Shown here one piece after another: positions 1 to 64,000 of a stretch of 64,000 nucleotides of DNA. The stretch spans positions 3,410,001 to 3,474,000 of the forward strand of contig NZ_CP058910.1 of NCBI RefSeq assembly GCF_013415885.1, given 5' to 3'. Positions within the stretch are counted from its first letter, which is position 1, and each line of letters starts with the position of its first letter. The stretch comes from Halosimplex rubrum. Its GTDB lineage: Archaea > Halobacteriota > Halobacteria > Halobacteriales > Haloarculaceae. Made by a program: the position numbers and the translations under genes. The notes under the pieces are model-generated. The model worked only from the letters and a program-made list of their open reading frames with translations, ran no database searches and was not told the origin of the DNA.

Positions 1-2714
1 TACGAGGAGTTCGCGGTGACGCTCGGCTCGGTGTAGCCCTCCTCGGTACCCCACTCGCCGTAGCCGGTCGTCGAGTAGGGGACCGTCATCGTGAACGTCC
101 CGTCGTCGCCGGTCTCGGCCTGCTGGCGGTAGACGAACGTCGAGTTCGTCGAGGGGACCTGCATCTCGACGGCCGCCGTGACCGTCGCGTTCGCGGGCCC
201 TTCACCCTCGATAGTCCCGCCGGGGACGCGCTCGAACGACTTCACCCAGTTCGAACTGCTGGGCTGGAGCGCGCCGAGCACACCGGGCTGGCGCAGCGAG
301 GTCTGGAAGGCGCCCTGAGCCGTCTTCCGGAGGCCGAGCTGGTACCGCTGCGATTCGAGGGAGCTGTTGTCGCTCCCGTGGACCATCCGGTAGTGCTCCA
401 GTGCGGGCACGCGCTCGCTCGGGAACTGCCCGACGCCGCCGATCTTCGAGGTCGGGTCGTTCTCGACGTACTCGCGGGCCTCGGCCATCGTGTCGAAGTT
501 GATCGTCCCGTTGCTCATCCGGATCTGCCCCTGCCCGCTCTGTGCGTCCTGTAGCTCCCAGTCGACGACGATGGGAGTCGGCTCCACGGCGCTCCCGTGG
601 AAGTTGTACAGGCGGACGGCCGTGGAGTTGTAGTACTTCTGATGCTGCAGTCGGAAGGTCTGGTAGGAGCCCTGCTGGCCGGTCTGGTAGTAGATCCAGT
701 CCCCTCTTTCGGTGTAGTACTCCCCTTGAGAGATGTTCCCGTCGGAGTAGAACTGGAAGGGCGCGAAGTACTTGCCGCCGAGCCGGAGCGACCCGCCGTT
801 AGGCCGGAAGTAGGACTGAGCGGTCTCGGTCATCTTCCAGTCGACCATGACGTAGCGGGTCTCGGCGTCATCCTCGCTCACGTCGTTCATGACCTCGTTG
901 GCGGCCGACTCGTTGGTCGACAGCAGGAAGTTCGCGGCCTGATCGGCGCCCTGCTGGAAGGGGTTCGCGACCGGTATCCGCTCGCCCATGACGGTGATGT
1001 AGTGGCCGTAGTCCCACCACGACATCACGCCGTAGTACCCGTCGGGATAGTCGAAGTCGTCGGTCCGTTCGAAGGTGCCGTAGTAGGGGACGGCGTCGGC
1101 GTTGTCCGCGCCGCCGTACGTGCCTTCATCCGGCGTGTTGCCCTCCATCCAGCCGAGCGTACCGTTCCAGGCGACAGAGCCCTGGCCGGCGCCCCCGCTC
1201 CCGCTCGTCGCCTGCATCGACACCGCCGCCGGATACACCAGCGGCGCGAACAGGACGAGGACGATCGCGACGATAGACAGTATCTGATAGGTTTCGATGT
1301 CGGTATCAGGTCGAGAGATGCCGGAGAACCTGGCGAGCTGTCCGATGACCAGCGCGGTCATCACGGCGACGGTGATCGAGAAGTAGTAGTCGAACCGGCG
1401 CTGCGTGAGCGTCGCCAGCAGCATGAACACCGTCCAGACGGCCAGCAGAGACCACTCGGCGTCAGGCCGGTCGTAGAAGTGCCGCACCGCGACGAACGCG
1501 ACGCCCAGGAGCGCGATGAAGAGCGTGAAGCCGTACTCGGGGAACAGGTTCCCGAACGGCATCGGCTGGGCCTCGGCGACGGTGCCCGCGGTGTCGGTCA
1601 CCGTGAGGCCGACGACGCGCGTCGTCTGGTTGACGAAGAATCCCCAGATGTCCGGAAGCGCCAGCGCCATCGCGACGGCGATACCCAGGAGGATACCGCC
1701 GACCGCGAGCGGGTACTGATAGTTCGGGAGGCCGCGAGATTCCCACTCCCGGGCGAACCAGGCGAGGAAGACGCAGCCGGCTGCGACGCCGAACGCCAGC
1801 ATCGGCTGGACCAGATTGTAGCTCGTCGCGCTGAGCGCGATCTCTTCCATCGCGGCGAGACTCAGGACGCCGGCCGTCGAGAGCGTGACCGCGCCCGCGA
1901 TGGCGACGTGTTCCGGGCTCTCGCCGTGGGCATACTCCGAAGCGAGTTCGATCGTGAAGTAGACGCCGAGGATGCCGAGGAGGAAGACGCCCGGCGCCCA
2001 CGTCCAGAGGTAGACCGCGATGGCGGTCCCTGCGACGATCGACCAGCCGACCGGGCGGCGCAGCGCGTCGACGTCGCGCGCTTTGAACAGCTCCCAGACG
2101 GGCTTTTCGTCCTGCGCGACCGACACCGCGACCATCGTCGCCAGGACCGCGATCGTCTGGAACAGGGCCTCGGCGACGTGGTGGTCGTAGAAGCCGACGG
2201 TACCGCGCTGTGCGAACGTGCTCCCCGCCAGCGCCAGCGCCGCGACCGCCACAACGCCGCCAAACTTGCCGGTGACCCGTTTCCCGATGAGATACACCGG
2301 AATGGCCGCGAGCGTTCCGAAGACCGCAGGGGCGAACAGGGCGACCAGACGGACAGTGTGATCGCTCGGGTTCCCGAGACCGACCACCAGGGCGGCGGTG
2401 GCGACCAGCTGGTCCATCACGGTACCGAACTGGCTGGAGTGCGTACCGGTTGGGAACCGCGTCCAGGGGTCGAACGGACTCGTCGCGGGCCAATGCTGGA
2501 CAGTGTACTGTACCATCCTGTAGTGATACCACGGGTCGTAACCGCCGAAATAGACGGTTCCCTCTACCAGAAAGTCCTTCCAGTTTCTGACCCGACTCCA
2601 CAGCATGAACCCGAGGAGGGCGACCATCGCCGGGATGTGGTAGTACTCACCCACCACGTCGGCGAGATCACCGGGTTCGTCGATGTTTTCGATCTGACCA
2701 CGCCACTGACTCAT
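1..2714 (-). CDS. aglB: Dolichyl-phosphooligosaccharide--protein glycotransferase AglB (3' end outside window)
   Basis: Catalyses the final step of archaeal N-glycosylation: transfer of the lipid-linked glycan to Asn of Asn-X-Ser/Thr sequons on the outer face of the membrane. 904 codons are visible from the ATG at 2714, and the frame is still open at base 1, so the C-terminus is missing. The N-terminal half has many hydrophobic segments, as in the STT3/AglB membrane domain. A GYDPWYH motif near residue 58 fits the first catalytic Asp motif. The STT3 hallmark WWDYG is at residues 566-570 (bases 1005-1019), followed by a soluble beta-rich domain. It is the only agl gene on this side of the cysteine-rich island. 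A TATA-like element lies about 25-35 bp upstream. The family call is firm. Confidence 0.95.
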   Translation of the reverse strand, partial: MSQWRGQIENIDEPGDLADVVGEYYHIPAMVALLGFMLWSRVRNWKDFLVEGTVYFGGYDPWYHYRMVQYTVQHWPATSPFDPWTRFPTGTHSSQFGTVMDQLVATAALVVGLGNPSDHTVRLVALFAPAVFGTLAAIPVYLIGKRVTGKFGGVVAVAALALAGSTFAQRGTVGFYDHHVAEALFQTIAVLATMVAVSVAQDEKPVWELFKARDVDALRRPVGWSIVAGTAIAVYLWTWAPGVFLLGILGVYFTIELASEYAHGESPEHVAIAGAVTLSTAGVLSLAAMEEIALSATSYNLVQPMLAFGVAAGCVFLAWFAREWESRGLPNYQYPLAVGGILLGIAVAMALALPDIWGFFVNQTTRVVGLTVTDTAGTVAEAQPMPFGNLFPEYGFTLFIALLGVAFVAVRHFYDRPDAEWSLLAVWTVFMLLATLTQRRFDYYFSITVAVMTALVIGQLARFSGISRPDTDIETYQILSIVAIVLVLFAPLVYPAAVSMQATSGSGGAGQGSVAWNGTLGWMEGNTPDEGTYGGADNADAVPYYGTFERTDDFDYPDGYYGVMSWWDYGHYITVMGERIPVANPFQQGADQAANFLLSTNESAANEVMNDVSEDDAETRYVMVDWKMTETAQSYFRPNGGSLRLGGKYFAPFQFYSDGNISQGEYYTERGDWIYYQTGQQGSYQTFRLQHQKYYNSTAVRLYNFHGSAVEPTPIVVDWELQDAQSGQGQIRMSNGTINFDTMAEAREYVENDPTSKIGGVGQFPSERVPALEHYRMVHGSDNSSLESQRYQLGLRKTAQGAFQTSLRQPGVLGALQPSSSNWVKSFERVPGGTIEGEGPANATVTAAVEMQVPSTNSTFVYRQQAETGDDGTFTMTVPYSTTGYGEWGTEEGYTEPSVTANSS

Positions 2715-3126
2715 TGACGGAACCAGTCCCATGGCGCGCATAAGCCTTTTGACTGGGAGGTGGATGACGAAATTATCGGCCTGGAACGGCTGAAACTCGG
2801 GATCCGGAGTTCCCAGCGAGCACCACAGGCTCACCGAACGGTCGATACGGCTGATTCAGGTCCGCCCCGATGGGGGCTGTCCGACGATCCGATGACTGGA
2901 CCCGGTACGCCAGGCCGGTTTGATAGAGCAGCGCCCAGATTAGGTGAAAATAAACGAGTCACCGCCACCAATAGATGAAACCAGGCGGTATCGTCGATCC
3001 GGCGCGAGGAGTCACTTCGGAGGGCGAGACGGCCACATTCGATGCATTAGTGAGTTGTCACGACCGTCTTCGGGAGCCGTATCGACAGGTTCGGTCAGAC
3101 GGACGATCGAGACCACGCTAGCGGCC
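2715..3126. other. Intergenic region between aglB and the isoprenyl-synthase-like gene
   Basis: About 410 bp that hold the aglB promoter at the left end. The rest shows no convincing gene: the short open frames at 2760-2978 and 2944-3279 have no recognisable protein features, and the second runs into the 3' end of the neighbouring gene on the other strand. An AT-rich patch near 2940-2955 resembles a promoter but leads to no convincing gene. This gap is the left border of the accessory island. Confidence 0.5.
2738..2750 (-). promoter_or_regulatory. Putative aglB promoter (TATA-like)
   Basis: Read on the minus strand, an A-run followed by GGCTTATG lies 24-36 bp before the aglB ATG. This is the usual TATA spacing for a leaderless or short-leader haloarchaeal transcript. 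Based on position and composition only. Confidence 0.35.
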
Positions 3127-3996
3127 TCACTCGGAAACCGTCTCGGAGACCCACGTGTCCAGATCGACAGCGATCAGCGGTTTGACCCGTTCGGCGGTGC
3201 GAGTCGGCAGTGTCTCGAGATGGTCGTCGAGCGCTTCCTTGCGCGCCCGCAGTCGCGCGAGCGCCTCGTCTTCCGGTAGCAGACTCCAGACGTTCCACGG
3301 ATACGCTTCGTCACCGTACTGGAAGCCGTCCAGCAGGAGCTGGTCCAGCTCGAAGTACAGGGTACCGATCGCCGCGTACCGCTCGACAGTCTCCCGGTCG
3401 GCGCCAGCGACGACACCGCACGTCCCGGTCATCGAACCGAACAAGTTCGCCTGTTTGGTGAGGATATCGAAGTACGTCTCGGCGCTCGGTTCTGCCGTCA
3501 GTTCGTCGGTGAAACACTCCACCATCCAGACGGCGTCGTCACACCAGTACGACCGCGCTTCGGGGCCCAGTCGGCCGACGTGATCGGCCAGGACCGGCAT
3601 CAGGTACTCGTGTGTGATGAACACCTCCGCTTCCTTCCCGTGGGCGACGTCACCGTCGATGATGTCGTCGGTGATATCGTAGTACTCCTGGACAAGGAGC
3701 GTGAACCGCAAGAGGTCCTCGAGTGCGTCCGTGTCCGAGTCCCGCGCGAGGTACAGCTGTTCGACGAGGTATTCGATCCGTCTGGTCGGCCGGCGTTTCC
3801 GCTTCGGGAGGGCGTCGTTCTGCGAGAACGCGATCGTTCGGACCCAGTCCCGTCCAGTTTCCGAGGGCATCTCGGCCACGATATCGTCTGTCAACCTGCG
3901 TATTTTCTCGTCGAACTCCTTCATTTCGGGCTTCAAGCGCTGAATCTCCTCGTCCGTCAGGAGTGTCGGTTTCCGTACGAGCACAGTGGTTGACAC
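3127..3996 (-). CDS. Isoprenyl diphosphate synthase-like protein with a degenerate second Asp motif
   Basis: 289 aa, GTG start. The all-helical order matches polyprenyl synthetases. A first Asp-rich motif DDIID (in ITDDIIDGD, about residue 112) is followed by a HGKEAEV segment resembling the usual R-R-G-x-P-x-x-H stretch. Then comes KQANLF, equivalent to the KTxxLF segment, and then GTLYFELDQLLLDGF, where the family normally has FQxxDDxxD. The second Asp of that motif is Gln and the spacing is altered. It may therefore be catalytically altered, or a prenyl-binding or terpene-cyclase-like relative. It is transcribed divergently from the three cysteine-rich secreted-protein genes across about 210 AT-rich bases, so co-function with them is plausible but inferred. 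A housekeeping GGPP synthase role is unlikely given the motif loss. Confidence 0.7.
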   Translation of the reverse strand: MSTTVLVRKPTLLTDEEIQRLKPEMKEFDEKIRRLTDDIVAEMPSETGRDWVRTIAFSQNDALPKRKRRPTRRIEYLVEQLYLARDSDTDALEDLLRFTLLVQEYYDITDDIIDGDVAHGKEAEVFITHEYLMPVLADHVGRLGPEARSYWCDDAVWMVECFTDELTAEPSAETYFDILTKQANLFGSMTGTCGVVAGADRETVERYAAIGTLYFELDQLLLDGFQYGDEAYPWNVWSLLPEDEALARLRARKEALDDHLETLPTRTAERVKPLIAVDLDTWVSETVSE

Positions 3997-4204
3997 CTTC
4001 CGGCCCTCGGTTAAAAAATTATCGACAAATTATATTATGAGTCGATAGGTGTCGGAGCGGCCGCCTGTTCGTCTCGACGGACTCCCGGGTAGCGCCGGTA
4101 GGCGCCGAACACCGTCGAGACACGACACTGAATCATCCGCTAGATCCATTTGATAGAGATAAACTTAACACAAATTTTATTACGTACCTACATTTATCGA
4201 TCGA
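3997..4204. promoter_or_regulatory. AT-rich divergent promoter region
   Basis: About 208 bp between divergent genes. On the minus side, AT-rich TATA-like stretches at about 4010-4023 and 4026-4040 precede the GTG at 3996. On the plus side, an AT-rich block at about 4158-4185 (AACTTAACAC followed by AATTTTATTAC) precedes the ATG at 4205. The composition is clearly more AT-rich than the surrounding chromosome. No clear operator palindrome was seen. Confidence 0.5.
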
Positions 4205-4852
4205 ATGCCTGCTATGTCAGATAGATATAACTCGACGACGAATTCGAGTGTCAATCGCCGGAACGTGCTTCGATCGATCGGTGCGACGGGTGCGACCGCG
4301 GCGGGGTTGAGTGGGGTCGCGTCCGCGGATACCCGTCGGGAGTTCAGTGCTGCCGAGATCGAGGCAGTCCGATCGGAGTATCGGGATCTCGAGTCGATCG
4401 AGTCCGCACTCGCCGAGGAACAGGAGCTACTCGACGCCCTCTCCGAAGAAGGTATCATCCCTCGAGCCACGGTGAGCACGCTGGGGATCGAAACGCTCGG
4501 CAAGCCAAGTTCGCCGGGAGATATGAACGTCACGGTGACGCCTGCAGACACTGACGACGGAGTGACCCCGAGGATCGTGGTCGACGGTGTGATCGGGGAG
4601 AGTGTCGTCAGTCTCAAGTTCGAACCCGATACGGAGAACGCCCAGGCGATCGTGAAGCGACCGTCCGCCTCCGAGTTCGAACAGCTGTACTCGGCGGGTT
4701 CGAGCGGTTGTGGCAGCGACTGCGACAACTGTAAGTGTACGTGCAGCTCGGTAAACATGTCTGTCTGCTGTAGCTGGGACTACTCGAAGAACCCCGCCGA
4801 GTGTCAGGGATACAAGCAAGAACCGGATTGTTACTGCAACGACGGCTGGTAA
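4205..4852 (+). CDS. Tat-exported pre-proprotein with 10-Cys C-terminal domain (paralogue A)
   Basis: 215 aa (an alternative ATG at 4214 gives 212). A Tat signal is visible: NRRNVLR at residues 17-23, a weakly hydrophobic Gly/Ala segment, and a cleavage site after ASA at residue 41. The pro-region has a charged helix (EAVRSEYRD, then LLDALSEEGII) and a beta-rich part (DMNVTVTP, then TPRIVVDGV). The last 47 residues (169-215) hold ten cysteines in a CxxxCxxCxCxC start, a Cys-Cys pair and a CYCNDGW end. There is no lipobox or C-terminal anchor, so the product should be released outside the cell. Architecture recalls precursors such as halocin C8 (Tat signal, long pro-region, small Cys-rich mature peptide), but the sequence is not recognisably that family. 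Paralogues B and C follow in the same direction. Function unknown; a secreted antimicrobial or signalling peptide is an inference. Confidence 0.85.
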   Translation: MPAMSDRYNSTTNSSVNRRNVLRSIGATGATAAGLSGVASADTRREFSAAEIEAVRSEYRDLESIESALAEEQELLDALSEEGIIPRATVSTLGIETLGKPSSPGDMNVTVTPADTDDGVTPRIVVDGVIGESVVSLKFEPDTENAQAIVKRPSASEFEQLYSAGSSGCGSDCDNCKCTCSSVNMSVCCSWDYSKNPAECQGYKQEPDCYCNDGW

Positions 4853-4910
4853 CAATCCGGGTCCGAGGTCCCGTCCTCGACAGACGAACTGCTGAAACGC
4901 GGCGATACAA

Positions 4911-4917
4911 TTTTTTT
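4911..4917 (+). terminator. Poly-T terminator after paralogue A
   Basis: A run of seven T on the coding strand, about 60 bp after the stop codon of paralogue A, in GC-rich surroundings. Archaeal transcription terminates at such T-runs without needing a hairpin. It suggests that A and B are separate transcription units. Confidence 0.45.
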
Positions 4918-5010
4918 CGGGAACTGGGATTTCGACCCGAGACTGCTGACGGGTCCCATCGGCTGCAAATCATGTCGCTAGTAATTAATAATAGGAAGTG
5001 ATTTATCCCG

Positions 5011-5021
5011 AAATATTTTTA
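5011..5021 (+). promoter_or_regulatory. Putative promoter of paralogue B
   Basis: AAATATTTTTA lies 31-41 bp before the ATG at 5052, in a local AT-rich stretch (4980-5030). This matches a TATA box for a short-leader transcript. Confidence 0.5.
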
Positions 5022-5051
5022 CAGCTTCGTTGAAACTTTCGACACGCCGCC

Positions 5052-5663
5052 ATGAACGATAGCAACGAAGACGTGACGGCAGAGCCGGGAATCAATCGAC
5101 GACGTGTCCTCCGCTCTATCGGCGCGACGGGCGCCACAGCGGCAGGGATGAGCGGTATCGCCTCCGCCGGATCTCGCGAGGAGTTCAGCGAATCGGAGGT
5201 CGAAGCCGTTCGAGCGGAGTATCGGGACCGATCGTCCGTTGTCGCCGCCCTCGCCGACGAGACGGCACTCCTCGAAACCCTGGCCGACGCCGACACCATC
5301 GACGAACCGTCCGCCGAAGCGGTCGGTATCGAGTCGGTGGGGTCCCCGGAATCGGCCACCGACATGAACGTCACCGTCCAGCCTACCGAAGACTCCGGCG
5401 ACGTGACACCGGAGATCGTCGTCGACGGCGACATCGACGGGACGACGGTCCAGATCCAGTTCGAACCGGAAGGGTCCGGAGCTCTCGCCGTCGTGAAGTC
5501 AGACGACTCGTCCGGCTACGATCAGGTGTACTCCGCCGCGGACGCCGGCTGTGGGAGCGACTGTGACGACTGTAACTGCACCTGCGTCTACAACAACTTC
5601 TCGACGCTGTGCGACGGGACGTACCGGCAGATCGCCGAGTGTCACTGTAACGACGGCTGGTGA
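5052..5663 (+). CDS. Tat-exported pre-proprotein with 8-Cys C-terminal domain (paralogue B)
   Basis: 203 aa. Closest relative of paralogue A: the Tat region NRRRVLRSIGATGATAAG is almost identical, with cleavage predicted after ASA at residue 39. The pro-region keeps EAVRAEYRD, LLETLADADTI, TDMNVTVQP and TPEIVVDGD. The last 37 residues (167-203) hold eight cysteines. They keep the CGSDCDDCNCTC block of A but are shorter, lack the Cys-Cys pair, and again end in Cys-x-Cys-Asn-Asp-Gly-Trp. Pro-domain conservation with a variable tail looks like tandem duplication followed by diversification of the mature peptide. It has its own AT-rich promoter, and no modification enzyme is encoded beside it other than the divergent isoprenyl-synthase-like gene. 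Function unknown. Confidence 0.85.
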   Translation: MNDSNEDVTAEPGINRRRVLRSIGATGATAAGMSGIASAGSREEFSESEVEAVRAEYRDRSSVVAALADETALLETLADADTIDEPSAEAVGIESVGSPESATDMNVTVQPTEDSGDVTPEIVVDGDIDGTTVQIQFEPEGSGALAVVKSDDSSGYDQVYSAADAGCGSDCDDCNCTCVYNNFSTLCDGTYRQIAECHCNDGW

Positions 5664-5803
5664 GCCGTCGATCGGGTGCCCGTGACGCCTCGGTGACGGA
5701 TCCAGTCTGGTGACCGGTCGGTCCGGGCCGGTCCACCAGCGGTCGTAGAGATCGAGAATTAGCAGATTTAAAATATGTAGGTCTGTAGTGTGCTTAAGAA
5801 AGT

Positions 5804-5816
5804 ATTAAATATATAC
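5804..5816 (+). promoter_or_regulatory. Putative promoter of paralogue C
   Basis: ATTAAATATATAC lies 29-41 bp before the ATG at 5845, within an AT-rich tract that begins near 5757. A strong TATA-like element. Confidence 0.55.
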
Positions 5817-5844
5817 CGTTTCAAACCACTGTCGGAGTTTGCCA

Positions 5845-6498
5845 ATGTCACGAAGCACCGAACGAGACGGTTTCAATCGGCGTAGCGTGCTCAAATCCGT
5901 CGCGGCAGGGACTGCAGCTACCGTCGGGGCCAGCGGGGTCGCGAGCGCGTCGTCCTCCGGTAGCTCGATCAGTCTCGCGACGAAGCGCGATATCACGGCC
6001 GGGTACAGGGACATCGACACCGTCCGCCAGCAGTTCCGGGCCCACAGAGACCTCCTGGAAGCCGCAGTCGAGGCTGGACACGTGGACGAGGCGTCGTTCG
6101 ATATCTTTGACATCGAGGTCGACGGGATGACCTCGGAGCGAGGCGACGGCCTCGGCTTCAACGCGCGCGAAGTCGACGGAGAAGTGATCCCCGAGATCCG
6201 CGTGCTCCACCGGACCGACGAGGGCGAAGTGATGTTCGGTATCCGACCGACGGAGGACGCCGGCTACGTGAACTACTTCCCCGCCGGGGAGGAAAACACG
6301 GTCGAACGCGTCTACGAGAGGAACTGGAGTTACAACTCGGCCGACTGCTGCGCTACCTGTATGACGTGTGGCGGCAACTGCAACGACAACGAGTCGTGCG
6401 AGACCCTGACGTCCTCCTGTTGTTGCTGGGCGACGTGTAAGAATATGACGTGCGCCGGCTACCGCTGCGTCTGTGAGAGCGACTGCGGCTGGCTGTAG
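5845..6498 (+). CDS. Tat-exported pre-proprotein with 14-Cys C-terminal domain (paralogue C)
   Basis: 217 aa from ATG 5845. The Tat motif is NRRSVLK (residues 11-17), with the signal ending at ASA (residue 35). The pro-region is diverged from A and B but keeps the same order: GYRDIDTV, LLEAAVEAGHVDE, VIPEIRVLH and a beta-rich end. The last 50 residues (168-217) hold 14 cysteines, including a Cys-Cys pair and a Cys-Cys-Cys run, and close with ESDCGWL. At 28% Cys, such a tail should be a tightly disulfide-bonded or metal-binding mini-domain. Because Tat usually exports folded proteins, some disulfides or metal may have to be in place before export. Function unknown; same class as A and B. Confidence 0.85.
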   Translation: MSRSTERDGFNRRSVLKSVAAGTAATVGASGVASASSSGSSISLATKRDITAGYRDIDTVRQQFRAHRDLLEAAVEAGHVDEASFDIFDIEVDGMTSERGDGLGFNAREVDGEVIPEIRVLHRTDEGEVMFGIRPTEDAGYVNYFPAGEENTVERVYERNWSYNSADCCATCMTCGGNCNDNESCETLTSSCCCWATCKNMTCAGYRCVCESDCGWL

Positions 6499-6666
6499 GC
6501 GACTGTTCGCCGTGAGCGGGCCCGCATGAGCGGCTGCCGTCCGCTGCGGCGAACGCCACTCCGCCCCGCGTTCGTCGGACCTGTCACACGCTCGTCGGGC
6601 CGCATTATCGAGCGACGACTTGCGTGTCGTCTCTGCGACCGAATAGTCAACATTTCAATGATATAG

Positions 6667-6680
6667 AAAAATTAATATTT
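6667..6680 (+). promoter_or_regulatory. Putative promoter of the CLPC membrane protein gene
   Basis: AAAAATTAATATTT lies 23-36 bp before the ATG at 6703. The spacing fits a leaderless haloarchaeal promoter and supports 6703 as the start over upstream TTG codons. Confidence 0.5.
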
Positions 6681-6702
6681 GGTCAGTATCCATTTCGTGG
6701 TG

Positions 6703-7512
6703 ATGCTCGAACAACTCAAACAGAAAGAGTATACGGGGTCAAACAGGTGTCTCCCCTGCACCGTGGTCAACACTGTTATCGCGCTCGTCGTCGGTGCAGT
6801 GATCGGGAGGTCCTCGAAACGAGCGGGCGCGGTGGCCATCGTCGTCTCGGGTGTGCTCATCTATCTGCGCGGCTATCTGGTCCCGGGGACCCCGACACTG
6901 ACGAAGGAGTACATGCCCGAGTGGGCGCTCGAATTGTTCGGCAAGGAACCGCCGACGACGGGCGGAATCGAAGTCGACAGGGACGAGGAGGAGGCGGAGT
7001 TCGAGCTGGACGCGGAGCAGTTCCTCCACGGTGTCGACGCCATCGAACCGTGCCCGGACGCGGACGACGACTGCCTCGTCGACGAGTTCGGCAGACGCTG
7101 GCACAGCGAGATGGAGTCGTTGCAGGGCCGAGAAGGCCTGAAACCGGTCGTGAGCGACCGGTTCGACCTGGACGAGTCGGAGTTCGAGATAGAACCCCAC
7201 GACGACGCCCGGTTGCTGATCGTCGAGGGCGACCACGTCGCGAAGTGGCCGTCAGAAGCGGCACTGATCGTGGATCTGGCAAGTGCGGGAATTCTCGCCG
7301 AGCGGTCGGATCGCTGGGACGACCTCGGAACCGTCCAGCGCGGGCAGGTCCTGCGAGGCCTGCGGATCTTCCTCGACACGTGTCCGACCTCGGACGAGCC
7401 GGTGACGATGGGCGAGGAGACGGTCGAATCCTGTTGCAGCACGCGCGACGTGGTCGCGGTCACCTGTGCGGAGAGCGGCGCGCGCCTGTTCGAACAGCCG
7501 ATCGCCGACTGA
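6703..7512 (+). CDS. Membrane-anchored protein with N-terminal CLPC motif and Cys-containing C-terminal domain
   Basis: 269 aa. The short N-terminus KEYTGSNRCLPCTVVN carries a CxxC motif directly before two transmembrane segments (about residues 19-34 and 40-58), followed by LVPGTPTLTKEYMPEW. The rest is an acidic soluble domain of about 200 aa. It has a second cysteine group near the C-terminus (DTCPTSDEP, ESCCSTRD, VVAVTCAESGARLFE). Cysteine pairs at both ends suggest redox activity or metal binding. It follows the cysteine-rich secreted proteins by 204 bp on the same strand but has its own promoter, so a role in their oxidation or in immunity is only a hypothesis. The protein also looks like a conserved haloarchaeal family and may be unrelated to the island. 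Confidence 0.75.
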   Translation: MLEQLKQKEYTGSNRCLPCTVVNTVIALVVGAVIGRSSKRAGAVAIVVSGVLIYLRGYLVPGTPTLTKEYMPEWALELFGKEPPTTGGIEVDRDEEEAEFELDAEQFLHGVDAIEPCPDADDDCLVDEFGRRWHSEMESLQGREGLKPVVSDRFDLDESEFEIEPHDDARLLIVEGDHVAKWPSEAALIVDLASAGILAERSDRWDDLGTVQRGQVLRGLRIFLDTCPTSDEPVTMGEETVESCCSTRDVVAVTCAESGARLFEQPIAD

Positions 7513-7598
7513 GGCGGTCCGACGGCGCGAGCGCGGTCCGGCCGGTCACCGCGGGATCGAACGGAAACCATATCTTCCCGGTCACCCTCACCGGAGGC

Positions 7599-8528
7599 AT
7601 GCGCGTCTCCGTCGTGCTCTGCGAGCACACGATGGACCGCTACGACGCGGTCACCGAGGCCGCTCGTAGCGTCCTCGACCAGACGTACGACGACGTGGAA
7701 CTCGTCTTCGTCAGCGACGGCAACCCCGAGGTCTACGAGCGATTCGAGGCCGACTTCGGCGACCGCGAGGACGTCGTCACCCGGTGCAACGACGGGAACC
7801 GCGGCCTGCTCGTCAGTCGCAACAACGGCGCCGAGGCCGCCAGCGGCGACGTGGTCGCCTTCCTCGACGACGACGCGGTCGCCCACCCCGAGTGGATCGA
7901 GCGGCTCGTCGCCACCTACGAGGACGACGACGCCGTCGCTGCCGGGGGCCGGATGGCCCCCATCTGGGTCGACGGTCCGGTCGACTTCCTGCCGGCGGAG
8001 TTCTACTTCCTGATCGGCGCCACCTACCGCGGGTTCGGCGACGGCCGCGACACCCCCGGGGAGGTCCGCAACACCAACGGGTCGAACATCTCCTTCCGGC
8101 GGGACGTGTTCCTCGACCTGGGCGGGTTCGACGACGAGATCGGCGGCCGCAAGGGCGACAAGAACCTCCAGGGCGGCGAGACGGAGGTCTGCGCCCGGCT
8201 GCAGGCGGAGTACGGCGAGGGCGTCAGCTACGTCCCCGACGCGAAAGTTGGTCACAAGGTGTTCGCCTACCGCACCGAGCCGGCGTGGCTGCTCGACCGG
8301 GCGTTCTGGCAGGGCTACTCCAAGCGCGGCATGCAGCAGTTCGTCCCCGGTTCGGCCGAAGAGGAGGGCGACTTCCTCGGAAAGATCCTCGGCGAGTACG
8401 TTCCGGGGCGGCTCGCCGGGCTGCTCCGCGACCCCGACGCCACCGCCGCGAAACAGCTCGTCTGGCTCCTCGTCCTGACCGGCGTCGTCGGCCTCGGCTA
8501 CCTCTACGGGGTCGTCAAGTGGCGGTGA
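7599..8528 (+). CDS. Family 2 glycosyltransferase with C-terminal membrane segment (AglG/AglI-like)
   Basis: 309 aa. Begins MRVSVVLCEHTMDRYDAV, a GT-A start, followed by VLDQTYDDVELVFVSDG and the metal-binding VVAFLDDDAV motif (DxD type). After the catalytic domain, a C-terminal hydrophobic segment (LVWLLVLTGVVGLGYLYG) anchors it to the membrane. This is the arrangement of haloarchaeal Agl transferases that extend dolichol-phosphate glycans on the cytoplasmic side. The reading frame is open far upstream, but ATG 7599 is the first codon giving a proper GT2 N-terminus. The GT4 gene 8615-9766 follows on the same strand. The sugar specificity cannot be read from sequence. Confidence 0.85.
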   Translation: MRVSVVLCEHTMDRYDAVTEAARSVLDQTYDDVELVFVSDGNPEVYERFEADFGDREDVVTRCNDGNRGLLVSRNNGAEAASGDVVAFLDDDAVAHPEWIERLVATYEDDDAVAAGGRMAPIWVDGPVDFLPAEFYFLIGATYRGFGDGRDTPGEVRNTNGSNISFRRDVFLDLGGFDDEIGGRKGDKNLQGGETEVCARLQAEYGEGVSYVPDAKVGHKVFAYRTEPAWLLDRAFWQGYSKRGMQQFVPGSAEEEGDFLGKILGEYVPGRLAGLLRDPDATAAKQLVWLLVLTGVVGLGYLYGVVKWR

Positions 8529-8614
8529 GCTGCGGGTGAGGACGACCGACGAGCGGGACGACCGGCGGTGGGGATGAGTAGCGTTAAGCGACTGCCGGAG
8601 CCACCCCATCGGTA

Positions 8615-9766
8615 ATGGCGGACCTGCCCGATGTGTGCGTCGTCACGCACCCGCTGGCGGCGGCCGGCGAGAACGCCACGCGGAGCCTGCTGGACATCCT
8701 CTCGGCGGTGACCGGCGTCGCGCTCGTCACCGCTGACCTGCCCGCCGACTCGGAGATCCGCGACCGCCACGAACTCGTCGAACTCACGCGGAAGGGCGCC
8801 GGCGACTCCGTCGCCGTCGCCGCCGTCCGATTCGTCCTGAACCAGCTCCGGATGTGTCGCGTCCTCGCCGGCCGCGACGAGGAGGTCGTCCTCTTCTACG
8901 GCGCCACGTCGTACCTCCTGCCGATCCTGTTCGCCCGGGCCGTCGGGAAGACCGTCCTCGTCGAACCGCGCGGCGACGTGCCGCTGACGCTCCGCATCGC
9001 CTGGGAGGAGTCGCTCCCCTCGCCCGTCGCGCGGGCGCTGGCGGGACTCGTCCGCGCGCTCGAACGCGCGGGCTTCGCGGCCGCCCACGGGGTCGTGACC
9101 TACACCCCCTCGATGGCCGAGCAACTCGACCTCGACCCCGACGGCCCGGACGTGTACCCGACCGGCGCGCGCTACGTCCGGACCGACGCGTTCGACGTGC
9201 GGACGCCGCTCGAAGACCGCGAGCGTCGCGTCGGCTTCCTCGGCCGACTCGACGAGGAGAAGAACGTCCGCGAACTCGCCGCCGCGGCGAAGGGCCTGCC
9301 CGACGACGTGACGTTCACCTTCATCGGCGACGGCGACCTTCGCGAGTGGCTGGAGACGGAACTCGCGGACGAGATCGAGGCCGGCCAGGTGGAGATGCGC
9401 GGGTGGGTCGACCACGACGACGTGCCCGCCGAACTCGACCGGCTGCGACTGGTCGTCCTCCCCTCCGAGCCGACGGAGGGGCTGCCGACGACGATCCTCG
9501 AGGCGCTGGCCTGCGGGACGCCTGTCTACGCGACGCCGGTCTCGGGCGTCCCTGACGTGGTCCGCGACGGCGAGACAGGCTTCCTGATGGACAGCACCGA
9601 CCCCGACGACATCCGCCGGGAACTGCTCGCGGTCCTCGACCGCGAGGACCTGCCCGCGATCAGCCGCAACGGGCGCGAACTGATCGAATCGGAGTACAGT
9701 TTCGAGGCTTCGCAGGACCGGTATCGGGAGATACTGCAGCGAGTCGTCCGGCGTCGCCGCCGGTAG
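8615..9766 (+). CDS. Family 4 glycosyltransferase
   Basis: 383 aa, GT-B fold. The C-terminal half has the donor-binding features of GT4: RRVGFLGRLDEEKNV, FTFIGDGDLREWL, then PSEPTEGLPTTILEALACG with the E-x7-E region, and GVPDVVRDGETGFL. No transmembrane segment is evident, so it probably acts on membrane-linked glycans from the cytoplasm. A GTTAAG element about 30 bp upstream may be a weak promoter. It lies directly after the GT2 gene, consistent with a shared role in surface glycan assembly. Acceptor and donor unknown. Confidence 0.88.
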   Translation: MADLPDVCVVTHPLAAAGENATRSLLDILSAVTGVALVTADLPADSEIRDRHELVELTRKGAGDSVAVAAVRFVLNQLRMCRVLAGRDEEVVLFYGATSYLLPILFARAVGKTVLVEPRGDVPLTLRIAWEESLPSPVARALAGLVRALERAGFAAAHGVVTYTPSMAEQLDLDPDGPDVYPTGARYVRTDAFDVRTPLEDRERRVGFLGRLDEEKNVRELAAAAKGLPDDVTFTFIGDGDLREWLETELADEIEAGQVEMRGWVDHDDVPAELDRLRLVVLPSEPTEGLPTTILEALACGTPVYATPVSGVPDVVRDGETGFLMDSTDPDDIRRELLAVLDREDLPAISRNGRELIESEYSFEASQDRYREILQRVVRRRRR

Positions 9767-9854
9767 CGACGGGGCGGCCGGTCAGGTAGCGACCGGGGGA
9801 GTCCGGTTCGGTCGCGACCGGGCGAACCCGCCCGGTGAGGGCCGGACCGCCGGC

Positions 9855-10085
9855 TCAGTACTTCTGGTTGCGGCCGATCAGGAAGTACAGCACGAGTCCC
9901 AGCAGCGGGGCCAGGAAGACGACGATGGCCCAGAGGAACGCGGGGTGGCTGCTGTTCTTCTGGGCGTCGCTGTACGTCCAGAAGATCAGTGCGATCCCGA
10001 CGGCGAACACCAGCAGGGCGAACAGGAGGACGAACGCCGCCTCGCCCGTCTGTAGCGGTATCGTGGTCGGTATGGTGGAGGGCAT
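9855..10085 (-). CDS. Small membrane protein with phospholipase D N-terminal (PLDc_N-like) domain
   Basis: 76 aa with two transmembrane helices separated by WTYSDAQKNSSHPAFLWAIVV and ending LYFLIGRNQKY. This matches the PLDc_N family (two helices, central W-x-Y-x-D-A, end Y-x-L-x-G-R). Such stand-alone small proteins have no assigned function. It sits alone between the GT4 gene and the convergent oxidoreductase region. Confidence 0.75.
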   Translation of the reverse strand: MPSTIPTTIPLQTGEAAFVLLFALLVFAVGIALIFWTYSDAQKNSSHPAFLWAIVVFLAPLLGLVLYFLIGRNQKY

Positions 10086-10129
10086 CAGTGCCGAGAAACC
10101 GGCTACCGGGACAAATGCTTTGTGTTCGT

Positions 10130-11116
10130 TCAGTCGTTTTCGAGCAGGATCTTCCCGACGAAGTCGCCGTCCTCGCCGAGGCGGTGGGCGTCGGCGACCG
10201 CGTCGAAGGCGAACCGTTCGTCGATGTGAGGTTCGACGGCGCCGTCGTCGACGAGCGCCGCGATGTCGGCCAGTTCCTCGCCGACGCGCTCCTGTCGCTC
10301 CCCGAGCAGCACCGGCAGGATGACGAGCACGACGCCCAGCTCCAGCGAGTTGGCGTGCAGCGCCGACACGTCCTGGGTCGAACTCGATTCGGTGGTCACG
10401 ACGGTCCCGAACGGGCGGACCGCCTCGAAGGCCGTCTGGAGGTGGTCGTCGCCGACCGGGTCGAAGACCACGTCGAAGCCGGCGCCGTCGGCGTACTCCT
10501 CGACGTACGAGGCCGCGTCCGTCGTAGTGTAGTCGACGGTGGCGTCGGCGCCCAGATCGGCGGCGAACGCCCGTTTCGCCTCGGTCGAGCCGGTCGCGGT
10601 CACGTCGGCGCCGAGCCAGCGGGCGATCTGGACGCCGACGTGGCCGACGCCGCCGCTGGCCCCGTAGACGAGCACGTCGTCGCTCACGTCGACCGTCGCC
10701 TTGTCGGCGAGCATCTCCCAGGCCGTCAGCGCGACGACGGGGAGCGCGGCGGCGTCAGCCAGCGGGAGCGTCTCGGGCGCGTGGGCGAAGGTCCCAGCGT
10801 GGCCGACGACGTAGTCGGCGAGTGCGCCGTCCCGGCCGGCGCCGCCGGGCATCCCGTAGACCTCGTCGCCCGCGTCGAAGCGGTCGACGCTCTCGCCGAC
10901 CGCGTCGACGACGCCCGCCACGTCGCAGTGGAGGACGGCGGGGAACTCCGGCGTGAAATCCGGGATCTCGCCGCGGCGGATCTTGTAGTCGACCGGGTTG
11001 AGACTGCTGGCGCGGACCTCGACGCGAACTTCGTTCGGCCCCGGTTCGGGCACCTCGACCGTCCGCTCGGTGAACACGTCCGGGTCGCCGAACTCGTCGA
11101 TAACGTAGGCTGTCAT
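10130..11116 (-). CDS. NADPH:quinone reductase-like MDR family oxidoreductase
   Basis: 328 aa from ATG 11116; a second in-frame ATG four codons upstream (11128) is possible. Medium-chain dehydrogenase/reductase without structural zinc: MTAYVIDEFGDPDVF start, the SSLNPVDYKIRRGE segment typical of quinone oxidoreductases, LPVVALTAWEML, and the nucleotide-binding loop VYGASGGVGHVGVQIA. Reduces quinones or alpha,beta-unsaturated carbonyls with NADPH in this family. The frame remains open to 11368, but that extension overlaps the next gene and is low-complexity. No evident link to the glycan genes. Confidence 0.88.
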   Translation of the reverse strand: MTAYVIDEFGDPDVFTERTVEVPEPGPNEVRVEVRASSLNPVDYKIRRGEIPDFTPEFPAVLHCDVAGVVDAVGESVDRFDAGDEVYGMPGGAGRDGALADYVVGHAGTFAHAPETLPLADAAALPVVALTAWEMLADKATVDVSDDVLVYGASGGVGHVGVQIARWLGADVTATGSTEAKRAFAADLGADATVDYTTTDAASYVEEYADGAGFDVVFDPVGDDHLQTAFEAVRPFGTVVTTESSSTQDVSALHANSLELGVVLVILPVLLGERQERVGEELADIAALVDDGAVEPHIDERFAFDAVADAHRLGEDGDFVGKILLEND

Positions 11117-11223
11117 CTCCGAAGGCATATCGCCCGATGCTTCGGCCTCGACAGGGGAATGGGCAACGGATCCGGCCGGGGTCATCGCTCGGTCGAGTCC
11201 CGCCTCACCGGCACCGTCTCGCG

Positions 11224-12006
11224 TCACTCCGCCCGGCGACTCCCCGATGCCGTCACGTCGACGCCGGGGCTGTAGCGGAAGACCGGGTCGCTCTCGGGCG
11301 TCGCGAAGCCGTTGGTCTCGAACACCTCGTTGTCGCCGAGGTCGACTTCGGCCTCGTAGAGCGGCCACGGCCGATGCCGAATCTGTGCGTAGCGCAACTC
11401 CCCGCCGGGCGTCTCCGTGTAGTAGCGGTAGCGCTCGGTGAGAAACTCGTCGAGCGAGCCCGGTTCGAACCGGAACTGCTCGCCCGTGGGACCGTACCGG
11501 GCGTCGAAGTTACAGGGGCGCCCGCCGGGGTGCCAGCGCTCGCTCTCGAAGGCGATCCGCGAGCCGTCGGTCGCGAGCGACATGCTCGCGAAGTAGTACG
11601 GCAGGTGATGGAAGACGCGCGCACCGGTCACCCCGAGGACCCCGTCGGCGTCGAGGCTGAAGAAGTAGACGCCGCGGTCGGCGGCGGGACCGTCGCCGGT
11701 CGGGCCAGCGCCGTCGGTCGCCCCGGCGTCGCCCGCGGCTCGCTCGCGCTCGCCGTCGTGGCTCACGTACGTCCGCAGGTTCAGCTCGGGGAGGCGGAAG
11801 CCGGTCCACTCGGGGAAGCCGTGCGGGCGGACCGCGACGTTGGTGAACGGGACGACCGAGAGCCACGCCCGCCCGTCGTGGGTGTCGACGGTCAGCGACT
11901 CGGGGAGGTGCGCCCGGACGATCTCGGGGTCGACCGGCCAGTTGGCGAACAGGACGTGGCGCCAGCCCATCTCGACCGGGAGGTCGAGCAGCGAACGGAG
12001 GGACAT
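11224..12006 (-). CDS. DUF2071 (YqjF-like) family protein
   Basis: 260 aa. DUF2071 proteins (acetoacetate-decarboxylase-like fold) begin with the same pattern seen here: WRHVLFANWPVDPEIVRAHLP, then GRAWLSVVPF, FPEWTGFRLPELNLRTYV and GVYFFSLDAD. An insertion rich in Gly, Ala and Asp (about residues 88-110) looks like a disordered loop. Enzymatic role unknown for the family. Starts at ATG 12006. Confidence 0.85.
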   Translation of the reverse strand: MSLRSLLDLPVEMGWRHVLFANWPVDPEIVRAHLPESLTVDTHDGRAWLSVVPFTNVAVRPHGFPEWTGFRLPELNLRTYVSHDGERERAAGDAGATDGAGPTGDGPAADRGVYFFSLDADGVLGVTGARVFHHLPYYFASMSLATDGSRIAFESERWHPGGRPCNFDARYGPTGEQFRFEPGSLDEFLTERYRYYTETPGGELRYAQIRHRPWPLYEAEVDLGDNEVFETNGFATPESDPVFRYSPGVDVTASGSRRAE

Positions 12007-12079
12007 CTGGTGTCAGCACCTACGGGCTGGTTGCGTATTACTTCGGGGACTCCCCGGGCTCCTCTCGGGCCCGCTTCGC

Positions 12080-13627
12080 TCACTCCATGTAGCCGAGTTC
12101 GGTCAGTCGGTCGGCCACCTCGTCAGAGGGGCCGCCCGCTCCGGCGTCCTCGTGGTCGATGGGGTCCTGCGTGCCCACGTCGGGGTCGTCGACGAAGACG
12201 TCGAGCACCTCGCCGTCCATGTCGGTCGGGGTGTCGACGCCGTGGTTGGCGAGGATCGTCGGCGCGATGTCGCGGATGTCGATCTCGGGGATCTCGCCCC
12301 GGCTCCGGAAGTCGGGGCCGTTGGCCACGAAGATTCCCGTCGGCGTGTTCTCGGCGGCCCAGCGGTCGGGCTCGGTCTGGACGGCGTCGCCGCCCATCCC
12401 GTCGTTGACGTGGACGCCCGGACGCTGGTCGACGACCACGTCCGGCCCGATGTCGACGTAGGGGCCGTCGTACACCTCTTCCGCGCGGTAGACGCCGGTG
12501 AACAGCGGCTCGCCGCCCTCGTCCGTGACCTCCCGGAGGTCGGCGATGAGGTCCTCGCGGACCGACTCCACGTCGAAGCGGGGGTTGACGTAGATCGGTC
12601 CCTGGCCGCTGGCGAGGGCTTTGGTCTCTTCGGGGACGATCAGCTCCATCTTGCGTTCGCGCTTGGCGCCGGCGCTCTGGGGAACCAGTTCCTGGACGCG
12701 CTGGGGGACGGTCTCGGCGAGGAACTCCACGAGGCCGAAGCGTTTCGCCACGTCGAGGGCGGTCTCGCGGGTCAGGCCCACCCGCTGGAAGTAGTCCTCG
12801 ACGCCGCCGGCCCGGGTGAGATAGCCGTTCTCGGCCAGCCACTCGTTGACGTAGAACTCCGTCGTCGTCGCGGCCGCGCCGTGGTCGGACATGATCACGA
12901 GGTTGGTGTCGTCCAGATCGGCCAGCTCGCCGAGCCACTCGTCGACCAGTTGCCACGCCCGCTTGGTCGGTTCCTCGTCCCAGAAGAAGTGATGCAGCAC
13001 GTTCAGGTAGAAGAGGGTGACGTGGGTGAACTCCAGTTCCTCCTCCAGAAACAGGTCCTTGGCGACCTGCAACCGGCGCTCGAACAGGCGCAGGATCTCC
13101 TCGACCTCGGCGCCGCGCTCGTCGTTCGAGGACAGCAGCGGGTCGGGGTGGACCTGATAGTCGTATCGCTCGGCGAGTTCCGCCTCGAACTCGGGAGGGT
13201 GGGTGTAGCCCGAATCGAGCGAGCGGTACTCGCCCTCGACGGCGTCGGGGCCCCCAGAGACCACGTAGCCGTCGATCTCCCGCGGGGGGTACATCGAGGG
13301 CATGTTGACGACGGCCGCGCGCTGGCCGTCGGCGTTGAGGTAATCCCAGAGCTCGGCGGTCTTGTAGTCGCTGCTGCTCATGATGTCGATTCGCTCGTCG
13401 GCCAGGTCGATGCGTTCCCACCAGTAGACGCTGTGCTTGCCGGGATTCTTCCCGGAGGCGTAGCACTTCCAGTTGGGGTAGGTGACCGGCGGGAGGCAAC
13501 TGCGGCTGGTCGCGTAGGTGCCCGACTGGCGGAGGGCGGCGAGGTTGGGGAGGGTCCCCTCTTCGATCCAGGGCTCGGTCAACAGCCAGCTGGCGCCGTC
13601 GAGCCCGACGACGAAGGTCCGCGTCAT
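12080..13627 (-). CDS. Alkaline-phosphatase-superfamily phosphodiesterase-like protein
   Basis: 515 aa. Metal-binding MTRTFVVGLDGASW at the N-terminus, a nucleophile region PPVTYPNWKCYASGKNPGKHS (Thr expected as nucleophile), and a late metal site LVIMSDHGAA. This is the pattern of type I phosphodiesterase/nucleotide pyrophosphatases and related phosphotransferases. There is no signal peptide, so it is probably cytoplasmic. It ends in LTELGYME, the tail shared by six such proteins in this locus. Cleaving or transferring phospho- or sulfo-groups on activated sugars is inferred from context. Confidence 0.85.
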   Translation of the reverse strand: MTRTFVVGLDGASWLLTEPWIEEGTLPNLAALRQSGTYATSRSCLPPVTYPNWKCYASGKNPGKHSVYWWERIDLADERIDIMSSSDYKTAELWDYLNADGQRAAVVNMPSMYPPREIDGYVVSGGPDAVEGEYRSLDSGYTHPPEFEAELAERYDYQVHPDPLLSSNDERGAEVEEILRLFERRLQVAKDLFLEEELEFTHVTLFYLNVLHHFFWDEEPTKRAWQLVDEWLGELADLDDTNLVIMSDHGAAATTTEFYVNEWLAENGYLTRAGGVEDYFQRVGLTRETALDVAKRFGLVEFLAETVPQRVQELVPQSAGAKRERKMELIVPEETKALASGQGPIYVNPRFDVESVREDLIADLREVTDEGGEPLFTGVYRAEEVYDGPYVDIGPDVVVDQRPGVHVNDGMGGDAVQTEPDRWAAENTPTGIFVANGPDFRSRGEIPEIDIRDIAPTILANHGVDTPTDMDGEVLDVFVDDPDVGTQDPIDHEDAGAGGPSDEVADRLTELGYME

Positions 13628-13735
13628 TGTCGGAATCCCGTGAGGCCGGCGGAAATACGTTTCGTTCGTACCGACGGTAAGCCCTCCATAGACCGGTTTC
13701 GGCGCCCGGGTTCGGCCCGACGCGGGCGGCGCCGG

Positions 13736-14794
13736 CTACCCCTCGCCGCCCTCACCCCGGGCGAACAGCTCCGCGAAGTCGAGGTTCGCGGCGGGGGGCC
13801 AGCCCAGCACAGCGGGCAGGTAGACGCCGAAGGTCCGGTCGAGGAGGACGACGACCGGCGCGAGTGTCGGGGCGACGCCCAGCGCGACGAGCACCGCGGT
13901 CGCCGAGGCCTCCGCGACCCCGACGCCGCCGGGCGTCAGCGGCAGCACGGTCACGCTGTAGGCCGTGACGAGTACGACCGGCAGGGCGACGGCGGGTTCG
14001 AACGTCCCGCCCAGCGCCGTGAGCAACACCCAGACGCGTAGCGCGGGGAAGACCATCAGCGTCCCCGCCCACCCGAGCGCGTACGGCCCCACGACCGAGG
14101 GCGTCACGGAGAGTCGCCGGAAGACGCTCGCCGAGTCGGCAGTGAACGACGGCAGAGCGCCCGCGACGCCCGCGAGGCGGTCGCCCACGCGCGGGACCCG
14201 ACCCAGGAGGCCACTCAGCCGACTCGCCAGGCGGCCGGCGGCGTCCATCCGCCGACCGGCCAGGAGGACGAGCGCGCCCGCGGCGAGATAGACCCCCGTC
14301 GACAGCGCGATGACGACCAGCCACCCGCCGCCGAGTCGAGGGGCGAACAGGCCGAGGCCAGCGAGCGCCACTAGTCCGTAGAGGGCGGCGTAGAGGCCGG
14401 TGTTGAGGCCCGAGACGCTGACCGCCTCGGCCCAGTCGGCCCCCGTGTAGTGGCGGACGACCAGCGGCGCGACCGAGTGGCCCGACGCCTTGGAGGGGAC
14501 GACGTGGTTGACGAACTTGATCACCAGGTCGACGCTGGCGGTCGTCCGCAGATCCGTCGGTCCGAGCCCGCCCAGCAGGGCGTGCCACATCGCGAACCGG
14601 GACCCGAACTCCGCCGCGGTGATCGCGAGAACGGCGACGATCACGACCGCGTCGAGCGTCGCCAGCTCGCTCGCCGTGGTCGACCAGTCGACCCCGCGGG
14701 CGACGTACCAGAAGGCGCCGAGAGCGACGACCCACTGGAGCGCCGAGAGCGCCCGTCGGCGCCAGGATCGACCGTCCGCGTCGCCGTCGCTCAC
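13736..14794 (-). CDS. Flippase-like LPG-synthase transmembrane domain protein
   Basis: 352 aa, GTG start overlapping the stop of the upstream deacetylase gene (GTGA). About eight hydrophobic helices with the family landmarks VNHVVPSKASGHSVAPLVVRHYTG and LPLTPGGVGVAEASATAVL, characteristic of the lysylphosphatidylglycerol synthetase TM / UPF0104 family. In haloarchaea a similar domain is fused to AglD. The overlap with a polysaccharide deacetylase gene suggests a joint role in lipid-linked glycan handling, perhaps translocation. Direct function unproven. Confidence 0.85.
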   Translation of the reverse strand: MSDGDADGRSWRRRALSALQWVVALGAFWYVARGVDWSTTASELATLDAVVIVAVLAITAAEFGSRFAMWHALLGGLGPTDLRTTASVDLVIKFVNHVVPSKASGHSVAPLVVRHYTGADWAEAVSVSGLNTGLYAALYGLVALAGLGLFAPRLGGGWLVVIALSTGVYLAAGALVLLAGRRMDAAGRLASRLSGLLGRVPRVGDRLAGVAGALPSFTADSASVFRRLSVTPSVVGPYALGWAGTLMVFPALRVWVLLTALGGTFEPAVALPVVLVTAYSVTVLPLTPGGVGVAEASATAVLVALGVAPTLAPVVVLLDRTFGVYLPAVLGWPPAANLDFAELFARGEGGEG

Positions 14795-15654
14795 GACCGG
14801 TCACTCCGCCCGGCCGACGCCGGTCCGGCCCCGTCGACGGTCTCGGCGAGCTCCCCGACGGTGACGAACTCGAACGGCTCGGCGAGGATCCGGCGGACCG
14901 CGCGCCGCATGTACGCGCCCGTCCGGACGTACACGCGCTTCGGAACCCCTTCGACGGCGGGGAGGTCGACGAGTTCCCACGGGTGGACGTACAGCACAGG
15001 CGCGATGCCCCGCCGGGCGAGCAGTCGCATCCCGAGGATCGTGTAGGTGACCCCGAAAAACCGGATCCAGGTGCCCGTCAGCGGCAGACGCAGACGCTCC
15101 ATCACCGCGGTCGGGACCTCGACGAAGTCGTCCGGTGCGGTCGGGTCGACCGCGCTCGCCGGCGTCGGTCGCTCCGCGTCGAACTCGCCGCCGTACCAGC
15201 CGGGAATCGACCGGCAGGGCACGACGCTCGAATCGTACTCGTAGCCCAGGTCCGCGAGCGTCCGGAAGTGGTCCGGCCCGAGGTCGAACGACGGCGCGCG
15301 GAAGCCGGTGACCGGCTCACCGGCGACCGCAGTAAGGCGCTCCTTCGACCGCGCGAGTTCGTCGCGGCGCTCGGAGCTGTCGAGTTCGGAGAGGTGCTGA
15401 TGGGTGTGGGTGTGCGACGCGACTTCGTGCCCCTCGACGGCGATGCGTTCGACGACGCGCGGGTGGTCGTCCGCCATCTCGCCGACGGTGAAGAACGTCC
15501 CCGACGCGTCGGCGTCCGCGAAGGCGTCGAGGAGAGACGTGACGCCGCCGAGCCCGACCGCCGGGCGGTCGGTGACGCCGCGGGCGCCGCGGTACGCCGG
15601 CAGATGGGTGAAAAACTCGAAGTCGACGGAGAGAGCGGCCTGTGGCTGTGACAT
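14791..15654 (-). CDS. Polysaccharide deacetylase family protein (NodB homology)
   Basis: 287 aa from ATG 15654; the frame is open further upstream, but MSQPQAALSVDFEFFTHLP is a natural NodB-type start. Catalytic pattern: SVDFE, GTFFTVGEMADDHP, the metal site SHTHTHQHLSEL, and FRAPSFDLG. Related enzymes remove N-acetyl groups from glycans; this length and start match the haloarchaeal/bacterial subfamily found in exopolysaccharide clusters. Translationally coupled to the flippase-like gene by a 4-bp overlap. Confidence 0.88.
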   Translation of the reverse strand: MSQPQAALSVDFEFFTHLPAYRGARGVTDRPAVGLGGVTSLLDAFADADASGTFFTVGEMADDHPRVVERIAVEGHEVASHTHTHQHLSELDSSERRDELARSKERLTAVAGEPVTGFRAPSFDLGPDHFRTLADLGYEYDSSVVPCRSIPGWYGGEFDAERPTPASAVDPTAPDDFVEVPTAVMERLRLPLTGTWIRFFGVTYTILGMRLLARRGIAPVLYVHPWELVDLPAVEGVPKRVYVRTGAYMRRAVRRILAEPFEFVTVGELAETVDGAGPASAGRSDRS

Positions 15655-15737
15655 CGGCGACTCGACCTGCCTCCCGCTACACCCCCGGCACACTTGGGTG
15701 GTGCGGGTGGCGGCCGACCGTCAATCGGTCCCCGGTT

Positions 15738-15773
15738 CGGGTAGCGATCCCCGGTCCGGATAGCGATCCCCAG
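15738..15773. repeat. Two imperfect 17-bp direct repeats
   Basis: CGGGTAGCGATCCCCGG at 15738-15754 and CGGATAGCGATCCCCAG at 15757-15773, 19 bp apart. A partial third copy of the core precedes them. They lie in the region between the divergent deacetylase and DUF2304-glycosyltransferase genes, so a regulator site is possible but unsupported. Confidence 0.4.
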
Positions 15774-15894
15774 TTTGAGCGCCGATTCCCGGGTCGCTCC
15801 CCCCGTCTCCCGACGGATCGTTCGCTCGGTCCGACCGCGCGACCGGAGGGGCACTGGCCGGATATATCAGCGGAGAGGCTCCCACGGATCGCGG

Positions 15895-15903
15895 GATATA
15901 AGC
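15895..15903 (+). promoter_or_regulatory. Putative promoter of the DUF2304-GT2 gene
   Basis: GATATAAGC lies 27-35 bp before ATG 15930, the expected TATA position for a leaderless message. It supports 15930 over upstream in-frame starts. Confidence 0.5.
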
Positions 15904-15929
15904 GGCAGACACTCGGGATACCAACACGT

Positions 15930-17003
15930 ATGCCAGTCGTTCCCGCCGGGGTCGCCCCCGATATCCTCCCGGGGCTGGATAACGAGGCGCTGACGCTGCT
16001 GTTCGTCGGTCTGGCAGCGGTGGCGCTCCTGTGGGGCTTCGACCGCTACCGGACGACCTTCTCGAAGACGGAGTTCGGGCTCGCGATCGCCCTGGCGGTG
16101 GGGCTGCTCACCGTCGGGCTGGCGCCGGGGCTGTACGGCGCGCTGGCGACGGCCTTCAACCTGGAGAGTCGGTTCCTGCTCATCCAGATCTTCGCCAACG
16201 CCACCTTCCTCTTCCTGATCCTCTATCTCGTGAGCCGGATCGGCGCGATCCGGGCGGTCGTCAACGAGCTCACGCGCGAGCTGGCCGTCGAGCAGGCGCC
16301 GCTCGACGACGACCCCGACCGGCGGTCCGTCTACGTCGTGATCCCCGCGTACAACGAGGCCGACACCGTCGGCGACGTGCTGGACTCGCTTCCCGAGACC
16401 GTCCGCGACCACGTCGTGCGGGCGGTCGTCGTCTCGGACGGGTCCGACGACCGGACGCGGCGGGCCGCCGAGGCCCGCGACGCTATCGTCGTCGAACACC
16501 CGCTCAACCAGGGCCAGGGCGGCGCGCTGAAGACCGGCTTCGAGATCGCCCGAAAGCACGGCGCGGACGTGGTCGTGACGATGGACGCCGACGGGCAACA
16601 CCCGGTCGACCGGCTCGACGCGCTCGTCTCGCCGGTCGTTGACGGCGAGGCCGACTACGTGATGGGGTCGCGCTACCGCGGCCGCGACCGCTCCGGCAAC
16701 TCGATGACGCGTCGCGGCGGTATCCGCGCGTTCACGTGGCTCATCAATCGCCTCACCAGGGCCGACATCACCGACTGCACGAACGGCTACCGCGCGATCC
16801 GCGGCGACCGCCTCGGGGAGCTGACGCTCACCGAGGAACGGTTCTCCGCGCCCGAACTCATCATCGAGGCCCGCAAGAACGGGCTCCGGATCCGGGAGGT
16901 TCCGGTCACCATCCGCGAGCGCGAAGCCGGCGAGACGAAGAAGCCCGGGCTGGGCTACGCCGTCGGGCTCGCCCGGACCATCGTCGTCACCTGGATCCGG
17001 TGA
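15930..17003 (+). CDS. DUF2304-family 2 glycosyltransferase fusion
   Basis: 357 aa. The N-terminal about 120 residues have three hydrophobic helices (DUF2304-like membrane region). The GT2 domain starts RSVYVVIPAYNEADTVGDVL, with VVVSDGSDD, NQGQGGALKTGF, the catalytic VVTMDADGQHP (DxD), GSRYRGRDRSGN and LIIEARKNGLRIREVPV. This resembles dolichyl-phosphate sugar synthases, which load a single sugar onto the lipid carrier. Probably acts at the inner face of the membrane. A sulfatase-superfamily gene follows 77 bp downstream on the same strand. Confidence 0.85.
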   Translation: MPVVPAGVAPDILPGLDNEALTLLFVGLAAVALLWGFDRYRTTFSKTEFGLAIALAVGLLTVGLAPGLYGALATAFNLESRFLLIQIFANATFLFLILYLVSRIGAIRAVVNELTRELAVEQAPLDDDPDRRSVYVVIPAYNEADTVGDVLDSLPETVRDHVVRAVVVSDGSDDRTRRAAEARDAIVVEHPLNQGQGGALKTGFEIARKHGADVVVTMDADGQHPVDRLDALVSPVVDGEADYVMGSRYRGRDRSGNSMTRRGGIRAFTWLINRLTRADITDCTNGYRAIRGDRLGELTLTEERFSAPELIIEARKNGLRIREVPVTIREREAGETKKPGLGYAVGLARTIVVTWIR

Positions 17004-17080
17004 GAGTCGTCGCTCACGGGCGACCGGGGCTCGCGAACGACCAAAAACGTCATCCCGACTCTGGGCGAGTACGCGAACGA

Positions 17081-18181
17081 ATGGACGACATCGTCTTCGT
17101 CACCGCCGACTCGGTGCGTGCCGACTACGTCGACGAGATGGACTACGTCTCCTCGTTCGACGTGGCGACCGGGATGACGGCCGCCCAGTACACCCGGCCG
17201 AGTCTGGCGAGCATCCACGCGTCCAGTTACGAGTCGGTCCTGACGGGGCGGGTGAACGAGCCGACGCTCGCCCAGGCGCTCTCGGACGCTGGGTACACGT
17301 GCCTCGGGTGCTCGCCGAACCCCAACACCGACGCCACGTTCGGCTTCGCGGAGGGGTTCGACCGCTACGACAGCTTCATCGAACCCGGCAACCGCGGCAG
17401 CGGCCTCCGGCAGTACCTCGCCAACTTCGACCTGCTGCGGCGGATCTACTACAAGTTCTACCCGCCCCACGCCAAAAGCGAGAACCGACCGCGCGACCGC
17501 GAGGTCGTCGACCAGGCCATCGAGTGGTTCAACGCCGCCGAAGGCCCCCGCTTTCTGTGGGTCCACCTCATGGAAACCCACCGTCCCTACGGCGCCGGCG
17601 ACGACGCCGTCTCCGAGGAGCTCGACCAGAAGGCCTTCTTCAAGCCCGAGCAGCTCAGCGACGCCGAGGAGGCCGAGATCGAGCGCAAGTACCGCCATTC
17701 GCTGGAGCGGGCCGACGAGAACGTCAGGCACCTCCTCGCGGAGATCGACAGCGACGACCCGAAGTTCGTCTTCACCGCCGACCACGGCGAGGGGTTCGGC
17801 GTCGAGGGCTACTACTTCCACCAGCCCCAGCTCCGCCGCGTCGACGACTGCCTCGTCGAGGTTCCGGTCGTCTTCGACGGGATCGACGCCGATGGACCGC
17901 TCAGTCTGCTGGATCTGGCGCCGACGATCGCCGCCAGCGCCGGCGCCGACGTGGCCGACGCCTGGCACGGGAACGACTTGCTGGAGACGACGACCGACTA
18001 CACCATCACGATCGCGCCGTGGCACGAACAGGCGACCGTGCTCTGGCAGGACTTCGAGCACCGGCTGGTCAGCCGCGACGCCCGCGTCACCTTCGAGAGC
18101 CGCGAGACCGAAACCGGGGTCGAAGACGACGTACCCGAGGAGCTACAGGGGCAGCTCCGAGATCTGGGCTACGTGGAGTAG
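17081..18181 (+). CDS. Sulfatase/alkaline-phosphatase-superfamily protein
   Basis: 366 aa from ATG 17081. IVFVTADSVRADYVDEMDY carries the first metal Asp, the nucleophile region is PSLASIHASSYESVLTG, and the late metal site is FVFTADHGEGFGVEGYYFHQP. The classical sulfatase Cys-x-Pro-x-Arg signature is absent; a Ser is the likely nucleophile. Shorter than typical sulfatases (about 450-500 aa). Ends LRDLGYVE. No signal peptide. Probably modifies charged groups on glycan intermediates made by the adjacent transferase (inference). Confidence 0.83.
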   Translation: MDDIVFVTADSVRADYVDEMDYVSSFDVATGMTAAQYTRPSLASIHASSYESVLTGRVNEPTLAQALSDAGYTCLGCSPNPNTDATFGFAEGFDRYDSFIEPGNRGSGLRQYLANFDLLRRIYYKFYPPHAKSENRPRDREVVDQAIEWFNAAEGPRFLWVHLMETHRPYGAGDDAVSEELDQKAFFKPEQLSDAEEAEIERKYRHSLERADENVRHLLAEIDSDDPKFVFTADHGEGFGVEGYYFHQPQLRRVDDCLVEVPVVFDGIDADGPLSLLDLAPTIAASAGADVADAWHGNDLLETTTDYTITIAPWHEQATVLWQDFEHRLVSRDARVTFESRETETGVEDDVPEELQGQLRDLGYVE

Positions 18182-18227
18182 CCGGTACAGGGGCGCGTCG
18201 CTCTCGACGCCGGCGTCGGCGGATTCG

Positions 18228-19634
18228 TCAGTCCAGATCGGCGAGCGCGCGGAGTTTCCCGCGGACCGGCGCCGAGACGGTCACGAGGACGAGGCCGTAG
18301 ACGGCGGCTCCGACGGCGACGAGCGCGACCGTCACGTACAGCGGGTTGGGCGTCGCCGGCCGGACCGTCCAGACGACGGCGGCCATGACGGCGCCGGCGA
18401 ACACCTGGTGGGCGATCGCGCGGTACGGGATCCGAATGACGCCGACTTCCCGTGTCAGGAGCGTCCACCCGAGCACGACGTAGACGACCGTCGACAGCAG
18501 CGTCGCCGTCGCGGCGCCGTACCAGCCGTACAGGTAGACGAGGACGACGTTGAGGACGAAGTTGGTGGCGAAGAACACGGCGTTGATCCGGAACGCCAGT
18601 TCGGGGTAGTCGAGGCCGTTGAGCGCGCCGATGAACTGGCCGCCGAACGCGTGGAACAGCCGGGCGCCGATGAGGATGACGAGGACGGTGCCGCCGGTCG
18701 CGAACTCGGCGCTGTAAACCTGGAGCAGCTCCGAGCCGAGGACGGCGGCGCCGAACCCGCCCGGGATGAGGAAGACGCCGCTAAACAGCATCGCGTCGGT
18801 GACGAGTTCGCGGGCCTTCTCGAAGTCACCGCGGTCGCCGAGGTCGCTCAGCTCCGGGAACAGCGTCGTCGCGATGGACTTGCTCGCGAGCGTGAGAAAC
18901 GACGCGAGCGTCCACGAGGCGGTGTAGATGCCGACGAGGTCGTCGCCGACGAATATCCCGAGCACGAGGATGTCCATCCAGTTGAGGGCGAGGCCTTTCA
19001 GGTTGCCCAGCCAGGAGTACTGTGCGAAGGTCCGAAGCTCCGTCAGGTCCGAGCGGTCGGGGACCGCCAGTCGGTCGCGTAACAGGACCAGCCCGAACAG
19101 CGTGAAGACGAACAGCGAGAGGATGTGTCCGTAGACCAGCCCGAGAACCATCGCGCCGCCGAGGACGAACGCCACCTGACCGCCCAGCCGGAGCACCTGC
19201 TCGGCGGTGCCGAGCCAGCCCGAGACGGCGACGCGTTTGTCGCCCACGAACCCGCTCTTGACGATGTCGAACGCCATGTTGACCACGACGAGCGCGACGA
19301 GCAGCAGCGCAGCGTCGATCCCGAGAAAGTCGTTGACGGGGCCCCGAACGACGGCGACGGCCAGCCCCACGACGATCCCGTACCCGACGACGACGAGCAG
19401 CCCCGCCGAGAAGTGCCCGACAGTCGTCTCGGACTCGGACATCCGCTTGGAGACGGCGCTGGTCATGCTGTCTCCCGGCAGCTTCACCCAGAACAGCAAC
19501 GCGAGGAACTGCGAGTAGACGCCGAGGCCGGCCGCGCCGAAGTACCGGGCCGCGAACAGGGTCGTCCCGAAACCCGCGAGCGACCGAACCACCTGTGCGA
19601 GAAAGTGCAGGACGGCGGTTCGACCGTGTTGCAT
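18228..19634 (-). CDS. Oligosaccharide flippase (Wzx/MOP superfamily)
   Basis: 468 aa from ATG 19634, with about 12-14 transmembrane helices across the full length. The N-terminus (LAQVVRSLAGFGTTLFAARYFG) and central segments (YSWLGNLKGLALNWMDILVLG, YTASWTLASFLTLAS) match polysaccharide exporters. Proteins of this type flip lipid-linked glycans to the outside, where AglB or a polymerase would act. Convergent with the sulfatase-like gene to its left (46 bp apart). The open frame continues upstream without a sensible start. Confidence 0.88.
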   Translation of the reverse strand: MQHGRTAVLHFLAQVVRSLAGFGTTLFAARYFGAAGLGVYSQFLALLFWVKLPGDSMTSAVSKRMSESETTVGHFSAGLLVVVGYGIVVGLAVAVVRGPVNDFLGIDAALLLVALVVVNMAFDIVKSGFVGDKRVAVSGWLGTAEQVLRLGGQVAFVLGGAMVLGLVYGHILSLFVFTLFGLVLLRDRLAVPDRSDLTELRTFAQYSWLGNLKGLALNWMDILVLGIFVGDDLVGIYTASWTLASFLTLASKSIATTLFPELSDLGDRGDFEKARELVTDAMLFSGVFLIPGGFGAAVLGSELLQVYSAEFATGGTVLVILIGARLFHAFGGQFIGALNGLDYPELAFRINAVFFATNFVLNVVLVYLYGWYGAATATLLSTVVYVVLGWTLLTREVGVIRIPYRAIAHQVFAGAVMAAVVWTVRPATPNPLYVTVALVAVGAAVYGLVLVTVSAPVRGKLRALADLD

Positions 19635-19765
19635 GATCCGGGTAAATATCGCCGTCGCGGGTAAAAGATGCGGTTCGGTTCGGGCTCCGTCGAACGGCGT
19701 CCGGACCCCGTCCGTCCGGCTCCGGCGCCCGGCGCTACGTCGGGAACCGCGCCCGGTACTCGGCG

Positions 19766-21202
19766 CTATCGGAGATACCCGAGGTCGGCCAGGCGGTCCT
19801 CCACGTCGCCGGTCATGTCCCGATCGGCGGCCGAGCCGACTTTCACGCCCGTCTCCCGAAGGCCGTCGAACACGGCCGCGACCTCGCCGCCGTCCGTGTC
19901 GGCCCGTCGCTCGACCGTCTGGGCGTCGGGGATCAGGAACTCCCCGGCGTCGTCGCCGCGCCGAGCGTGCTTGACGACTCCCTCGTCGGTCGTCCGGTAG
20001 ACCGCCCGCCAGGGGCCGAAATAGCGCTCGCACTCGGCCGGCGGCAGATCGAGTTCGTCGCCCGGCGGGCGGATCCGGTAGGTCGAGCTGACGACGGGTC
20101 CCTCGGGGACGAACGCCGCCGCGGCGTCCTCGCCGTCGAGGGCGGCCTCGACGGCCGCGGGGAACTGCGTCAGCGACGCCGCCTCGCGGACCCGCTCGCC
20201 GCCCCCCTCGCCGGGCGTCGAGACGACCAGTGGCACGTGGGTCAACCGCTCGTCGATGCCCCAGCTGTGGTGTCGCAGCCGCACCCCCGGAACGAGGTCG
20301 CTGCGCTCGCCGAACCCCTCGCCGTGGTCGCTGGTCACCACCACGAGCGTGTCGTCGAGAGCGTCCCGCTCGCGGAGGGTCTCGACCAGTCGCTCGACGG
20401 CGGCGTCGGCCTGGCGGATCGTCCCGTCGTAGAGCCCTTCGAGCCCCTGCAGATGCGTCCAGAACTCGTCGGTGAACGCCTCCGGGGACTCGTCGCCGTC
20501 GCCGCGACCGTGCCGGCCGGCCGCGTGGCCGTCGCTCCACCGGTCGTACGCGTCGTGCGGGACGAACGGCGTGTGCGTGTCCATCAGGTTCAGACAGGCC
20601 GCCCACGGCCCGCTCCGGTCGTCGAGCCACGACTCGAACTCGTCGACGTAGACGTTCGCGTCCTCCGCGTCCGGGTCCTGACTCCCGCCCCGGGAGGAGA
20701 GCTTCTCGTAGACGCCGTTCAGGAACGAACGGACCGGCCGTTCGTGACCGAGGGCGAGCCGGGTGAACTCCGCCGGCGTGAGGTTCCCCTCCACGTCGTT
20801 GGGCGCGAGCGCGCCCTCGAAGAGGTGGGACTTCGTGCGTTTGGGCCCGACGCAGGTGTCGAACGCCTCGCCGAGGTTGGACGTCTCGGTGACGATGACG
20901 TTCGGTGTGAAAAAGCCCGTCTCGTAGCCGTGATCGGCGCCGAGACGGTGCCAGAGCGTCGCTTCCGGCCGCAGGAAGTCCTTGTGTTCGGTGACCTCGT
21001 GTTCCTCGACATGGTAGCCGCTGAAGATGCTCGCGTGACTCGCGATGCTGTGGATGCTCGGCGCGCGCGCCTGGTCGAAGACGGTCGCTTCGTCGGCGAA
21101 CTGCGAGAGGAACGGCGTGGTCTCGGCCCCGTGCCCGTGGAGGCTGCAGTTCCGGGCCCGCAGGCTGTCGAGGATGACGAGGAGCACGTTCGGCGAAGAC
21201 AT
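19766..21202 (-). CDS. Sulfatase-superfamily protein, Ser-type active site
   Basis: 478 aa from ATG 21202 (a GTG three codons upstream is also in frame). VLLVILDSLRARNCSLHG gives the first metal site, ARAPSIHSIASHASIFSG the nucleophile region, and LVVVTSDHGEGFGERS the late metal site. Where sulfatases have C/S-x-P-x-R before A-S-L-L-T-G, this protein has SIASH, so a Ser nucleophile and loss of the usual Pro and Arg. Closely similar to 26216-27670, indicating duplication. Ends LADLGYLR. Substrate unknown; a surface-glycan sulfate or phosphate ester is likely from the context. Confidence 0.85.
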   Translation of the reverse strand: MSSPNVLLVILDSLRARNCSLHGHGAETTPFLSQFADEATVFDQARAPSIHSIASHASIFSGYHVEEHEVTEHKDFLRPEATLWHRLGADHGYETGFFTPNVIVTETSNLGEAFDTCVGPKRTKSHLFEGALAPNDVEGNLTPAEFTRLALGHERPVRSFLNGVYEKLSSRGGSQDPDAEDANVYVDEFESWLDDRSGPWAACLNLMDTHTPFVPHDAYDRWSDGHAAGRHGRGDGDESPEAFTDEFWTHLQGLEGLYDGTIRQADAAVERLVETLRERDALDDTLVVVTSDHGEGFGERSDLVPGVRLRHHSWGIDERLTHVPLVVSTPGEGGGERVREAASLTQFPAAVEAALDGEDAAAAFVPEGPVVSSTYRIRPPGDELDLPPAECERYFGPWRAVYRTTDEGVVKHARRGDDAGEFLIPDAQTVERRADTDGGEVAAVFDGLRETGVKVGSAADRDMTGDVEDRLADLGYLR

Positions 21203-21231
21203 GCTGTTCACCGTCCGATTGCCCCGTTCGG

Positions 21232-21242
21232 TGTATATAACA
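21232..21242 (-). promoter_or_regulatory. Putative promoter of the sulfatase-like gene ending at 19766
   Basis: On the minus strand GTTATATAC lies 30-40 bp before ATG 21202, a good haloarchaeal TATA element. Confidence 0.5.
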
Positions 21243-21311
21243 CGCGGTTCGATACCCGTCGGCCCGCAGCTCCCTCGGCCGAGTCGCGCGGTCGGTCGGG
21301 CGTGCGCCGAG

Positions 21312-22343
21312 TCACGTCCGAGCGGCGAGTTCCTCGTACACCCCGAGATGGATGTCGAGCGCGCTGTCGATGGTGACCGGCATCTCCTCGATCGCGCGGA
21401 GCCCGCGCTCGCGCTGGGCCGCGTACGCCTCCGGGTCTCCGGCGAGTTCCCGGAGCGCCGCGAGCAGCGACTCGGCGTCGCGGTCGGCCCACCTGTACGC
21501 CTCGCGGTCGCCGAACAGCTTCTCGATGGTGCCCGTCGCGGTCGTGACGAACGGCGTGCCGCAGGCGATCGACTCCAGCCCGACGTTCGAGGTGTTGTCG
21601 CTGATACGGGGCGCCGTCGACACGTCCGCGAGATTGTAGAACTCGGGCATCCGTCGGTTCTCGACGAATCCGGGGAACGTGACGTTCTCGCGGCCCTCGA
21701 ATCGGTCTTCGAGCGGCCCGTCGCCGACGACGACGAATTCGAGCCCGTCGTCGCCCTCGGCCATGCGAGCGGCCTCGTCGACGAGGTGAGCGCCGTGGTG
21801 TTCGGTGAGCCGCCCGACGTAGAGGACGACCGTCTCGTCGTCGAAACCGAACTCCCCCCGCAACTCGGCGATCCGGTCGTCGTCGTAGGGGCGGAACACG
21901 CCGGTGTCGATCGTCGCCGTGCAGATCGCGGTGTCGTAGCCCGCTTCCTCCCACTGGGTATCCCACTGGTGGACCTTGATCTTCTTGTCGACCCCGATCA
22001 GCCGGCCGAGCCGCTTGTGGAACGCCGAGGGCTGGAGGCCGGGACCGACGCCGCCGACCAGCGGCCCCCGGTAGACGAGGCGGACGAACAGCGCCTGATA
22101 GACGTTGATCGGGACGTGGACCACGTCCGCGTCGGCGAACGCCGACCGGGCGGTCCGCAGCAGGTGGACCGGCTTGTCGATGGCGACCGGCCGCACGTCC
22201 GCGTCGGCGGTCACGACCTCGGGCTCGTTCGTCAGGACCACCGCCTCCTGGTCCGGCTCCCCCGCCACCGCGTTGATCACGTCCGCGGCCCGCGTCCGCG
22301 GCCCCGTGCCCGAGAGGCGATAGCAGAGATACCCGATCTTCAT
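21312..22343 (-). CDS. Family 4 glycosyltransferase
   Basis: 343 aa from ATG 22343 (MKIGYLCYRLSGTGPRTRA). GT-B/GT4 features: VVLYVGRLTEHHGAHLVDEA, EFVVVGDGPLEDRF, VTFPGFVENRRMPEFYNLAD, then NVGLESIACGTPFVTTATG with the donor-site Glu. Soluble and probably cytoplasmic. It is separated by about 150 bp from a divergent phosphatase-fold gene. Substrate not deducible. Confidence 0.86.
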   Translation of the reverse strand: MKIGYLCYRLSGTGPRTRAADVINAVAGEPDQEAVVLTNEPEVVTADADVRPVAIDKPVHLLRTARSAFADADVVHVPINVYQALFVRLVYRGPLVGGVGPGLQPSAFHKRLGRLIGVDKKIKVHQWDTQWEEAGYDTAICTATIDTGVFRPYDDDRIAELRGEFGFDDETVVLYVGRLTEHHGAHLVDEAARMAEGDDGLEFVVVGDGPLEDRFEGRENVTFPGFVENRRMPEFYNLADVSTAPRISDNTSNVGLESIACGTPFVTTATGTIEKLFGDREAYRWADRDAESLLAALRELAGDPEAYAAQRERGLRAIEEMPVTIDSALDIHLGVYEELAART

Positions 22344-22466
22344 GCCCGGATGCTCCACCTGCCGCGTGCAAAAGGATTCCCATGAGCGGTTCCGCGGAGC
22401 CGCTCCTCGCCCCTCGCCGTCCGCGGCGAGGGCTCCCTTCGGTCGACCTCGCTCGTAGCGAACGAG

Positions 22467-22477
22467 TTTTTTATACC
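22467..22477 (+). promoter_or_regulatory. Putative promoter of gene 22496-23470
   Basis: TTTTTTATACC lies 19-29 bp before ATG 22496. A small inverted repeat (CTCGT/ACGAG, near 22452-22466) sits immediately before it. Confidence 0.5.
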
Positions 22478-22495
22478 CCGACAGAACACGGGGGT

Positions 22496-23470
22496 ATGAC
22501 CCTCGTCGTCCTCGGACTGGACGCGCTCGATCCGGACCTGGTGGACCCGGACGAACACCCGAACCTCGTCCTCGACCACCATCGCGCGATCGAGACGCTG
22601 GTCAGCCACACCGGCGAACCCAGCACGCACGAGCTCTGGCCGACGATCATCACCGGGCTCACCCCCGCCGATCACGGCCTCGAACTGGACGACGACGGCG
22701 TCGCCTGGGGCAACCCGCTCCTGGAGGCCGGCAGCAGCGTCGCCGACTACCTCCTGCCCGACGCCCTCCAGTCGCGGATCGGCGCCTGGCTGCTGACCAA
22801 CACCGGCGCCGACGCCTTCCGGACGCCCGCTACTTACTACGCGGACAACGACATCGCGACGGTCTTCGACGGTCGGGAGGCGACCGCCATCGGCGTCCCC
22901 AACTACGTCGTCGACCCCGACAGCGAGGACCGCGAACACAACCTCCGCCGCAGCCTCGGCGACCTGTTCGAGCGCGACCCCGAATCGACCGGCGGCCACA
23001 CCTCCTCCGACCCGGCCACCTTCTACGAGCAGTGCATGGAGATGGCGATGGTCCGGATCGCCCGCGCCCGTCGCGGGGTCCGCGGCGGCCGCCACGAACT
23101 CGTCTTCGCCTACACGAGCGGCCTGGACCTGATCGGCCACGTCACCTACGACATGCCGGCCCTCCAGATGGCGGCCTACGACGAACTCGACGAGTTCGTC
23201 GGCGAACTCCGCGCCGACCTCGACGAAGGGGACGAACTCCTGCTCGTCAGCGACCACGGCCTGCAGGACGGCGTCCACACCCACGAGGCGATGGTCGCCG
23301 GGACCGACCGGGCGATGGTCGAGGACATCGGGAGCGTCCTCGACGTGGCCGACGCGATCGACGCGGAACTCGACGCGACCGACCACGCGAGCCGGGAGGA
23401 GGACCCCGAACGCCAGCGCGGCGACGGGACCGAGGTCCGCGACCAGCTGGAAGACCTCGGCTACCTATGA
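22496..23470 (+). CDS. Alkaline-phosphatase-superfamily protein (short form)
   Basis: 324 aa. Metal Asp in TLVVLGLDALDPDLVD, nucleophile Thr expected in ELWPTIITGLTPADHG, second metal region FAYTSGLDLIGHVTYD, and late site LLLVSDHGLQDGVHTHE. This is the phosphodiesterase/phosphoglyceromutase-like pattern. Ends LEDLGYL. The last codons overlap the start of the next glycosyltransferase gene (ATGA), so the two are translationally coupled. That is direct evidence that these phosphatase-fold proteins work with glycosyltransferases. Confidence 0.83.
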   Translation: MTLVVLGLDALDPDLVDPDEHPNLVLDHHRAIETLVSHTGEPSTHELWPTIITGLTPADHGLELDDDGVAWGNPLLEAGSSVADYLLPDALQSRIGAWLLTNTGADAFRTPATYYADNDIATVFDGREATAIGVPNYVVDPDSEDREHNLRRSLGDLFERDPESTGGHTSSDPATFYEQCMEMAMVRIARARRGVRGGRHELVFAYTSGLDLIGHVTYDMPALQMAAYDELDEFVGELRADLDEGDELLLVSDHGLQDGVHTHEAMVAGTDRAMVEDIGSVLDVADAIDAELDATDHASREEDPERQRGDGTEVRDQLEDLGYL

Positions 23471-24687
23471 CGGCGGCCGGCGAGGCGTCCCCTCACGACC
23501 CGCCCGGCGCGGCGCCCGACGGCGAAGACGCACTGGACCGCGACCCGTCGGCCGACCCTCTGTCCGTGCTGTTCGTCAGCCCGATGGACCTGTCTGGCCG
23601 GTCGGGCGGCAACGTCGCGACGAAGGAGATCGCCGTCGCGTTCGCTCGCCACCACGGCGTCGAGCTATCGCTGGTCTGCCCGCGTCCGGCCGACGCGCTC
23701 CCGCCGGGACTGACCGACGGCGCCGAGCGGGCGTGGTTCCTGCCGGAGAAGCCCGCGGGGACGATGGAGTGGCACGCCCGGTCGCAGTTGCCGACCCTCC
23801 GGGCGCACGCCGCCGCCGAGCGGGCCGTCGACCCGGACCTGATCGTCGCCCGAGTCGGCCCGTCGTCGGTGTTCACGCCGCTGGCCGCGCTGGTCACGCG
23901 GACGCCGTACGTCGCGCTGATCCGCGGGATGGTCGGCCGGAACCTGAAGTTCGGCACCGTCGTCGACGCGCTCGTGCGAGCGAACGCCCTGGCGGCCGAC
24001 GAGACGTACGTCGCATACGGCGAGATCGCCGACCGCTACGGGCTGGGCGAGGACGCGACCGTCTTCCCGAACGCCGTCGACCCGGAACGCTTTCAGCCGA
24101 TGGACAGGGCCGAGGCGCGCGAGCGGATCGACGCGCCGATCGACCCCGGGGACTTCGTCGTCGGGTTCGTCGGGAGCCTCAAGCAGCGCCATCGGGTCGG
24201 CGACCTGCTCGACGCCGTCGCCGCCCTCCCGGACGGCGAAGCGGTCCACGTCCTCGTCGTCGGCGACGGCCCCCAGCGCGACGCCCTCGAATCGAGGGTC
24301 GCCGACGCCGGCCTGACCGACGCGGTGACGTTCTGCGGGTACGTCGACCACGACGAGCTCGCGCCGTACGTCGGGAGCTGCGACGCGACCTACGGCGTGG
24401 TCGACGCGGACAACCCGTCGAACCCGATCAAGTGCTACGAGTATCTCGCCTGCGAGCGCCCGGTCATCACGAGTGCGACCGACGAACTGGGCTTCGTCGC
24501 CGAACGCGACCTGGGCGTCGCGCTCGACCGGGTGTCCCCCGAGACCGTCGCCGACGCCATCGCCCGTCTGCGGTCGCTCGACGACGACGCCCTCGCGGAG
24601 ATGGGGCGGCGCGGCCGCGAGTACGTCGTCGAGAACCACACGTGGGACCGCCTGGCCGACGCGGTCGTCGCGACCTACCGCGAGTGA
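23467..24687 (+). CDS. Family 4 glycosyltransferase
   Basis: 406 aa starting at the ATG of an ATGA overlap. An acidic, probably disordered N-terminus of about 30 residues precedes LSVLFVSPMDLSGRSGG. GT4 landmarks: FVVGFVGSLKQRHRVGDLLD, VLVVGDGPQRDAL, VTFCGYVDHDELAPYVGSCD and NPIKCYEYLACERPVI with the conserved Glu. Coupled to the phosphatase-fold gene upstream; convergent with the sulfatase-like gene that ends at 24712. Specific sugar unknown. Confidence 0.87.
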   Translation: MTAAGEASPHDPPGAAPDGEDALDRDPSADPLSVLFVSPMDLSGRSGGNVATKEIAVAFARHHGVELSLVCPRPADALPPGLTDGAERAWFLPEKPAGTMEWHARSQLPTLRAHAAAERAVDPDLIVARVGPSSVFTPLAALVTRTPYVALIRGMVGRNLKFGTVVDALVRANALAADETYVAYGEIADRYGLGEDATVFPNAVDPERFQPMDRAEARERIDAPIDPGDFVVGFVGSLKQRHRVGDLLDAVAALPDGEAVHVLVVGDGPQRDALESRVADAGLTDAVTFCGYVDHDELAPYVGSCDATYGVVDADNPSNPIKCYEYLACERPVITSATDELGFVAERDLGVALDRVSPETVADAIARLRSLDDDALAEMGRRGREYVVENHTWDRLADAVVATYRE

Positions 24688-24711
24688 GCGGGCGCGGTCG
24701 ACGGCGCAGCC

Positions 24712-26109
24712 TCAGAGGTAGCCGAGGTCTTTGAGCCGCTCGGTGGGGGCGTCGTCGCTCCACGCTTTCCCGTTGTCGTCGCCGAACTGGCCCTTGTAGG
24801 TCCCGATATCCGTCTCGAAGAGGCCGGCGACCGCCTCGTCGTCCCAGGGCTCGTCGACCTCGGTCTGGGTGCAGAGCCGGTCGCGGTCGAGACGGTAGAC
24901 TGCGCGGTCGCCGAACGAGTCCCAGACGTACTTGCGGTCGCCGCTGTAGACGGCGCGGATCATCCGGTCCCAGAAGTCGTAGTCGGCCACGTCCTCCGGG
25001 GGCGCCGCGCCGACCGCCTCGGCGGGGACCCGCTCCCGGAACGTGGCGTTCAGCTCGTCGTCGGCCAGCCCCGCGATCAGCGTGCCCAGGTCCAGTTGCG
25101 AGAAGTACTCGTCGTCGGGTTCGTCGACCGATCCCGGCGCGTTGAGGATCGTCAGCGGGACGTGCAACAGCGCCTCCGAGAGGTTCCCGACGTGGCCGAG
25201 GAGGTCGTCTTCCTCCGGACCGCAGAGGTTCTCGCCGTGGTCGGCGGTGACGACGACGGTCGTCTCGTGGTCGGTGATGTCGGCCAGCCGGTCGACGAAC
25301 GCGACCAGTTGCTCGTCGGTGTAGCGGATGGACTCGGCGTAGACGTTCCGGTAGTGCTCGACGTGGGTCTCGTCGACGCCCTCCGCGCGCACCTGATTGT
25401 TGAAGTCGATGGTGCGGTAGGCGTCCGACGACCAGTCGTTGGGCACGTCGTCGGCCCCGTAGAAGACGTTGTTCGCGTGGGGGTTGTGCGTCTCCATGAG
25501 GTTCATGAAGCCGAAGAACGGTTCGGAGTTCTCCCGGACGAGCTGCTCGGCGTAGCCGAGCGTCGTTCGCGTCCCAAAGTCCCACAGCCGGGGCAACGGG
25601 GTGTTCGCGAGGTACTCGTTGGTCTTCAGCGCGAGACCGTTGGCGGCGCTCTTGAGCGTCTCGTCGTGAGCGAGGGCGCGCTTGAAGAACTCCGCGTACC
25701 GGGGCAGGCCCGTCGCGTCGATGTCGTGGAGGAAGGAGTCGATCTCCTCGCCCTCGGCGAACACGGAGTGACGCGAGACGTTGGCGAACTCGTCGAAGTA
25801 CTCGTCGAACCCGTAGGGGCGGGCGACGAAGAGGTTGTTACTGACCGCGAAGCGGAAGTGGTCGCGGAACGCAGACAGGAAGGTGTCTTCGAGCGGCGTG
25901 TCCTCGTACGAGGGGTCGTGGCTGTGGATGCCGGACACCGAGGGCAGTTCGCCGGTGAAGATCGCCCCGTGGCTCGGGGGGCTCCAGTTGCTGGCCGCGC
26001 GGCACTGCGAGATCGAAACGTCGGCCTCGGCGAGCAGCCGCGGCGCGTGCTCGTCGAAGTAGTCCTTCCGGACCGAGTCGAGGACGACGAAGACGACGTT
26101 CCGCGTCAT
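24712..26109 (-). CDS. Sulfatase-superfamily protein with Ser-Pro-Pro-Ser-His site
   Basis: 465 aa from ATG 26109. NVVFVVLDSVRKDYFDEH is the first metal site, RAASNWSPPSHGAIFTGELP the nucleophile region (SPPSH in place of C-x-P-S-R, so a Ser-type enzyme keeping the Pro), and TVVVTADHGENLCGPEEDDL the late site. FFGFMNLMETHNPH follows the family's central helix pattern. Ends LKDLGYL. No signal peptide, so probably cytoplasmic. Adjacent to two further paralogues; substrate probably a glycan intermediate. Confidence 0.85.
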   Translation of the reverse strand: MTRNVVFVVLDSVRKDYFDEHAPRLLAEADVSISQCRAASNWSPPSHGAIFTGELPSVSGIHSHDPSYEDTPLEDTFLSAFRDHFRFAVSNNLFVARPYGFDEYFDEFANVSRHSVFAEGEEIDSFLHDIDATGLPRYAEFFKRALAHDETLKSAANGLALKTNEYLANTPLPRLWDFGTRTTLGYAEQLVRENSEPFFGFMNLMETHNPHANNVFYGADDVPNDWSSDAYRTIDFNNQVRAEGVDETHVEHYRNVYAESIRYTDEQLVAFVDRLADITDHETTVVVTADHGENLCGPEEDDLLGHVGNLSEALLHVPLTILNAPGSVDEPDDEYFSQLDLGTLIAGLADDELNATFRERVPAEAVGAAPPEDVADYDFWDRMIRAVYSGDRKYVWDSFGDRAVYRLDRDRLCTQTEVDEPWDDEAVAGLFETDIGTYKGQFGDDNGKAWSDDAPTERLKDLGYL

Positions 26110-26130
26110 GGCTCCTGTAATTACGGCGGT

Positions 26131-26140
26131 GGATTAAACC
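26131..26140 (-). promoter_or_regulatory. Putative promoter of gene 24712-26109
   Basis: On the minus strand GGTTTAATCC lies 22-31 bp before ATG 26109, the TATA position for a leaderless transcript. Confidence 0.45.
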
Positions 26141-26215
26141 GTGTCGGGTCGCGACCCGCGGCCACCCGGGGTCGCGGCGTGCGGCCACTCGGAGTCGCGC
26201 CAGCGGGCCGGGCGC

Positions 26216-27670
26216 TCACCGGAGATAGCCCAGGTCGCTCAGGCGGTCCTCGACGCCGGCCTCGACCGCTCCGGCTCCCTTCTTGACGCCCGCGTCTTCC
26301 AGTTCCCCGAAGACCGACGCCACCCGGGCTGCGGCGTCGCCGTCGGCCGGGCAGACGTGCTGCGCGTCGGGGACCTCGAAGGCGGCCGCGCTGTCGCCCC
26401 GCCGGGCGGACTTGCGGACCACGCCGTCGTCGTAGTCGTAGACGGCCCGCCAGGGCCCCCGATAGTCGGCCGCGTCCGCCTCGGAGTCGTCGAAGGTTCC
26501 GGCGTCCCGGTCGAGGAGGCGAAACGTCGAGGCGACGACCGGTCCGTCCCGCGCGAACGACGCGGGGTCGGCGGTTCCGGCCAGTACGTCCTCGACAACG
26601 GAGGGGAACTCGGCGAGCGACACGGGTCGTTCGACGCGCTCGCCGTCCGACCGGCCCGGGTAGCTCACCACGAGCGGGACGTGCGTCAGGACCTCGTCGA
26701 TCCCCCAGCTGTGGTCGACCAACCGCGCCGCCGGGACGAGGGCGCTGTGCTCGCCGAACCCCTCGCCGTGGTCGCTGGTCACGACCACGAGCGTGTCGTC
26801 GAGGGCGCCCGCCCGATCCAGGCCGTCGACGACACGTTCGACGCGCGCGTCGGCCTGGCGGACGGCGCCGTCGTAGAGGTGTCTCGCGGTCTCGAGCTGC
26901 CACCACGGACGGCCGTGGGTGTACTCGTACGACGGCGGTTTCTCCAGCGCCGCCTGGAACTCCCGCAGCCGGTCGTCGCCCCACAGGTCGAACCGGTCGT
27001 CGGGCTCGTAGGGGAAGTGGGCGTCCATGAGGTTGAGACAGGCGGCCCACGGACCGTCGGTGTCCTCGCGCCACGACTCGAAGCGGTCGAGCACGCCCGT
27101 CGAGTCGAGCGAGTCGCCGGTACCGCCCCGTCGCTTGCGGTAGACGTGGTGGACGCTGTTCGCGAGGGCCTTCAGCGGCTCGTCGTCGTCGAGACAGCGC
27201 GAGAGGTTGCCCGCCAGTCCCTCGTGGTCGCGCACGTCGCCGGGGCCGTGGGCCGATTCGAACAGCTTCTCGGTCGGGTCGGTGAACTCGTCGGCGACCA
27301 CCGTTCCGAACGGCGCTGCCAGGTTCGAAGCGTGGGAGACAACGACGTTGGTCGTAAAGAGCCCGGTCTCGAACCCGCGGTCGTCGAGGTCCTCCCAGAC
27401 CGTCGTCCCCGCGGCGAGTTCGTCTTCGTGGCGCGAGAGGCCGTGTTCCTCGACTTCGTGGCCGGTCCAGATGCTGGCGTGGCTCGCGATGCTGTGGATC
27501 CCCGGCGCCCGGGCCTGCTCGTACACCGTCGCTCGCTCCGCGAAAGTCTCGAGGAACGGCGTCGTCTCGCGCTGGTAGCCGTAGAGACCGGCATCGCGGG
27601 CTCGGACACTGTCGAGGACGATCAGGAGGACGTTCGAGGGGGCAGTCCCGTCGAGAGGGGGCGATGTCAC
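26216..27670 (-). CDS. Sulfatase-superfamily protein, Ser-type active site
   Basis: 484 aa, GTG start at 27670 (the MTSPPLDGTAPSNVLLIVLD start is natural). Close paralogue of 19766-21202: VLLIVLDSVRARDAGLYG, ARAPGIHSIASHASIWTG (again SIASH), CLNLMDAHFPYEPDDRFDLW, LVVVTSDHGEGFGEHS. Ends LSDLGYLR. The two proteins share motifs throughout, showing duplication within the locus with other genes later placed between them. Follows the next sulfatase-like gene on the same strand with its own promoter. Substrate unknown. Confidence 0.85.
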   Translation of the reverse strand: MTSPPLDGTAPSNVLLIVLDSVRARDAGLYGYQRETTPFLETFAERATVYEQARAPGIHSIASHASIWTGHEVEEHGLSRHEDELAAGTTVWEDLDDRGFETGLFTTNVVVSHASNLAAPFGTVVADEFTDPTEKLFESAHGPGDVRDHEGLAGNLSRCLDDDEPLKALANSVHHVYRKRRGGTGDSLDSTGVLDRFESWREDTDGPWAACLNLMDAHFPYEPDDRFDLWGDDRLREFQAALEKPPSYEYTHGRPWWQLETARHLYDGAVRQADARVERVVDGLDRAGALDDTLVVVTSDHGEGFGEHSALVPAARLVDHSWGIDEVLTHVPLVVSYPGRSDGERVERPVSLAEFPSVVEDVLAGTADPASFARDGPVVASTFRLLDRDAGTFDDSEADAADYRGPWRAVYDYDDGVVRKSARRGDSAAAFEVPDAQHVCPADGDAAARVASVFGELEDAGVKKGAGAVEAGVEDRLSDLGYLR

Positions 27671-27697
27671 GACTTCGGTGTCGGTTGATCCGGTCGT

Positions 27698-27707
27698 CTA
27701 ATAAATG
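27698..27707 (-). promoter_or_regulatory. Putative promoter of gene 26216-27670
   Basis: On the minus strand CATTTATTAG lies 28-37 bp before the GTG at 27670. Confidence 0.5.
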
Positions 27708-27770
27708 GTCCCGATCCGACCGGCCGGTGGGGACCGGTGTCGGGCGCGACGGCGGATTCGTCGGGTCGAA

Positions 27771-28634
27771 CTACGTCCGGTCGTCTACGTCGCCGACGCT
27801 CTCGTGGTCCCAGATGAGGTCGAAGTAGCGCTTCAGCCCGGCGACGAAGGCGCCGTTGTCGGTGATGGCGGCCTGGCGCATGTGGTTGGGCACGTCCTCC
27901 TCTTCGACGAGGAGGATGGCCGAGCCGGTCTCGTAGTCGAGGCTGGGGTCGGCGACGTGGCCGCGGAAGGGGAGCTTCCCGGTGGAGAAGCGGATCTCGA
28001 CTGAAGGGTACTCGGCGCGGATCCCCTCGACGATCTCCCGCTGGATCGCCGGCTCGTCGCGCGGGTCCGTCGAGAGGAACTCGGGGACGAGCATCAGGAC
28101 GGAGACGTCGACGCCCCGGTCGAGCGCGTCGGCGAGGGCCGGCTCGACGGAGTCGAAGTACTCGAAGCTCTTGGTGACGACGTCGACCTCGTCGGTGGCG
28201 TCGTGGTAGAGCCGCCGCGTCTCGCGCTCGCTGGGTTCGCCCACGTCGACGACGTGGAACAGCTCCTCGGTGGGCGTCACGTCCTCGCTCGCCCCCTCGT
28301 AGCGGGGCCGGAACGCCGCGAGGAACTCCTCGCGCAGGTCGTCGATCGCGGCGGCGAAGGTCTCGTAGTCCTGACGGTGGTTCTCGACGGCGCGGTCGAG
28401 GATCGCCTCGGGCGGCTTGGGCTGGTACTCCTTGGGGCGACCGGGGATGACCTCGACAAACCCCCGGTCCGACAGCGACTCGAGGACGCCGTAGATCCGC
28501 GCTTTCGGGATGTCCGTCGCCTCCGCGAGGTTCGGCGCCGTCGTCTTCCCGAGCGAGAGCAACTCCCGCAGCGCCGTCTCCTCGTACTCGGTCAACCCCA
28601 GCCGGTCGAAGACCGCGCTCCCCTCGCCGTTCAT
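27771..28634 (-). CDS. TrmB-family transcriptional regulator
   Basis: 287 aa. The N-terminal winged helix (LGLTEYEETALRELLSLGK, then PKARIYGVLESLSDRGFVEV, PGRPKEYQPKPPEAIL) is the diagnostic TrmB-type HTH, followed by a linker helix and a PLD-like/effector domain of about 170 residues. TrmB proteins bind palindromes and respond to sugars or other small molecules. A perfect 9-bp-arm palindrome lies 67 bp upstream of this gene, in the divergent intergenic region. It sits at the right end of the glycan block just before aglJ, so control of glycan genes or of the small Cys protein is plausible. Confidence 0.9.
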   Translation of the reverse strand: MNGEGSAVFDRLGLTEYEETALRELLSLGKTTAPNLAEATDIPKARIYGVLESLSDRGFVEVIPGRPKEYQPKPPEAILDRAVENHRQDYETFAAAIDDLREEFLAAFRPRYEGASEDVTPTEELFHVVDVGEPSERETRRLYHDATDEVDVVTKSFEYFDSVEPALADALDRGVDVSVLMLVPEFLSTDPRDEPAIQREIVEGIRAEYPSVEIRFSTGKLPFRGHVADPSLDYETGSAILLVEEEDVPNHMRQAAITDNGAFVAGLKRYFDLIWDHESVGDVDDRT

Positions 28635-28660
28635 GTCACCCCTGCGTTCGCCGCGCGACC

Positions 28661-28669
28661 TTAAAATGT
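28661..28669 (-). promoter_or_regulatory. Putative promoter of the TrmB-family gene
   Basis: On the minus strand ACATTTTAA lies 27-35 bp before ATG 28634, at TATA position for a leaderless mRNA. Confidence 0.5.
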
Positions 28670-28700
28670 CCCCGAAAGGTACTTACCTGTCGGTGCCATG

Positions 28701-28723
28701 AGTTACTCACAAGCTGAGTAACT
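28701..28723. promoter_or_regulatory. Perfect palindrome matching a TrmB-type operator
   Basis: AGTTACTCA (28701-28709), spacer CAAGC, TGAGTAACT (28715-28723): 9-bp arms without mismatch, ending one base before the ATG at 28724. Within it is TACT-N8-GAGTA (28704-28720), the form of the published Halobacterium salinarum TrmB site (TACT-N7-8-GAGTA). Binding here would cover the start of the small-protein gene and probably repress it. That the adjacent TrmB-type protein is the binder is inferred. Confidence 0.65.
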
Positions 28724-28903
28724 ATGGTCCAACTCGACAACGCGGACGGCGACGCGGCCGACGCTGGTACCGACGACGACCGGGTCGACGACGGGTCGGC
28801 CGACGGGGACGCTCGCGAGGACGCCCACCTCGACGACGTGGCCGACGGCTGTGGCTGCACCGAGATCTGGGAACACCTGAGCGAGGAGCGGGCCGACGAC
28901 TGA
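28724..28903 (+). CDS. Small acidic protein with GCGCTEIWEHLSEER motif
   Basis: 59 aa. The first two thirds are almost entirely Asp, Ala and Gly (low-complexity, acidic). The C-terminus ADGCGCTEIWEHLSEERADD carries a CxC pair and a short amphipathic helix. The ordered end suggests a conserved small protein that binds metal or a partner through CGC. It starts directly after the palindrome, so any regulator bound there would block its expression. Too short for family assignment; real-gene status rests on start position, palindrome and motif. Confidence 0.6.
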   Translation: MVQLDNADGDAADAGTDDDRVDDGSADGDAREDAHLDDVADGCGCTEIWEHLSEERADD

Positions 28904-29022
28904 CCGTCGGCCGCCGCCCGCGGCGTTGAGCCGCCGGCCACAGGTCCCGGCCGCCGCGTTCCCGTCGGTCGTGACGATCCCAACGGGGAACCTTTTTCTC
29001 TCGGAGCGTCAAAGGGGGGACG

Positions 29023-30075
29023 ATGGAGTACGACGACGTCTGCGTGCTGGTCCCCACGCTGAACGAGTCCGAGACGATCGGGCCGGTCGTCGAGTCGTTC
29101 GCGGCCGAGGGGTTCGACGACATCCTCGTGATCGACGGCGGGTCGACCGACGGCACGCAGTCGATCGCCGAGGAGAAGGGCGCACGCGTCGTCCAGCAAC
29201 GCGGTTCGGAGGGGAAGGGTCAGGCCCTGCAGGAGGGGTTCGAACTGACCGACGCCCCGGTCGTGCTCATGCTCGACGGCGACCAGACCTACCGGGCCGA
29301 GGACGCCGCGGCGATGCTCGAACCGATCTTCGAGGGGCGGGCCGACCACGTGATCGGCGATCGGTTCGCCGACATGGAGGACGGCGCGATGACGCGGCTC
29401 AACCGGTTCGGCAACGGCGTCATCAACCGGGCGTTCTCGGTCATCCACGGCCGCGACTACCAGGACATCCTCAGCGGCTACCGGGCGCTGACCCGCGACA
29501 GCATCGACCGTCTCTCGCTGACGGAGGATCACTTCGGCATCGAGACGGAGATGGCCGTCGAATGCGTCAAGCACAACGTCCGCACCGAGGTCGTCCCGAT
29601 CCGCTACCGCGCCCGACCGGACGACTCGGAGACGAACCTCCGGCCGTTCCGCGACGGCGCCGACATCATCCTGACGCTGTACAAGATGGCCAAGACGAAC
29701 AACCCGCTGTTCTACTTCGGGAGCGTCGGCACCGTCAGTCTGGTCGTCGGCCTCGTCCTCGGTTCGTACGTCGCCGTCGAGTGGATCACGGCCAACACCT
29801 CCCACGAGGTCCTCGCCTTCCTCGGTGGTCTGGCGATCATCTTCGGCGTGCAGCTGCTGATGTTCGGCGTCCTCTCGGACATGATCGTCACGGTCAACCG
29901 CGAACAGACCCGCCAGCTCGAGGACCTCACGCAGCGGCTCAGCGAGGACCGAGCGCGGGACGCCACTCGCGTCGACGAGTCCGAGAGCACGAACGCCGCG
30001 GACAGGGCCGCGGGCGACCGCCCCGAGGGGTCCCCGCCCGAACAGGAAGCGTCGACGCCCGAGCGGCGGGGCTGA
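29023..30075 (+). CDS. aglJ: S-layer N-glycosylation glycosyltransferase AglJ
   Basis: 350 aa. A GT2 enzyme that adds the first sugar to dolichol phosphate in haloarchaeal N-glycosylation. Visible features: VCVLVPTLNESETIG, ILVIDGGSTDGTQSIAEEKG, VLMLDGDQTYRAEDA (DxD), HVIGDRFADMEDGAMTRLNR, ILSGYRALTRDS and two C-terminal transmembrane helices (about residues 235-290), the AglJ arrangement. The tail after residue 300 is acidic and variable and ends in a sequence (PEQEASTPERRG) that is part of a 45-bp tandem repeat. The gene lies about 26 kb from aglB in this window. Confidence 0.93.
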   Translation: MEYDDVCVLVPTLNESETIGPVVESFAAEGFDDILVIDGGSTDGTQSIAEEKGARVVQQRGSEGKGQALQEGFELTDAPVVLMLDGDQTYRAEDAAAMLEPIFEGRADHVIGDRFADMEDGAMTRLNRFGNGVINRAFSVIHGRDYQDILSGYRALTRDSIDRLSLTEDHFGIETEMAVECVKHNVRTEVVPIRYRARPDDSETNLRPFRDGADIILTLYKMAKTNNPLFYFGSVGTVSLVVGLVLGSYVAVEWITANTSHEVLAFLGGLAIIFGVQLLMFGVLSDMIVTVNREQTRQLEDLTQRLSEDRARDATRVDESESTNAADRAAGDRPEGSPPEQEASTPERRG

Positions 30076-30206
30076 GCGGCGCCCGAACAGGAAGCGTCGA
30101 CGCCCGAGCGGCGGGGCTGAGCGGCGCCCGAACAGGAAGCGTCGGCGCCCGAGCGGCGGGGCTGAGCGGCGCCCGAACAGGAAGCGTCGGCGCCCGAGCG
30201 GCGGGG
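30035..30206 (+). repeat. 45-bp tandem repeat (about 3.8 copies) duplicating the end of aglJ
   Basis: Unit of 45 bp starting CTGAGCGGCGCCCGAACAGG: full copies at 30072-30116, 30117-30161 and 30162-30206, and a partial first copy from 30035 inside aglJ. Copies 1 and 2 differ from 3 and 4 by GTCGACG versus GTCGGCG. The unit length is a multiple of three and each unit contains the aglJ stop, so the last 12 residues of AglJ are repeated in frame after TGA. The near identity of copies indicates recent expansion. Confidence 0.9.
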
Positions 30207-30210
30207 CGAC

Positions 30211-30540
30211 TCAGAAGGGGACGAGCCCGCGGAGCTGTTTGACGATGCTCGTCGAGGCGGCCTGGCGCTTGCGCTCGAAGACGGGGTGCAACGCGTTGAG
30301 CAGGTCGTCCTCGGAGTCGAACGACTCCCGATCCGTCTCGGCCAGCGCCTCGGCGACGGGCATCTCGTTGCCGGCGGCGTCGTACGGGACGGTCGCGTCG
30401 CCGAACCGGTCGCGTAACTCCGCCGCTGTCGCGGGGAAGCCCACGTCCGCGTCGGCCAGTCGCGCGTCGAGTGCCGCGATGCCGAACTCGACGACGTCCG
30501 GTTCCTCGTCCACGTCGTTCGACGGTGGCCGAACTCCCAT
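30211..30540 (-). CDS. DUF5789-like small haloarchaeal protein
   Basis: 109 aa from ATG 30540 (MGVRPPSND); an ATG six codons upstream (30558) is also possible. Soluble and acidic with an ordered pattern: VDEEPDVVEFGIAALDARL, DVGFPATAAELRDRFGD, DDLLNALHPVFERKRQAAS and a basic/hydrophobic end VKQLRGLVPF. It matches small haloarchaeal proteins of unknown function in the DUF5789 group. The stop lies four bases from the end of the 45-bp repeat. Confidence 0.7.
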   Translation of the reverse strand: MGVRPPSNDVDEEPDVVEFGIAALDARLADADVGFPATAAELRDRFGDATVPYDAAGNEMPVAEALAETDRESFDSEDDLLNALHPVFERKRQAASTSIVKQLRGLVPF

Positions 30541-30646
30541 CACCCGGTACAACGGCATCGACCTCCGAAAATCCTGCGGCTCGACCCCTCCCGCGAGCGG
30601 GGCGCTCGCCACCAAGGATAACTAACCGGCCCCCTTTGTGGCGGAC

Positions 30647-32347
30647 ATGCTGCAGTCGTCGTCGGCGCCGGTCGCCGAGTTCGTCGAAGCCGTCCGCGCG
30701 CTCGCTCCCTGGCAGCAGATCTTCCTCGTCCTCGCGGTCGTCGTCTCCGTCGGCGTCCTCCGCCGGCTCGTCCCCGGCGAACGCTGGGGCGACCGCCTGC
30801 GCGCCCGGTTCGTCCTCGGCGTCCCCTGGGGGACGCTGCTGACCGTCCTCGGCGTCCTGCTCGTCTACTGGGTCCTCCAGGGCGGCTGGGACCACCCCAA
30901 CAGCCCGCTCGTCGTCCCCTTCCGGTCGTGGTCGTACTTCTACCCGCTCGGCGTCCTCGCCGCCGGCTTCGCCCACAACGGCGTCGGCCACATCACCGGC
31001 AACCTGCTGGGTACGGTCCTGTTCGCCCCGATCGTCGAGTACTACCTCGGCCACTACCCGACCGACCGCGGGTCGGAGTCGTTCGGCTCGCTGCGCACGA
31101 ATCCGTTCGTTCGCCTCCTGGCCGTCCCCGCCGCGTCCGTCGTCGTGGGCGTGTTCACCGGCTTGTTCTCGATGGGGCCGGTCGTGGGCTTCTCCGGGGT
31201 GGTGTACGCCTATGTCGGCTTCGCGATGGTGACGCGGCCGATGCTGGCGGTGCTGGCGCTGGTCTCCGAGCGCGTCGTCGACCTGCTCTACCGGAGCCTG
31301 CGCACCCCCTACATCACCCGCGAGCCCGGCCCGGGCTTCTCCTCGCCGTGGTGGGCCGACATCGCTATCCAGGGCCACGCGATCGGCATCCTGGCGGGCG
31401 TGCTGGCCGGGATCGCCGTCCTCGCCGTTCGCGAGGACTACCCCAACCCGCTGTACCTGTGGTTCGCGGCGCTGGTGCTGGGCATCCGACAGTCGCTGTG
31501 GGCGATCTACGCGCCGCTGGGCGCCAACAGCTACGCGCTCTTCCGCGCGGTCGGCGTCGGGATCGTCTTCCTCGCCGCGGCGCTCGTCGCGACCGCCGTC
31601 TCGGCGTCGAACCGGTCGCTCGTCCCGCGGCTGGACGGGCGGTCGCTCGGCTTGTCCAGGCCCGACGCGTCGGTCGCCGTCCTCGCGGTCGGACTGGTCG
31701 TGCTCTCGTCGTTCGCGGTCCCGTTCGGCTTCTCGACCGTCTCGGGGGAGCTACCCGCGGACGCGGCGACCGTCGAGGTCCGCGACTACACCGTCACGTA
31801 CGTCGAGAACGAACCCAACCAGTACGTCTCGCTGGTCAACGAGTACCTCTACGGCGATTCCCGGACGATCCGCTCCAGCGGCGTGGTCGTCCTCAGCGAG
31901 GAGCGGCGGGTCTGGCTCGAAGCGGTCTCGAAGAGTCGGCTGGCCTTCCAGGGGTGGGGGCGCGTCCGCGTCGGCGGGCTCGGCTGGCGCGAGACGGTGT
32001 ACGCCGACCGCGAGGGGTGGTCGCTGGTCGGCAACGGCTCGGTGTACAAGGTGTCGCTCCGCGAGGCGGGCGAGCGGGCGCGGCTCGCCTACGCGACCGA
32101 CGCGCGGCGCGCCCGGCCGACGATCGACGGCCGCAACGTCTCGGTCGCGCCCGTCGAGGGCGGGTTCGAGGCCGTCGTCTCGTCGAACGGGTCGGTGCTC
32201 GGCCGGGCGCCGGTCCCCGGGCGGTCGAACGCGACGGCGGTCGGCGGGCTGACGCTGAACCGGACCGGTCAGGGGCTGGTCGCCATCAGCAACCGGACGA
32301 GAGTCCAGGTCGCGAGCAAGTCCGTCCCGCGAGCCCAGCGAGGGTGA
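30647..32347 (+). CDS. Rhomboid-family intramembrane serine protease
   Basis: 566 aa from ATG 30647. Six or more transmembrane helices in residues 20-350. Catalytic pair: Ser183 in VVGFSGVVYAYVG and His244 in IQGHAIGILAGVLAG, plus the family motif HNGVGHITGNLLG in the L1/TM2 region. A C-terminal domain of about 200 residues after the last helix (VRDYTVTYVENEPNQY onward) is beta-rich and probably extracellular, which is unusual for short rhomboids but seen in haloarchaeal forms. Cleaves membrane-anchored proteins within the bilayer; substrate unknown. Adjacent to aglJ but separated by a convergent gene. Confidence 0.9.
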   Translation: MLQSSSAPVAEFVEAVRALAPWQQIFLVLAVVVSVGVLRRLVPGERWGDRLRARFVLGVPWGTLLTVLGVLLVYWVLQGGWDHPNSPLVVPFRSWSYFYPLGVLAAGFAHNGVGHITGNLLGTVLFAPIVEYYLGHYPTDRGSESFGSLRTNPFVRLLAVPAASVVVGVFTGLFSMGPVVGFSGVVYAYVGFAMVTRPMLAVLALVSERVVDLLYRSLRTPYITREPGPGFSSPWWADIAIQGHAIGILAGVLAGIAVLAVREDYPNPLYLWFAALVLGIRQSLWAIYAPLGANSYALFRAVGVGIVFLAAALVATAVSASNRSLVPRLDGRSLGLSRPDASVAVLAVGLVVLSSFAVPFGFSTVSGELPADAATVEVRDYTVTYVENEPNQYVSLVNEYLYGDSRTIRSSGVVVLSEERRVWLEAVSKSRLAFQGWGRVRVGGLGWRETVYADREGWSLVGNGSVYKVSLREAGERARLAYATDARRARPTIDGRNVSVAPVEGGFEAVVSSNGSVLGRAPVPGRSNATAVGGLTLNRTGQGLVAISNRTRVQVASKSVPRAQRG

Positions 32348-32374
32348 GACACGGCGACCGCGACGCCCCGCCGG

Positions 32375-33031
32375 TCACTCCGCGTCGGCGTCTGCGTCGC
32401 GGGCGTCGTCGTCCCAGACGATCCGGAAGACCTCCACGTCGACCGTCCGCGAGTCGTCCTCGTGGAAGTCGAACTGATGCGGGAGGTCGAGCTCCGCCGC
32501 GTAGGCGTGGGTGACGCGGCCGCCGTTGTCGGCGGCGAAGGACTCGACGAACGCCTCGCTGCCGGCGTTGTGGATCGAGTAGGACACGTCGCCGACGGCG
32601 GCGGCCGTCGCGAGGAAGCCGCGGTCGGCGTGTTCGTTACCCGACTGGGCGCCGAACGGCGGGTTCATGACGACGGTCGTCGGTCCGTCGGGGACGAGCG
32701 GGAGCGCGGTCGCGTCGGCACGGACCCACTCGACGTCCGCGGCGGCCGCGACGCGGCGCTCGTTGGCCCGCGCGGTCGCCAGCGGGTCGAGATCTAAGTC
32801 GACGCCGACGACCCGTTTCGGCCCGCGCAACACGGCACCGAGCGCCAGCATCCCCGTCCCGGTGCCAAGGTCCACGACCGTCCGACCCTCGACGTCGCCC
32901 TGCAGGTCCGCGGTGTGGATCAGGTGCGCCGCGATATCGGGCGGGGTCCGGTACTGCTCCAGGTCGACCCGCGGGTCCTCGAAACCCGCGACCACGCCGA
33001 GTTGCTGTGCGAGACGGGTCTTCGTACTCAC
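32375..33031 (-). CDS. METTL5-like class I SAM-dependent methyltransferase
   Basis: 218 aa, GTG start. SAM-binding motif I VVDLGTGTGMLALGA, acidic motif VGVDLDLDPLATA, and the substrate motif VVMNPPFGAQSGNEHADRGF, where NPPF is typical of N6-adenine or glutamine methyltransferases. Starts with LEQYRTPPDIAAHLIH, typical of the METTL5/HemK-like archaeal family, which acts on rRNA or nucleic acid. Convergent with the rhomboid gene. Confidence 0.87.
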   Translation of the reverse strand: MSTKTRLAQQLGVVAGFEDPRVDLEQYRTPPDIAAHLIHTADLQGDVEGRTVVDLGTGTGMLALGAVLRGPKRVVGVDLDLDPLATARANERRVAAAADVEWVRADATALPLVPDGPTTVVMNPPFGAQSGNEHADRGFLATAAAVGDVSYSIHNAGSEAFVESFAADNGGRVTHAYAAELDLPHQFDFHEDDSRTVDVEVFRIVWDDDARDADADAE

Positions 33032-33167
33032 GCTCTCACCTCGCGGTTCCCCTGACCGTCCGCGCGCCGCGTCGCGTCACTCATTCCTACACAATTTCTA
33101 CCGCGTATGCAAAAACGTTTGTGAATGTCCAGCAGTAATCCCGCGGCGGCCCGTGGTCGCGGCGGGA

Positions 33168-34238
33168 TCAGGCCCGGGGTAGTTCGAGGACGAAGGCGGC
33201 GCCGCCGCTGTCGCTCTCCTCGGTGCGGACCGAGCCACCGTAGGACTCGACCATCGAAGAGACGAAGAAGAGGCCGAATCCGGTGCCCGTCGAGGCGTCG
33301 CCCTTGCCACCGCGTTCGAAGATGTCGGCCTGGTCGCTGGGCGGGACGCCCGGCCCGTCGTCGGCGACGCGGAGCGACACGGTCGGCCCGCCGTCGTCCA
33401 CGCTGACGTGGACGCTGGTCGTCGCATTCGAGTGTTCCACCGCGTTGGTGAGGAGGTTCGCGACCACGTCCTCGAACAGGTCGTTGGCGAGGACAGTCGT
33501 CCCCTCCGGGACGTCGACATCGACGTCGACTCTGTCGGTCACGGCGTCGACCCGTTCGGCTTCGGCCGTCACGAGCGGGTCGAGTTCGACCGGTTCGAGC
33601 GTCGCGTCACCGTCGTCGGCGACGGAGTCCAGGATGGAGCGGACCTTCTCGCTCAGGTCGGTGATCTTGACGCTCCAGTCGTGGATGTTCTCGGCGTGGG
33701 CGACGTGTTCCGGGTCGTCGAGCCCGTTCTGAAGCATGTCCGCCCGCGCCATGATGATGTTGAACCCGTTCATCATGTCGTGGCGGAGGACGCTGTTGAA
33801 GAAATCCAGCTGTTCGTTGCGGCGGGTGAGCGCCCGTTCCTGTTCGTGTCGCTCTATCGCGTAGCGGAGCGCCCGAACCAGCCTGTCACCGTCGAGGTCC
33901 CCCTTCGGCAGGTAGTCCTGTGCGCCGGACTGGATGGCCTCGACGGCGACGCCCGTGTCTTCGAGCCCGGTGAGCACGATGATCGGCACGTCGGACTCGA
34001 CCTCCGAGGCCCGGCAGAGCGTCTCTATCCCTTCTGAGTCGGGGAGCCCCAGGTCGAGCAGGAGCACGTCGTAGTGGTCCGCGGCGAGCGCCTCCTCCGC
34101 GGCCGGGAGCGACTCGACGTGGGTCAGCTTTACCTCGTCGAGGAACGCCTGGACGGAGGGGTTGTCGAGATAGTGCTCGACGAGCTTCGCGTCCCCCGGA
34201 TTGTCCTCGACGAGGAGCGCGTGGACGGTCGGCTTCAT
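33168..34238 (-). CDS. Receiver-histidine kinase hybrid
   Basis: 356 aa from ATG 34238 (a GTG one codon upstream is possible). N-terminal receiver (LLVEDNPGDAKLVEHYL, phosphoacceptor Asp in VLLLDLGLPDSEGIETL, and PIIVLTGLEDTGVA). Then a HisKA helix with phospho-His in SVLRHDMMNGFNIIMARAD, and HATPase boxes LLTNAVEHSN, VADDGPGVPPSDQAD and GTGFGLFFVSSMVESYGG. No PAS or membrane domain, so it probably takes its signal through the receiver. Its start overlaps the stop of the upstream response regulator (TGATG). Confidence 0.92.
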   Translation of the reverse strand: MKPTVHALLVEDNPGDAKLVEHYLDNPSVQAFLDEVKLTHVESLPAAEEALAADHYDVLLLDLGLPDSEGIETLCRASEVESDVPIIVLTGLEDTGVAVEAIQSGAQDYLPKGDLDGDRLVRALRYAIERHEQERALTRRNEQLDFFNSVLRHDMMNGFNIIMARADMLQNGLDDPEHVAHAENIHDWSVKITDLSEKVRSILDSVADDGDATLEPVELDPLVTAEAERVDAVTDRVDVDVDVPEGTTVLANDLFEDVVANLLTNAVEHSNATTSVHVSVDDGGPTVSLRVADDGPGVPPSDQADIFERGGKGDASTGTGFGLFFVSSMVESYGGSVRTEESDSGGAAFVLELPRA

Positions 34239-34681
34239 CACTCGGGCGGCATCTTGACGACGGTCAGCCAGAACTCCTCGATGCGCTCGATGACATCGAG
34301 GAACCCGTCGAAGTCGATCGGTTTCGTCAGGTAGGCGTTGGCGTGCAGGTCGTAGGACTGGACGATGTCCTCCTCGGCCTCCGAACTCGTCATGACGACG
34401 ATGGGGATCCGCTTGAGGCGGTCCTCGGTCTTGATCTCCTCCAGCACGTCGCGGCCGTCCTTGCGCGGCATGTTGAGGTCGAGGAGGACGAGGTCCGGTC
34501 GCGGTTCGTCCGCGTATTCGCCCTCCTGACGGAGGAACGACAGCGCCTCGACGCCGTCGTTCACGACGTGGAGGTTGTTGATGATGCTCCCCCGTTCGAG
34601 CGCTTTCCGCGTCAGCGTCACGTCGCCCGGGTTGTCCTCCGCGAGGAGGATCGCGACCGGTTCGGCCTCGTCGTTTCTCAT
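34238..34681 (-). CDS. Stand-alone response regulator (CheY/Rcp1-like)
   Basis: 147 aa from ATG 34681. A single receiver domain: ILLAEDNPGDVTLTRKALE, phospho-Asp in PDLVLLDLNMPRKDGRDVLEEI, VVMTSSEAEEDI and the Lys in AYLTKPIDFDG. No output domain. Related single receivers act as phosphotransfer shuttles between kinases. It sits between the sensor kinase (stop 80 bp upstream) and the hybrid kinase (1-bp overlap), so the three are most likely one operon. Confidence 0.92.
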   Translation of the reverse strand: MRNDEAEPVAILLAEDNPGDVTLTRKALERGSIINNLHVVNDGVEALSFLRQEGEYADEPRPDLVLLDLNMPRKDGRDVLEEIKTEDRLKRIPIVVMTSSEAEEDIVQSYDLHANAYLTKPIDFDGFLDVIERIEEFWLTVVKMPPE

Positions 34682-34760
34682 CGCCGTCCCTCCGTCCGTC
34701 GGGTCGGTCGACTGCTGGTCACCGTTCGGTGCTCGCTCGTCCGGCTCCGGGTGTGGCAAA

Positions 34761-36794
34761 TCATGCGTCGGTCTCCTGGTCGGCCTCGTCGACGGCCGGC
34801 ATCGTGAAGTGGAACGTCGCCCCGTCGTCCGGTTCGGACTCGACCCATATCTCGCCGCCGTGGCGATTGACGATGCGTCTGCACATCGCGAGGCCGATCC
34901 CGGTACTCCCGGGACGGGTACTGTTCTGTTTGAATATCTCGAAGATGCGGTCCTGCTGGTCGGTGTCGACCCCGGGTCCGTCGTCGGCGACGGTGAAGTG
35001 GACGCGTCCGTCCTCGTGGTCGGCGCCGACCGTGACGGTCGGTTCCTCGCCGCCGTAGTGGAGCGCGTTCTCGACGAGGTTCTGGAACAGCTGGCCGAGC
35101 TGGTTGCGGTCGACGACGACCGGCGGCAGGTCGCCACGGTCGACCGCCGCGTCGCTGTCGTCGATCAGCATCTCCAGACTCCTGACCGTCTCGTCGAAGA
35201 CCGCTTCCGAATCGGTCTCGGTCGGTTCGTCGCCCTTCGTGGTGACCCGCGAGTACTGGAGCAGCGCGTCGATCATCGCCTGCATCCGGGTCGCGCCGTC
35301 GACGGCGTACTCCATGTACAGTTCGCCGTCCTCGTCGAAGCTGTCCCCGTACTCCTCTTCGAGGAGGGACACGTAGCTCGACACCATCCGCAGTGGCTCC
35401 TGTAGGTCGTGGGAGGCGACGTAGGCGAACTGCTGGAGGCTCTCGTTGGACCGTTTCAGTTCGGTCCGCTGGCGTTCGAGCTCTCGTTCCCGGCTCACGC
35501 GGTCCAGCGCGTCGACCGTCGTCTGTTCGATCATCTCGACCATCGACCGTTCGAACTCGTCGACCGCCGTCCCCGGGTCGCCCACGACCAACACCCCGTG
35601 GTCGCCAACCGGGACCAGCACGAGGGCCGTCGGATCGATTCCCGCGAGCGGCGGGCTCGACGACCCGTCCGACTCCGGGAGAACGCTCGGTGTTCCCGCC
35701 CGAAATCGGTCCATCCAGTCGTGATCCGGTCCGAGTACCGGGAGCGCGTCCGGACCGGAGACGCCCGCGCGGTCCAGCGCACCGTCGGAGAACTCGCTCG
35801 GGACGAGCCTGTCGGCCTCGTCGTCGTAGGTCCAGTAGCCGGTGACGGAACGGCCGACGACGGTATCGACGGTGGCGACGACGATCTCGGTGACCTCCGT
35901 CTCGGTGCGGGCCTGGGGAAGCCGTCGGGTCGCCTCCGCGAGGTCCGTCAGTCGCTCCTCGCGCCGCTTGAGTTCGGTGATGTCGCGGGTGAACCCGGCG
36001 ACGTACTTCACGGAGCCGTCGTCGTCGAAGACGGGTTCGGCGTGGACGCTGACCCAGCGGGCGATCCGCTCCTCGGAAGTGTCGACCCGAAACTCCAGAT
36101 CGGCCGCCTCACCGTCCGAGAGGACGGCCATCTTCTCCGCCACCGTCTCGCGGTCGTCGGGGTGGACGCCGCGGAGGAAGTCACCGGGGTCCTCGATCAG
36201 GTCGGCGATGGGGCGGTCCCAGAGGGGTTCGTACGCCGAGTTTATCACCACCGTCTCCGACCAGTCCCCCGTGAACATCCACAGCGCGTCGTTGGTGTAC
36301 TCGGTCAACCGGAACAGCAACTCCGTGGTATCCTCGAGGCGCTCGCGTGCGCGATAGTCGTCGACGACCGTCGCGATCCGGTCGTCCAGAGCCGCGAACG
36401 TCTCCTGTTCCGGCTCGCCGTCGTAGGTGACGTACCCGTCCGCGCCGGCGTTGATCGCCGCAGCCGCGACCCGCTCGCTCCCGTCGCCGGTCAGCATGAC
36501 GAACGGTAACCGGTCGTGGGTCTCGCGGACCCGTTCGAGGACGGCGAGCCCGTCGGTATCGGGCAAGGAGTACGCACAGACGAGGCAGTCCACGTCCCCG
36601 ACCTCCAGACGGTCGAACGCGTCCGACGCAGCCGTCGTTCCGTGCGCGGTCACCGACTCGCTCGCCGCCTCCAGTCCGTCGGTCACGGCCGCCACGGTCG
36701 CTTCGTCGGGGTGCACACAGAGGACGCTGACCGTCTGACTGGTCTCCTCCAGGGGCCTGACGTACGTCGTCGAGGTCGGTCTGCCGTCAGTCAC
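34761..36794 (-). CDS. Receiver-like/PAS/GAF sensor histidine kinase
   Basis: 677 aa, GTG start. Order: receiver-like domain (VSVLCVHPDEATVAAV, Asp in DCLVCAYSLPDTDGLAVL), PAS at about residues 165-285 (LLFRLTEYTNDALWMF to FTRDITELKRREERL), a GAF-like region at about 290-450 (VDTVVGRSVTGYWTYD), HisKA with phospho-His in FAYVASHDLQEPLRMVSSYV, then HATPase boxes LVENALHYGGEE, VADDGPGVDTDQQD and STGIGLAMCRRIVNRHGG. No transmembrane segments. Classical haloarchaeal cytoplasmic light/redox/small-molecule sensor architecture; signal unknown. First gene of the three-gene signalling operon. Confidence 0.92.
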   Translation of the reverse strand: MTDGRPTSTTYVRPLEETSQTVSVLCVHPDEATVAAVTDGLEAASESVTAHGTTAASDAFDRLEVGDVDCLVCAYSLPDTDGLAVLERVRETHDRLPFVMLTGDGSERVAAAAINAGADGYVTYDGEPEQETFAALDDRIATVVDDYRARERLEDTTELLFRLTEYTNDALWMFTGDWSETVVINSAYEPLWDRPIADLIEDPGDFLRGVHPDDRETVAEKMAVLSDGEAADLEFRVDTSEERIARWVSVHAEPVFDDDGSVKYVAGFTRDITELKRREERLTDLAEATRRLPQARTETEVTEIVVATVDTVVGRSVTGYWTYDDEADRLVPSEFSDGALDRAGVSGPDALPVLGPDHDWMDRFRAGTPSVLPESDGSSSPPLAGIDPTALVLVPVGDHGVLVVGDPGTAVDEFERSMVEMIEQTTVDALDRVSRERELERQRTELKRSNESLQQFAYVASHDLQEPLRMVSSYVSLLEEEYGDSFDEDGELYMEYAVDGATRMQAMIDALLQYSRVTTKGDEPTETDSEAVFDETVRSLEMLIDDSDAAVDRGDLPPVVVDRNQLGQLFQNLVENALHYGGEEPTVTVGADHEDGRVHFTVADDGPGVDTDQQDRIFEIFKQNSTRPGSTGIGLAMCRRIVNRHGGEIWVESEPDDGATFHFTMPAVDEADQETDA

Positions 36795-36923
36795 GGCTCG
36801 CTCCGACCCTCCGTGGCGGTCGTCCGGGGCGGAGTCGTCGCGCCCCGTGAGTCCGCCGGCCGACCTCGATCACTCACGCCCGCGTGAGGATACATACGCG
36901 GAGTTCCACGGCCAACGATAAAC

Positions 36924-36955
36924 GAGTATGCCACCGGTTATCGACGGTGATACTC
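36924..36955. repeat. Interrupted inverted repeat upstream of the sensor kinase gene
   Basis: GAGTAT-gc-CACCG at 36924-36936 pairs with CGGTG-ATACTC at 36945-36955, leaving a short central loop. It lies between the dph2 stop (36989) and the kinase gene start (36794), so it may be a dph2 terminator-like hairpin or an operator. No T-run follows. Confidence 0.4.
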
Positions 36956-36988
36956 CGTACGACGACGGCAGAACCGCTCCGAGGCAGG

Positions 36989-38062
36989 TTACCAGGTGCC
37001 GTGGAAGGTGTCGAAGGCCAGATCCTCCAGGGGCTCCTCGCCGATGGCGATGCGGTACTCCTGGGGGGTGAGCATCGGCTGTTTGAACTGCGGGCCGTCG
37101 TCGGTCGTGATGCGCGGACAGCCCGTGTTGACGTAGGCGTCCATGCCGAAGTTGGTCAGCCGGTCGGGCGTCACCTCGTCCATCGTGATGAGGTAGGCGT
37201 TCTCGTTGTTCTCGACGATCTCCTGGGCCTGGTCCCAGCGGCCCTGGCCGATCTTGGTGCAGAAGATGACGCCCCACTCCTCGGCGTCCATCGCGCGGTG
37301 GACGGCGCCGTAGCGCTGTTTCATGAACTTCTCCGTGTCCGCGACGGAGACGGCGTTGTTGACGGGGTCGGCGATGACCACTTTCTTGTCGGGGTGTTCC
37401 ATCGCGAGGCCGAGCGGGTGGAACTTGCCGCCGCCGACGTACAGCATCTGGTCGGCGTCGACGTCGGCGCTGGCGTAGTTACAGCCCAGCACCTGCCCCT
37501 CGTGGGTGAGTCGGTCGTCGCCCTTGCGCGTGTGGACGGTGTAGCCCCGCTCCTCGAGCCACGAGCGCATCTCGTCGAACTTGTTCATGTGCTGGGCCGT
37601 CGTGACGAGACCCACGTCGGGGTCCTCGTCGGCCGGCGAGAGCTGTTCGTCGACGGCCCGCTCCATGATCGGGAAGACGTCGACGTTCGAGAACAGGGGG
37701 ACGTAGATGATCTTGTCCGACTCCTTCATCGGGCTGTGGCCGAAGTGGACGAACACGTCCGTCCGGCGCATCAGGTAGGTGTCCAGATCGCAGGCGCCGT
37801 AGCAGGGCTGGCCGGAGATCATGACGCTCACGTCGCCGGGCAGTTCCGAGCGGAGGTCGTCGGCGACGCGGGGGCCGCGCCGTTTGAGTCCCTCGGGGAA
37901 CTGCAGGCCGACGGTCTCGGCGTCTCGCTCTTCGACGGCGTCGACGATGCGGTCGAGTTCGTAGTCCCACTCGCGGTCGTGGCGCAGCGACATCCCCGTC
38001 TTGGTGAGGTCGCCCTCGGTGCGGGCCGCGTCGTCGGCCTCGCCGCGCGAATCCTGGCTCAT
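36989..38062 (-). CDS. dph2: Diphthamide biosynthesis enzyme Dph2
   Basis: 357 aa from ATG 38062. Radical-SAM-like enzyme (4Fe-4S cluster held by three non-contiguous cysteines) that transfers the 3-amino-3-carboxypropyl group to a His of elongation factor 2. The three Cys contexts are present: SGQPCYGACDLD, VLGCNYASAD and VNTGCPRITTDD. The first domain starts VGLQFPEGLKRRGPRVADDL. Standard archaeal length. A short N-terminal acidic extension precedes the core. Divergent from no close neighbour; a small membrane-protein frame lies upstream. Confidence 0.95.
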   Translation of the reverse strand: MSQDSRGEADDAARTEGDLTKTGMSLRHDREWDYELDRIVDAVEERDAETVGLQFPEGLKRRGPRVADDLRSELPGDVSVMISGQPCYGACDLDTYLMRRTDVFVHFGHSPMKESDKIIYVPLFSNVDVFPIMERAVDEQLSPADEDPDVGLVTTAQHMNKFDEMRSWLEERGYTVHTRKGDDRLTHEGQVLGCNYASADVDADQMLYVGGGKFHPLGLAMEHPDKKVVIADPVNNAVSVADTEKFMKQRYGAVHRAMDAEEWGVIFCTKIGQGRWDQAQEIVENNENAYLITMDEVTPDRLTNFGMDAYVNTGCPRITTDDGPQFKQPMLTPQEYRIAIGEEPLEDLAFDTFHGTW

Positions 38063-38206
38063 TGGGCAATCGTATCGGCCGTGGCGGTAAAACCTCCGCG
38101 GTCCGACGCGGCCCCCTCGACAGTCAGTCCCACTGGGGTCCCGTCGCCCGGTGACAGAGTCGCGACTGGCCGACGCTACGGTCGCGAGAAGCGAACCGCC
38201 GGCCGG

Positions 38207-38341
38207 TCAGGGGTCCTCGACGACGATCCCCTCGTCGCCGCCGCGGGCGCGGGTCAGCGCCGAGACGATGCGGTCCTGAAATCGGAGGAAGCCGAACACG
38301 AGCGTCGCGAGCAGCCCGCCGACGACGAGTTCTGAGACCAT
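38207..38341 (-). CDS. Small membrane protein (44 aa)
   Basis: 44 aa: a single hydrophobic helix (LVVGGLLATLVFGFLRF) at the N-terminus, then a basic stretch and an acidic tail ending GDEGIVVEDP. An ATG start and an ordered helix-then-charged layout favour a real small gene over chance. It follows dph2 in divergent/adjacent space with about 145 bp to the dph2 start. No function known. Confidence 0.5.
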   Translation of the reverse strand: MVSELVVGGLLATLVFGFLRFQDRIVSALTRARGGDEGIVVEDP

Positions 38342-38484
38342 ACCCCCGCTTCGGCCCGACGCCGGAAAAGCCCTCGGACACCAGCCAGTCCCGCCGTACT
38401 CGGTGCCGTACCGCTCGAACCGGCCGGTCTCGGGGGCCGACTGCAGCGCTACACTTATTCACTCGTTCGGAGTAGTGTCAGTCG

Positions 38485-38763
38485 ATGACGGTCCCCGTCA
38501 CGACGCTCCTCCGGACGGCGGCGGTCGTCGCCGGCTCGTTCGCGGTCGCGGCCGGCTGCGCGGTCGCGGTCACCCGGTTGGTCGTTCGAACCCGCTTTTT
38601 CGCGATGCCCGAGACCCGTCCCGACAGCTGGCACGGTCGGCCGCTCCGCCAGGCCGACCGCGAACGACGGGACGGACTGAACCCGTTCCTGCTCGCGCTC
38701 CTGACCTTCTGGGTCGCGTTCGGGATCGCGAACCTCGCGCTGGACGCGCTGTTGCTCGGGTAG
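38485..38763 (+). CDS. Two-helix membrane protein of unknown function
   Basis: 92 aa. TM1 at about residues 8-32 (LRTAAVVAGSFAVAAGCAVAV) and TM2 at about residues 69-90 (FLLALLTFWVAFGIANLALD), joined by a hydrophilic loop rich in Arg and Asp (ETRPDSWHGRPLRQADRERR). No family recognised. It and the next gene are on the same strand and both membrane proteins. Confidence 0.65.
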   Translation: MTVPVTTLLRTAAVVAGSFAVAAGCAVAVTRLVVRTRFFAMPETRPDSWHGRPLRQADRERRDGLNPFLLALLTFWVAFGIANLALDALLLG

Positions 38764-38853
38764 CGTCGGCGAGGTCCGCCGTCCCGTCCGGTGTCGCCGG
38801 CACCGACCGCCGCAGTCACCGAAGCTTTGCCGCTCGCGCGCTCAGTGTCGGGT

Positions 38854-39285
38854 ATGTCCCTCCGCTCGTGGGCCTCGGCGACGGTCGACTTCCTCCTCGC
38901 CACCGTCGGTCTCTACCTCGCCGTCGTCCCGGCGTTCACCGTCCTCTACGCCCTCGTCGCCGCCGCCACGCTGTTCGCGCAGCCGCCCCAGACGGCTGCG
39001 GTCGTCGTCGCCGCCGGCGGGAGCTACCCGTTCGTCGCCGGCGACTGGTCGTACCGCCGGCTGGCCGTCTTCGTCGTCGCGCTGTACGTCGCCAGCGGTG
39101 CCGTGGGGCTGGCCGGACTCGCCGTTCTCCGGTCGATGGACGTGACGCTCCCCTCGGCGGTCGTCGCCCGCGCCGGCGCGCTCGCGGTGGCCTACCCGGT
39201 CGCCGGGGCGGCGGCGTTCCGCGACCGCGTCCGTCGTCGGCTCGGGTTCCGGCCGCTCGACGCCGACGACCGCACGCGCCGATGA
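38854..39285 (+). CDS. Multi-helix membrane protein of unknown function
   Basis: 143 aa from ATG 38854. Four hydrophobic segments (about residues 11-38, 43-55, 63-82 and 95-115) followed by a basic C-terminal tail (RDRVRRRLGFRPLDADDRTRR) that would lie in the cytoplasm by the positive-inside rule. No family recognised. An in-frame GTG upstream is unlikely to be the start. Confidence 0.65.
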   Translation: MSLRSWASATVDFLLATVGLYLAVVPAFTVLYALVAAATLFAQPPQTAAVVVAAGGSYPFVAGDWSYRRLAVFVVALYVASGAVGLAGLAVLRSMDVTLPSAVVARAGALAVAYPVAGAAAFRDRVRRRLGFRPLDADDRTRR

Positions 39286-39388
39286 CCGTTCGGCCGGTGT
39301 CCGCTCGGCCGGCGACCGCTCGTCCGACGCGCCCGCCGGCGCTCGGAGTCGGCAGCTTGAAACCCGCGAGGTCCCAAACGCGAGTAGA

Positions 39389-39787
39389 ATGAGCATCGAG
39401 ACCGACGCGGCGAACGCGGAGGCCGGCGAGGACGTCGACGCGCTCGCCCGCGAGCTCGGCGAGCAGATCGCGGAGATGCCCCTCTACGAGCGCTACCGGG
39501 AGGTCAAGGCCGAGGTCGAGGCCGACGAGGACCTCCAGGAGCAGATCCGCGAGTTCGAGAAGATCCGCGAGGAGTTCATGCTCGCGCGCCAGACCAACGA
39601 GGCCACCCAGGAGGACCTCCGGACGCTGCAGGACGCCCAGGAGGAGCTCCACGACCAGCCGAAGATGTCGGAGTACCTCGAAGTGCAGAGCGAACTCGAA
39701 CTGCGCCTGCAGGAGCTCAACGAGATCATCTCCGAGCCGCTGACGGTGGACTTCGGCGGCAAGGCCGGCGGCTGCTGCGAGGACTGA
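39389..39787 (+). CDS. YlbF-family protein with terminal Cys-Cys (halo-CC-star HcsL-like)
   Basis: 132 aa, mostly alpha-helical. The core matches YlbF/YmcA proteins: LARELGEQIAEMPLYERYREVKAEVEADEDLQ as the first helical pair, then a second helical pair with SEYLEVQSELELRLQELNEII. The end is KAGGCCED: a Gly-Gly-Cys-Cys tail just before the stop, as in haloarchaeal proteins called 'halo-CC-star'. In bacteria YlbF/YmcA form a complex with a 4Fe-4S cluster that affects RNase Y; a comparable cysteine use here is inference. Confidence 0.8.
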   Translation: MSIETDAANAEAGEDVDALARELGEQIAEMPLYERYREVKAEVEADEDLQEQIREFEKIREEFMLARQTNEATQEDLRTLQDAQEELHDQPKMSEYLEVQSELELRLQELNEIISEPLTVDFGGKAGGCCED

Positions 39788-39877
39788 GTCCGCCCCGAAC
39801 CACCCCACCGGTCGGCTCCGACGCTCCTCCGTCGGCAAAGCACAATACCTTAGCCGCTGGTACGAGCAGAGTGAGCC

Positions 39878-40711
39878 ATGACAGTTGGAAGCAGCGACTG
39901 GGGCGACTGGCTCCCCCGCGCAGTGGAATCGGCGTCGCCGGACACCCTCGCGATCTGGTATCTCGGCTGTAACGGCTTCATCCTGAAGGCCAGCGATGGA
40001 ACGACGGTGTACATCGACCCGTATCTCGGTCTCGGCGACCCGCCGCGGACCCTCCGGATGATCCCCGTGCCCTTCGACCCCGAGGACGTTACGGAGGCCG
40101 ACGCGATGTTCGGCACGCACGAGCACGTCGACCACGTCCACGGGCCGAGCCAGGCGCCGATCCTCGCGAACACGGGCGCCGACTACTACACGGCCGACGC
40201 CGGTCACGACGTGATCGACGAGGAGGACTGGACCGGCAACTGGGGCGTGAGCGACGACCAGCTGCACGAAATCGAGGAGGGCGACACGGTCGAACTCGGC
40301 GAGCTGACGGTCCACGTCGAGCCCGCCAACGACCCCGACGCTATCCACCCCGTCTCGCTGGTCTTCGAACACGAGGCCGGCACCTTCTTCCACGGCGGCG
40401 ACGCCCGCCCCGGCGAGTTCGAGGCGGTCGGCGAGGAGTACGACATCGACGTCGGGGTCCTGGCCTTCGGCGCCGTCGGGAACATCCCGGACAAGGAGAC
40501 AGGCGAGGACGTGCGCACCCGGTGGTACAGCGACGAGAACATGGTGATCGAGGCCGCCAACGAACTCCAGCTCGACACGCTCGTGCCGACCCACTGGGAC
40601 ATGTGGAAGGGTATGACGACCGAGCCGACCGTGCTGCACAACCACGCCGCGAGCTTCGAGTATCCCGAGACCCTGCGGATCGTCGAAATCGGCGACCGGT
40701 TCGACCTCTGA
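39878..40711 (+). CDS. UlaG-like metallo-beta-lactamase fold hydrolase
   Basis: 277 aa. A beta-lactamase-fold core starting WYLGCNGFILKASDGTTVYIDPYL with the metal motif FGTHEHVDHVHG (HxHxDH), then HGGDARPGEF and the late histidine VPTHWDMWKG. This is the L-ascorbate-6-phosphate lactonase (UlaG)-like branch. Whether it has that activity is unknown, since no ula pathway is nearby. A weak TATA-like CAATACC lies about 30 bp upstream. Confidence 0.88.
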   Translation: MTVGSSDWGDWLPRAVESASPDTLAIWYLGCNGFILKASDGTTVYIDPYLGLGDPPRTLRMIPVPFDPEDVTEADAMFGTHEHVDHVHGPSQAPILANTGADYYTADAGHDVIDEEDWTGNWGVSDDQLHEIEEGDTVELGELTVHVEPANDPDAIHPVSLVFEHEAGTFFHGGDARPGEFEAVGEEYDIDVGVLAFGAVGNIPDKETGEDVRTRWYSDENMVIEAANELQLDTLVPTHWDMWKGMTTEPTVLHNHAASFEYPETLRIVEIGDRFDL

Positions 40712-40874
40712 GGCGGCCGCCGGAGCGGGTCGCGGGCCGCCCGCGGCGCCGCTGCGACCGCCGGACGAACGACCACTTTTCGCCCGAAATTCCGGGCGTT
40801 CCTTCCGCTGAGCCGAAATGACGTATTCCGGACAATAAGTATCATTAAGTTGGTCCCTAAACGAGAGGGAACAC

Positions 40875-42089
40875 ATGAGCGACTCACAGCAGTACGAGAA
40901 GGTGTCCGTTTCGTCGGACGGGGTGACGGTGGACAAGCGGTTCGAGGAGGACGAGTTCCCGGTGCCGGCGATCGCCTTCGAGATCCAGTCGGCGCGCTCG
41001 GAGACGGTGACGGTGACGCTGGTCGATCGGGTGCCCGAGGACGTGGCCGTCGAGGACCTGGGCTTTCACCCGGAGTACGGCTCCGAGTACTGGACGATCG
41101 ACGAGGACCAGATCACCTTCGAGCGGGAGCTGGAGGCGGGTGCGGAGTACACGACCGTCTACGGCATCCGGGCGACCGGGACCGACAACGTCGAGCAGTT
41201 CCTCACGACGCCGACCGTCGAGTCGGTCGACCCGCCGCTGGAGGACGGCGACGGCCCGGTCGTCGACGAGGGCAGCAGCGACGTGGTCCGCGACGTGATC
41301 TCCGGCGACGGGGACGTGCCGGGGCTCGAAGACGAGGACGACGCCGACGGCTCCGACGAGGACGTGGAGACGCTGAACCTCAAGGACCCGAACGAGCCGG
41401 GAGAGGCGGTGTCGAGCGGTGACGGCGCCGGCGACGAGTCGAGTGACTCCTCGGGCGGCACGGTCGCCGTCGAGGACGCCGACGTGGACTCGCTGGTCGG
41501 CGCGCTGGCCGCCGAGATCCGCAACCAGAACGTCGACGCCGAGGACGTGAAGCTGCTGCGGAAGGCGTTCGACCTGGCCGACGACAACGGCGGCAGCGTC
41601 GACGCGCGCATCCAGCACCTCCAGACCGAGGTGTCGGACCTGCTCGCGTACACGGGCGCGCTCGAGGAGTTCCTCGACGAGAACGGCACGGGCGACGAGA
41701 TGATCGAGGAGTTCCGCGACCAGGTCAAATCCTTCGAGTCCGAACTGGAGGAGGTCCGCGAGATGGCCTCGGGCCACGAGGAGTCGATCTCGGGGGTCGA
41801 GGAGACCGTCGCCTCGGTCGAGTCGTCCATGGAAGCGCTCCAGTCGGACATGGACGAGGTGCTCGACGACGTCGAAGCCGTCCAGAGCGACGTCGACACC
41901 GTCCAGAGCGAAGTCGAGTCCGTCGAGGGCACCGTCGACGAGGTCGAGGGCGACCTCGACGACCTCGAATCGCAAGTCGGCGACATCGACGTCGAGGACG
42001 TGCGCTCGGACATCGAGGACATCAACGACGAGATCGAGGAGCTCAAGGAGTGGCGCGAGCAGCTCTCCTCGGTCATCGGCGGGAGCTGA
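40875..42089 (+). CDS. Long coiled-coil protein with N-terminal beta domain
   Basis: 404 aa, very acidic. Residues 1-115 look like a compact beta domain (EKVSVSSDGVTVDKRFEEDE, EIQSARSETVTVTLVDRVPED, AGAEYTTVYGIRATG). Residues 115-200 are disordered and acidic. From about 215 to 400 there is a continuous heptad-patterned coiled coil (ALQSDMDEVLDDVEAVQSDV and similar repeats), ending in a short tail. No transmembrane segment or Walker motif, so not an SMC ATPase itself. Similar layout is common in haloarchaeal structural or scaffold proteins. No function assigned. Confidence 0.75.
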   Translation: MSDSQQYEKVSVSSDGVTVDKRFEEDEFPVPAIAFEIQSARSETVTVTLVDRVPEDVAVEDLGFHPEYGSEYWTIDEDQITFERELEAGAEYTTVYGIRATGTDNVEQFLTTPTVESVDPPLEDGDGPVVDEGSSDVVRDVISGDGDVPGLEDEDDADGSDEDVETLNLKDPNEPGEAVSSGDGAGDESSDSSGGTVAVEDADVDSLVGALAAEIRNQNVDAEDVKLLRKAFDLADDNGGSVDARIQHLQTEVSDLLAYTGALEEFLDENGTGDEMIEEFRDQVKSFESELEEVREMASGHEESISGVEETVASVESSMEALQSDMDEVLDDVEAVQSDVDTVQSEVESVEGTVDEVEGDLDDLESQVGDIDVEDVRSDIEDINDEIEELKEWREQLSSVIGGS

Positions 42090-42213
42090 ACGGGAGCGAC
42101 CGAACCGACCGCCGCTCGGGTCGGCGCCGCGGCGCGACCGCCCGCGGCGTCCGGACCGGCGAACCCCGCGGAGATCGGACTCGTTTTACGCGCCGCTTGC
42201 GTGCCCTTTGGCA

Positions 42214-43119
42214 ATGACGACCGTCAGCGTCGCGGTGCCGCGGAAGGGACGCCCGCTCGAAGCGGTCCTCGACAGACTCGCCGACGAGACGGGCGTCGCC
42301 GGCCTCGCCGACGACGTGATCTCGACCCTGCGCTACGAGAAGGCAGTCACCAAGGGCGAGCAGTCGGCGACCGGCGACGTGTACGAACGGCTCGCGGCCT
42401 ACAGCGACGACGAGGACCCGCGTGCCCCGGAGTACACGCTCGTCCGCGACGACCGCTCGGGGATGCCCCGCCGGATCGTCTTCGACAGCGTGACCGTGCC
42501 GGTCGACGAGGACCTGCAGTTGCGGCTGGTCGGCCGCGAGGAGCCGTTCCGCGCGCTCCGGAAACACGAGATGCCGCTCGGCTTCGACAGCGCCGACCTG
42601 TTCCTCGAAGAGGTCGTCGAACTCCGCGAGGAACCGCTCGCGGAACTCGACGATGTCAACGAGCGCGTCGACCCGCGGGACACCGACGTGCGCCTCGTCG
42701 CCGGACTCGGCGACACCGTCTGGCACTCGCTGCTGGTCACGCCCGAGGTCGCCGCCGAGTACGACACCGACCACACACGCGAACTGGTCGACGCCTACGA
42801 GGGCGACTTTTGCATCTCGCCGCGCTACGAGCGGCTCGTTGAGGGCGTCCTCGGCACCTCGGCTATCGAGGGGGTCGACTTCACGTACCCCACCGACGCC
42901 CACGCGGAGGAGGAAGCGGCGATCGCCGAGACGGGTATCGGCGTCTACCTGACCGTCTCCGGGGGGACCGCTCGCGAACACGGGCTGGAGGTCGGCGAAC
43001 ACCTCTTCCCCAGCGAGACGGTGCTGCTGAAGAGCGAGCCGGAAGTGACCGAGGCGGCCGAGCGAGTGGCGGACCTGCTGGTCAGCGCCGAGACGGGGAC
43101 GCGACTGGCAGCACAGTGA
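42214..43119 (+). CDS. HisG-like (ATP phosphoribosyltransferase-like) protein
   Basis: 301 aa from ATG 42214. The start VSVAVPRKGRPLEAVL resembles the HisG start (V-A-V-P-x-K-G-R), and the C-terminal part VYLTVSGGTAREHGLEV, then SETVLLKSEPEV, resembles the HisG SGxTLREHGL and the strand that follows. The middle is poorly conserved, so it is a divergent relative rather than an obvious histidine-pathway enzyme. No other his genes are nearby. May be a specialised paralogue or a non-catalytic regulator. Confidence 0.55.
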   Translation: MTTVSVAVPRKGRPLEAVLDRLADETGVAGLADDVISTLRYEKAVTKGEQSATGDVYERLAAYSDDEDPRAPEYTLVRDDRSGMPRRIVFDSVTVPVDEDLQLRLVGREEPFRALRKHEMPLGFDSADLFLEEVVELREEPLAELDDVNERVDPRDTDVRLVAGLGDTVWHSLLVTPEVAAEYDTDHTRELVDAYEGDFCISPRYERLVEGVLGTSAIEGVDFTYPTDAHAEEEAAIAETGIGVYLTVSGGTAREHGLEVGEHLFPSETVLLKSEPEVTEAAERVADLLVSAETGTRLAAQ

Positions 43120-43179
43120 GAAGCGGACGCCTGCGACGCGGCGGGCGTCGTCCGTCGCCGTTCGACGGCCCGAACGGGG

Positions 43180-43536
43180 TCAGTTCTCGTCGTCGCTCTC
43201 GGTCTCGATGGTGTCGATGACGTCGAGCGGTACGTCCCGCAGGGCGCCGCCCACGTCGCTCTTGGCGATGCGCTGGGCGTGTTCCTCGCTCTCGGCGTTG
43301 AACACTTGCATCTCCAGCACCAGGCCCACCAGGGCGGTGTCAGCGGCGATGTACGCCGAGTCGAACGGCTCGGCGCAGGCCGGACAGTTCGTCGAGCCCA
43401 CGCCCACCTCGACGTAGTCCATGTCCTTCTGGTTGAGCCGTTTGCCCGCCTCGCTGATGGCGACGCCGATGGCGTCGTCGATGTTCTCCACGTCGTGAAC
43501 CAACCAGGCTGCCTCCATCACTACGATGTAGTTCAT
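43180..43536 (-). CDS. DUF555 (UPF0212) family protein
   Basis: 118 aa. A conserved archaeal protein of unknown function: [41 protein letters not shown], a [17 protein letters not shown] segment with a CxxC pair that could bind zinc, and [28 protein letters not shown]. Full length. Confidence 0.92.
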
Positions 43537-43876
43537 ACACTCCTCTCCGCCTTACTCTGTAATCCTGTTTTTGGTCCCGTCACGATAGCTTTCGGTCCGG
43601 TGGCCGTGCCTCACCGCTCGCGAAACCGACCGCTCGGCCCGCCCAGCGCCCTGCGCACGTAATCGGAAACGTGGCCATAACTTATAGGGATTCCCGCGGT
43701 CACCAAGCGACCCCTTACTCGAAAACCGGCCCGAACACCGGTACGGTTGTACCCAGAACAATCTGAGCTTAATCGCAAGACTGCGGCGGGGTAATCCATC
43801 ACGATCCATTATCGGGTACTCGATCTCGGGGGGAACCTTTATATACGCTAACGGATGGAGACATGAGCACACCACG
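43537..43876. other. Intergenic region upstream of the 60-aa membrane protein gene
   Basis: About 340 bp, AT-richer than the neighbours. It contains no convincing gene on either strand; short frames at 43552-44019 are opposite-strand shadows that run into the next gene. No tRNA-like arms were seen. The right part holds the promoter at 43837-43845. Confidence 0.5.
43837..43845 (+). promoter_or_regulatory. Strong TATA box upstream of the 60-aa protein gene
   Basis: CTTTATATA lies 32-40 bp before ATG 43877. A competing ATG at 43863 opens an eight-codon frame (MSTPRCVP), so leader reading is possible. Confidence 0.6.
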
Positions 43877-44059
43877 ATGCGTTCCACCCTGAACCGTGCA
43901 ACCGTATTCGCACTGTACCAGCTGACTCTGTTCGCGGGAATCCTGCTGCTGCCCCTGGCGCTCGTCATGCGCAAGGCGGGGATCACCCTGCCGGTCCACC
44001 GCGCCGTCGATCGGGTCAACGAGACCTACGAGGACATGGACATCGAGAGCGCGAACTGA
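43877..44059 (+). CDS. Small one-helix membrane protein (60 aa)
   Basis: 60 aa: ATVFALYQLTLFAGILLLPL, then an extended hydrophobic stretch forming one long helix (about residues 8-32), then RKAGITLPVHRAVDRVNETYEDMDIESAN. The sharp helix-then-amphipathic layout plus an excellent promoter marks a real gene. It precedes psmB by 145 bp, which has its own promoter. Function unknown. Confidence 0.7.
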   Translation: MRSTLNRATVFALYQLTLFAGILLLPLALVMRKAGITLPVHRAVDRVNETYEDMDIESAN

Positions 44060-44172
44060 TCGCGCGGCCACTCGTTCTGTCGCCGTCCGCTCCCGTCGAG
44101 CGGCGGTTCGACCCGGCGCAGTCCGGTGGCGACGACCCGGTGCCGTCTCCGGACGGGGGACCGAAAAGGTGG

Positions 44173-44182
44173 TTTTATCAGC
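44173..44182 (+). promoter_or_regulatory. Putative psmB promoter
   Basis: TTTTATCAG-type element (GGTTTTATCA) at 23-32 bp before the psmB ATG 44205, fitting leaderless expression. Confidence 0.5.
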
Positions 44183-44204
44183 ACAGGACTGATACCCGAC
44201 TACC

Positions 44205-44936
44205 ATGCGCGACCCATTCGCAGATTCGGAGTTCTCGCAAAATCTGCAGCGCCAGAGCGCTGGGATCCCCGACCCCACCGAGCCCGAGATCGGCTCGTTC
44301 CCCGACGAGTCCCCGCAGGGCGACCAGAGCAAGGTCGCCGAGACCGGGACGACGACCATCGGCATCACCGCCGAGGACGGCGTCGTCGTCGCGACGGACA
44401 TGCGTGCCTCGCTCGGCGGCCGGTTCGTCTCGAACAAGCGCGTCCAGAAGGTCGAGCAGATCCACCCGACGGCCGCACTGACCCTCGTCGGGAGCGTCGG
44501 CGGCGCCCAGTCGTTCATCCGCTCGCTGCGCGCGGAGGTCGACCTCTACGAGGCCCGCAAGGGCGAGGACATGAGCATGACCGCGCTCTCGACGCTCGCC
44601 GGCAACTTCGCCCGCGGCGGTCCCTTCTTCGCCATCAACCCGATCCTCGGCGGCATCGACGACGAGGGCAGTCACGTCTACTCTATCGACCCCGCAGGCG
44701 GCGTCATGGAGGACGACTACACCGTCACCGGCTCCGGGCTCACCGTCGCCTACGGGACCCTGGAGGACCGCTACGAGGACGGCATGAACATGGACGAGGC
44801 CCGCTCGGCCGCCGTCGCCGGCGTCCGCGCGGCCGCCGAGCGCGACACCGGCTCGGGCAACGGCGTCTACATCGCCGAGGTCACCGAGGACGGCGTCGAC
44901 ATCGAGGACTACCCGGACTTCGACGGCGTCGAGTAA
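44205..44936 (+). CDS. psmB: Proteasome subunit beta PsmB
   Basis: 243 aa. Catalytic subunit of the 20S proteasome. A 48-residue propeptide ends at AETG, and the mature N-terminal Thr49 starts TTTIGITAEDGVVVATDMRAS. This is the Gly-Thr self-cleavage site of archaeal beta subunits, with Asp and Lys (Lys33-type in NKRVQKVEQI) and the SGGA-like LVGSVGGAQSFI. A complete, standard protein. Alpha subunit not in this window. Confidence 0.97.
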   Translation: MRDPFADSEFSQNLQRQSAGIPDPTEPEIGSFPDESPQGDQSKVAETGTTTIGITAEDGVVVATDMRASLGGRFVSNKRVQKVEQIHPTAALTLVGSVGGAQSFIRSLRAEVDLYEARKGEDMSMTALSTLAGNFARGGPFFAINPILGGIDDEGSHVYSIDPAGGVMEDDYTVTGSGLTVAYGTLEDRYEDGMNMDEARSAAVAGVRAAAERDTGSGNGVYIAEVTEDGVDIEDYPDFDGVE

Positions 44937-45091
44937 CGCTTCATTCGTTCTCTTCGCTTTTCGACGGCGAGCCGCGGCGCTCGCACTCGCGGCCCGCCGA
45001 CGGTCTCCGCGGTCGTCACGCCGTCGTGTCCGCTCTCGGCTCCGCGAGCGCGTGCCACTACGGTTAATGGGCGCCCTCACGTGGGGTCGGT

Positions 45092-46450
45092 ATGGAACTC
45101 TTCGGGACCGCGGGCATCCGCGGTGACGTGCAATCTCGGGTGACGCCGGCACTGGCGCGGGCCGTCGGGCGAGCGGCGGGGACGGACGGCGACTCGTTCG
45201 TCGTCGGCCGCGACGGGCGAACGACCGGCGAAGGGCTGGCGGCGGCCGTCGAGGCCGGCCTCCTCAGCGCCGGCGCCGACGTGACCAGGGTCGGGCAGGT
45301 GCCGACGCCGGCGCTGGCCTACGCCGCCCAGCGGAGCCGCGGCGTGATGGTCACGGCCAGTCACAACCCGCCGACGGACAACGGGCTCAAGCTCTTCGCC
45401 GACGGGGAGGAGTACGGCGACGACGCCGAGGCGCGGATCGAACGCCGCGTCGCCGACGAGCCCGAGCCCGTCGCGTGGGACGAGTGGGGGTCGAGCGAAC
45501 GCGCCGACGTACTCGGCGCGTACCGCGACGCGGTCGCCGAGTTCGCCCGCGGGCACGGCGAACCGCTCGACGGCCTCTCCGTCGCGGTCGACTGCGGCAA
45601 CGGGATGGCGAGCCTCGTGACGCCGCAGGTCCTCCGGGACCTGGGCGCCGACGTGACGGCGATCCACGCGAACGTCGACGGTCACTTCCCCGGCCGCGAG
45701 AGCAAACCCACGCCCGAGAGCCTGCGCGACCTGCGCTCGTATCTCGCGGAGGGCGACGCGAACCTGGGGATCGGCCACGACGGCGACGCCGACCGGATCG
45801 TCGTCGTCGACGCGAGCGGCGAGGTCGTCCACGAGGACACGATCGTCGCCGTCCTGGCCGAGCACTACACCGTCGAGAGCGACGCGGCCGACCCCGTCGT
45901 CGTCACGACGCCCAACGCCTCCGCCCGCATCGACGAGCGGGTCCGCGCCGGCGGCGGCCGCGTCGAACGGGTCCGCCTCGGCGCCCTCCACGAGGGGATC
46001 GCCGCCGCCCGCGCGGCCGGCGACGAGGACACCGAGGTCGTCTTCGCCGCCGAACCGTGGAAACACGTCCACACAGCCCTGGGCGGCTGGATCGACGGCG
46101 TCGCGAGCGCCGCGGTGCTCGCCCGCCTCGTCGCCGGCCCCGGCCTCGCCGTGTTGCGCGACCCGGTGACCGAACGGCCCTACCGGAAGGTCAGCGTCGA
46201 GTGCCCGGACGACGCCAAGGAGCGCGCGATGGCACTGGTCGAGGAGCGACTCCCCGCCGAGTTCCCGGACGCGAGCGTCGATACGGAGTACGGCGTGCGC
46301 CTCGAACTGCCTGACGGCTCGTGGACGCTCGTCCGCCCGAGCGGGACCGAACCGTACGTCCGCGTCTACGCCGAGAGCGAGGACGTGAGCGAACTGGTCG
46401 ACGCGGTGACGACCGTCGTCCGCGGGGCCGTCGCCGACGCCGATGCCTGA
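45092..46450 (+). CDS. glmM: Phosphoglucosamine mutase GlmM (phosphohexomutase family)
   Basis: 452 aa. Phosphoserine motif VMVTASHNPPTDNGLK (active-site Ser in TASHNP), metal-binding GIGHDGDADRIVVVD (DxDxD), sugar-binding FAAEPWKHV (in place of the usual GGEqSGHi), and the phosphate-binding RPSGTEPYVRVYAE. Isomerises glucosamine-6-phosphate (or another hexose phosphate) for UDP-GlcNAc. Phosphomannomutase/phosphoglucomutase is the alternative, since the sugar loop EPWKH differs from typical EXSGH. Supplies precursors for the glycan locus. Confidence 0.87.
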   Translation: MELFGTAGIRGDVQSRVTPALARAVGRAAGTDGDSFVVGRDGRTTGEGLAAAVEAGLLSAGADVTRVGQVPTPALAYAAQRSRGVMVTASHNPPTDNGLKLFADGEEYGDDAEARIERRVADEPEPVAWDEWGSSERADVLGAYRDAVAEFARGHGEPLDGLSVAVDCGNGMASLVTPQVLRDLGADVTAIHANVDGHFPGRESKPTPESLRDLRSYLAEGDANLGIGHDGDADRIVVVDASGEVVHEDTIVAVLAEHYTVESDAADPVVVTTPNASARIDERVRAGGGRVERVRLGALHEGIAAARAAGDEDTEVVFAAEPWKHVHTALGGWIDGVASAAVLARLVAGPGLAVLRDPVTERPYRKVSVECPDDAKERAMALVEERLPAEFPDASVDTEYGVRLELPDGSWTLVRPSGTEPYVRVYAESEDVSELVDAVTTVVRGAVADADA

Positions 46451-46465
46451 CCGCCGCCGCGGCCG

Positions 46466-46840
46466 TCAGTTCTGTCTCGGAGCGCCGTCCAGTGTCGCGG
46501 TCACTGCGTCGAGGTCCGCTACGTCGCTGCGGTCGAACGGGAGGTCGGCGTGGTACCACTTCGGTCGCGTGAGCGTCAGCGCGTCGTCGGTCAGTTCGTC
46601 GCCGTCGACGGTCGTCCAGTCGTGGACCTGCCGTTCGACCCGCAGACCCTGGTCTGCGATGGCGACCTCCTTCCCGTCGGAATCGGCCAGCAGCGGGACC
46701 CAGACGGAGACCATCGCGGGGAACAGCCAGTACATCGACCCGCCGTCGCCACCGAGCGCGAACAGGTAGAGACCGAGTTTCATCTCGCCGGTCTCGCGCT
46801 CGGCGTAGGCGATCCCCTCTCGAACGGTCGTCTCGGTCAT
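46466..46840 (-). CDS. Conserved hypothetical protein
   Basis: 124 aa from ATG 46840. Visible pattern: TVREGIAYAERETGEMKLGL, GDGGSMYWLFPAMVSVWVPLL, KEVAIADQGLRVERQVHDWTT, LTRPKWYHADLPFD and a C-terminal LDAVTATLDGAP. No motif of known function. One moderately hydrophobic stretch is too short to be a clear membrane helix. It converges with glmM, 15 bp away. Confidence 0.6.
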   Translation of the reverse strand: MTETTVREGIAYAERETGEMKLGLYLFALGGDGGSMYWLFPAMVSVWVPLLADSDGKEVAIADQGLRVERQVHDWTTVDGDELTDDALTLTRPKWYHADLPFDRSDVADLDAVTATLDGAPRQN

Positions 46841-46917
46841 TCTGTCGCGGACGGGACAGTACGAGAATATGACGGTTCGTTCCCCTCGCGGGAGACCCGA
46901 CGAGGGTCCGGCGACCG

Positions 46918-47751
46918 TCAAACCGTTTCGAGGAACGCCCGGAGCTCCTCGGTCGCGCGCTCGCGCTCGTCCCAGAGGACGCAGTGGCCGGCGCCATCGA
47001 CGTGCTCCAGTCGTCCGTCCGGGAGGAAGGCGGCGATCTCCCGTTCCCGCTCGCGTTCCGCCTCGTCCGCGTCGGCTTTCAGGATCAGCGTCGGCGCCGT
47101 GATGTCGCCGTACGCCTCGGTCGGGTCGACGAACTCGGCATCGGACACGCGGCCGATCTCGGGCCGAAGCCGATGTCTGGCTTCGGCCACCCGGCGCGCG
47201 AGGTCGGGCTGTCCGCGCTCGGCGAGGTCGTTGAACATCGGATCCGCTTCGAGGAGTTCCTCGACGCTGTGGTCGCGCCACCACGCGATCTGCTCCTCGA
47301 TACCGTCGCCCGGGTCCCCCTCGATCAGGTCGTCGTTGACCCCGTCGAGTATCCAGACGGGGTCTTCGAGGACGACTGCTCGCGATCGGTCCGGGCTGTC
47401 GGCCGCGGCCATCGTGACCGTGTCTGCGCCCATAGAGTGGCCGAACAGGATCGGGTCCTCGAGCGCGAGGGCGTCGAGCAGTCCGAGCAGGTCCGCCGCC
47501 CGCTCGGACGGACCGTACTCCCCGTCGGGGGCGTCGGACCGGCCGTGCCCGCGAGCGTCGTACAGCACGACGTCGAAATCGTCCGCGAGTTCGCGGGCGA
47601 GGTCGAGCCGACAGTACCCGTCGTCGGTGAAGCCGTGGGAGACGACGACGGGCGGCCCCGAGCCCCCGGTGCGACAGTAGTGCAACTCGATCCCGTTCGC
47701 TTCGACGGATCCCCGTTCCCAGTCCTCTGGGATCTGCGTTGGGACACTCAT
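46918..47751 (-). CDS. Alpha/beta hydrolase fold protein
   Basis: 277 aa. Oxyanion region PPVVVSHGFTDDG, nucleophile elbow LFGHSMGADTVTMAA (Ser in GHSMG), a lid region, an acidic residue in ITAPTLILKADAD, and catalytic His in HVDGAGHCVLWDERE. Typical soluble esterase, hydrolase or haloperoxidase-like family member. Substrate not deducible. Confidence 0.9.
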   Translation of the reverse strand: MSVPTQIPEDWERGSVEANGIELHYCRTGGSGPPVVVSHGFTDDGYCRLDLARELADDFDVVLYDARGHGRSDAPDGEYGPSERAADLLGLLDALALEDPILFGHSMGADTVTMAAADSPDRSRAVVLEDPVWILDGVNDDLIEGDPGDGIEEQIAWWRDHSVEELLEADPMFNDLAERGQPDLARRVAEARHRLRPEIGRVSDAEFVDPTEAYGDITAPTLILKADADEAEREREREIAAFLPDGRLEHVDGAGHCVLWDERERATEELRAFLETV

Positions 47752-47860
47752 CTGATAGGACCTCCCGGCCGGGGGAGAAAAATCATGCGAGATTCCCCCG
47801 GCCGTGTGGCAGCGCGCCGTCGCCCGGTGTTCGACCGTGATGTCCGCGATTCCAGCGCGT

Positions 47861-49342
47861 TCAGGACTCGTAGACGAAGCGCTCGACGACCGCGTCCGCC
47901 TCGCACGTGGTCCCGTGCCCGGTGGCGTAGGGGCCGAGGAAGACGCCCGTGAACCCGGTGGCGACCTCCGTCGAGAGGTAGCGAGTCGCCGCCGACGCGA
48001 GTTCGTCGCCGTCGACGACGAAGCGGTAGTCGTCGGTGTCTGCCACGACGGCCAGGTCGGTCGACGCCCCGACCGGAGTCCGCCCGACCACGTCCGTCGC
48101 GTCGCCGATCCGAAGGCGGACGATGGCTTCTCGCCGGCCGTCCCGACGGGTCACGCCGAGTTGGTAGTGGTGGCGTTCGTTGGCGACCACCGCGAGGCCG
48201 GCCTCCTCGCCGTCAGCCGGGTCGAACGACAGCGTCGTCTCGGCCCGGCAGTCGAAGGCGGTCTGTCGCCGGCCGACGAAAGTCGACCCGGGTTCGTCGA
48301 GGGTCTCCGGACCCCCGCGGAGACGGAGCCCGTCCGCGCCCGTCCGATAGCGGTCGCGGTCGGGGTTGCGGCGGAACTGCCACTCGACGCCCAGCCCGTC
48401 CGCGAACTCGGTCTCGGTGTGTTCGATCGAGTTCGGTTCCGCCCGGCGCTCGCCGGGGAGCGGACCGCTCGTCTCGGCCCGGATCGGGTTCCCGTCGTTG
48501 ACCACCGGCCAGCCGTCCTCCCAGGTGACGGGAGCCAGGAACGTCTCACGGCCGAGGTGGTGATACCGCGGCCACGGTCCGCGCTGGCGGATGCCGAGGC
48601 AGACGAGCCACCAGTTCCCGCTGTCGTCCGCTACGAGGTCGGCGTGGCCGACCGCGCGGATATCGGCCCGTGGACGCCCCCAGTGAGTGAGAACGGGGTT
48701 GTCCGGACACCCTTCGTAGGGGCCCGTGGGGTCGTCGGCGCGTGCAGAGACGACCATGTGCCCCGCGTGGGTCCCCCCTTCCGCGAGCAGCAGGTGATAC
48801 GTTCCGTCCCGTTCGTAGATGTGCGGGGCCTCGACGTGGGGATCGCGGAATCCCGTCCAGATCGTCCGCGACTCGCCGAGTTCGCCGGTCTCGACGTCGA
48901 TCTCGGCCTGTCGGATCGGGTTCTCGGTGTCCTCGTCGTGGTAGGTGAAATAGCAGGTGTCGCCCTCGAAGAACAGGTCGGGGTCGAACCCCGGCGCGTC
49001 CACCACCGTCGGGTCGGACCACTCCTCCGTCGGGTCGTCGGCGGTGACGACGACGTGGCCGTCGCCGTTGACGTTCGTGGTGACGAGGTAGAAGGTCCCG
49101 TCGTGGTGACGGAGCGTCGGTGCGAAGACCCCACCGGACGAGCCGACCGCTTCCAGAGCGAGCTGGGAATCGCGGGTGAACGCGTGTCCGATGGGGTCCC
49201 AGTCGACGAGGTTCCTGCTTCGATACAGCGGAACCCCGGGGAAGTACTCGAACGAACTCGTCGCGAGGTAGAAGGTGCCGTCGACCCGGCAGATCGTCGG
49301 GTCGGGATGAAATCCCGGCAGTATCGGGTTCTCGTACCGCAT
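47861..49342 (-). CDS. Glycoside hydrolase family 43 protein (beta-xylosidase-like)
   Basis: 493 aa from ATG 49342. N-terminal five-bladed beta-propeller: MRYENPILPGFHPDPTICRV (general base Asp in HPDP), VFAPTLRHHDGTFYL, AEIDVETGELGES, VEAPHIYERDGTYHLLLAEGG (catalytic Glu in EAPHIY). The C-terminal domain (about 320-493) has the concanavalin-like beta-sandwich of GH43 xylosidases (FVGRRQTAFDCRAETTLSFD). Acts on xylan or arabinan oligosaccharides in this family. No signal peptide, so substrates are probably imported oligosaccharides. It does not belong to the glycan locus. Confidence 0.9.
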   Translation of the reverse strand: MRYENPILPGFHPDPTICRVDGTFYLATSSFEYFPGVPLYRSRNLVDWDPIGHAFTRDSQLALEAVGSSGGVFAPTLRHHDGTFYLVTTNVNGDGHVVVTADDPTEEWSDPTVVDAPGFDPDLFFEGDTCYFTYHDEDTENPIRQAEIDVETGELGESRTIWTGFRDPHVEAPHIYERDGTYHLLLAEGGTHAGHMVVSARADDPTGPYEGCPDNPVLTHWGRPRADIRAVGHADLVADDSGNWWLVCLGIRQRGPWPRYHHLGRETFLAPVTWEDGWPVVNDGNPIRAETSGPLPGERRAEPNSIEHTETEFADGLGVEWQFRRNPDRDRYRTGADGLRLRGGPETLDEPGSTFVGRRQTAFDCRAETTLSFDPADGEEAGLAVVANERHHYQLGVTRRDGRREAIVRLRIGDATDVVGRTPVGASTDLAVVADTDDYRFVVDGDELASAATRYLSTEVATGFTGVFLGPYATGHGTTCEADAVVERFVYES

Positions 49343-49480
49343 GGACGCCTCTTCTCGAAAAGCGGTATTCGTTCTGTCGGTTCTCCCGAACCGTCCCCGT
49401 CCGCTCCCGGACGCGCCGACTCGCACCGACGGCGCCACCGGGGCCGACGGCTTAAGTGGTGTCCGCCGCTCTGTAGGCCT

Positions 49481-49873
49481 ATGACAGACTTGCTCGAACG
49501 CGCACGGGAGGCCCGCGAGGCCGCCTACGCGCCCTACTCCGAGTACGCGGTCGGCGCGGCGCTTCGGACCGCCGACGGGAGCGTCTACACGGGCTGTAAC
49601 ATCGAGAACGCCAACTACAGCAACAGCCTCCACGCCGAGGAGGTCGCGCTCGGGTCGGCCGTCCGCGACGGCCACCGCGAGTTCGACCGGTTGGCCGTCT
49701 CCTCGGCCGCCGAGGACGGCGTCACGCCCTGCGGGATGTGCCGCCAGTCGCTCGCGGAGTTCTGCGAGGCGTCGTTCGTCGTCGTCTGCGAGGGGCCCGA
49801 CGACCCCGTCGAGTACGAACTCGGCGAGTTGCTGCCGGAGGCGATCTCCCGGGAGATGGTCGTCGATGAGTGA
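49481..49873 (+). CDS. cdd: Cytidine deaminase
   Basis: 130 aa from ATG 49481. Zinc-dependent deaminase: His51 and Glu53 in SLHAEEVAL and two Cys in TPCGMCRQ (84 and 87). Substrate pattern GAALRTADGSVYTGCNIENANYSNSLHAEE. Converts cytidine or deoxycytidine to the uracil form. Its last codons overlap the start of udp by 8 bp, so the salvage step to uridine phosphorolysis is coupled. Confidence 0.96.
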   Translation: MTDLLERAREAREAAYAPYSEYAVGAALRTADGSVYTGCNIENANYSNSLHAEEVALGSAVRDGHREFDRLAVSSAAEDGVTPCGMCRQSLAEFCEASFVVVCEGPDDPVEYELGELLPEAISREMVVDE

Positions 49874-50726
49874 CGAGGACTCGGCGGTCGAGGGGGATCC
49901 GGACACCCCCGCCAGCGAGGACCCCAACGACGACGAACAGTACCACCTCGAAGTCTCTGCCGGCGACGTGGCCGACAGCGTCCTCCTGCCCGGCAACCCC
50001 GAGCGCGTCGAGAAGATCACCGACGGCTGGGACGCTTCGGAAGTCGTGGCCGAACACCGCGAGTACCGCACCGCCACCGGGAGCTACGACGACACCCCGA
50101 TCTCGGTCACGTCGACGGGGATCGGCTCGCCGTCGGCGGCCATCGCCGTCGAGGAGCTCGCCCGCGTCGGCGTCGACACGCTCCTCCGCGTGGGGTCCTG
50201 TGGCGCCATCCGCGAGGAGGCGTCGGTCGGCGACCTGGTCATCACCGCCGGCGCGGTCCGCCAGGAGGGCACCAGCGACGAGTACGTCCGCGAGGACTAC
50301 CCCGCGAGCGCCGACGACCGCGTCGTGGGCGCGCTCGTGACCGCCGCCGAGCGGCTGGGCTACGACTACCACGTCGGGGTCACGGCCAGCACGGACAGCT
50401 TCTACGCCGGCCAGGGTCGCCCCGGGTTTCGCGGCTTCGAGGCCGCCGGCAGCGGCGACCTCGTGGAGAACCTGCGCGAGGCGAACGTTCTGAACTTCGA
50501 GATGGAAGCGGCCGCCATCCTGACGCTCGCGAACCTCTACGGGCTCCGTGCGGGCGCGGTCTGTACCGTCTACGCCAACCGCGTCACCGGCGAGTTCCGT
50601 ACCGAGGGAGAACGGAAGGCCGCGAAGGTCGCCAGCGAGGCGGTCTCGATCCTCGCCGAGATGGACGACGCGGCCGAGGCCGCCGGCGTCGACCGGTGGC
50701 ATCCCGGGCTCGGACTGGGCGGGTGA
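49866..50726 (+). CDS. udp: Uridine phosphorylase (nucleoside phosphorylase family)
   Basis: 286 aa. Family motifs: SVLLPGNPERVEKI, VTSTGIGSPSAAIAVEELA, RVGSCGAIREEASVGDLVI, and NFEMEAAAILTLANLYGLRAG (Met/Glu ribose site). An acidic N-terminal extension of about 25 residues is typical of haloarchaeal versions. Splits uridine into uracil and ribose-1-phosphate. The 8-bp overlap with cdd makes one operon; the substrate could also be a related pyrimidine nucleoside. Confidence 0.92.
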   Translation: MSDEDSAVEGDPDTPASEDPNDDEQYHLEVSAGDVADSVLLPGNPERVEKITDGWDASEVVAEHREYRTATGSYDDTPISVTSTGIGSPSAAIAVEELARVGVDTLLRVGSCGAIREEASVGDLVITAGAVRQEGTSDEYVREDYPASADDRVVGALVTAAERLGYDYHVGVTASTDSFYAGQGRPGFRGFEAAGSGDLVENLREANVLNFEMEAAAILTLANLYGLRAGAVCTVYANRVTGEFRTEGERKAAKVASEAVSILAEMDDAAEAAGVDRWHPGLGLGG

Positions 50727-50769
50727 GTGGGCGGAGGGCCGGCGACGTGCGGCCGATCGGCGTCGCCGG

Positions 50770-52158
50770 TCACTCACCGGCGTCTTCGGCCGTCGACGAG
50801 TCGCGGCCGTCGGCGTCCCCGGCGTCGGTCTCGTCGGTGTCCTCGCTCCCCTCGACCGCTCGGGCCGCCACCTCGTCGATCCGGGCGCCGTCGACGGCCT
50901 CGACGGTGAACCGGTAGCCGTCGACGGTCACCTCGTCGCCGACCTCCGGGGCGCGGCCGAGCCTGTCGAGGACGAGCCCGCCGACCGTGCCCACGTCGTC
51001 GGTGTCGAACTCGGTGTCGAGGGCGTCCTCGGCCTCGGTGAGGACGACGCCGCCGTCGATGACGAAGGCGCCGTCGGCCCGCTCGTCGACCGACGGCTCG
51101 CGGTCGGCCACGTCGAAGTCGTCCCGCAGGTCGCCGACGACCTGCTCGACCACGTCCTCGACGGTCGCGAGCCCCTCGAAGGAGCCCCACTCGTCGATGA
51201 CGGCGGCCATCTGTCGCTGCTCGGCCTGGAACTCGGCGAGCAGGTCGTCGACCGCCCCGGTCTCGGGGATCAGCGGCATCTCCCGGGCGAGGTCGGCGGC
51301 GGTCACGTCGTCGGTCATCGTCTCCTCGGCGCGGAGTACGTCCTTCACGTCGACGAAGCCGACCACCTGGTCCGGGTCGTCGGCGTCGAGCACCGGGTAC
51401 CGCGTGTGGCCGGCGTCGAGGACGGTCTCGCGAAGTTCGGCCAGCGTGGCGTCGGCGGGGACCGTCGTCACGTCCGGCCGCGGGACCATCACCTCCCTGA
51501 CCGAGAGGTCGTCGAGTTCGAACACGCGCTCGATCATCTCGACCTCCGAGGCGTCGACGTGGCCCTTCGTCCCCGACCGCGAGAGAACCGTCAGGATCTC
51601 CTCCTCGGAGAGGGTCTCCTCGGTCTCGGAGGCGGGCGGGACGCCGATCATGCGCGTGAAGTAGTTCGCCGTCCCGTTGAGGACGATCAGTCCCGGGACG
51701 AAGATGTAGTAGAAGAACTTCATCGGCGGGGAGACGAACAGGGCGATCTGCTCGGCCCGCGCGATGGCGATGGTCTTCGGCGCGAGCTCTCCGAACACGA
51801 CGTGGAGGAACGTGATGATCGAGAACCCGATCCCGACGGCGATGAGATGGACGGGCGCGTTGGGGAACGCGGCGCCCAGGACCGGGTCGATCAGCGCCGC
51901 GATGGCCGGTTCGCCGATCCAGCCGAGCGAGAGCGACGCGAGCGTGATACCCAGTTGCGTCACCGCGAGGTAGTCGTCGAGGTTGTCGAGGGCGTTCCGC
52001 AACAGCTCCGCGCCGGTCCGCCCCTCCGCGACCATCTGGTCGACCGCGCTCGACCGGACGCGGACGTAGGCGAACTCCGACGCGACGAAAAAGCCGTTGA
52101 GCGCCACCAGCAAGAGCGCGGCGAGGAGCCGGCCCGTCGAGAACAACAGATCTACCAT
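50770..52158 (-). CDS. CNNM/CorC-type hemolysin-family transporter
   Basis: 462 aa from ATG 52158 (a GTG three codons upstream is also in frame). DUF21 membrane domain with four helices (LLAALLLVALNGFFVASEFAYVR, TQLGITLASLSLGWIGEPA, FSIITFLHVVFGELAPKT, FVPGLIVLNGTANYFT), a tandem CBS pair (VMVPRPDVTTVPADATLAEL to VVEQVVGDLRDDFD), and a C-terminal CorC_HlyC domain (VDGYRFTVEAVDG). CNNM/CorC proteins are linked to Mg2+ export. An acidic C-terminal tail follows. Confidence 0.92.
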   Translation of the reverse strand: MVDLLFSTGRLLAALLLVALNGFFVASEFAYVRVRSSAVDQMVAEGRTGAELLRNALDNLDDYLAVTQLGITLASLSLGWIGEPAIAALIDPVLGAAFPNAPVHLIAVGIGFSIITFLHVVFGELAPKTIAIARAEQIALFVSPPMKFFYYIFVPGLIVLNGTANYFTRMIGVPPASETEETLSEEEILTVLSRSGTKGHVDASEVEMIERVFELDDLSVREVMVPRPDVTTVPADATLAELRETVLDAGHTRYPVLDADDPDQVVGFVDVKDVLRAEETMTDDVTAADLAREMPLIPETGAVDDLLAEFQAEQRQMAAVIDEWGSFEGLATVEDVVEQVVGDLRDDFDVADREPSVDERADGAFVIDGGVVLTEAEDALDTEFDTDDVGTVGGLVLDRLGRAPEVGDEVTVDGYRFTVEAVDGARIDEVAARAVEGSEDTDETDAGDADGRDSSTAEDAGE

Positions 52159-52303
52159 CGCTGCCACCGGACGGACGGCGAAGGGGTCATCTCTCTCATG
52201 GGCGATGTAGGAGCGGGAGCCGATTTAATCGTGGTGGCCGACCGCGGCGAGTCCGCGCGGGTACACCCGTCTGAGCGGAGCGGCGGACTCGGCGCTCGCC
52301 GCG

Positions 52304-54259
52304 TCACTCGGGTCGGCCGCCGTCCTCGACGGCGAGCGCGCCCGCCGTCCCGCTCCCCGGCCGACCCGCCCCGGCTTCGTCGACCTCGAAGCTCCGCAGC
52401 AGCGACTGCAGGCGTTCGGCGCGGTCGTTCAGCGCTCCGAGGTTCGTACTGACCTGCGAGACGGAGGCCGCCTGCTCCCGGGCGGCCGCCGACGCCTGCT
52501 CGCTCTCCGCCGCGGTCGACCGACCGATCTCGGCCACCTCCTCGACCTTCGACACCGCGGTCTCGGTGCTCGCGGCCTGGTCGTCCGTCGTCGCGCTGAT
52601 CTCCCGGATGCCGCGGTCGGTCTCCTCGGCGTTCTCGGCGACCTGCGCGAAGGCGTCGACGACTTCGTCGACCACCTCGACGCTCTCCTGCATGTGACGC
52701 TCGGCACGGCGCGCCTCCTCGACCGTCGCCGTCGTCTGCTCCTGGGTCTCCCCGATGAGCTGTTCGATCTCCGTCGCCGACTCCCGGGTCTCCTCGGCCA
52801 GCTGTTTGACCTCGTCCGCGACGACCGCGAACCCGTCCCCGCCCGCGCCGCCGCCGCTCGCGCGGGCGGCCTCGATGTTGGCGTTCAGCGCCAGCATGTT
52901 CGTCTGCTCCGCGATGTCGCCGATGAGGTCGACGATCTCGCCGATCTCGGCCATCCGGTCGTCGAGCGCTTCCACGCGGTCGGCCGTCTCGTCGATCGCC
53001 GTTCGGCTCTCGCGAGTGTTCTCGATGGCCGTCCGCGCGGTCGTCTCCCCGTCCTCGGCGATCTCGGCGGTCTCACGGGAGGTCTCGGCGACCGTCTGCG
53101 CCGACGCCGCAACCTCTTCGACCGTCGCAGACAGGTCGCTCATCTCCCCGGAGACCGCCTCGAGCTTGTCGGACTGGTCGCTCGCACCGTCCGAGATCTC
53201 CCGGACCGACGCGCTCACCGCCTCGCTGGCCCGTTTGATCTCACCGGCGCTCGCGTCGGCCTCCTCGCTGGCGTCGGCGACCTCGGCGGCGAAGGTCTGG
53301 ATCTCCGCCATCGCCGACTCCGTCTCCCCGATCATCTCGTTGAACGCCTCGGCGATCCGCGTCATCGCTTCGCTCTCGCTCTCGGCGTCCAGTCGGACGT
53401 GCAGCGCCCCGTCCGCGGCCCGCGACATCGTCGCGCTGTAGTCGTCGGCCTTCGTTTCGAGGTGGTCGTTCAACCGCTCGACCTCCCGGCGGCGCTCCTC
53501 GGCGCGCTCCTGGGCCGCCTCGGCCTCGGCCTTCGCCTCCTCGATCTCGGCCTGCTTCTCCTCCAGGTCCGTTACCTGCCGGGTCTTCTCCTCGGCCTCC
53601 CGGAGCCGCTCTTGGGCCTCCTCGCGGGAGCGCTCCGTCGAGTACCAGTGCGACATCAGCGCTGTGGCCAGCGCGAGGACGAACACGCCGTGGATGAGCC
53701 CCCAGGCCCACGGATTCGCGATCGCGGCCTCGTGGTTGTACACCCGGCTGGGATTGATCATCCCGAAGACGCCGTGGGTGAGGACCACCTTGCCGATCCC
53801 GAGCGCGAACGGGAACCAGTCCTCGTAGACCGCGACCACCGCCATCGCGACGAAGAAGTGAAAGTGCGCCTCGATGAAGCCGCCGGAGAACTGGACGAGG
53901 ACGATCGACGCCGTCAACAGGCTGACCGTGCCGAGCGCGGTGCGAACCCGTCGAGGCAGCCGGGAGCGGCTCGCAACGGCGACCAGCCCGACCAGCAGGC
54001 CGAGTTCCAACAGGACGGTCCACAGGGGGATCGACGGGATGGTCGCCCCCGAGAACGTCGTCTCGGTCCCCTCGAAGACCCCCAGCAGGAACAGGAACGG
54101 GACGTGGGCGAGCACGACGAGGAGGATGTTACGGTGGCGCCGCCGCCACGCCTCGTCGGGAATCGTGTCCCCGCTCGGGATGTACTGGACGAAGGTTCGG
54201 ATACTGGACCGCAGCCCCCGGTTCGCTGCGGCTGGTTCGGCGGCTCCCTCGGCTGGCAT
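52304..54259 (-). CDS. Multi-helix methyl-accepting chemotaxis transducer
   Basis: 651 aa from ATG 54259. Residues about 45-215 have six hydrophobic helices, including SGGFIEAHFHFFVAMAVVAVYEDWF and VVLTHGVFGMI with three conserved His that could hold a metal or heme. A coiled-coil/HAMP-like segment follows (LRSEEKTRQVTDLEEKQ type, about 230-300). Then the long signalling helices with the hairpin tip AEQTNMLALNANIEAARA and GFAVVADEVKQLAEETRESA, the MCP signature. No large extracellular ligand domain, so the signal is probably sensed in or near the membrane. A Htr-type receptor; ligand unknown. Confidence 0.9.
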   Translation of the reverse strand: MPAEGAAEPAAANRGLRSSIRTFVQYIPSGDTIPDEAWRRRHRNILLVVLAHVPFLFLLGVFEGTETTFSGATIPSIPLWTVLLELGLLVGLVAVASRSRLPRRVRTALGTVSLLTASIVLVQFSGGFIEAHFHFFVAMAVVAVYEDWFPFALGIGKVVLTHGVFGMINPSRVYNHEAAIANPWAWGLIHGVFVLALATALMSHWYSTERSREEAQERLREAEEKTRQVTDLEEKQAEIEEAKAEAEAAQERAEERRREVERLNDHLETKADDYSATMSRAADGALHVRLDAESESEAMTRIAEAFNEMIGETESAMAEIQTFAAEVADASEEADASAGEIKRASEAVSASVREISDGASDQSDKLEAVSGEMSDLSATVEEVAASAQTVAETSRETAEIAEDGETTARTAIENTRESRTAIDETADRVEALDDRMAEIGEIVDLIGDIAEQTNMLALNANIEAARASGGGAGGDGFAVVADEVKQLAEETRESATEIEQLIGETQEQTTATVEEARRAERHMQESVEVVDEVVDAFAQVAENAEETDRGIREISATTDDQAASTETAVSKVEEVAEIGRSTAAESEQASAAAREQAASVSQVSTNLGALNDRAERLQSLLRSFEVDEAGAGRPGSGTAGALAVEDGGRPE

Positions 54260-54339
54260 ACCAAGATCCGGGGAGTAGCTCGGCAAAAGCGCACCGGCCC
54301 GAGTCTCAGCCGCTGAAACGCTCGGGCGAGTCCGGACGG

Positions 54340-54522
54340 TCAGGCGGTCGCGGCTCGCTTCAGGATCTGCGGCGTGACGACCAGGTCGAGCACGGCGACC
54401 GCATAGGCGACGAGCTGGGTCGTTCCCTCGAGGAAGAGATACGCGACGACGGCGATCACCAGCGCACCGGAGGCGCCGATGCCGTATCTGATAGCGGGGT
54501 TTGCCAGGGGGTTCTGTGACAT
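54340..54522 (-). CDS. Small two-helix membrane protein (60 aa)
   Basis: 60 aa: IRYGIGASGALVIAVVAYLFL and TQLVAYAVAVLDLVVTPQIL form two hydrophobic segments separated by a short EGTT turn, with a KRAATA end. It follows the transducer by 80 bp on the same strand. Composition and layout support a real gene; no family recognised. Confidence 0.65.
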   Translation of the reverse strand: MSQNPLANPAIRYGIGASGALVIAVVAYLFLEGTTQLVAYAVAVLDLVVTPQILKRAATA

Positions 54523-54807
54523 CGGGCGAGATGTGTAGCGGTCGGTACAAATTCGTTTTGCTGTGGTCGTCGATCGGTGGCCGCCGACGGTCCCTCGCTC
54601 GCGCGACGAGCGCGCGAAGCGAACACAGATCCGCGAAACCGACGGGCGAGTCGATCCGGGCGGTCCCGCCGCGATCGAGGCTCGGACACGCAGTGTGAAA
54701 TTGCCGTTCCGTCACACGGTTTCGAGGAGCGCACGGTACCGACCTCGTTCACCCGAGACGTGACACGACGGGGAGAAAACGGGCGGACAACCGGGTGACC
54801 CGGTGGC

Positions 54808-55971
54808 CTACATGTCGGGCCAGGCGTCGAGCGCGTTGCCGATAGAGGAGACGTCGGCGATCCAGCGGGCGGCGATGCCCTTCTTGAGGAGTTCGGCGGG
54901 CACGCCGCCGAAGGTGGAGATGGGGAGGAACTTCACGTCGTGGGCGACGGCCTCCTCGCCGACGGAGACGACGGTGCCCTTGTCGTCGTAGGTCCACTCG
55001 GTGAGCGGCTGGCCCTTGACGCGCCGGGCGAGGTTCTCGCCGGCGACCTCGGCGGCCTGCCAGGCGGCCTGGGCGGTCGGCGGCGCGGGGTCGTCGCCGG
55101 GCTGGTCGACGATGGCGGCGTCGCCGATAGCGAACACGCGGTCGTCGTCGGTCTCGAAGGTCATCTCGGAGAAGATGCGGTTCGAGCGGTCGTCCTTGTC
55201 GAGGTTCGCGTCGGCGACCGCTTCGCGGCCGGTGATGCCGCCGGTCCAGATCAGCACGTCGTAGTCCATCTCGGTGTCGTCGCCGATGTAGACGGTCTCC
55301 TCGTCCACCTCGCCGATGAACTCGCCGGTGTGGATGTTCACGTCGGCCGCTTCGAGGCGCTTGCGGAGCGCGCCCTGGAGTTCGGGGTCGCTGTTGGGGA
55401 GCACACGGTCGAGCCCCTCGACGAGTTCGATGTCGATGCTGGCGCCGTAGTCGTCGCGGTACTCGGCGATCTCGCCGGCGGTCTGGATGCCCGAGAGGCC
55501 CGCACCGCCGACGACCACGGTGGCGGGGTCGTCCCGGGTCGCGGCCGCGGCGGCCTCCGAGACCGCGTCGTGGATCGAGAGGGCGTCGTCGAGGCTCTTG
55601 AGCGTGTGGGCGTGCTCGCGGAGGCCGTCGATGCCGAAGAAGGCGGTGCGCGAGCCGATGCCGACGAGCAGGTAGTCGTAGGACACGTCCGACCCGTCTT
55701 CGAGTTCGACGACGCGGTCGTCGGTGTCGACGCCGTCGACGGTGGCCTGGCGGAAGGTCGTCGAGGGGGATTTGACCTCCTCGACGGGGATCGTGACCTT
55801 CTCGCGGACGCTGGGGTCCCGAATGCAGCGGTGGGACTCGTGGAGGACGAGGTGGTAGTCCACGTCGGAGATCCAGGTGACGTTGGCCCGACCGTCGAGA
55901 TGGGATTCGAGACTCTTGACCGCACCCGCGCCCGCGTATCCGGACCCGAGCACGACGACGTTGTCGCTCAT
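54808..55971 (-). CDS. NAD(P)/FAD-dependent oxidoreductase (NDH-2-like)
   Basis: 387 aa from ATG 55971. FAD-binding GxGxxG in NVVVLGSGYAGAGAVKSLE, NAD-binding AATRDDPATVVVGGAGLSGI with a second dinucleotide fold, a redox/FAD C-terminal motif VFAIGDAAIVDQPGDDPAPP, and WQAAEVAGENLARRVKG. This is the type II NADH dehydrogenase / sulfide-quinone-like family. Length and lack of transmembrane helices fit a membrane-associated NADH:quinone oxidoreductase. A missing Cys pair argues against sulfide:quinone reductase. An in-frame start 3 codons upstream is possible. Confidence 0.88.
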   Translation of the reverse strand: MSDNVVVLGSGYAGAGAVKSLESHLDGRANVTWISDVDYHLVLHESHRCIRDPSVREKVTIPVEEVKSPSTTFRQATVDGVDTDDRVVELEDGSDVSYDYLLVGIGSRTAFFGIDGLREHAHTLKSLDDALSIHDAVSEAAAAATRDDPATVVVGGAGLSGIQTAGEIAEYRDDYGASIDIELVEGLDRVLPNSDPELQGALRKRLEAADVNIHTGEFIGEVDEETVYIGDDTEMDYDVLIWTGGITGREAVADANLDKDDRSNRIFSEMTFETDDDRVFAIGDAAIVDQPGDDPAPPTAQAAWQAAEVAGENLARRVKGQPLTEWTYDDKGTVVSVGEEAVAHDVKFLPISTFGGVPAELLKKGIAARWIADVSSIGNALDAWPDM

Positions 55972-56118
55972 GCGGCCCACTCTGTAGCCGGGTGATACAA
56001 AGCCTACGAATCCGTCCCGAGGAGCCGACCGTTCGACCGCTGTCCATCACGAATATCAAGGATCGACGGCCGGGATCGGGTCAACGCGGGAGAACGACGA
56101 GCGATCGAGTGGGGCGGA

Positions 56119-56151
56119 CGCCGCGATGGCGCCGCGATGGCGCCGCGATAC
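56119..56151. repeat. Three 11-bp tandem repeats
   Basis: CGCCGCGATGG repeated at 56119-56129 and 56130-56140, with a near-identical third (CGCCGCGATAC) at 56141-56151. Lies in the short gap between two minus-strand genes. No binding protein assigned. Confidence 0.6.
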
Positions 56152-56175
56152 TGCCGGGGCGTCACCGCGATCGGG

Positions 56176-56709
56176 TCAGTGTTCGGGTTCGCCGGCCGGC
56201 GCGCGCATGTCGTCGATCGTGAGGATCAGCTTGTTGTTCGTGTCGTCTTTGCCCTCGAGCGTGCCGATGATCTGGAGCTTCGAGAGCGGCGTCGGGCCGA
56301 CGGTGATGGTGTCGCCCTCGTGGAAGTCGGCGATCGACCCCTGAAGCTTGATCTCGGCGCGACACTCCTCGGGGTGGTGGACGCTGGTGAGGTCGATCTC
56401 CTCGACGTTGGCGTCGGGGATGTCGCTGCCGTTGTGGGCGAGGGGCACGTCCGCGGCCTGGTCCATGTCCTGGATCTGGAGGGCGTCGTAGGCGGTGGCC
56501 GTCGGCTTGTAGCCGCCCTTCGGACCGGGGACGCCTTCGACCAGCTGGAGGGCCTTGAGACTCTGCATCTGGTTGCGGATCGTGCCCGGGTTCCGGTCGA
56601 CCTTCTCGGCGATGTCTTCCCCTTTCACCGCGCTCTCGGACTCCCGATAGAGATTGACGAGCTCCTGCAGGATGTTTTTCTGGCTGGGCGTCAGTTCGAT
56701 TGATGACAT
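56176..56709 (-). CDS. Winged-helix transcriptional regulator
   Basis: 177 aa from ATG 56709. N-terminal winged HTH: LTPSQKNILQELVNLYRESE, KGEDIAEKVDRNPGTIRNQM and SLKALQLVEGVPGPKGGYKP (wing), of an Rrf2/MarR-like type. The C-terminal about 90 residues (VHHPEECRAEIKLQGSIADF, then GDTITVGPTPLSKLQIIGTL, then NNKLILTIDDMRAP) is a small beta domain with no assigned ligand. Divergent from the epimerase gene over a 173-bp gap that holds promoters for both. Confidence 0.85.
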   Translation of the reverse strand: MSSIELTPSQKNILQELVNLYRESESAVKGEDIAEKVDRNPGTIRNQMQSLKALQLVEGVPGPKGGYKPTATAYDALQIQDMDQAADVPLAHNGSDIPDANVEEIDLTSVHHPEECRAEIKLQGSIADFHEGDTITVGPTPLSKLQIIGTLEGKDDTNNKLILTIDDMRAPAGEPEH

Positions 56710-56729
56710 ACAGAGGTATTGGTCATAGA

Positions 56730-56742
56730 TTTTATTAAAGCC
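56730..56742 (-). promoter_or_regulatory. Putative promoter of the winged-helix regulator gene
   Basis: On the minus strand GGCTTTAATAAAA lies 21-33 bp before ATG 56709: a good TATA element. Confidence 0.55.
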
Positions 56743-56850
56743 GGCGGTGGCCGACCGCCAGCCGGGCAACATTCGCCGCCTATCTCCCGCGAAATCGAGA
56801 CAGTCAGTCACTCACACGGAGGATCCGTTCGCGGTCCGACGGTAAGGGTG

Positions 56851-56862
56851 CCATTTATTGTG
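56851..56862 (+). promoter_or_regulatory. Putative promoter of the epimerase gene
   Basis: CCATTTATTGTG lies 21-32 bp before ATG 56883: a good TATA element for a leaderless message. Confidence 0.55.
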
Positions 56863-56882
56863 TTCGATCGACCACTTCGGTT

Positions 56883-57803
56883 ATGGACGGGAAGCGGGTG
56901 CTGGTGACGGGCGGTGCGGGATTCATCGGGTCGAACCTGGCGAACTCCCTCGCCGAGGACAACGAGGTAATCGCGCTGGACGACTGCTATCTGGGGACGC
57001 CCGACAACCTCGACGATTCGGTCGAGTTCGTCGAGGGGTCGGTGCTGGACGGGGACCTGCCGACGGACGTGGACGTCGTCTTCCACATCGCCGCACTCTC
57101 CTCGTACGCGATGCACGAGGACGACCCCACCCGGGGCGCCCGGGTCAACGTCGAGGGGTTCGTCAACACGGTCGATCAGGCGCGCCAGGACGGCTGTGAC
57201 ACGGTCGTCTACGCCTCCACGTCGTCGATCTACGGCGACCGGACGGACCCCTCTCCGGAGGACATGCCCGTCGCGGTGAACACGGGCTACGAGGCCTCCA
57301 AACTCGCCCGCGAGAAGTACGCCGAGTACTTCGGAAACCACTACGACATGTCGATGGCCGGCATGCGCTTCTTCTCGGTCTACCAGGGCATGGAAGACGG
57401 CGCCGAGGAACACAAGGGCGAGTACGCCAACCTCATCGCGCAGTTCGCCGACGACATCGCCAACGGGCGCAACCCCGAGATCTGGGGCGACGGCTCCCAG
57501 ACCCGGGATTTCACCCACGTCGACGACATCGTCCGCGGGCTCGAACTCGCCGCCGACCACGAACTCGACGGCGTCTACAACCTCGGCACCGGCCAGCAGT
57601 ACAGCTTCGACCACCTCGTCGACCGCCTCAACGAGGCACTCGGGACCGACGTCGAACCGGTCTACGCGGAGAATCCGATCCCCGAGGACGTGTACGTCCA
57701 CGACACGATGGCCGACGCCACCAAGATGCGCGAGGCGACCGGCTGGGAACCCGAAATCTCCTTCGAGGAGGGCGTCGAACGCGTCTGTAGCCAGTACGAC
57801 TGA
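56883..57803 (+). CDS. NAD-dependent sugar epimerase/dehydratase (GalE-like)
   Basis: 306 aa. Extended short-chain dehydrogenase: NAD-binding VLVTGGAGFIGSNLANSL, VDVVFHIAALSSYA, the catalytic Tyr and Lys in NTGYEASKLAREKYAEYF (YxxxK), and the substrate region VYNLGTGQQYSF. Acts on UDP- or other nucleotide-linked sugars. Potential supplier of sugars for the surface-glycan locus, though it lies 27 kb away. The exact reaction is not deducible. Confidence 0.9.
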   Translation: MDGKRVLVTGGAGFIGSNLANSLAEDNEVIALDDCYLGTPDNLDDSVEFVEGSVLDGDLPTDVDVVFHIAALSSYAMHEDDPTRGARVNVEGFVNTVDQARQDGCDTVVYASTSSIYGDRTDPSPEDMPVAVNTGYEASKLAREKYAEYFGNHYDMSMAGMRFFSVYQGMEDGAEEHKGEYANLIAQFADDIANGRNPEIWGDGSQTRDFTHVDDIVRGLELAADHELDGVYNLGTGQQYSFDHLVDRLNEALGTDVEPVYAENPIPEDVYVHDTMADATKMREATGWEPEISFEEGVERVCSQYD

Positions 57804-57894
57804 CCACTCGGACCGTCCGCGGTCCTGAAGCGGTCGGACGGTGATACCGCCGGCCGCCCCCGACGGTTTTGCCCGTCGCCCCCCTTGCGAGCGT

Positions 57895-58809
57895 ATGGAC
57901 CGACCAGTACGCGTCTTCGGCGTCCCGATGGACCTGGGCGCGGACAGGCGCGGCGTCGACATGGGGCCGTCGGCCATCCGCTACGCCGGCCTCGCCGCGG
58001 AGCTAGAATCGCTGGGGATCGACTGCGACGACGGCGGGAACGTCGCCGTCCCGAGTCCCGAACGGACCGAACCGGACGCCGGCCGCCCGCACGAAGGTCG
58101 GGCGAAGTACCTCGCCGCGACCGAACGGGTCTGTCGCGACCTCGCCGACGAGGTGGCCGACGCCGTCGCCGACGGCGCGGTGCCGCTCGTCCTCGGCGGC
58201 GACCACTCCATCGCCATCGGGACCGTCGGCGGCGCCGCGCGCGACCGCGACCTGGGCGTCGTCTGGTTCGACGCCCACGGCGACTTCAACACGCCGACCA
58301 CCACGCCCAGCGGCAACGTCCACGGCATGTCCGTCGCCGCCATCCTCGGTCGCGGTTCCTTCGCCGGCAGCGACTGGGCGGCGGCCCCCACGGTCGATCC
58401 CGAGAACGTCGCCGTGGTCGGGCTCCGCGACTTGGACGACGCGGAGCGCGACGCGCTCCGGGAGAGCGACGTGACGGCGTTCTCGATGACCGACGTCGAC
58501 CAGCGCGGGCTCCCCGAGGTGACCCGCGAGGCCGTCGGGGTTGCCACGGACGGCACCGACGGCGTCCACGTCAGCCTCGACATGGACTTCCTCGACCCGA
58601 CGGAGGCCCCGGGGGTCGGCACGCCGGTCCGCGGCGGGGCCTCCTACCGCGAGGGGCACACCGCGATGGAGCTGGTCTCCCGGACCGCCGGCTCCGCGCT
58701 CGTGTCGCTGGAGATCGTGGAGGTCAACCCCATCCTCGACGACCACAACAGGACCGCGGAGCTCGCCGTCGAACTCGCCGCGAGCGCGCTCGGCAAACGG
58801 ATCCTCTGA
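57895..58809 (+). CDS. rocF: Arginase (ureohydrolase family)
   Basis: 304 aa from ATG 57895; the frame is open upstream but this start gives the natural MDRPVRVFGVPMDLGADRRG. Manganese ligands and catalytic residues are in LVLGGDHSIAIG, VWFDAHGDFNTP, HVSLDMDFLDPTEAPG and VEVNPILDDHN. The VFGVPMDLGADRRGVDMGPSAIRYA start is that of arginases rather than agmatinases. Hydrolyses arginine to ornithine and urea. Assignment to arginase over agmatinase is fairly strong. Confidence 0.88.
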   Translation: MDRPVRVFGVPMDLGADRRGVDMGPSAIRYAGLAAELESLGIDCDDGGNVAVPSPERTEPDAGRPHEGRAKYLAATERVCRDLADEVADAVADGAVPLVLGGDHSIAIGTVGGAARDRDLGVVWFDAHGDFNTPTTTPSGNVHGMSVAAILGRGSFAGSDWAAAPTVDPENVAVVGLRDLDDAERDALRESDVTAFSMTDVDQRGLPEVTREAVGVATDGTDGVHVSLDMDFLDPTEAPGVGTPVRGGASYREGHTAMELVSRTAGSALVSLEIVEVNPILDDHNRTAELAVELAASALGKRIL

Positions 58810-58870
58810 CAGGCGGACCGAACCCGGCGTCGAACCGAACCCGCCCCCGCCGCGCTCGCCGACGCGCCAC

Positions 58871-61042
58871 TCACTCCCGGCGCGAGAGCGCGAGCGCGCC
58901 GAACAGGACGGCCGCGACGATCACTGCCGGCAGGCCGAATCCGGGCCCGAGGCCGTCGGTCGCGCCGTCGGTGACCGTCGCGGTCCCGTTCGCCACAGTG
59001 CCGTTCGGGCCGACGGTCCCGTTCGGGGCGGTCGGCGCGACGGTCCCGTTCGGTGCGGTGGTCCCGGCCGGCGTCGCCGTCGGCGTGTCCGTCCCGCGCA
59101 ACGTCGGCGGCGGGAGTTCCGTCGTCGTGACCGGTCCGTCCGAATCCGTCGCAGTCGGCGTCGGCGACGGGGTGGCAGTCGCCGTCGGTTCGTCCGTCGG
59201 CGTCGCCGTCGGGACCGGCGTCCCCGTGATCTCCTCGGCGGGCGGGAGCGTCACGCCGAGATACTGCGGGTCCCTGGGCGGCGTCGAGCCGTCGCCGTCG
59301 AGCAGCACCCGTCCCACGCCGTAGACGGGGTCGCCGCCGATCCGGTAGGGGCTGTCGTCGGCCGGGTAGTCGAAGCGACCGTCACCGTCGTCGTCCCGAT
59401 GAGCCACGAGGACGACGTTCTGACTGTCCGTCAGCGGCCGGTCGAGCGACACCGTCGGGTCGTGGACACCGGGCTCGAGGTATCCCGAGCGGCCGATCAG
59501 GTTCTCGCGGGTCACCTGCTCGTTCGGCGGCACGAAGTAGACCGCCAGGAAGCCGCCGTCTTCGAGCGCGACGCGGGCGTTCTCGACCCGGTCGGCCTCG
59601 CTCGAACTCGCCGCCTCGTACTCCTCGAAGAGGACGGCCGTCGCCGCGGCCGACCCCGTCGTCAGCAGCGTCTGCGAGTTCGCGATCTGGGCGATCGAGG
59701 CGGTGAAACGGCTCTCGTTCGGTGCGTCGCTCAGGTCGACATCGACGCCGAACGTCCCGTCGTCGTCGACGGTCGTCCGCGCGCTCGTGTCGTAGTCGCG
59801 GTCCAGCCCGGCGACCTCGATCGTCAGGTTCGTCCCCGGCGCCAGGTTCGTCTCGCCGGCGACCCGCTGTCCGGATTCGGCCGACCGGACGAGGATGCCG
59901 CCGTCGGCGTCGTAGCCGTACTGCCGGTCGGCGACCGCGTAGTCCACCGCCGTCGTCGTGTTCGACTCGACGACGTGAGTCCGGGCATCGAAGGCGTACG
60001 TCGCCCGACCCGGACCGACGAATCCGCGGTCGAGGCCCTGCCGGACGGCGACCCGGCGGAGGTCAGCGGTCACGTACAGCGTCTCGTTGTTCGGGTCCGG
60101 GATCACGCGTGCGGTCCCGTCGTCGACGCTTCCCGGCACGTCGACGGCGGATTCGCAGTCGCCCGACGAAGTGATCGACAGGTCGACGGCGCCGTCGTCC
60201 GCCGCCGCCAGGAAGTTCGCCTCGCTCGTCGAACCGCCCTGGGCGGCCAGCAGGCCGTAGAAGCCGCTGGCGTTCAGCCGATAGACCATCGTGTCGCCGA
60301 GCGCCGCTTCCGGGCCGTCGTCGGTCGTCGGCGGTTCCGAGATCAGGCCCGAGGCTCGGGCCGCGGCGACGTCCTCGTCGGCGTCCAACTCGCCGAACCG
60401 GTCGCCGGGCGCGCGCAGGAGGGTCAGATCGCCGACCGCCGGCTCGTCGACGGTCAGTCGCTGCGTGGTCGTCCCGGACGCCGTCTCGACGGTCACGTCG
60501 TAGGCGCCGACCGGCATCGGCGCGCCGGTGACCGACTCCGTGTCGGCGACCGCCACGCGGTCGTTGTCGCCGGCGGTGTACGCGAGGTTCGCGACCGCCG
60601 TCTCGTTGCCCGCGAGGTAGGTGTTGACGTACAGGATCGCCGGCTTGCGCCCGTCGTTGTTCGCGAACGTCAGCGAGACGTTGAACTCGCCGTCGACCGA
60701 CTCGATCCGAACGGTCCCGGTTCGGCCGTTGGCGATCCCCGTCTGGATGGCCGCGATATCACCCCGAGCTACGTCCGTCCGGGGCGCTTCCGGATAGCTC
60801 GCCAGCGAGTGGCCGCTCGCGTCCCGGGACGCGGCCGCGCCCTCGCTCGCGTCCGAACCGGTGGATCCGGCCGCCGCGACGCCGGCGGCCGGACACCCCG
60901 TCCCGCCGGCACCGACCCCGGCCGCCGCGGGCTGCGGTCCCGACCCAGCGACCGCGAACGCCGGTAGCACCGCCGTACCGGCGACCGCGAGCGCGAGGAC
61001 GAACAGTACACCGAACGCCGAATCTGCGCGTCTACCGAGCAT
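58871..61042 (-). CDS. PGF-CTERM surface protein
   Basis: 723 aa from ATG 61042. An N-terminal secretion signal (RRADSAFGVLFVLALAVAGT, hydrophobic core) precedes a large beta-rich extracellular region (BGTF/DUF-type repeats with many Asn-X-Ser/Thr sequons). A Thr/Pro-rich stalk follows (TPVPTATPTDEPTATATPSP; tandem NGT motifs such as PNGTVGPNGTVANGT). It ends DGLGPGFGLPAVIVAAVLFG with RRE: PGF motif, transmembrane helix and basic tail, the archaeosortase signal for lipid anchoring. A likely substrate for N-glycosylation by AglB. Specific function unknown. Confidence 0.88.
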   Translation of the reverse strand: MLGRRADSAFGVLFVLALAVAGTAVLPAFAVAGSGPQPAAAGVGAGGTGCPAAGVAAAGSTGSDASEGAAASRDASGHSLASYPEAPRTDVARGDIAAIQTGIANGRTGTVRIESVDGEFNVSLTFANNDGRKPAILYVNTYLAGNETAVANLAYTAGDNDRVAVADTESVTGAPMPVGAYDVTVETASGTTTQRLTVDEPAVGDLTLLRAPGDRFGELDADEDVAAARASGLISEPPTTDDGPEAALGDTMVYRLNASGFYGLLAAQGGSTSEANFLAAADDGAVDLSITSSGDCESAVDVPGSVDDGTARVIPDPNNETLYVTADLRRVAVRQGLDRGFVGPGRATYAFDARTHVVESNTTTAVDYAVADRQYGYDADGGILVRSAESGQRVAGETNLAPGTNLTIEVAGLDRDYDTSARTTVDDDGTFGVDVDLSDAPNESRFTASIAQIANSQTLLTTGSAAATAVLFEEYEAASSSEADRVENARVALEDGGFLAVYFVPPNEQVTRENLIGRSGYLEPGVHDPTVSLDRPLTDSQNVVLVAHRDDDGDGRFDYPADDSPYRIGGDPVYGVGRVLLDGDGSTPPRDPQYLGVTLPPAEEITGTPVPTATPTDEPTATATPSPTPTATDSDGPVTTTELPPPTLRGTDTPTATPAGTTAPNGTVAPTAPNGTVGPNGTVANGTATVTDGATDGLGPGFGLPAVIVAAVLFGALALSRRE

Positions 61043-61175
61043 AGATGAGTCGTCGGGTTCCCCCGTCGCTGTCGGAAGTCCGCCCGACTCCGGCAAAGTT
61101 CTTGTGACCTTTCACGAGCGAACGACGACCTCGACGGAGAGAGCGGCGAAAACCGGACCGGGCGCGTGAGCCGCG

Positions 61176-63743
61176 TTACTGCTCGTCCGCGTCCTCGCCG
61201 TCGTCACCGGCCGCTTCGACGGACTCGGGCACCACGTCGACGCTGGCGACGCTGTCGCCGTCTTCCAGTTTCATCACGACGACGCCCTTGGTGTTCCGGC
61301 CGACCTCGCTCACGTCGCCGGCGCGGATGCGCATGATCTGGCCGCGCTCGCTCATGATCATGAGGTGGTCTCCCTCGCGGACGGCCTTGACCGTACTGAC
61401 GGGACCGTTGCGCTCGTCGGTCTTGATGTCGATGAGGCCCTTCCCGTAGCGGGACTGGCGGCGGTACTCCGAGAGGCGGGTACGCTTGCCGTAGCCGTTG
61501 CGGGTGACCGTCAGCAGACACCGGTCGTCGTCCTCGTCGGTGGCGACCATGCCGGCGACGCGGTCGTCGCCCTGGAGGTCGATCCCGCCGACGCCGCGGG
61601 CGTTGCGGCCCATCTCGCGGGCCTCGCTCTCGTCGAAGCGGATGGTCATCCCCCGCTCGGTGGCGACGACCAGGTCCTTCGTCCGGTCTGTGACCTCCAC
61701 GTCGACGAGCTCGTCGCCCTCCTCGAGGTCGGCGGCGATGATCCCCGTCGAGAGGATGTTCTCGAACTCCTCGGCGTTGGTCCGCTTGACGTAGCCGTTT
61801 CGCGTGACCATCGCGATGGACTCCTCGGGCTCGAAGTCGTCCGTGTTGACCACGGCCGTGATCTCCTCGTCGTCGTCCAGATCGATGAGGTTGATCGCGG
61901 ATTTGCCGCGCGCCGTCCGGCTCATCTCCGGAATCTCGTAGGTCTTGAGCTTGTAGACCTGTCCCTGGTTGGTAAAGGAGAGGAGGTAGTCGTGGGTGTT
62001 GGCCCGGAACACCTTCGAGACGCGGTCCCCTTCCTTGGGGTCGGCGCCGATGATGCCCTTGCCGCCGCGACCCTGGGGGTCGAAGCGGTCGACGGGCATC
62101 CGCTTGATGTAGTCGTCCTCGGTGATGACGACGACCACGTCCTCCTCGGGGATCAGGTCCTCGTTGGTGATCTCGTCGCTCTCGACGAAGTTCGTCCGCC
62201 GCTCGTCGTCGTACTCGGCCTTCATCTCCTGGAGCTCCTCCTTGATGACCGCCAGGAGTTCGCTCTCGTCGTCGAGGATCGTCTCCAGGCGCTCGATCTC
62301 GGCTTGCAGGTCCTCGTACTCGCTCTCGATCTCCGCGGCCTCCAGCGAGGTGAGCGAGCCCAGTTGCATCCGGACGATGTGGTCGGCCTGGTCGCCCGAG
62401 AAGTCGAAGCCCGTCTGGGTGTCGAGGTGCTCGAACTCCGCGTCCAGTTCGTCGAGGTCGACCTCGCCCTGCAGGGCGGCCTTGGCCGCGTCGCGGTCCT
62501 CGGAGTTGCGGATGAGATCGACGACGGCGTCGACCTGATTTAAGGCCTTCAGCCGGCCTTCGAGGATGTGCGCGCGGTCTTCGGCCTCGGCGAGCTCGTA
62601 CTGCGACCGCCGGCGGACGACCTCCTTTCGGTGGGCGAGGTACTCCTCGAGGGTCTCCTTGAGCGTGAGCACCCGGGGCTGGCCGTCGACCAGAGCGAGG
62701 TTGATGACGCCGAAGGTCGACTCGAAGTGATGTTTCTTCAGCTGGTTCTCGACCACGTCGATGTTGGCGCCGCGCTTGAGGTCGACGACGACGCGGACAC
62801 CGTTGCGGTCGGACTCGTCGCGCAGGTCGGAGACGCCCTCGATCTTCCCCTCGTTGACGTCCTCGGCGATGCGCTCGACCATCCGCGCCTTGTTCTCCTG
62901 GAAGGGGATCTCCGTGAGGACGATCCGGCCCTCGTCGCGTTCGAGTTCGTACTTCGCGCGGACCGTCACACGACCACGCCCCGTCGCGTACGCGGAGTAG
63001 ACGGCCTCTCGGCCGACGATCGTGCCGCCGGTCGGGAAGTCCGGCCCCTTGATCGGGCCGGCGGTGCCGTTGCCGCGGCTGTCGCGCGTGTCGACCAGGT
63101 CGTCCACGTCGCAATCGGGCTCGTCGATGATCTTGACGACGGCGTCGACGACCTCGCCGAAGTTGTGCGGGGGGATGTTCGTCGACATGCCCACCGCGAT
63201 ACCCGACGAGCCGTTGATCAGCAGGTTCGGCACCTTCGCGGGCAGGACCTCCGGTTCGGTCAACCGGTCGTCGTAGTTGGACTGGAAGTCGACGGTGTCC
63301 TTCTCGATGTCCGCGAGCATCTCCTCGGCGATGGGCGCCATCCGCGCCTCGGTGTAGCGCATGGCCGCGGCGGGGTCGCCGTCCATCGACCCGAAGTTGC
63401 CCTGGCCGTCGACCAGGGGGTAGCGCATCGAGAAGTCCTGAGCCATCCGGACCAGGGTGTCGTAGATGGGGCTGTCGCCGTGGGGGTGATAGTCACCCAT
63501 CGTCTCGCCGACGATCGAGGAACACTTCCGGTGGGAGGTGTTGCTCGACACGCCCATCTCGTGCATCGCGTAGAGGATGCGCCGGTGGACGGGCTTGAGC
63601 CCGTCGCGCACGTCCGGCAGCGCCCGGCCCGCGATGACGCTCATCGCGTAGTCGATGTAGCTCTGCTCCATCTCGTTCTCGACGCGGACGCGGTCGACCT
63701 CCGCGGCCGGCGTCGCGTCGGAGTCGGGTACGTCTGAACTCAT
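61176..63743 (-). CDS. gyrA: DNA gyrase subunit A
   Basis: 855 aa. Catalytic Tyr130 in [11 protein letters not shown]; the quinolone-region sequence [12 protein letters not shown] keeps Ser91 and Asp95. The N-terminus starts [20 protein letters not shown], and the C-terminal beta-pinwheel has the GyrA-box-like [11 protein letters not shown] and several [15 protein letters not shown] blades. Introduces negative supercoils with GyrB. It lies 52 bp downstream of gyrB in the same direction, so one operon. Complete. Confidence 0.97.
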
Positions 63744-63795
63744 CGTGTCACCTCTCGTCGGTCGCTGTCGTCGCTGTCGTCGCTCCCGTCGGCGG

Positions 63796-64000
63796 TCATA
63801 TGTCCACCCATTCGGCCTCGGGCGCGTGGTCCTTGATGAACTGCTTGCGGGGCTCGACGGCGTCGCCCATGAGCACGGAGAACATCTTGTCGGCCGCGGC
63901 GGCGTCCTCGATGGTGATCTGTTTCAGGATCCGCTGTTCGGGGTCCATGGTGGTGTCCCAGAGCTGCTGGGGGTTCATCTCGCCCAGGCCCTTGAATCGC
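63796..64000 (-). CDS. gyrB: DNA gyrase subunit B, C-terminal end (truncated by window edge)
   Basis: Only the last about 68 codons are present; the gene continues past base 64000. The end reads [20 protein letters not shown], then [20 protein letters not shown] and ends AEWVDI. The [20 protein letters not shown] block is the conserved TOPRIM-end signature of GyrB. ATPase subunit of gyrase, in an operon with gyrA. Confidence 0.96.

What the first reader, a model, noticed from the sequence alone, without database searches (positions are those of the whole stretch)
3127..6498. Candidate new secreted-peptide system: three Tat-exported Cys-rich paralogues beside an isoprenyl-synthase-like gene
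Seen: three genes in a row encode 200-217 aa proteins with a twin-arginine signal, a shared pro-domain (EYRD helix, then a VTPxIVVD-type strand) and different Cys-rich tails (10, 8 and 14 Cys). A divergent gene encodes an isoprenyl diphosphate synthase-like protein. All have AT-rich promoters. Known: halocin C8 is made as a Tat-exported precursor whose Cys-rich C-terminus is released. Inference: this is a halocin-like or other secreted peptide family, possibly with prenylation or a lipid partner. The arrangement does not match any system I recognise.
Basis: partly seen in the sequence, partly recalled or inferred. Interest (0 to 1): 0.85.

Follow-up and report, generated by a model that had tools for sequence, protein, structure and literature searches.

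The report
Archaeal tryptophan-prenylation system for secreted peptides
A salt-loving archaeon carries an enzyme gene that probably attaches an oily isoprenoid tail to the very last amino acid (tryptophan) of three exported, disulphide-rich proteins encoded beside it, a modification of peptides so far described only in bacteria.

Summary
In detail: three Tat-type precursors with Cys-rich tails (10, 8 and 14 Cys) lie beside a divergent isoprenoid-synthase-like gene. The precursors belong to a large, undescribed haloarchaeal family: a folded ~120-residue pro-domain plus a hypervariable tail (even Cys count in 50 of 52). The enzyme is rare (12 genes in 391 haloarchaeal genomes), yet 7 of these genes adjoin this family. 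The decisive find: every family precursor beside the enzyme has Trp as last or next-to-last residue (DGW, DGW, GWL, GWW, PGW, VGW, GGW, SNW, CGW; 9/9), against 2/43 elsewhere (P=1.5e-8). At three other enzyme loci, unrelated neighbours also end in W or W-X. The enzyme has the isoprenyl-diphosphate-synthase fold, keeps the first Asp-rich motif, has lost the second and has an invariant Gln there: hallmarks of the bacterial Trp prenyltransferases ComQ and PalQ (PalQ modifies C-terminal Trp and prefers GW). Best reading: an archaeal ComQ/PalQ-like enzyme prenylates the C-terminal Trp of Tat-exported disulphide-rich proteins. This is inferred; no chemistry has been shown. Whether the product is a halocin, pheromone or lipid-anchored protein is open. 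Most family members lack the enzyme, and a divergent enzyme subgroup has no recognised substrate.

The parts
3127..3996 (-). ComQ/PalQ-like (trans-IDS-like) putative tryptophan prenyltransferase, 289 aa, cytosolic
   Evidence: AF2 model pLDDT 89.8; Foldseek to isoprenyl diphosphate synthases, TM 0.67-0.70; profile hits to nonaprenyl-PP synthase E=8e-8
3649..3687 (-). First aspartate-rich motif (FARM): EYYDITDDIIDGD
   Evidence: Invariant E-Y-x-D-I-x-D-D-x-x-D-x-D in 9 relatives; aligned with FARM of GGPP synthases
3319..3342 (-). Pseudo-SARM: QLLLDGFQ in place of the second Asp-rich motif
   Evidence: Q218, D222, Q225 invariant in A3; aligned with QIQDDLLD of GGPPS; hhalign suggests another register
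4205..4852 (+). Precursor 1: Tat signal, pro-domain, 10-Cys tail, C-terminal ...CYCNDGW
4337..4699 (+). Folded pro-domain of precursor 1 (3-4 helices plus five-stranded sheet)
   Evidence: AF2 pLDDT mostly above 90 for residues ~50-160; no solved structure alike at E<=0.001
4700..4849 (+). Cys-rich tail of precursor 1
   Evidence: even Cys parity in 50 of 52 family tails
4844..4849 (+). C-terminal Gly-Trp codons, predicted prenylation site
   Evidence: W at or next to the end in 9/9 enzyme-adjacent family members vs 2/43 others
5052..5663 (+). Precursor 2: Tat signal, pro-domain, 8-Cys tail, C-terminal ...CHCNDGW
5655..5660 (+). C-terminal Gly-Trp codons of precursor 2
5845..6498 (+). Precursor 3: Tat signal, pro-domain, 14-Cys tail, C-terminal ...SDCGWL (Trp penultimate)
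6487..6495 (+). C-terminal Gly-Trp-Leu codons of precursor 3
6703..7512 (+). Two-TM membrane protein (EYTGxNRCxxCT / YLRGYLVPGTPxLTK ... CCST), accessory of unknown role (immunity, export or disulphide handling?)
   Evidence: Homologue adjoins family precursors also in L034, L037, L099, L131; family in 267/292 haloarchaeal genomes; two hydrophobic segments
4150..4204 (+). AT-rich promoter region of precursor 1 (similar stretches at about 4980-5040 and 5760-5820)
   Evidence: sequence; composition; no archaeal promoter test was run

Best explanation
The locus encodes an archaeal peptide/protein tryptophan-prenylation system. A cytosolic trans-isoprenyl-diphosphate-synthase-like enzyme, working like bacterial ComQ and PalQ, binds an allylic diphosphate at its first Asp-rich motif. 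It uses a remodelled second motif (invariant Gln and lone Asp) to hold the indole of the Trp at or next to the C-terminus of three precursors. The donor would be GPP, FPP or GGPP, supplied by the genome's two canonical isoprenyl diphosphate synthases. The precursors fold around a conserved pro-domain, carry a disulphide-rich tail, and leave the cell by Tat, so that a membrane-active Cys-rich product with a prenylated C-terminus reaches the cell surface or medium. Shown by sequence: gene anatomy, family membership, enzyme fold and motif state, co-localisation, Trp-enzyme correlation, even Cys parity. Inferred: catalysis, donor, timing (before export), disulphides, proteolytic release of the tail, and biological role (antagonism of other haloarchaea first, then signalling or lipid anchoring).
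For: The enzyme is rare (12 genes in 391 genomes), but 7 of the 12 lie 37-214 bp from a family precursor. All 9 family precursors in those 7 loci have W in the last two residues, vs 2/43 elsewhere (P=1.5e-8). One exception (L125, CGW) is in a genome that has the enzyme elsewhere; the other ends in STWC. The G345 locus, found after the idea was formed, gave CCGTCGW. Three other enzyme loci lack the precursor family but still have a neighbour with W in the last two residues: Tat protein ...NNSWI (L149), and two related 34-aa Halorhabdus peptides ...RDEEYARLGVW / ...RDEEYAKLAPW with coding-like substitutions. Background is 2.5% terminal W and 3.7% in the last two. Enzyme: isoprenoid-synthase fold; FARM invariant; SARM lost, with an invariant Gln aligned to the Gln just upstream of SARM and only the second Asp kept. 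Published: ComQ keeps FARM and only the second SARM Asp (PMC5331326); PalQ Q197 binds the indole NH, C-terminal Trp is required, GW is favoured (PMC10853753, PMC13290415). Even Cys parity 50/52. Two canonical synthases in the genome could supply donors.
Against: No biochemical evidence. The pseudo-SARM register is not settled: two alignments agree, hhalign shifts it by three. Precursor 3 (GWL) and G221 (SWI) have Trp penultimate, which PalQ would refuse, though ComQ accepts positions 2-4 from the end. A divergent enzyme subgroup (G017 twice, G443, G369) has no recognised W-ended neighbour. Most precursor-family members lack both enzyme and Trp, so prenylation is an add-on, not the core function. 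The 34-aa Halorhabdus peptides are short and weakly supported as genes.
Confidence: 0.75

Rival explanations
1. Halocin-like antimicrobial system in which the tail is the toxin and prenylation boosts membrane activity. This is a role within the best explanation rather than an alternative chemistry.
For: Tat export, pro-domain plus hypervariable disulphide-rich tail and tandem paralogues; one family locus also has a HalC8-like precursor (L131); halocins C8 and S8 are released proteolytically (PMC12893001); prenylation raised antimicrobial potency of test peptides (PMC13290415).
Against: No activity data; no homology to HalC8 beyond the Tat signal; no clear immunity gene.
Confidence: 0.4
2. Archaeal ComX-like pheromone: the prenylated product signals between cells.
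For: ComQ-ComX and PalQ-PalX precedents; high tail diversity, as in ComX pherotypes (PMC4008528).
Against: No histidine kinase recognised beside the window cluster, where the flanking genes tested are AglB and glycosyltransferases; substrates are ~200-aa disulphide-rich proteins, not short peptides. Other loci were not scanned for kinases.
Confidence: 0.2
3. C-terminal lipid anchor: prenyl-Trp holds an exported disulphide-rich protein on the membrane or S-layer; nothing is released.
For: Modification is predicted exactly at the C-terminus of Tat-exported proteins; pro-domain and tail may stay together; the cassette lies in an N-glycosylation island with AglB; archaeal C-terminal lipid attachment to Cys has been reported (PMC13290415).
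Against: Hypervariable tails and tandem paralogues suit conflict or signalling better; most family members have no such anchor.
Confidence: 0.25
4. The enzyme makes a small isoprenoid (ordinary diphosphate synthase or terpene synthase) and the adjacency to precursors is incidental or regulatory.
For: Sequence similarity is detectable only to canonical isoprenyl diphosphate synthases.
Against: SARM is lost, so IPP condensation is unlikely; the genome has two canonical synthases; terminal Trp tracks the enzyme (P=1.5e-8), which incidental adjacency does not explain.
Confidence: 0.08

Closest known systems
PalQ / PalX (Paenibacillus alvei)
   Same: Isoprenoid-synthase-superfamily enzyme with FARM and a Gln adjoining SARM; substrate gene adjacent; Trp at the extreme C-terminus, GW favoured (PMC10853753, PMC13290415).
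   Different: PalX is a short NHLP-leader RiPP with an 8-residue core in a bacterium, with a histidine kinase gene in the cluster, and PalQ keeps D200/D204 at SARM. Here: archaea, Tat-exported ~200-aa disulphide-rich proteins, no NHLP match, tandem paralogues.
ComQ / ComX (Bacillus)
   Same: FARM kept; SARM reduced to the second Asp; Trp 3-4 residues from the end (2-4 tolerated) of a very variable adjacent precursor (PMC5331326).
   Different: Quorum-sensing peptide with ComP/ComA; a 2014 census found none outside Firmicutes (PMC4008528). Here no ComP/ComA was seen next to the window cluster, and Trp is terminal or penultimate.
Halocin C8 precursor family (TIGR04449)
   Same: Tat-exported haloarchaeal precursor with Cys-rich C-terminus.
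   Different: No TIGR04449 match in 47 members; pro-domains do not align; HalC8-type tail is hydrophobic.
Canonical haloarchaeal GGPP/polyprenyl synthases (PF00348)
   Same: Fold and FARM.
   Different: Second DDxxD lost; 8 of 9 relatives give no Pfam PF00348 hit at E<=0.01; separate group beside the GGPP synthases in the tree.

Membership tests
trans-IDS-like tryptophan prenyltransferases (ComQ/PalQ kind) | Isoprenoid-synthase (trans-IDS) fold | tested here: met
   AF2 pLDDT 89.8, Foldseek TM 0.67-0.70 to FPP/GGPP/nonaprenyl synthases
trans-IDS-like tryptophan prenyltransferases (ComQ/PalQ kind) | First aspartate-rich motif conserved | tested here: met
   DDxxD invariant in all 9 relatives and in all full-length members of the larger set
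trans-IDS-like tryptophan prenyltransferases (ComQ/PalQ kind) | SARM lost or remodelled, Gln beside it for indole NH | tested here: met
   No DDxxD; invariant QxxxDxxQ in A3; register supported but not
trans-IDS-like tryptophan prenyltransferases (ComQ/PalQ kind) | Neighbouring substrate gene with Trp at or near the C-terminus | tested here: met
   10 of 10 core-group loci with assembled flanks; not found in four genes of a divergent subgroup
trans-IDS-like tryptophan prenyltransferases (ComQ/PalQ kind) | Transfers a prenyl group to Trp | not testable with these tools
   needs in vitro or in vivo assay
trans-IDS-like tryptophan prenyltransferases (ComQ/PalQ kind) | Detectable sequence kinship with ComQ or PalQ | not tested
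ComQXPA quorum-sensing locus | Adjacent histidine kinase and response regulator | tested here: not met
   Window neighbours are AglB, the NRCxxC membrane protein and glycosyltransferases; only the window neighbourhood was examined for this
Halocin C8-like bacteriocins (TIGR04449) | Halocin C8 domain in the C-terminal part | tested here: not met
   0 of 47 members
Halocin C8-like bacteriocins (TIGR04449) | Tat-exported precursor with Cys-rich C-terminus | tested here: met
   (by signal motif; export itself not tested)
Halocins in general | Growth inhibition of other haloarchaea | not testable with these tools
   needs bioassay
NHLP-leader RiPPs (PalX kind) | NHLP leader domain | tested here: not met
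   No such Pfam or NCBIfam match in 47 members

The most novel reading that the evidence does not exclude
Archaea have their own peptide/protein tryptophan-prenylation pathway. A ComQ/PalQ-like enzyme family lipidates the C-terminal Trp of exported, disulphide-rich proteins built on a previously undescribed haloarchaeal pro-domain scaffold, giving a combined disulphide-rich and prenylated secreted product, or a new kind of C-terminal lipid anchor, not known from any domain of life.
Probability: 0.65. Interest if true: 0.9.

Novelty: new variant of a known kind. Interest (0 to 1): 0.83.

Why it matters
Peptide prenylation on Trp is described in the papers I could read only from bacteria; the 2014 ComQXPA census found nothing outside Firmicutes (PMC4008528), and a 2026 review names only bacterial trans-IDS-like enzymes (PMC13290415). 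An archaeal branch acting on large Tat-exported disulphide-rich proteins would open archaeal lipopeptides, a new protein lipid anchor and a salt-tolerant biocatalyst to direct test. It also exposes a large unnamed haloarchaeal family of hypervariable secreted Cys-rich proteins, likely part of the archaeal antagonism or signalling repertoire.

Tried and rejected
Pfam and NCBIfam scans of precursors, enzyme and membrane partner gave only weak Tat or polyprenyl-synthase hits. Halocin C8 membership was rejected. The membrane partner as the obligatory pair was rejected: it is near-universal in haloarchaea and adjoins only 5 of 46 precursor loci; none of the 29 homologous partner loci inspected had a Tat/Cys precursor recognisable within its ~1.5 kb flanks (the one pattern match, in L068, looks spurious). 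No homologues on plasmids or viral contigs by tblastn or pattern scan. The first genome-contig scan with the precursors found nothing; the scan with the enzyme gave named hosts Haloarchaeobius iranensis, Halorhabdus salina and a Haloarcula MAG. A PDB fold search with the pro-domain gave nothing significant. My codon-based gene caller failed on AT-richer genomes and was replaced by profile searches on ORFs. L147 is an ordinary GGPP synthase and was excluded. HFX_0892 (PMC12893001) was considered as a relative; the text I searched gives no sign of a Cys-rich tail, and its sequence was not compared.
Full report
Observation. The three Tat-type precursors (4205-4852, 5052-5663, 5845-6498, +) and the divergent isoprenoid-synthase-like gene (3127-3996, -) are present as described. 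The host is a complete 4.48 Mb haloarchaeal genome, and it holds no further relatives of the precursors. Curated libraries name none of these proteins beyond weak Tat and polyprenyl-synthase matches.

The precursor family. A profile of the precursors finds full-length relatives in several haloarchaeal families, sometimes five or more per genome. I read 46 loci with 52 precursors. They share a conserved middle domain, modelled for precursor 1 as three to four helices and a five-stranded sheet with pLDDT mostly above 90, followed by a Cys-rich tail with pLDDT near 40, that is, flexible or unmodelled. Nothing solved resembles the domain at E<=0.001. Tails differ widely in length and pattern, but the Cys count is even in 50 of 52 (P=6e-13 if independent, which related sequences are not). 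That suggests fully paired cysteines, hence disulphides (inference).

The enzyme and where it occurs. A single-sequence search found the window enzyme's family in 8 of 292 genomes; a ninth hit, L147, is an ordinary GGPP synthase. Profile searches found 12 genes in 11 of 391 genomes and five more genes in four further genomes of the window's family, Haloarculaceae (the family name is inferred from the named Halorhabdus and Haloarcula hits). Named hosts include Haloarchaeobius iranensis, Halorhabdus salina and a Haloarcula MAG. Seven genes lie 37-214 bp from a precursor of the family: window, G088 twice, G236, G174, G232 and G345.

The terminal tryptophan. Every precursor of the family in those seven loci has Trp as its last or next-to-last residue: CNDGW, CNDGW, CGWL, CGWW, CPGW, GVGW, GGGW, CSNW and CGW (9/9). 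Of 43 precursors elsewhere two do (Fisher P=1.5e-8). One, L125 (CGW), is in G236, which carries the enzyme at another place; the other ends STWC. Counted per locus it is 7/7 against 2/39 (P about 7e-7, my hand calculation; one search used 41 control loci and gave 5e-7). G345 was found after the idea was formed and fitted it. The three other core loci lack this precursor family, yet each has a neighbour ending in W or W-X: a Tat-type protein ...NNSWI in G221 (L149), and in two Halorhabdus species a convergent 34-aa peptide ...RRKDRDEEYARLGVW / ...RRKQRDEEYAKLAPW, whose C-terminal half shows several synonymous changes while the flanks diverge. In 599 ORFs from the same loci terminal W occurs in 2.5%. 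A divergent enzyme subgroup (G369, G017 twice, G443) has no recognised W-ended neighbour; transporter-like genes (ABC or MFS) lie beside it. Three more genes are cut by contig ends.

What the enzyme is. It is modelled with high confidence as an isoprenoid-synthase fold. Its first aspartate-rich motif is invariant (EY[YF]DIxDDxxDxD). The second is gone, replaced by invariant QxxxDxxQ. Two alignments place this Gln on the Gln just upstream of SARM and its Asp on the second SARM Asp; a third shifts the register. Published work on bacterial Trp prenyltransferases describes this state: FARM kept, SARM reduced in ComQ to its second Asp, and a Gln adjoining SARM that contacts the indole NH (PMC5331326; PMC10853753; PMC13290415). 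PalQ acts only on C-terminal Trp among the positions tested in PMC10853753 and prefers GW or GGW (PMC13290415 adds N-terminal Trp); ComQ tolerates Trp two to four residues from the end. The genome has two canonical synthases that could supply donors.

Mechanism proposed. The cytosolic enzyme prenylates the terminal Trp of the folded precursor, which then leaves by Tat; the Cys-rich, lipidated product acts outside the cell or at its surface. Catalysis, donor length, release of the tail and biological role are inferred. Candidate accessory genes: the two-TM NRCxxC protein after the window precursors (also beside precursors in L034, L037, L099 and L131), and, in G174 and G232, an exported PQQ-propeller protein plus an exported protein with an HExxH motif that could be a maturation protease.

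Comparison and novelty. It works like ComQ/ComX and PalQ/PalX, but in archaea and on Tat-exported ~200-residue disulphide-rich proteins. The 2014 census saw comQXPA only in Firmicutes; a 2025 study mentions 'comX homologs' among BAGEL4 hits shared by archaea and bacteria but set them aside (PMC12352652). I found no description of an archaeal ComQ-like enzyme with substrates, though subscription papers and preprints were not searchable. It is not a halocin C8 member. I rate it a new variant of a known kind, with strong genetic and no chemical evidence.

Noticed in passing
window 6703-7512 and L034, L037, L099, L131: Two-TM 'EYTGxNRCxxCT' protein, near-universal in haloarchaea (267/292 genomes, 1-9 copies) and without a Pfam family; one paralogue adjoins Cys-rich precursors in at least four lineages.
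   Followed up: partly
L131 11653-12408: HalC8-like precursor (TIGR04449, E=5e-6) about 5 kb from a pre-family precursor and its NRCxxC partner.
   Followed up: partly
L119 2532-5161; L121 3051-5904: Two genera share an exported PQQ-propeller protein and an exported HExxH (HELVHALQ/HELTHALQ) protein beside the W-precursor: candidate maturation protease, no Pfam match.
   Followed up: partly
L179 5738-8654: Two divergent enzyme paralogues about 1 kb apart beside an ABC-2-type permease and a membrane protein with HEWGH motif resembling a peptide metalloprotease; substrate not found.
   Followed up: partly
L150 7992-8096 (-); L151 8215-8319 (+): Conserved 34-aa Halorhabdus peptides ending in W, convergent with the enzyme gene, with coding-like substitutions.
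   Followed up: yes
window 3-2732 (-), 7584-9766 (+); L101 8153-10840: The cassette lies inside an N-glycosylation island (AglB/STT3, GT2, GT4); an AglB-like gene is also next to the G088 cassette.
   Followed up: partly
G159, G193, G202, G206, G301: One family-level group of haloarchaea carries several scattered, strongly diverged copies of the Cys-rich precursor family per genome, without the enzyme.
   Followed up: no

What the first reader, a model, noticed from the sequence alone, without database searches (positions are those of the whole stretch)
4709..6498. Conserved pro-domain with hypervariable cysteine tails and a fixed C-terminal end
A and B share the Cys spacing C-x3-C-x2-C-x-C-x-C and the ending Cys-x-Cys-Asn-Asp-Gly-Trp but differ in the middle. 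C has a different pattern with a Cys-Cys-Cys run and ends CGWL. The pro-domain is more similar than the tails. This is the pattern expected for a family of diversifying peptides (as in conotoxins or bacteriocins) with a common maturation or export handle.
Basis: partly seen in the sequence, partly recalled or inferred. Interest (0 to 1): 0.7.

Follow-up and report, generated by a model that had tools for sequence, protein, structure and literature searches.

The report
Predicted prenylated archaeal cysteine-rich peptides
A salt-loving archaeon carries three exported, cysteine-rich peptide precursors ending in tryptophan next to a lipid-enzyme relative, which suggests that archaea, like some bacteria, may attach an oily tail to that tryptophan.

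Summary
Genes A (4205-4852), B (5052-5663) and C (5845-6498) of a haloarchaeon each encode a Tat signal, a cysteine-free domain of about 130 residues and a cysteine-rich tail. They belong to an unnamed family: 43 of 391 Halobacteria-class genomes have a profile match. 62 of 64 extracted precursors have an even number of cysteines after the signal, as expected for disulfides. Where two precursors share a tail type, the tail is as conserved as the pro-domain, with dN below dS. The fixed '...GW' end has a better explanation. The minus-strand gene beside A (3127-3996) is a divergent trans-isoprenyl-diphosphate-synthase homologue. It keeps the first Asp-rich motif and lacks the second, like the bacterial tryptophan prenyltransferase ComQ. 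Among 57 precursor loci, all 5 with this gene hold a precursor ending in Trp, against 1 of 52 without it (p = 1.4e-6; four of the five suggested the idea). Of 10 further loci found by the enzyme, 6 have a neighbour with Trp last or second-last, including two unrelated peptide kinds; 4 do not. Best reading: a Tat-exported, disulfide-rich peptide whose C-terminal Trp is prenylated. Prenylation, target and release are inferred.

The parts
3127..3996 (-). Trans-IDS-like gene (289 aa, GTG start), proposed Trp prenyltransferase; FARM EYYDITDDIIDGD, no canonical second motif
   Evidence: motifs; fold; profile against PDB sequences; association with Trp-ended peptides
4205..4852 (+). Precursor A (ATG 4205 or 4214)
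4214..4327 (+). Tat signal of A (NRRNVLRS...ASA)
   Evidence: sequence; weak Pfam TAT_signal hit below its cut-off
4328..4708 (+). Cys-free pro-domain of A
   Evidence: the B model, confident at about residues 50-160
4709..4849 (+). Tail A, 47 aa, 10 Cys, ends CYCNDGW (Trp codon 4847-4849)
5052..5663 (+). Precursor B, 203 aa, 8 Cys, ends CHCNDGW; tail 5550-5660
5845..6498 (+). Precursor C, 217 aa, 14 Cys, CCC run, ends CGWL; tail 6346-6495
6703..7512 (+). Membrane protein, a paralogue of a near-universal haloarchaeal family (C-terminal TCP...VESCCST); candidate immunity or processing partner

Best explanation
A, B and C are precursors of small disulfide-rich peptides sent out by the Tat pathway. 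The Cys-free domain acts as a pro-domain (folding aid or self-protection), and the tail folds with all its cysteines paired. In this cluster the C-terminal Trp (GW; GWL in C) is the acceptor for a prenyl group added by the neighbouring trans-IDS-like enzyme, which has no evident signal peptide and so acts in the cytoplasm before export, as ComQ and PalQ act on ComX and PalX. The product would be a lipidated, disulfide-braced extracellular peptide used as a halocin-like antagonist or a signal; the adjacent membrane protein is a candidate for immunity or processing. Shown here: gene layout, family, cysteine parity, predicted enzyme fold and motifs, association of enzyme with terminal Trp. Inferred: prenylation, donor length, cleavage, target.
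For: Fold: AlphaFold pLDDT 87.9; Foldseek best E 1.8e-5 and VIA Z 23.8 (rmsd 2.7, 259 aligned) to an isoprenyl diphosphate synthase; profile E 1.7e-8 to the same enzyme. DDxxD first motif in 11 of 11 aligned homologues, DDxxD second motif in 0 of 11; the tree includes four more genes. The own genome has two ordinary PF00348 synthases besides this gene. Association: 5 of 5 precursor loci with the gene hold a precursor with final Trp, 1 of 52 without; the one exception lies in a genome (G312) that has the gene elsewhere. New loci found by the enzyme: G399, G312, G259 (Tat-Cys tails), G070 and G074 (34-aa ORFs) end in Trp, G297 (another Tat protein) ends SWI. In G135 two copies sit in a cluster with a relative of the daptide intramembrane protease (E 3.7e-15) and an ABC ATPase. 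Of the nine precursors with final Trp, seven end in GW, and PalQ favours Gly before the acceptor Trp (PMC13290415 passage). 62 of 64 even Cys, 42 of 43 tail clusters.
Against: No chemistry was seen. 4 of 14 loci with a full-length enzyme have no Trp-ended neighbour (G418, G029, the Haloarcula MAG, G135), although three of these form one clade. C (GWL) and G297 (SWI) carry one residue after Trp, which PalQ would not accept (PMC10853753). The two 34-aa ORFs were found by looking for Trp ends, although they resemble each other (last 18 codons pN 0.23, pS 0.68). The invariant Gln cannot be placed surely against the PalQ Gln: two alignments differ by three residues. Two precursors end in W-C; one of their genomes (G244) has no enzyme match.
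Confidence: 0.6

Rival explanations
1. The synthase-like enzyme makes a free isoprenoid (terpene or prenyl diphosphate) and merely shares a competition locus with the peptides; the Trp end is structural.
For: The fold is that of ordinary prenyl diphosphate synthases; 4 of 14 loci show no Trp-ended neighbour.
Against: Second Asp-rich motif lost in 11 of 11. Trp ends occur in three kinds of neighbour with no evident sequence similarity (Tat-Cys tails, the G297 Tat protein, 34-aa ORFs). Precursors without the enzyme nearly never end in Trp (1 of 52 loci).
Confidence: 0.22
2. The tails are unmodified halocin C8-like antimicrobial peptides: Tat-exported precursor, protease-released C-terminal cysteine-rich peptide, N-terminal domain giving immunity.
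For: Same order of parts as ProC8 (Tat, HalI, HalC8; PMC11509114 passage). C-terminal fragments of HalC8 and HalH4 are active (PMC12893001 passage).
Against: No NCBIfam or Pfam halocin match for any of 52 members at E up to 0.1. Does not explain the link of the terminal Trp to the enzyme.
Confidence: 0.35
3. The tails bind metal (metallothionein-like or small Zn/Fe-S modules), folded in the cytoplasm and exported by Tat.
For: Up to 22 Cys in a 57-aa tail (G282); Tat exports folded proteins (general knowledge).
Against: Even Cys counts in 62 of 64, against 137 even and 83 odd in other ORFs with 4 or more Cys, fit disulfide pairing; metal sites need no parity (general knowledge).
Confidence: 0.1
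4. Conotoxin-like diversifying family: tails under positive selection, constant pro-domain.
For: Neighbouring paralogues differ far more in the tail than in the pro-domain (G074a/b, the G244 pair).
Against: dN is below dS in all 26 pairs listed, dS being saturated in many; same-type tails are as conserved as the pro-domain.
Confidence: 0.1

Closest known systems
PalQ/PalX (Paenibacillus alvei), C-terminal Trp prenyltransferase of the isoprenoid synthase superfamily
   Same: Synthase-fold enzyme beside a peptide ending in Trp; Gly before Trp favoured by PalQ and common here; first Asp-rich motif kept
   Different: PalX has a nitrile-hydratase-type leader and no described Cys tail or Tat signal; PalQ keeps Asp residues at the second motif, the archaeal proteins lack DDxxD there; no assay here
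ComQ/ComX (Bacillus)
   Same: Trans-IDS-like enzyme with first motif and without second; small adjacent peptide
   Different: ComX Trp is internal and ComX is a pheromone read by ComP; no ComP-like partner was identified at the window locus
Halocin C8 (ProC8 = HalI + HalC8) and HalH4
   Same: Haloarchaeal, Tat-exported precursor, C-terminal candidate peptide
   Different: No family match; tails shorter; HalI immunity role not testable here
Archaeal lanthipeptides (LanM clusters of Halobacteria)
   Same: Haloarchaeal Cys-containing peptides with antagonistic roles
   Different: No LANC_like match in 9 of 9 enzyme-bearing genomes; Tat export and even Cys fit disulfides

Membership tests
trans-IDS-like Trp prenyltransferases (ComQ, PalQ, ChrPC P domain) | Isoprenoid synthase fold | tested here: met
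   predicted model: Z 23.8, rmsd 2.7, 259 aligned; E 1.7e-8
trans-IDS-like Trp prenyltransferases (ComQ, PalQ, ChrPC P domain) | First Asp-rich motif present | tested here: met
   DDxxD in 11 of 11
trans-IDS-like Trp prenyltransferases (ComQ, PalQ, ChrPC P domain) | Second motif altered for Trp recognition (lost in ComQ) | tested here: met
   DDxxD absent in 11 of 11; QxxxDxxQ instead. PalQ keeps two Asp, so this matches ComQ better
trans-IDS-like Trp prenyltransferases (ComQ, PalQ, ChrPC P domain) | Conserved Gln immediately before the second motif | tested here: inconclusive
   Q219 invariant in A7, but its register differs; canonical synthases also have a Gln there
trans-IDS-like Trp prenyltransferases (ComQ, PalQ, ChrPC P domain) | Adjacent peptide with acceptor Trp | tested here: met
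   Trp last or second-last in a neighbour at 10 of 14 loci with a full-length gene; not met at 4
trans-IDS-like Trp prenyltransferases (ComQ, PalQ, ChrPC P domain) | Transfer of prenyl to Trp | not testable with these tools
   Needs biochemistry
Halocin C8 | Tat-exported precursor with C-terminal peptide | tested here: met
   Twin-Arg motif and layout; export itself not tested
Halocin C8 | Sequence homology to ProC8 | tested here: inconclusive
   No NCBIfam or Pfam halocin hit; whether a HalC8 model is in these libraries was not checked
Halocin C8 | N-terminal domain gives immunity | not testable with these tools
   Needs genetics; the model has N-terminal helices then a sheet
Lanthipeptide | LanM/LanC-type cyclase in the genome | tested here: not met
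   PF05147 in 0 of 9 genomes; control rings in Deinobacterium
Diversifying toxin families (conotoxin type) | Tail faster than pro-domain, dN above dS | tested here: not met
   distant species pairs only, no strain series

The most novel reading that the evidence does not exclude
Haloarchaea have their own peptide Trp-prenylation systems: a trans-IDS-like enzyme acts on C-terminal Trp of several unrelated exported or small peptides. In the window it makes a lipidated, multi-disulfide peptide that Tat carries across the membrane with its prenyl group attached, serving as a halocin or a pheromone. It would be peptide Trp prenylation in Archaea and joined to Tat export.
Probability: 0.5. Interest if true: 0.85.

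Novelty: new variant of a known kind. Interest (0 to 1): 0.72.

Why it matters
If true, prenylated peptides would extend from Bacillus, Paenibacillus and cyanobacteria to Archaea, whose membranes are built from the same prenyl donors. The substrates would be folded, disulfide-rich peptides exported by Tat, an export route not described for prenylated peptides in the passages read here. The terminal Trp gives a one-mass-spectrum test and a simple rule (trans-IDS-like gene beside a Trp-ended ORF) for mining archaeal genomes. Independently, a large unnamed family of Tat-exported peptides with almost strictly even cysteine numbers would be a new pool of candidate halocins.

Tried and rejected
Protein-to-DNA scan of genome contigs with B: 68 pattern matches, no relative. 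Viral contigs: 312 pattern matches, no relative. Plasmids: no match for the enzyme or for A. Pro-domain fold: Foldseek best E 0.87, VIA Z at most 4.9, so no known fold can be named; tail confidence is low, so disulfide connectivity is open. The downstream membrane protein was first taken as a dedicated partner. It is near-universal (358 of 391 genomes), but lies beside the precursor in 7 loci (6, 1), one of which (L079) was found through it. ABC ATPases as a common partner: only in some loci (18-19 bp downstream at both G245 precursor loci). The DurB-like Pfam hit of B (E 0.061) is below its cut-off and treated as chance.

Rows dropped: of 70 match rows, 62 gave precursors with Cys tails; G068, G003 and G005 were looked at and showed none under my filters; five low-scoring rows (G001, G334, G248, G087, G424) were not examined. 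Enzyme fragments at G390 and G107 and three weak matches (G164, G011, G242) were not counted. The truncated G193 frame is in the parity count (4 Cys) but was left out of A5. L173 and L175 were left out of the Fisher table because they were found through the enzyme. Four of its five enzyme-bearing loci suggested the hypothesis, so its p value is not a blind test; the ten later loci are (6 yes, 4 no), except that the 34-aa ORFs were picked out by their Trp ends. Papers not held: Makarova 2019 on archaeal peptides and polymorphic toxins and the HalI paper; both may describe parts of the Cys-tail family. No held paper on archaeal Trp prenylation turned up in searches, seen as listings; passages of PMC13290415, PMC12144867 and PMC12352652 were read.

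Full report
Observation. The three ORFs exist as described. Each has a twin-arginine signal (NRRNVLRS, NRRRVLRS, NRRSVLKS), a domain without cysteine, and a tail with 10, 8 or 14 cysteines. The claim that the pro-domain is more similar than the tail does not hold for A and B: signal 66%, pro-domain 46%, tail 57%, or 45% without shared Cys and with ten gap columns.

Family. No Pfam or NCBIfam family covers the proteins beyond weak Tat-signal hits. A profile of the parts after the signal from 11 members found matches in 43 of 391 genomes of the class. I extracted 62 precursors from those matches and two more through the enzyme search. In 62 of 64 the number of cysteines after the signal is even (4 to 22). 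In the two odd cases (21 and 17) the printed sequences show one cysteine in the pro-domain and even tails of 20 and 16. With one row per tail cluster, 42 of 43 are even. Other ORFs of the same loci with at least four Cys are 137 even and 83 odd; that control includes the Cys-bearing membrane-protein family. This is the mark of cysteines that pair with each other. The model of B shows a confident helix-then-sheet pro-domain (about residues 50-160, pLDDT mostly above 90) and an uncertain tail; no solved structure resembles it clearly.

Tails do not evolve faster. Among same-tail pairs from different genomes, tail and pro-domain dN are 0.06 v 0.12 (G390/G393), 0.13 v 0.17 (G312/G204) and 0.12 v 0.22 (G072/G074a), all below dS. 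Neighbouring paralogues differ sharply in the tail only (G074a/b, the G244 pair). So tails fall into types that are conserved within a type and differ between paralogues. Only species-level pairs were available, so strain-level selection is untested.

The fixed end and the enzyme. Clustering the neighbours of 48 precursor loci showed that the minus-strand gene next to A (3127-3996) has homologues directly beside precursors in three more loci, two in G183 and one in G308. In these four loci, and in no other of the 48, a tail ends in Trp (A and B NDGW; G183 CGWW and CPGW; G308 GGGGW; C ends CGWL; ends listed). That gave a prediction. A class-wide search with the enzyme profile and a family search plus one named MAG gave ten more loci with full-length genes. 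Five have a neighbour ending in Trp: Tat-Cys tails in G399 (TCGW), G312 (CSNW) and G259 (GVGW), and 34-aa ORFs in G070 (LAPW) and G074 (LGVW). One, G297, has a different Tat protein ending NSWI. Four have none: G418, G029, the Haloarcula MAG and G135. The three of these with a single enzyme gene form one clade (98/100), while seven enzymes beside Trp-bearing Tat proteins group together at 93/90. By locus, using precursors found without the enzyme, the table is 5 of 5 with the gene against 1 of 52 without, Fisher p 1.4e-6; the gene-bearing loci include the four that suggested the idea. The exception (L181) is in G312, which has the gene elsewhere. About 2% of background ORFs end in Trp (16 of 751).

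What the enzyme is. The AlphaFold model (pLDDT 87.9) matches trans-isoprenyl diphosphate synthases over nearly its whole length (Foldseek E 1.8e-5, VIA Z 23.8), and a profile finds the same enzyme by sequence (E 1.7e-8). Profile comparison with haloarchaeal GGPP synthases is weak (E 0.0014, probability 17%), so the gene is very divergent; the genome has two ordinary PF00348 synthases besides it. EY[YF]D-x2-DD-x2-D-x-D is kept in 11 of 11 and the second Asp-rich motif in none. The PalQ paper (introduction and results read) describes ComQ as having the first motif and lacking the second, and PalQ as modifying only a C-terminal Trp. A 2026 review (section 2.4 and passages read) says that all characterised trans-IDS-like prenyltransferases act on Trp and that Gly before Trp helps PalQ. 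Seven of the nine precursors with a final Trp end in GW. G135 adds context: its two copies lie with a relative of the daptide intramembrane protease and an ABC ATPase, a peptide-natural-product setting.

Mechanism proposed. The enzyme shows no signal peptide in its sequence and should act inside the cell; prenyl diphosphates are plentiful in archaea (general knowledge). It prenylates the C-terminal Trp, Tat exports the precursor, an outside protease frees the tail (as described for HalC8 and HalH4; PMC12893001 passages), and the lipid helps membrane action or receptor binding. Prenylation, order of steps, protease and target are inferred. Points against: PalQ tolerates no residue after Trp, yet C ends GWL and G297 ends SWI; four enzyme loci lack a visible Trp-ended peptide; and the placing of the invariant Gln is uncertain.

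Partners. The downstream membrane protein (6703-7512) belongs to a family found in 358 of 391 genomes. A copy lies beside the precursor in seven loci (six, one), one of them found through it. It is a candidate immunity factor; its ubiquity speaks for a general role from which copies were recruited. Both precursor loci of G245 have an ABC ATPase 18-19 bp downstream, with best matches to drug-resistance and, lower, lantibiotic-protection types, all below the curated cut-offs.

Place of origin. The window lies on a 4,480,147-base single-contig genome. Its family includes G070, whose contig length equals that of a Halorhabdus salina contig, so the organism is a haloarchaeon of that family; the species was not determined.

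Verdict. The peptide family is real and unnamed in the libraries searched. The diversification reading is weak. The Trp-prenylation reading is specific, predicted 6 of 10 later loci, and needs one biochemical test. Makarova 2019 on archaeal antimicrobial peptides could not be read and may cover the Cys-tail family; archaeal Trp prenylation was not found in searches of the held library.

Noticed in passing
L203 (G135) 1852-7899: Two trans-IDS-like genes, a daptide-type HExxH protease relative, an ABC ATPase and a 42-aa ORF with internal Trp (DPWPND): looks like an archaeal RiPP cluster.
   Followed up: partly
L176 (G297) 4132-4830: Tat-signal protein with a Gly/Ala-rich hydrophobic C-terminal part ending NSWI, next to a trans-IDS-like gene; halocin-like, no NCBIfam match.
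   Followed up: partly
window 6703-7512: Family of membrane proteins with a C-terminal Cys motif (VESCCS) in 358 of 391 haloarchaeal genomes, 1-8 copies, with no NCBIfam or Pfam match for the members scanned.
   Followed up: partly
L133 4543-5466 and L140 3047-3964 (G245): ABC ATPases 18-19 bp downstream of two related 16-Cys precursors; possible immunity transporters.
   Followed up: partly
L181 (G312) 3881-4561: Precursor ending ECGW without an adjacent enzyme, in a genome that has one elsewhere: possible modification in trans.
   Followed up: no
L155 (G193): Precursor frame ended early by a stop codon after four tail cysteines; possible pseudogene.
   Followed up: no
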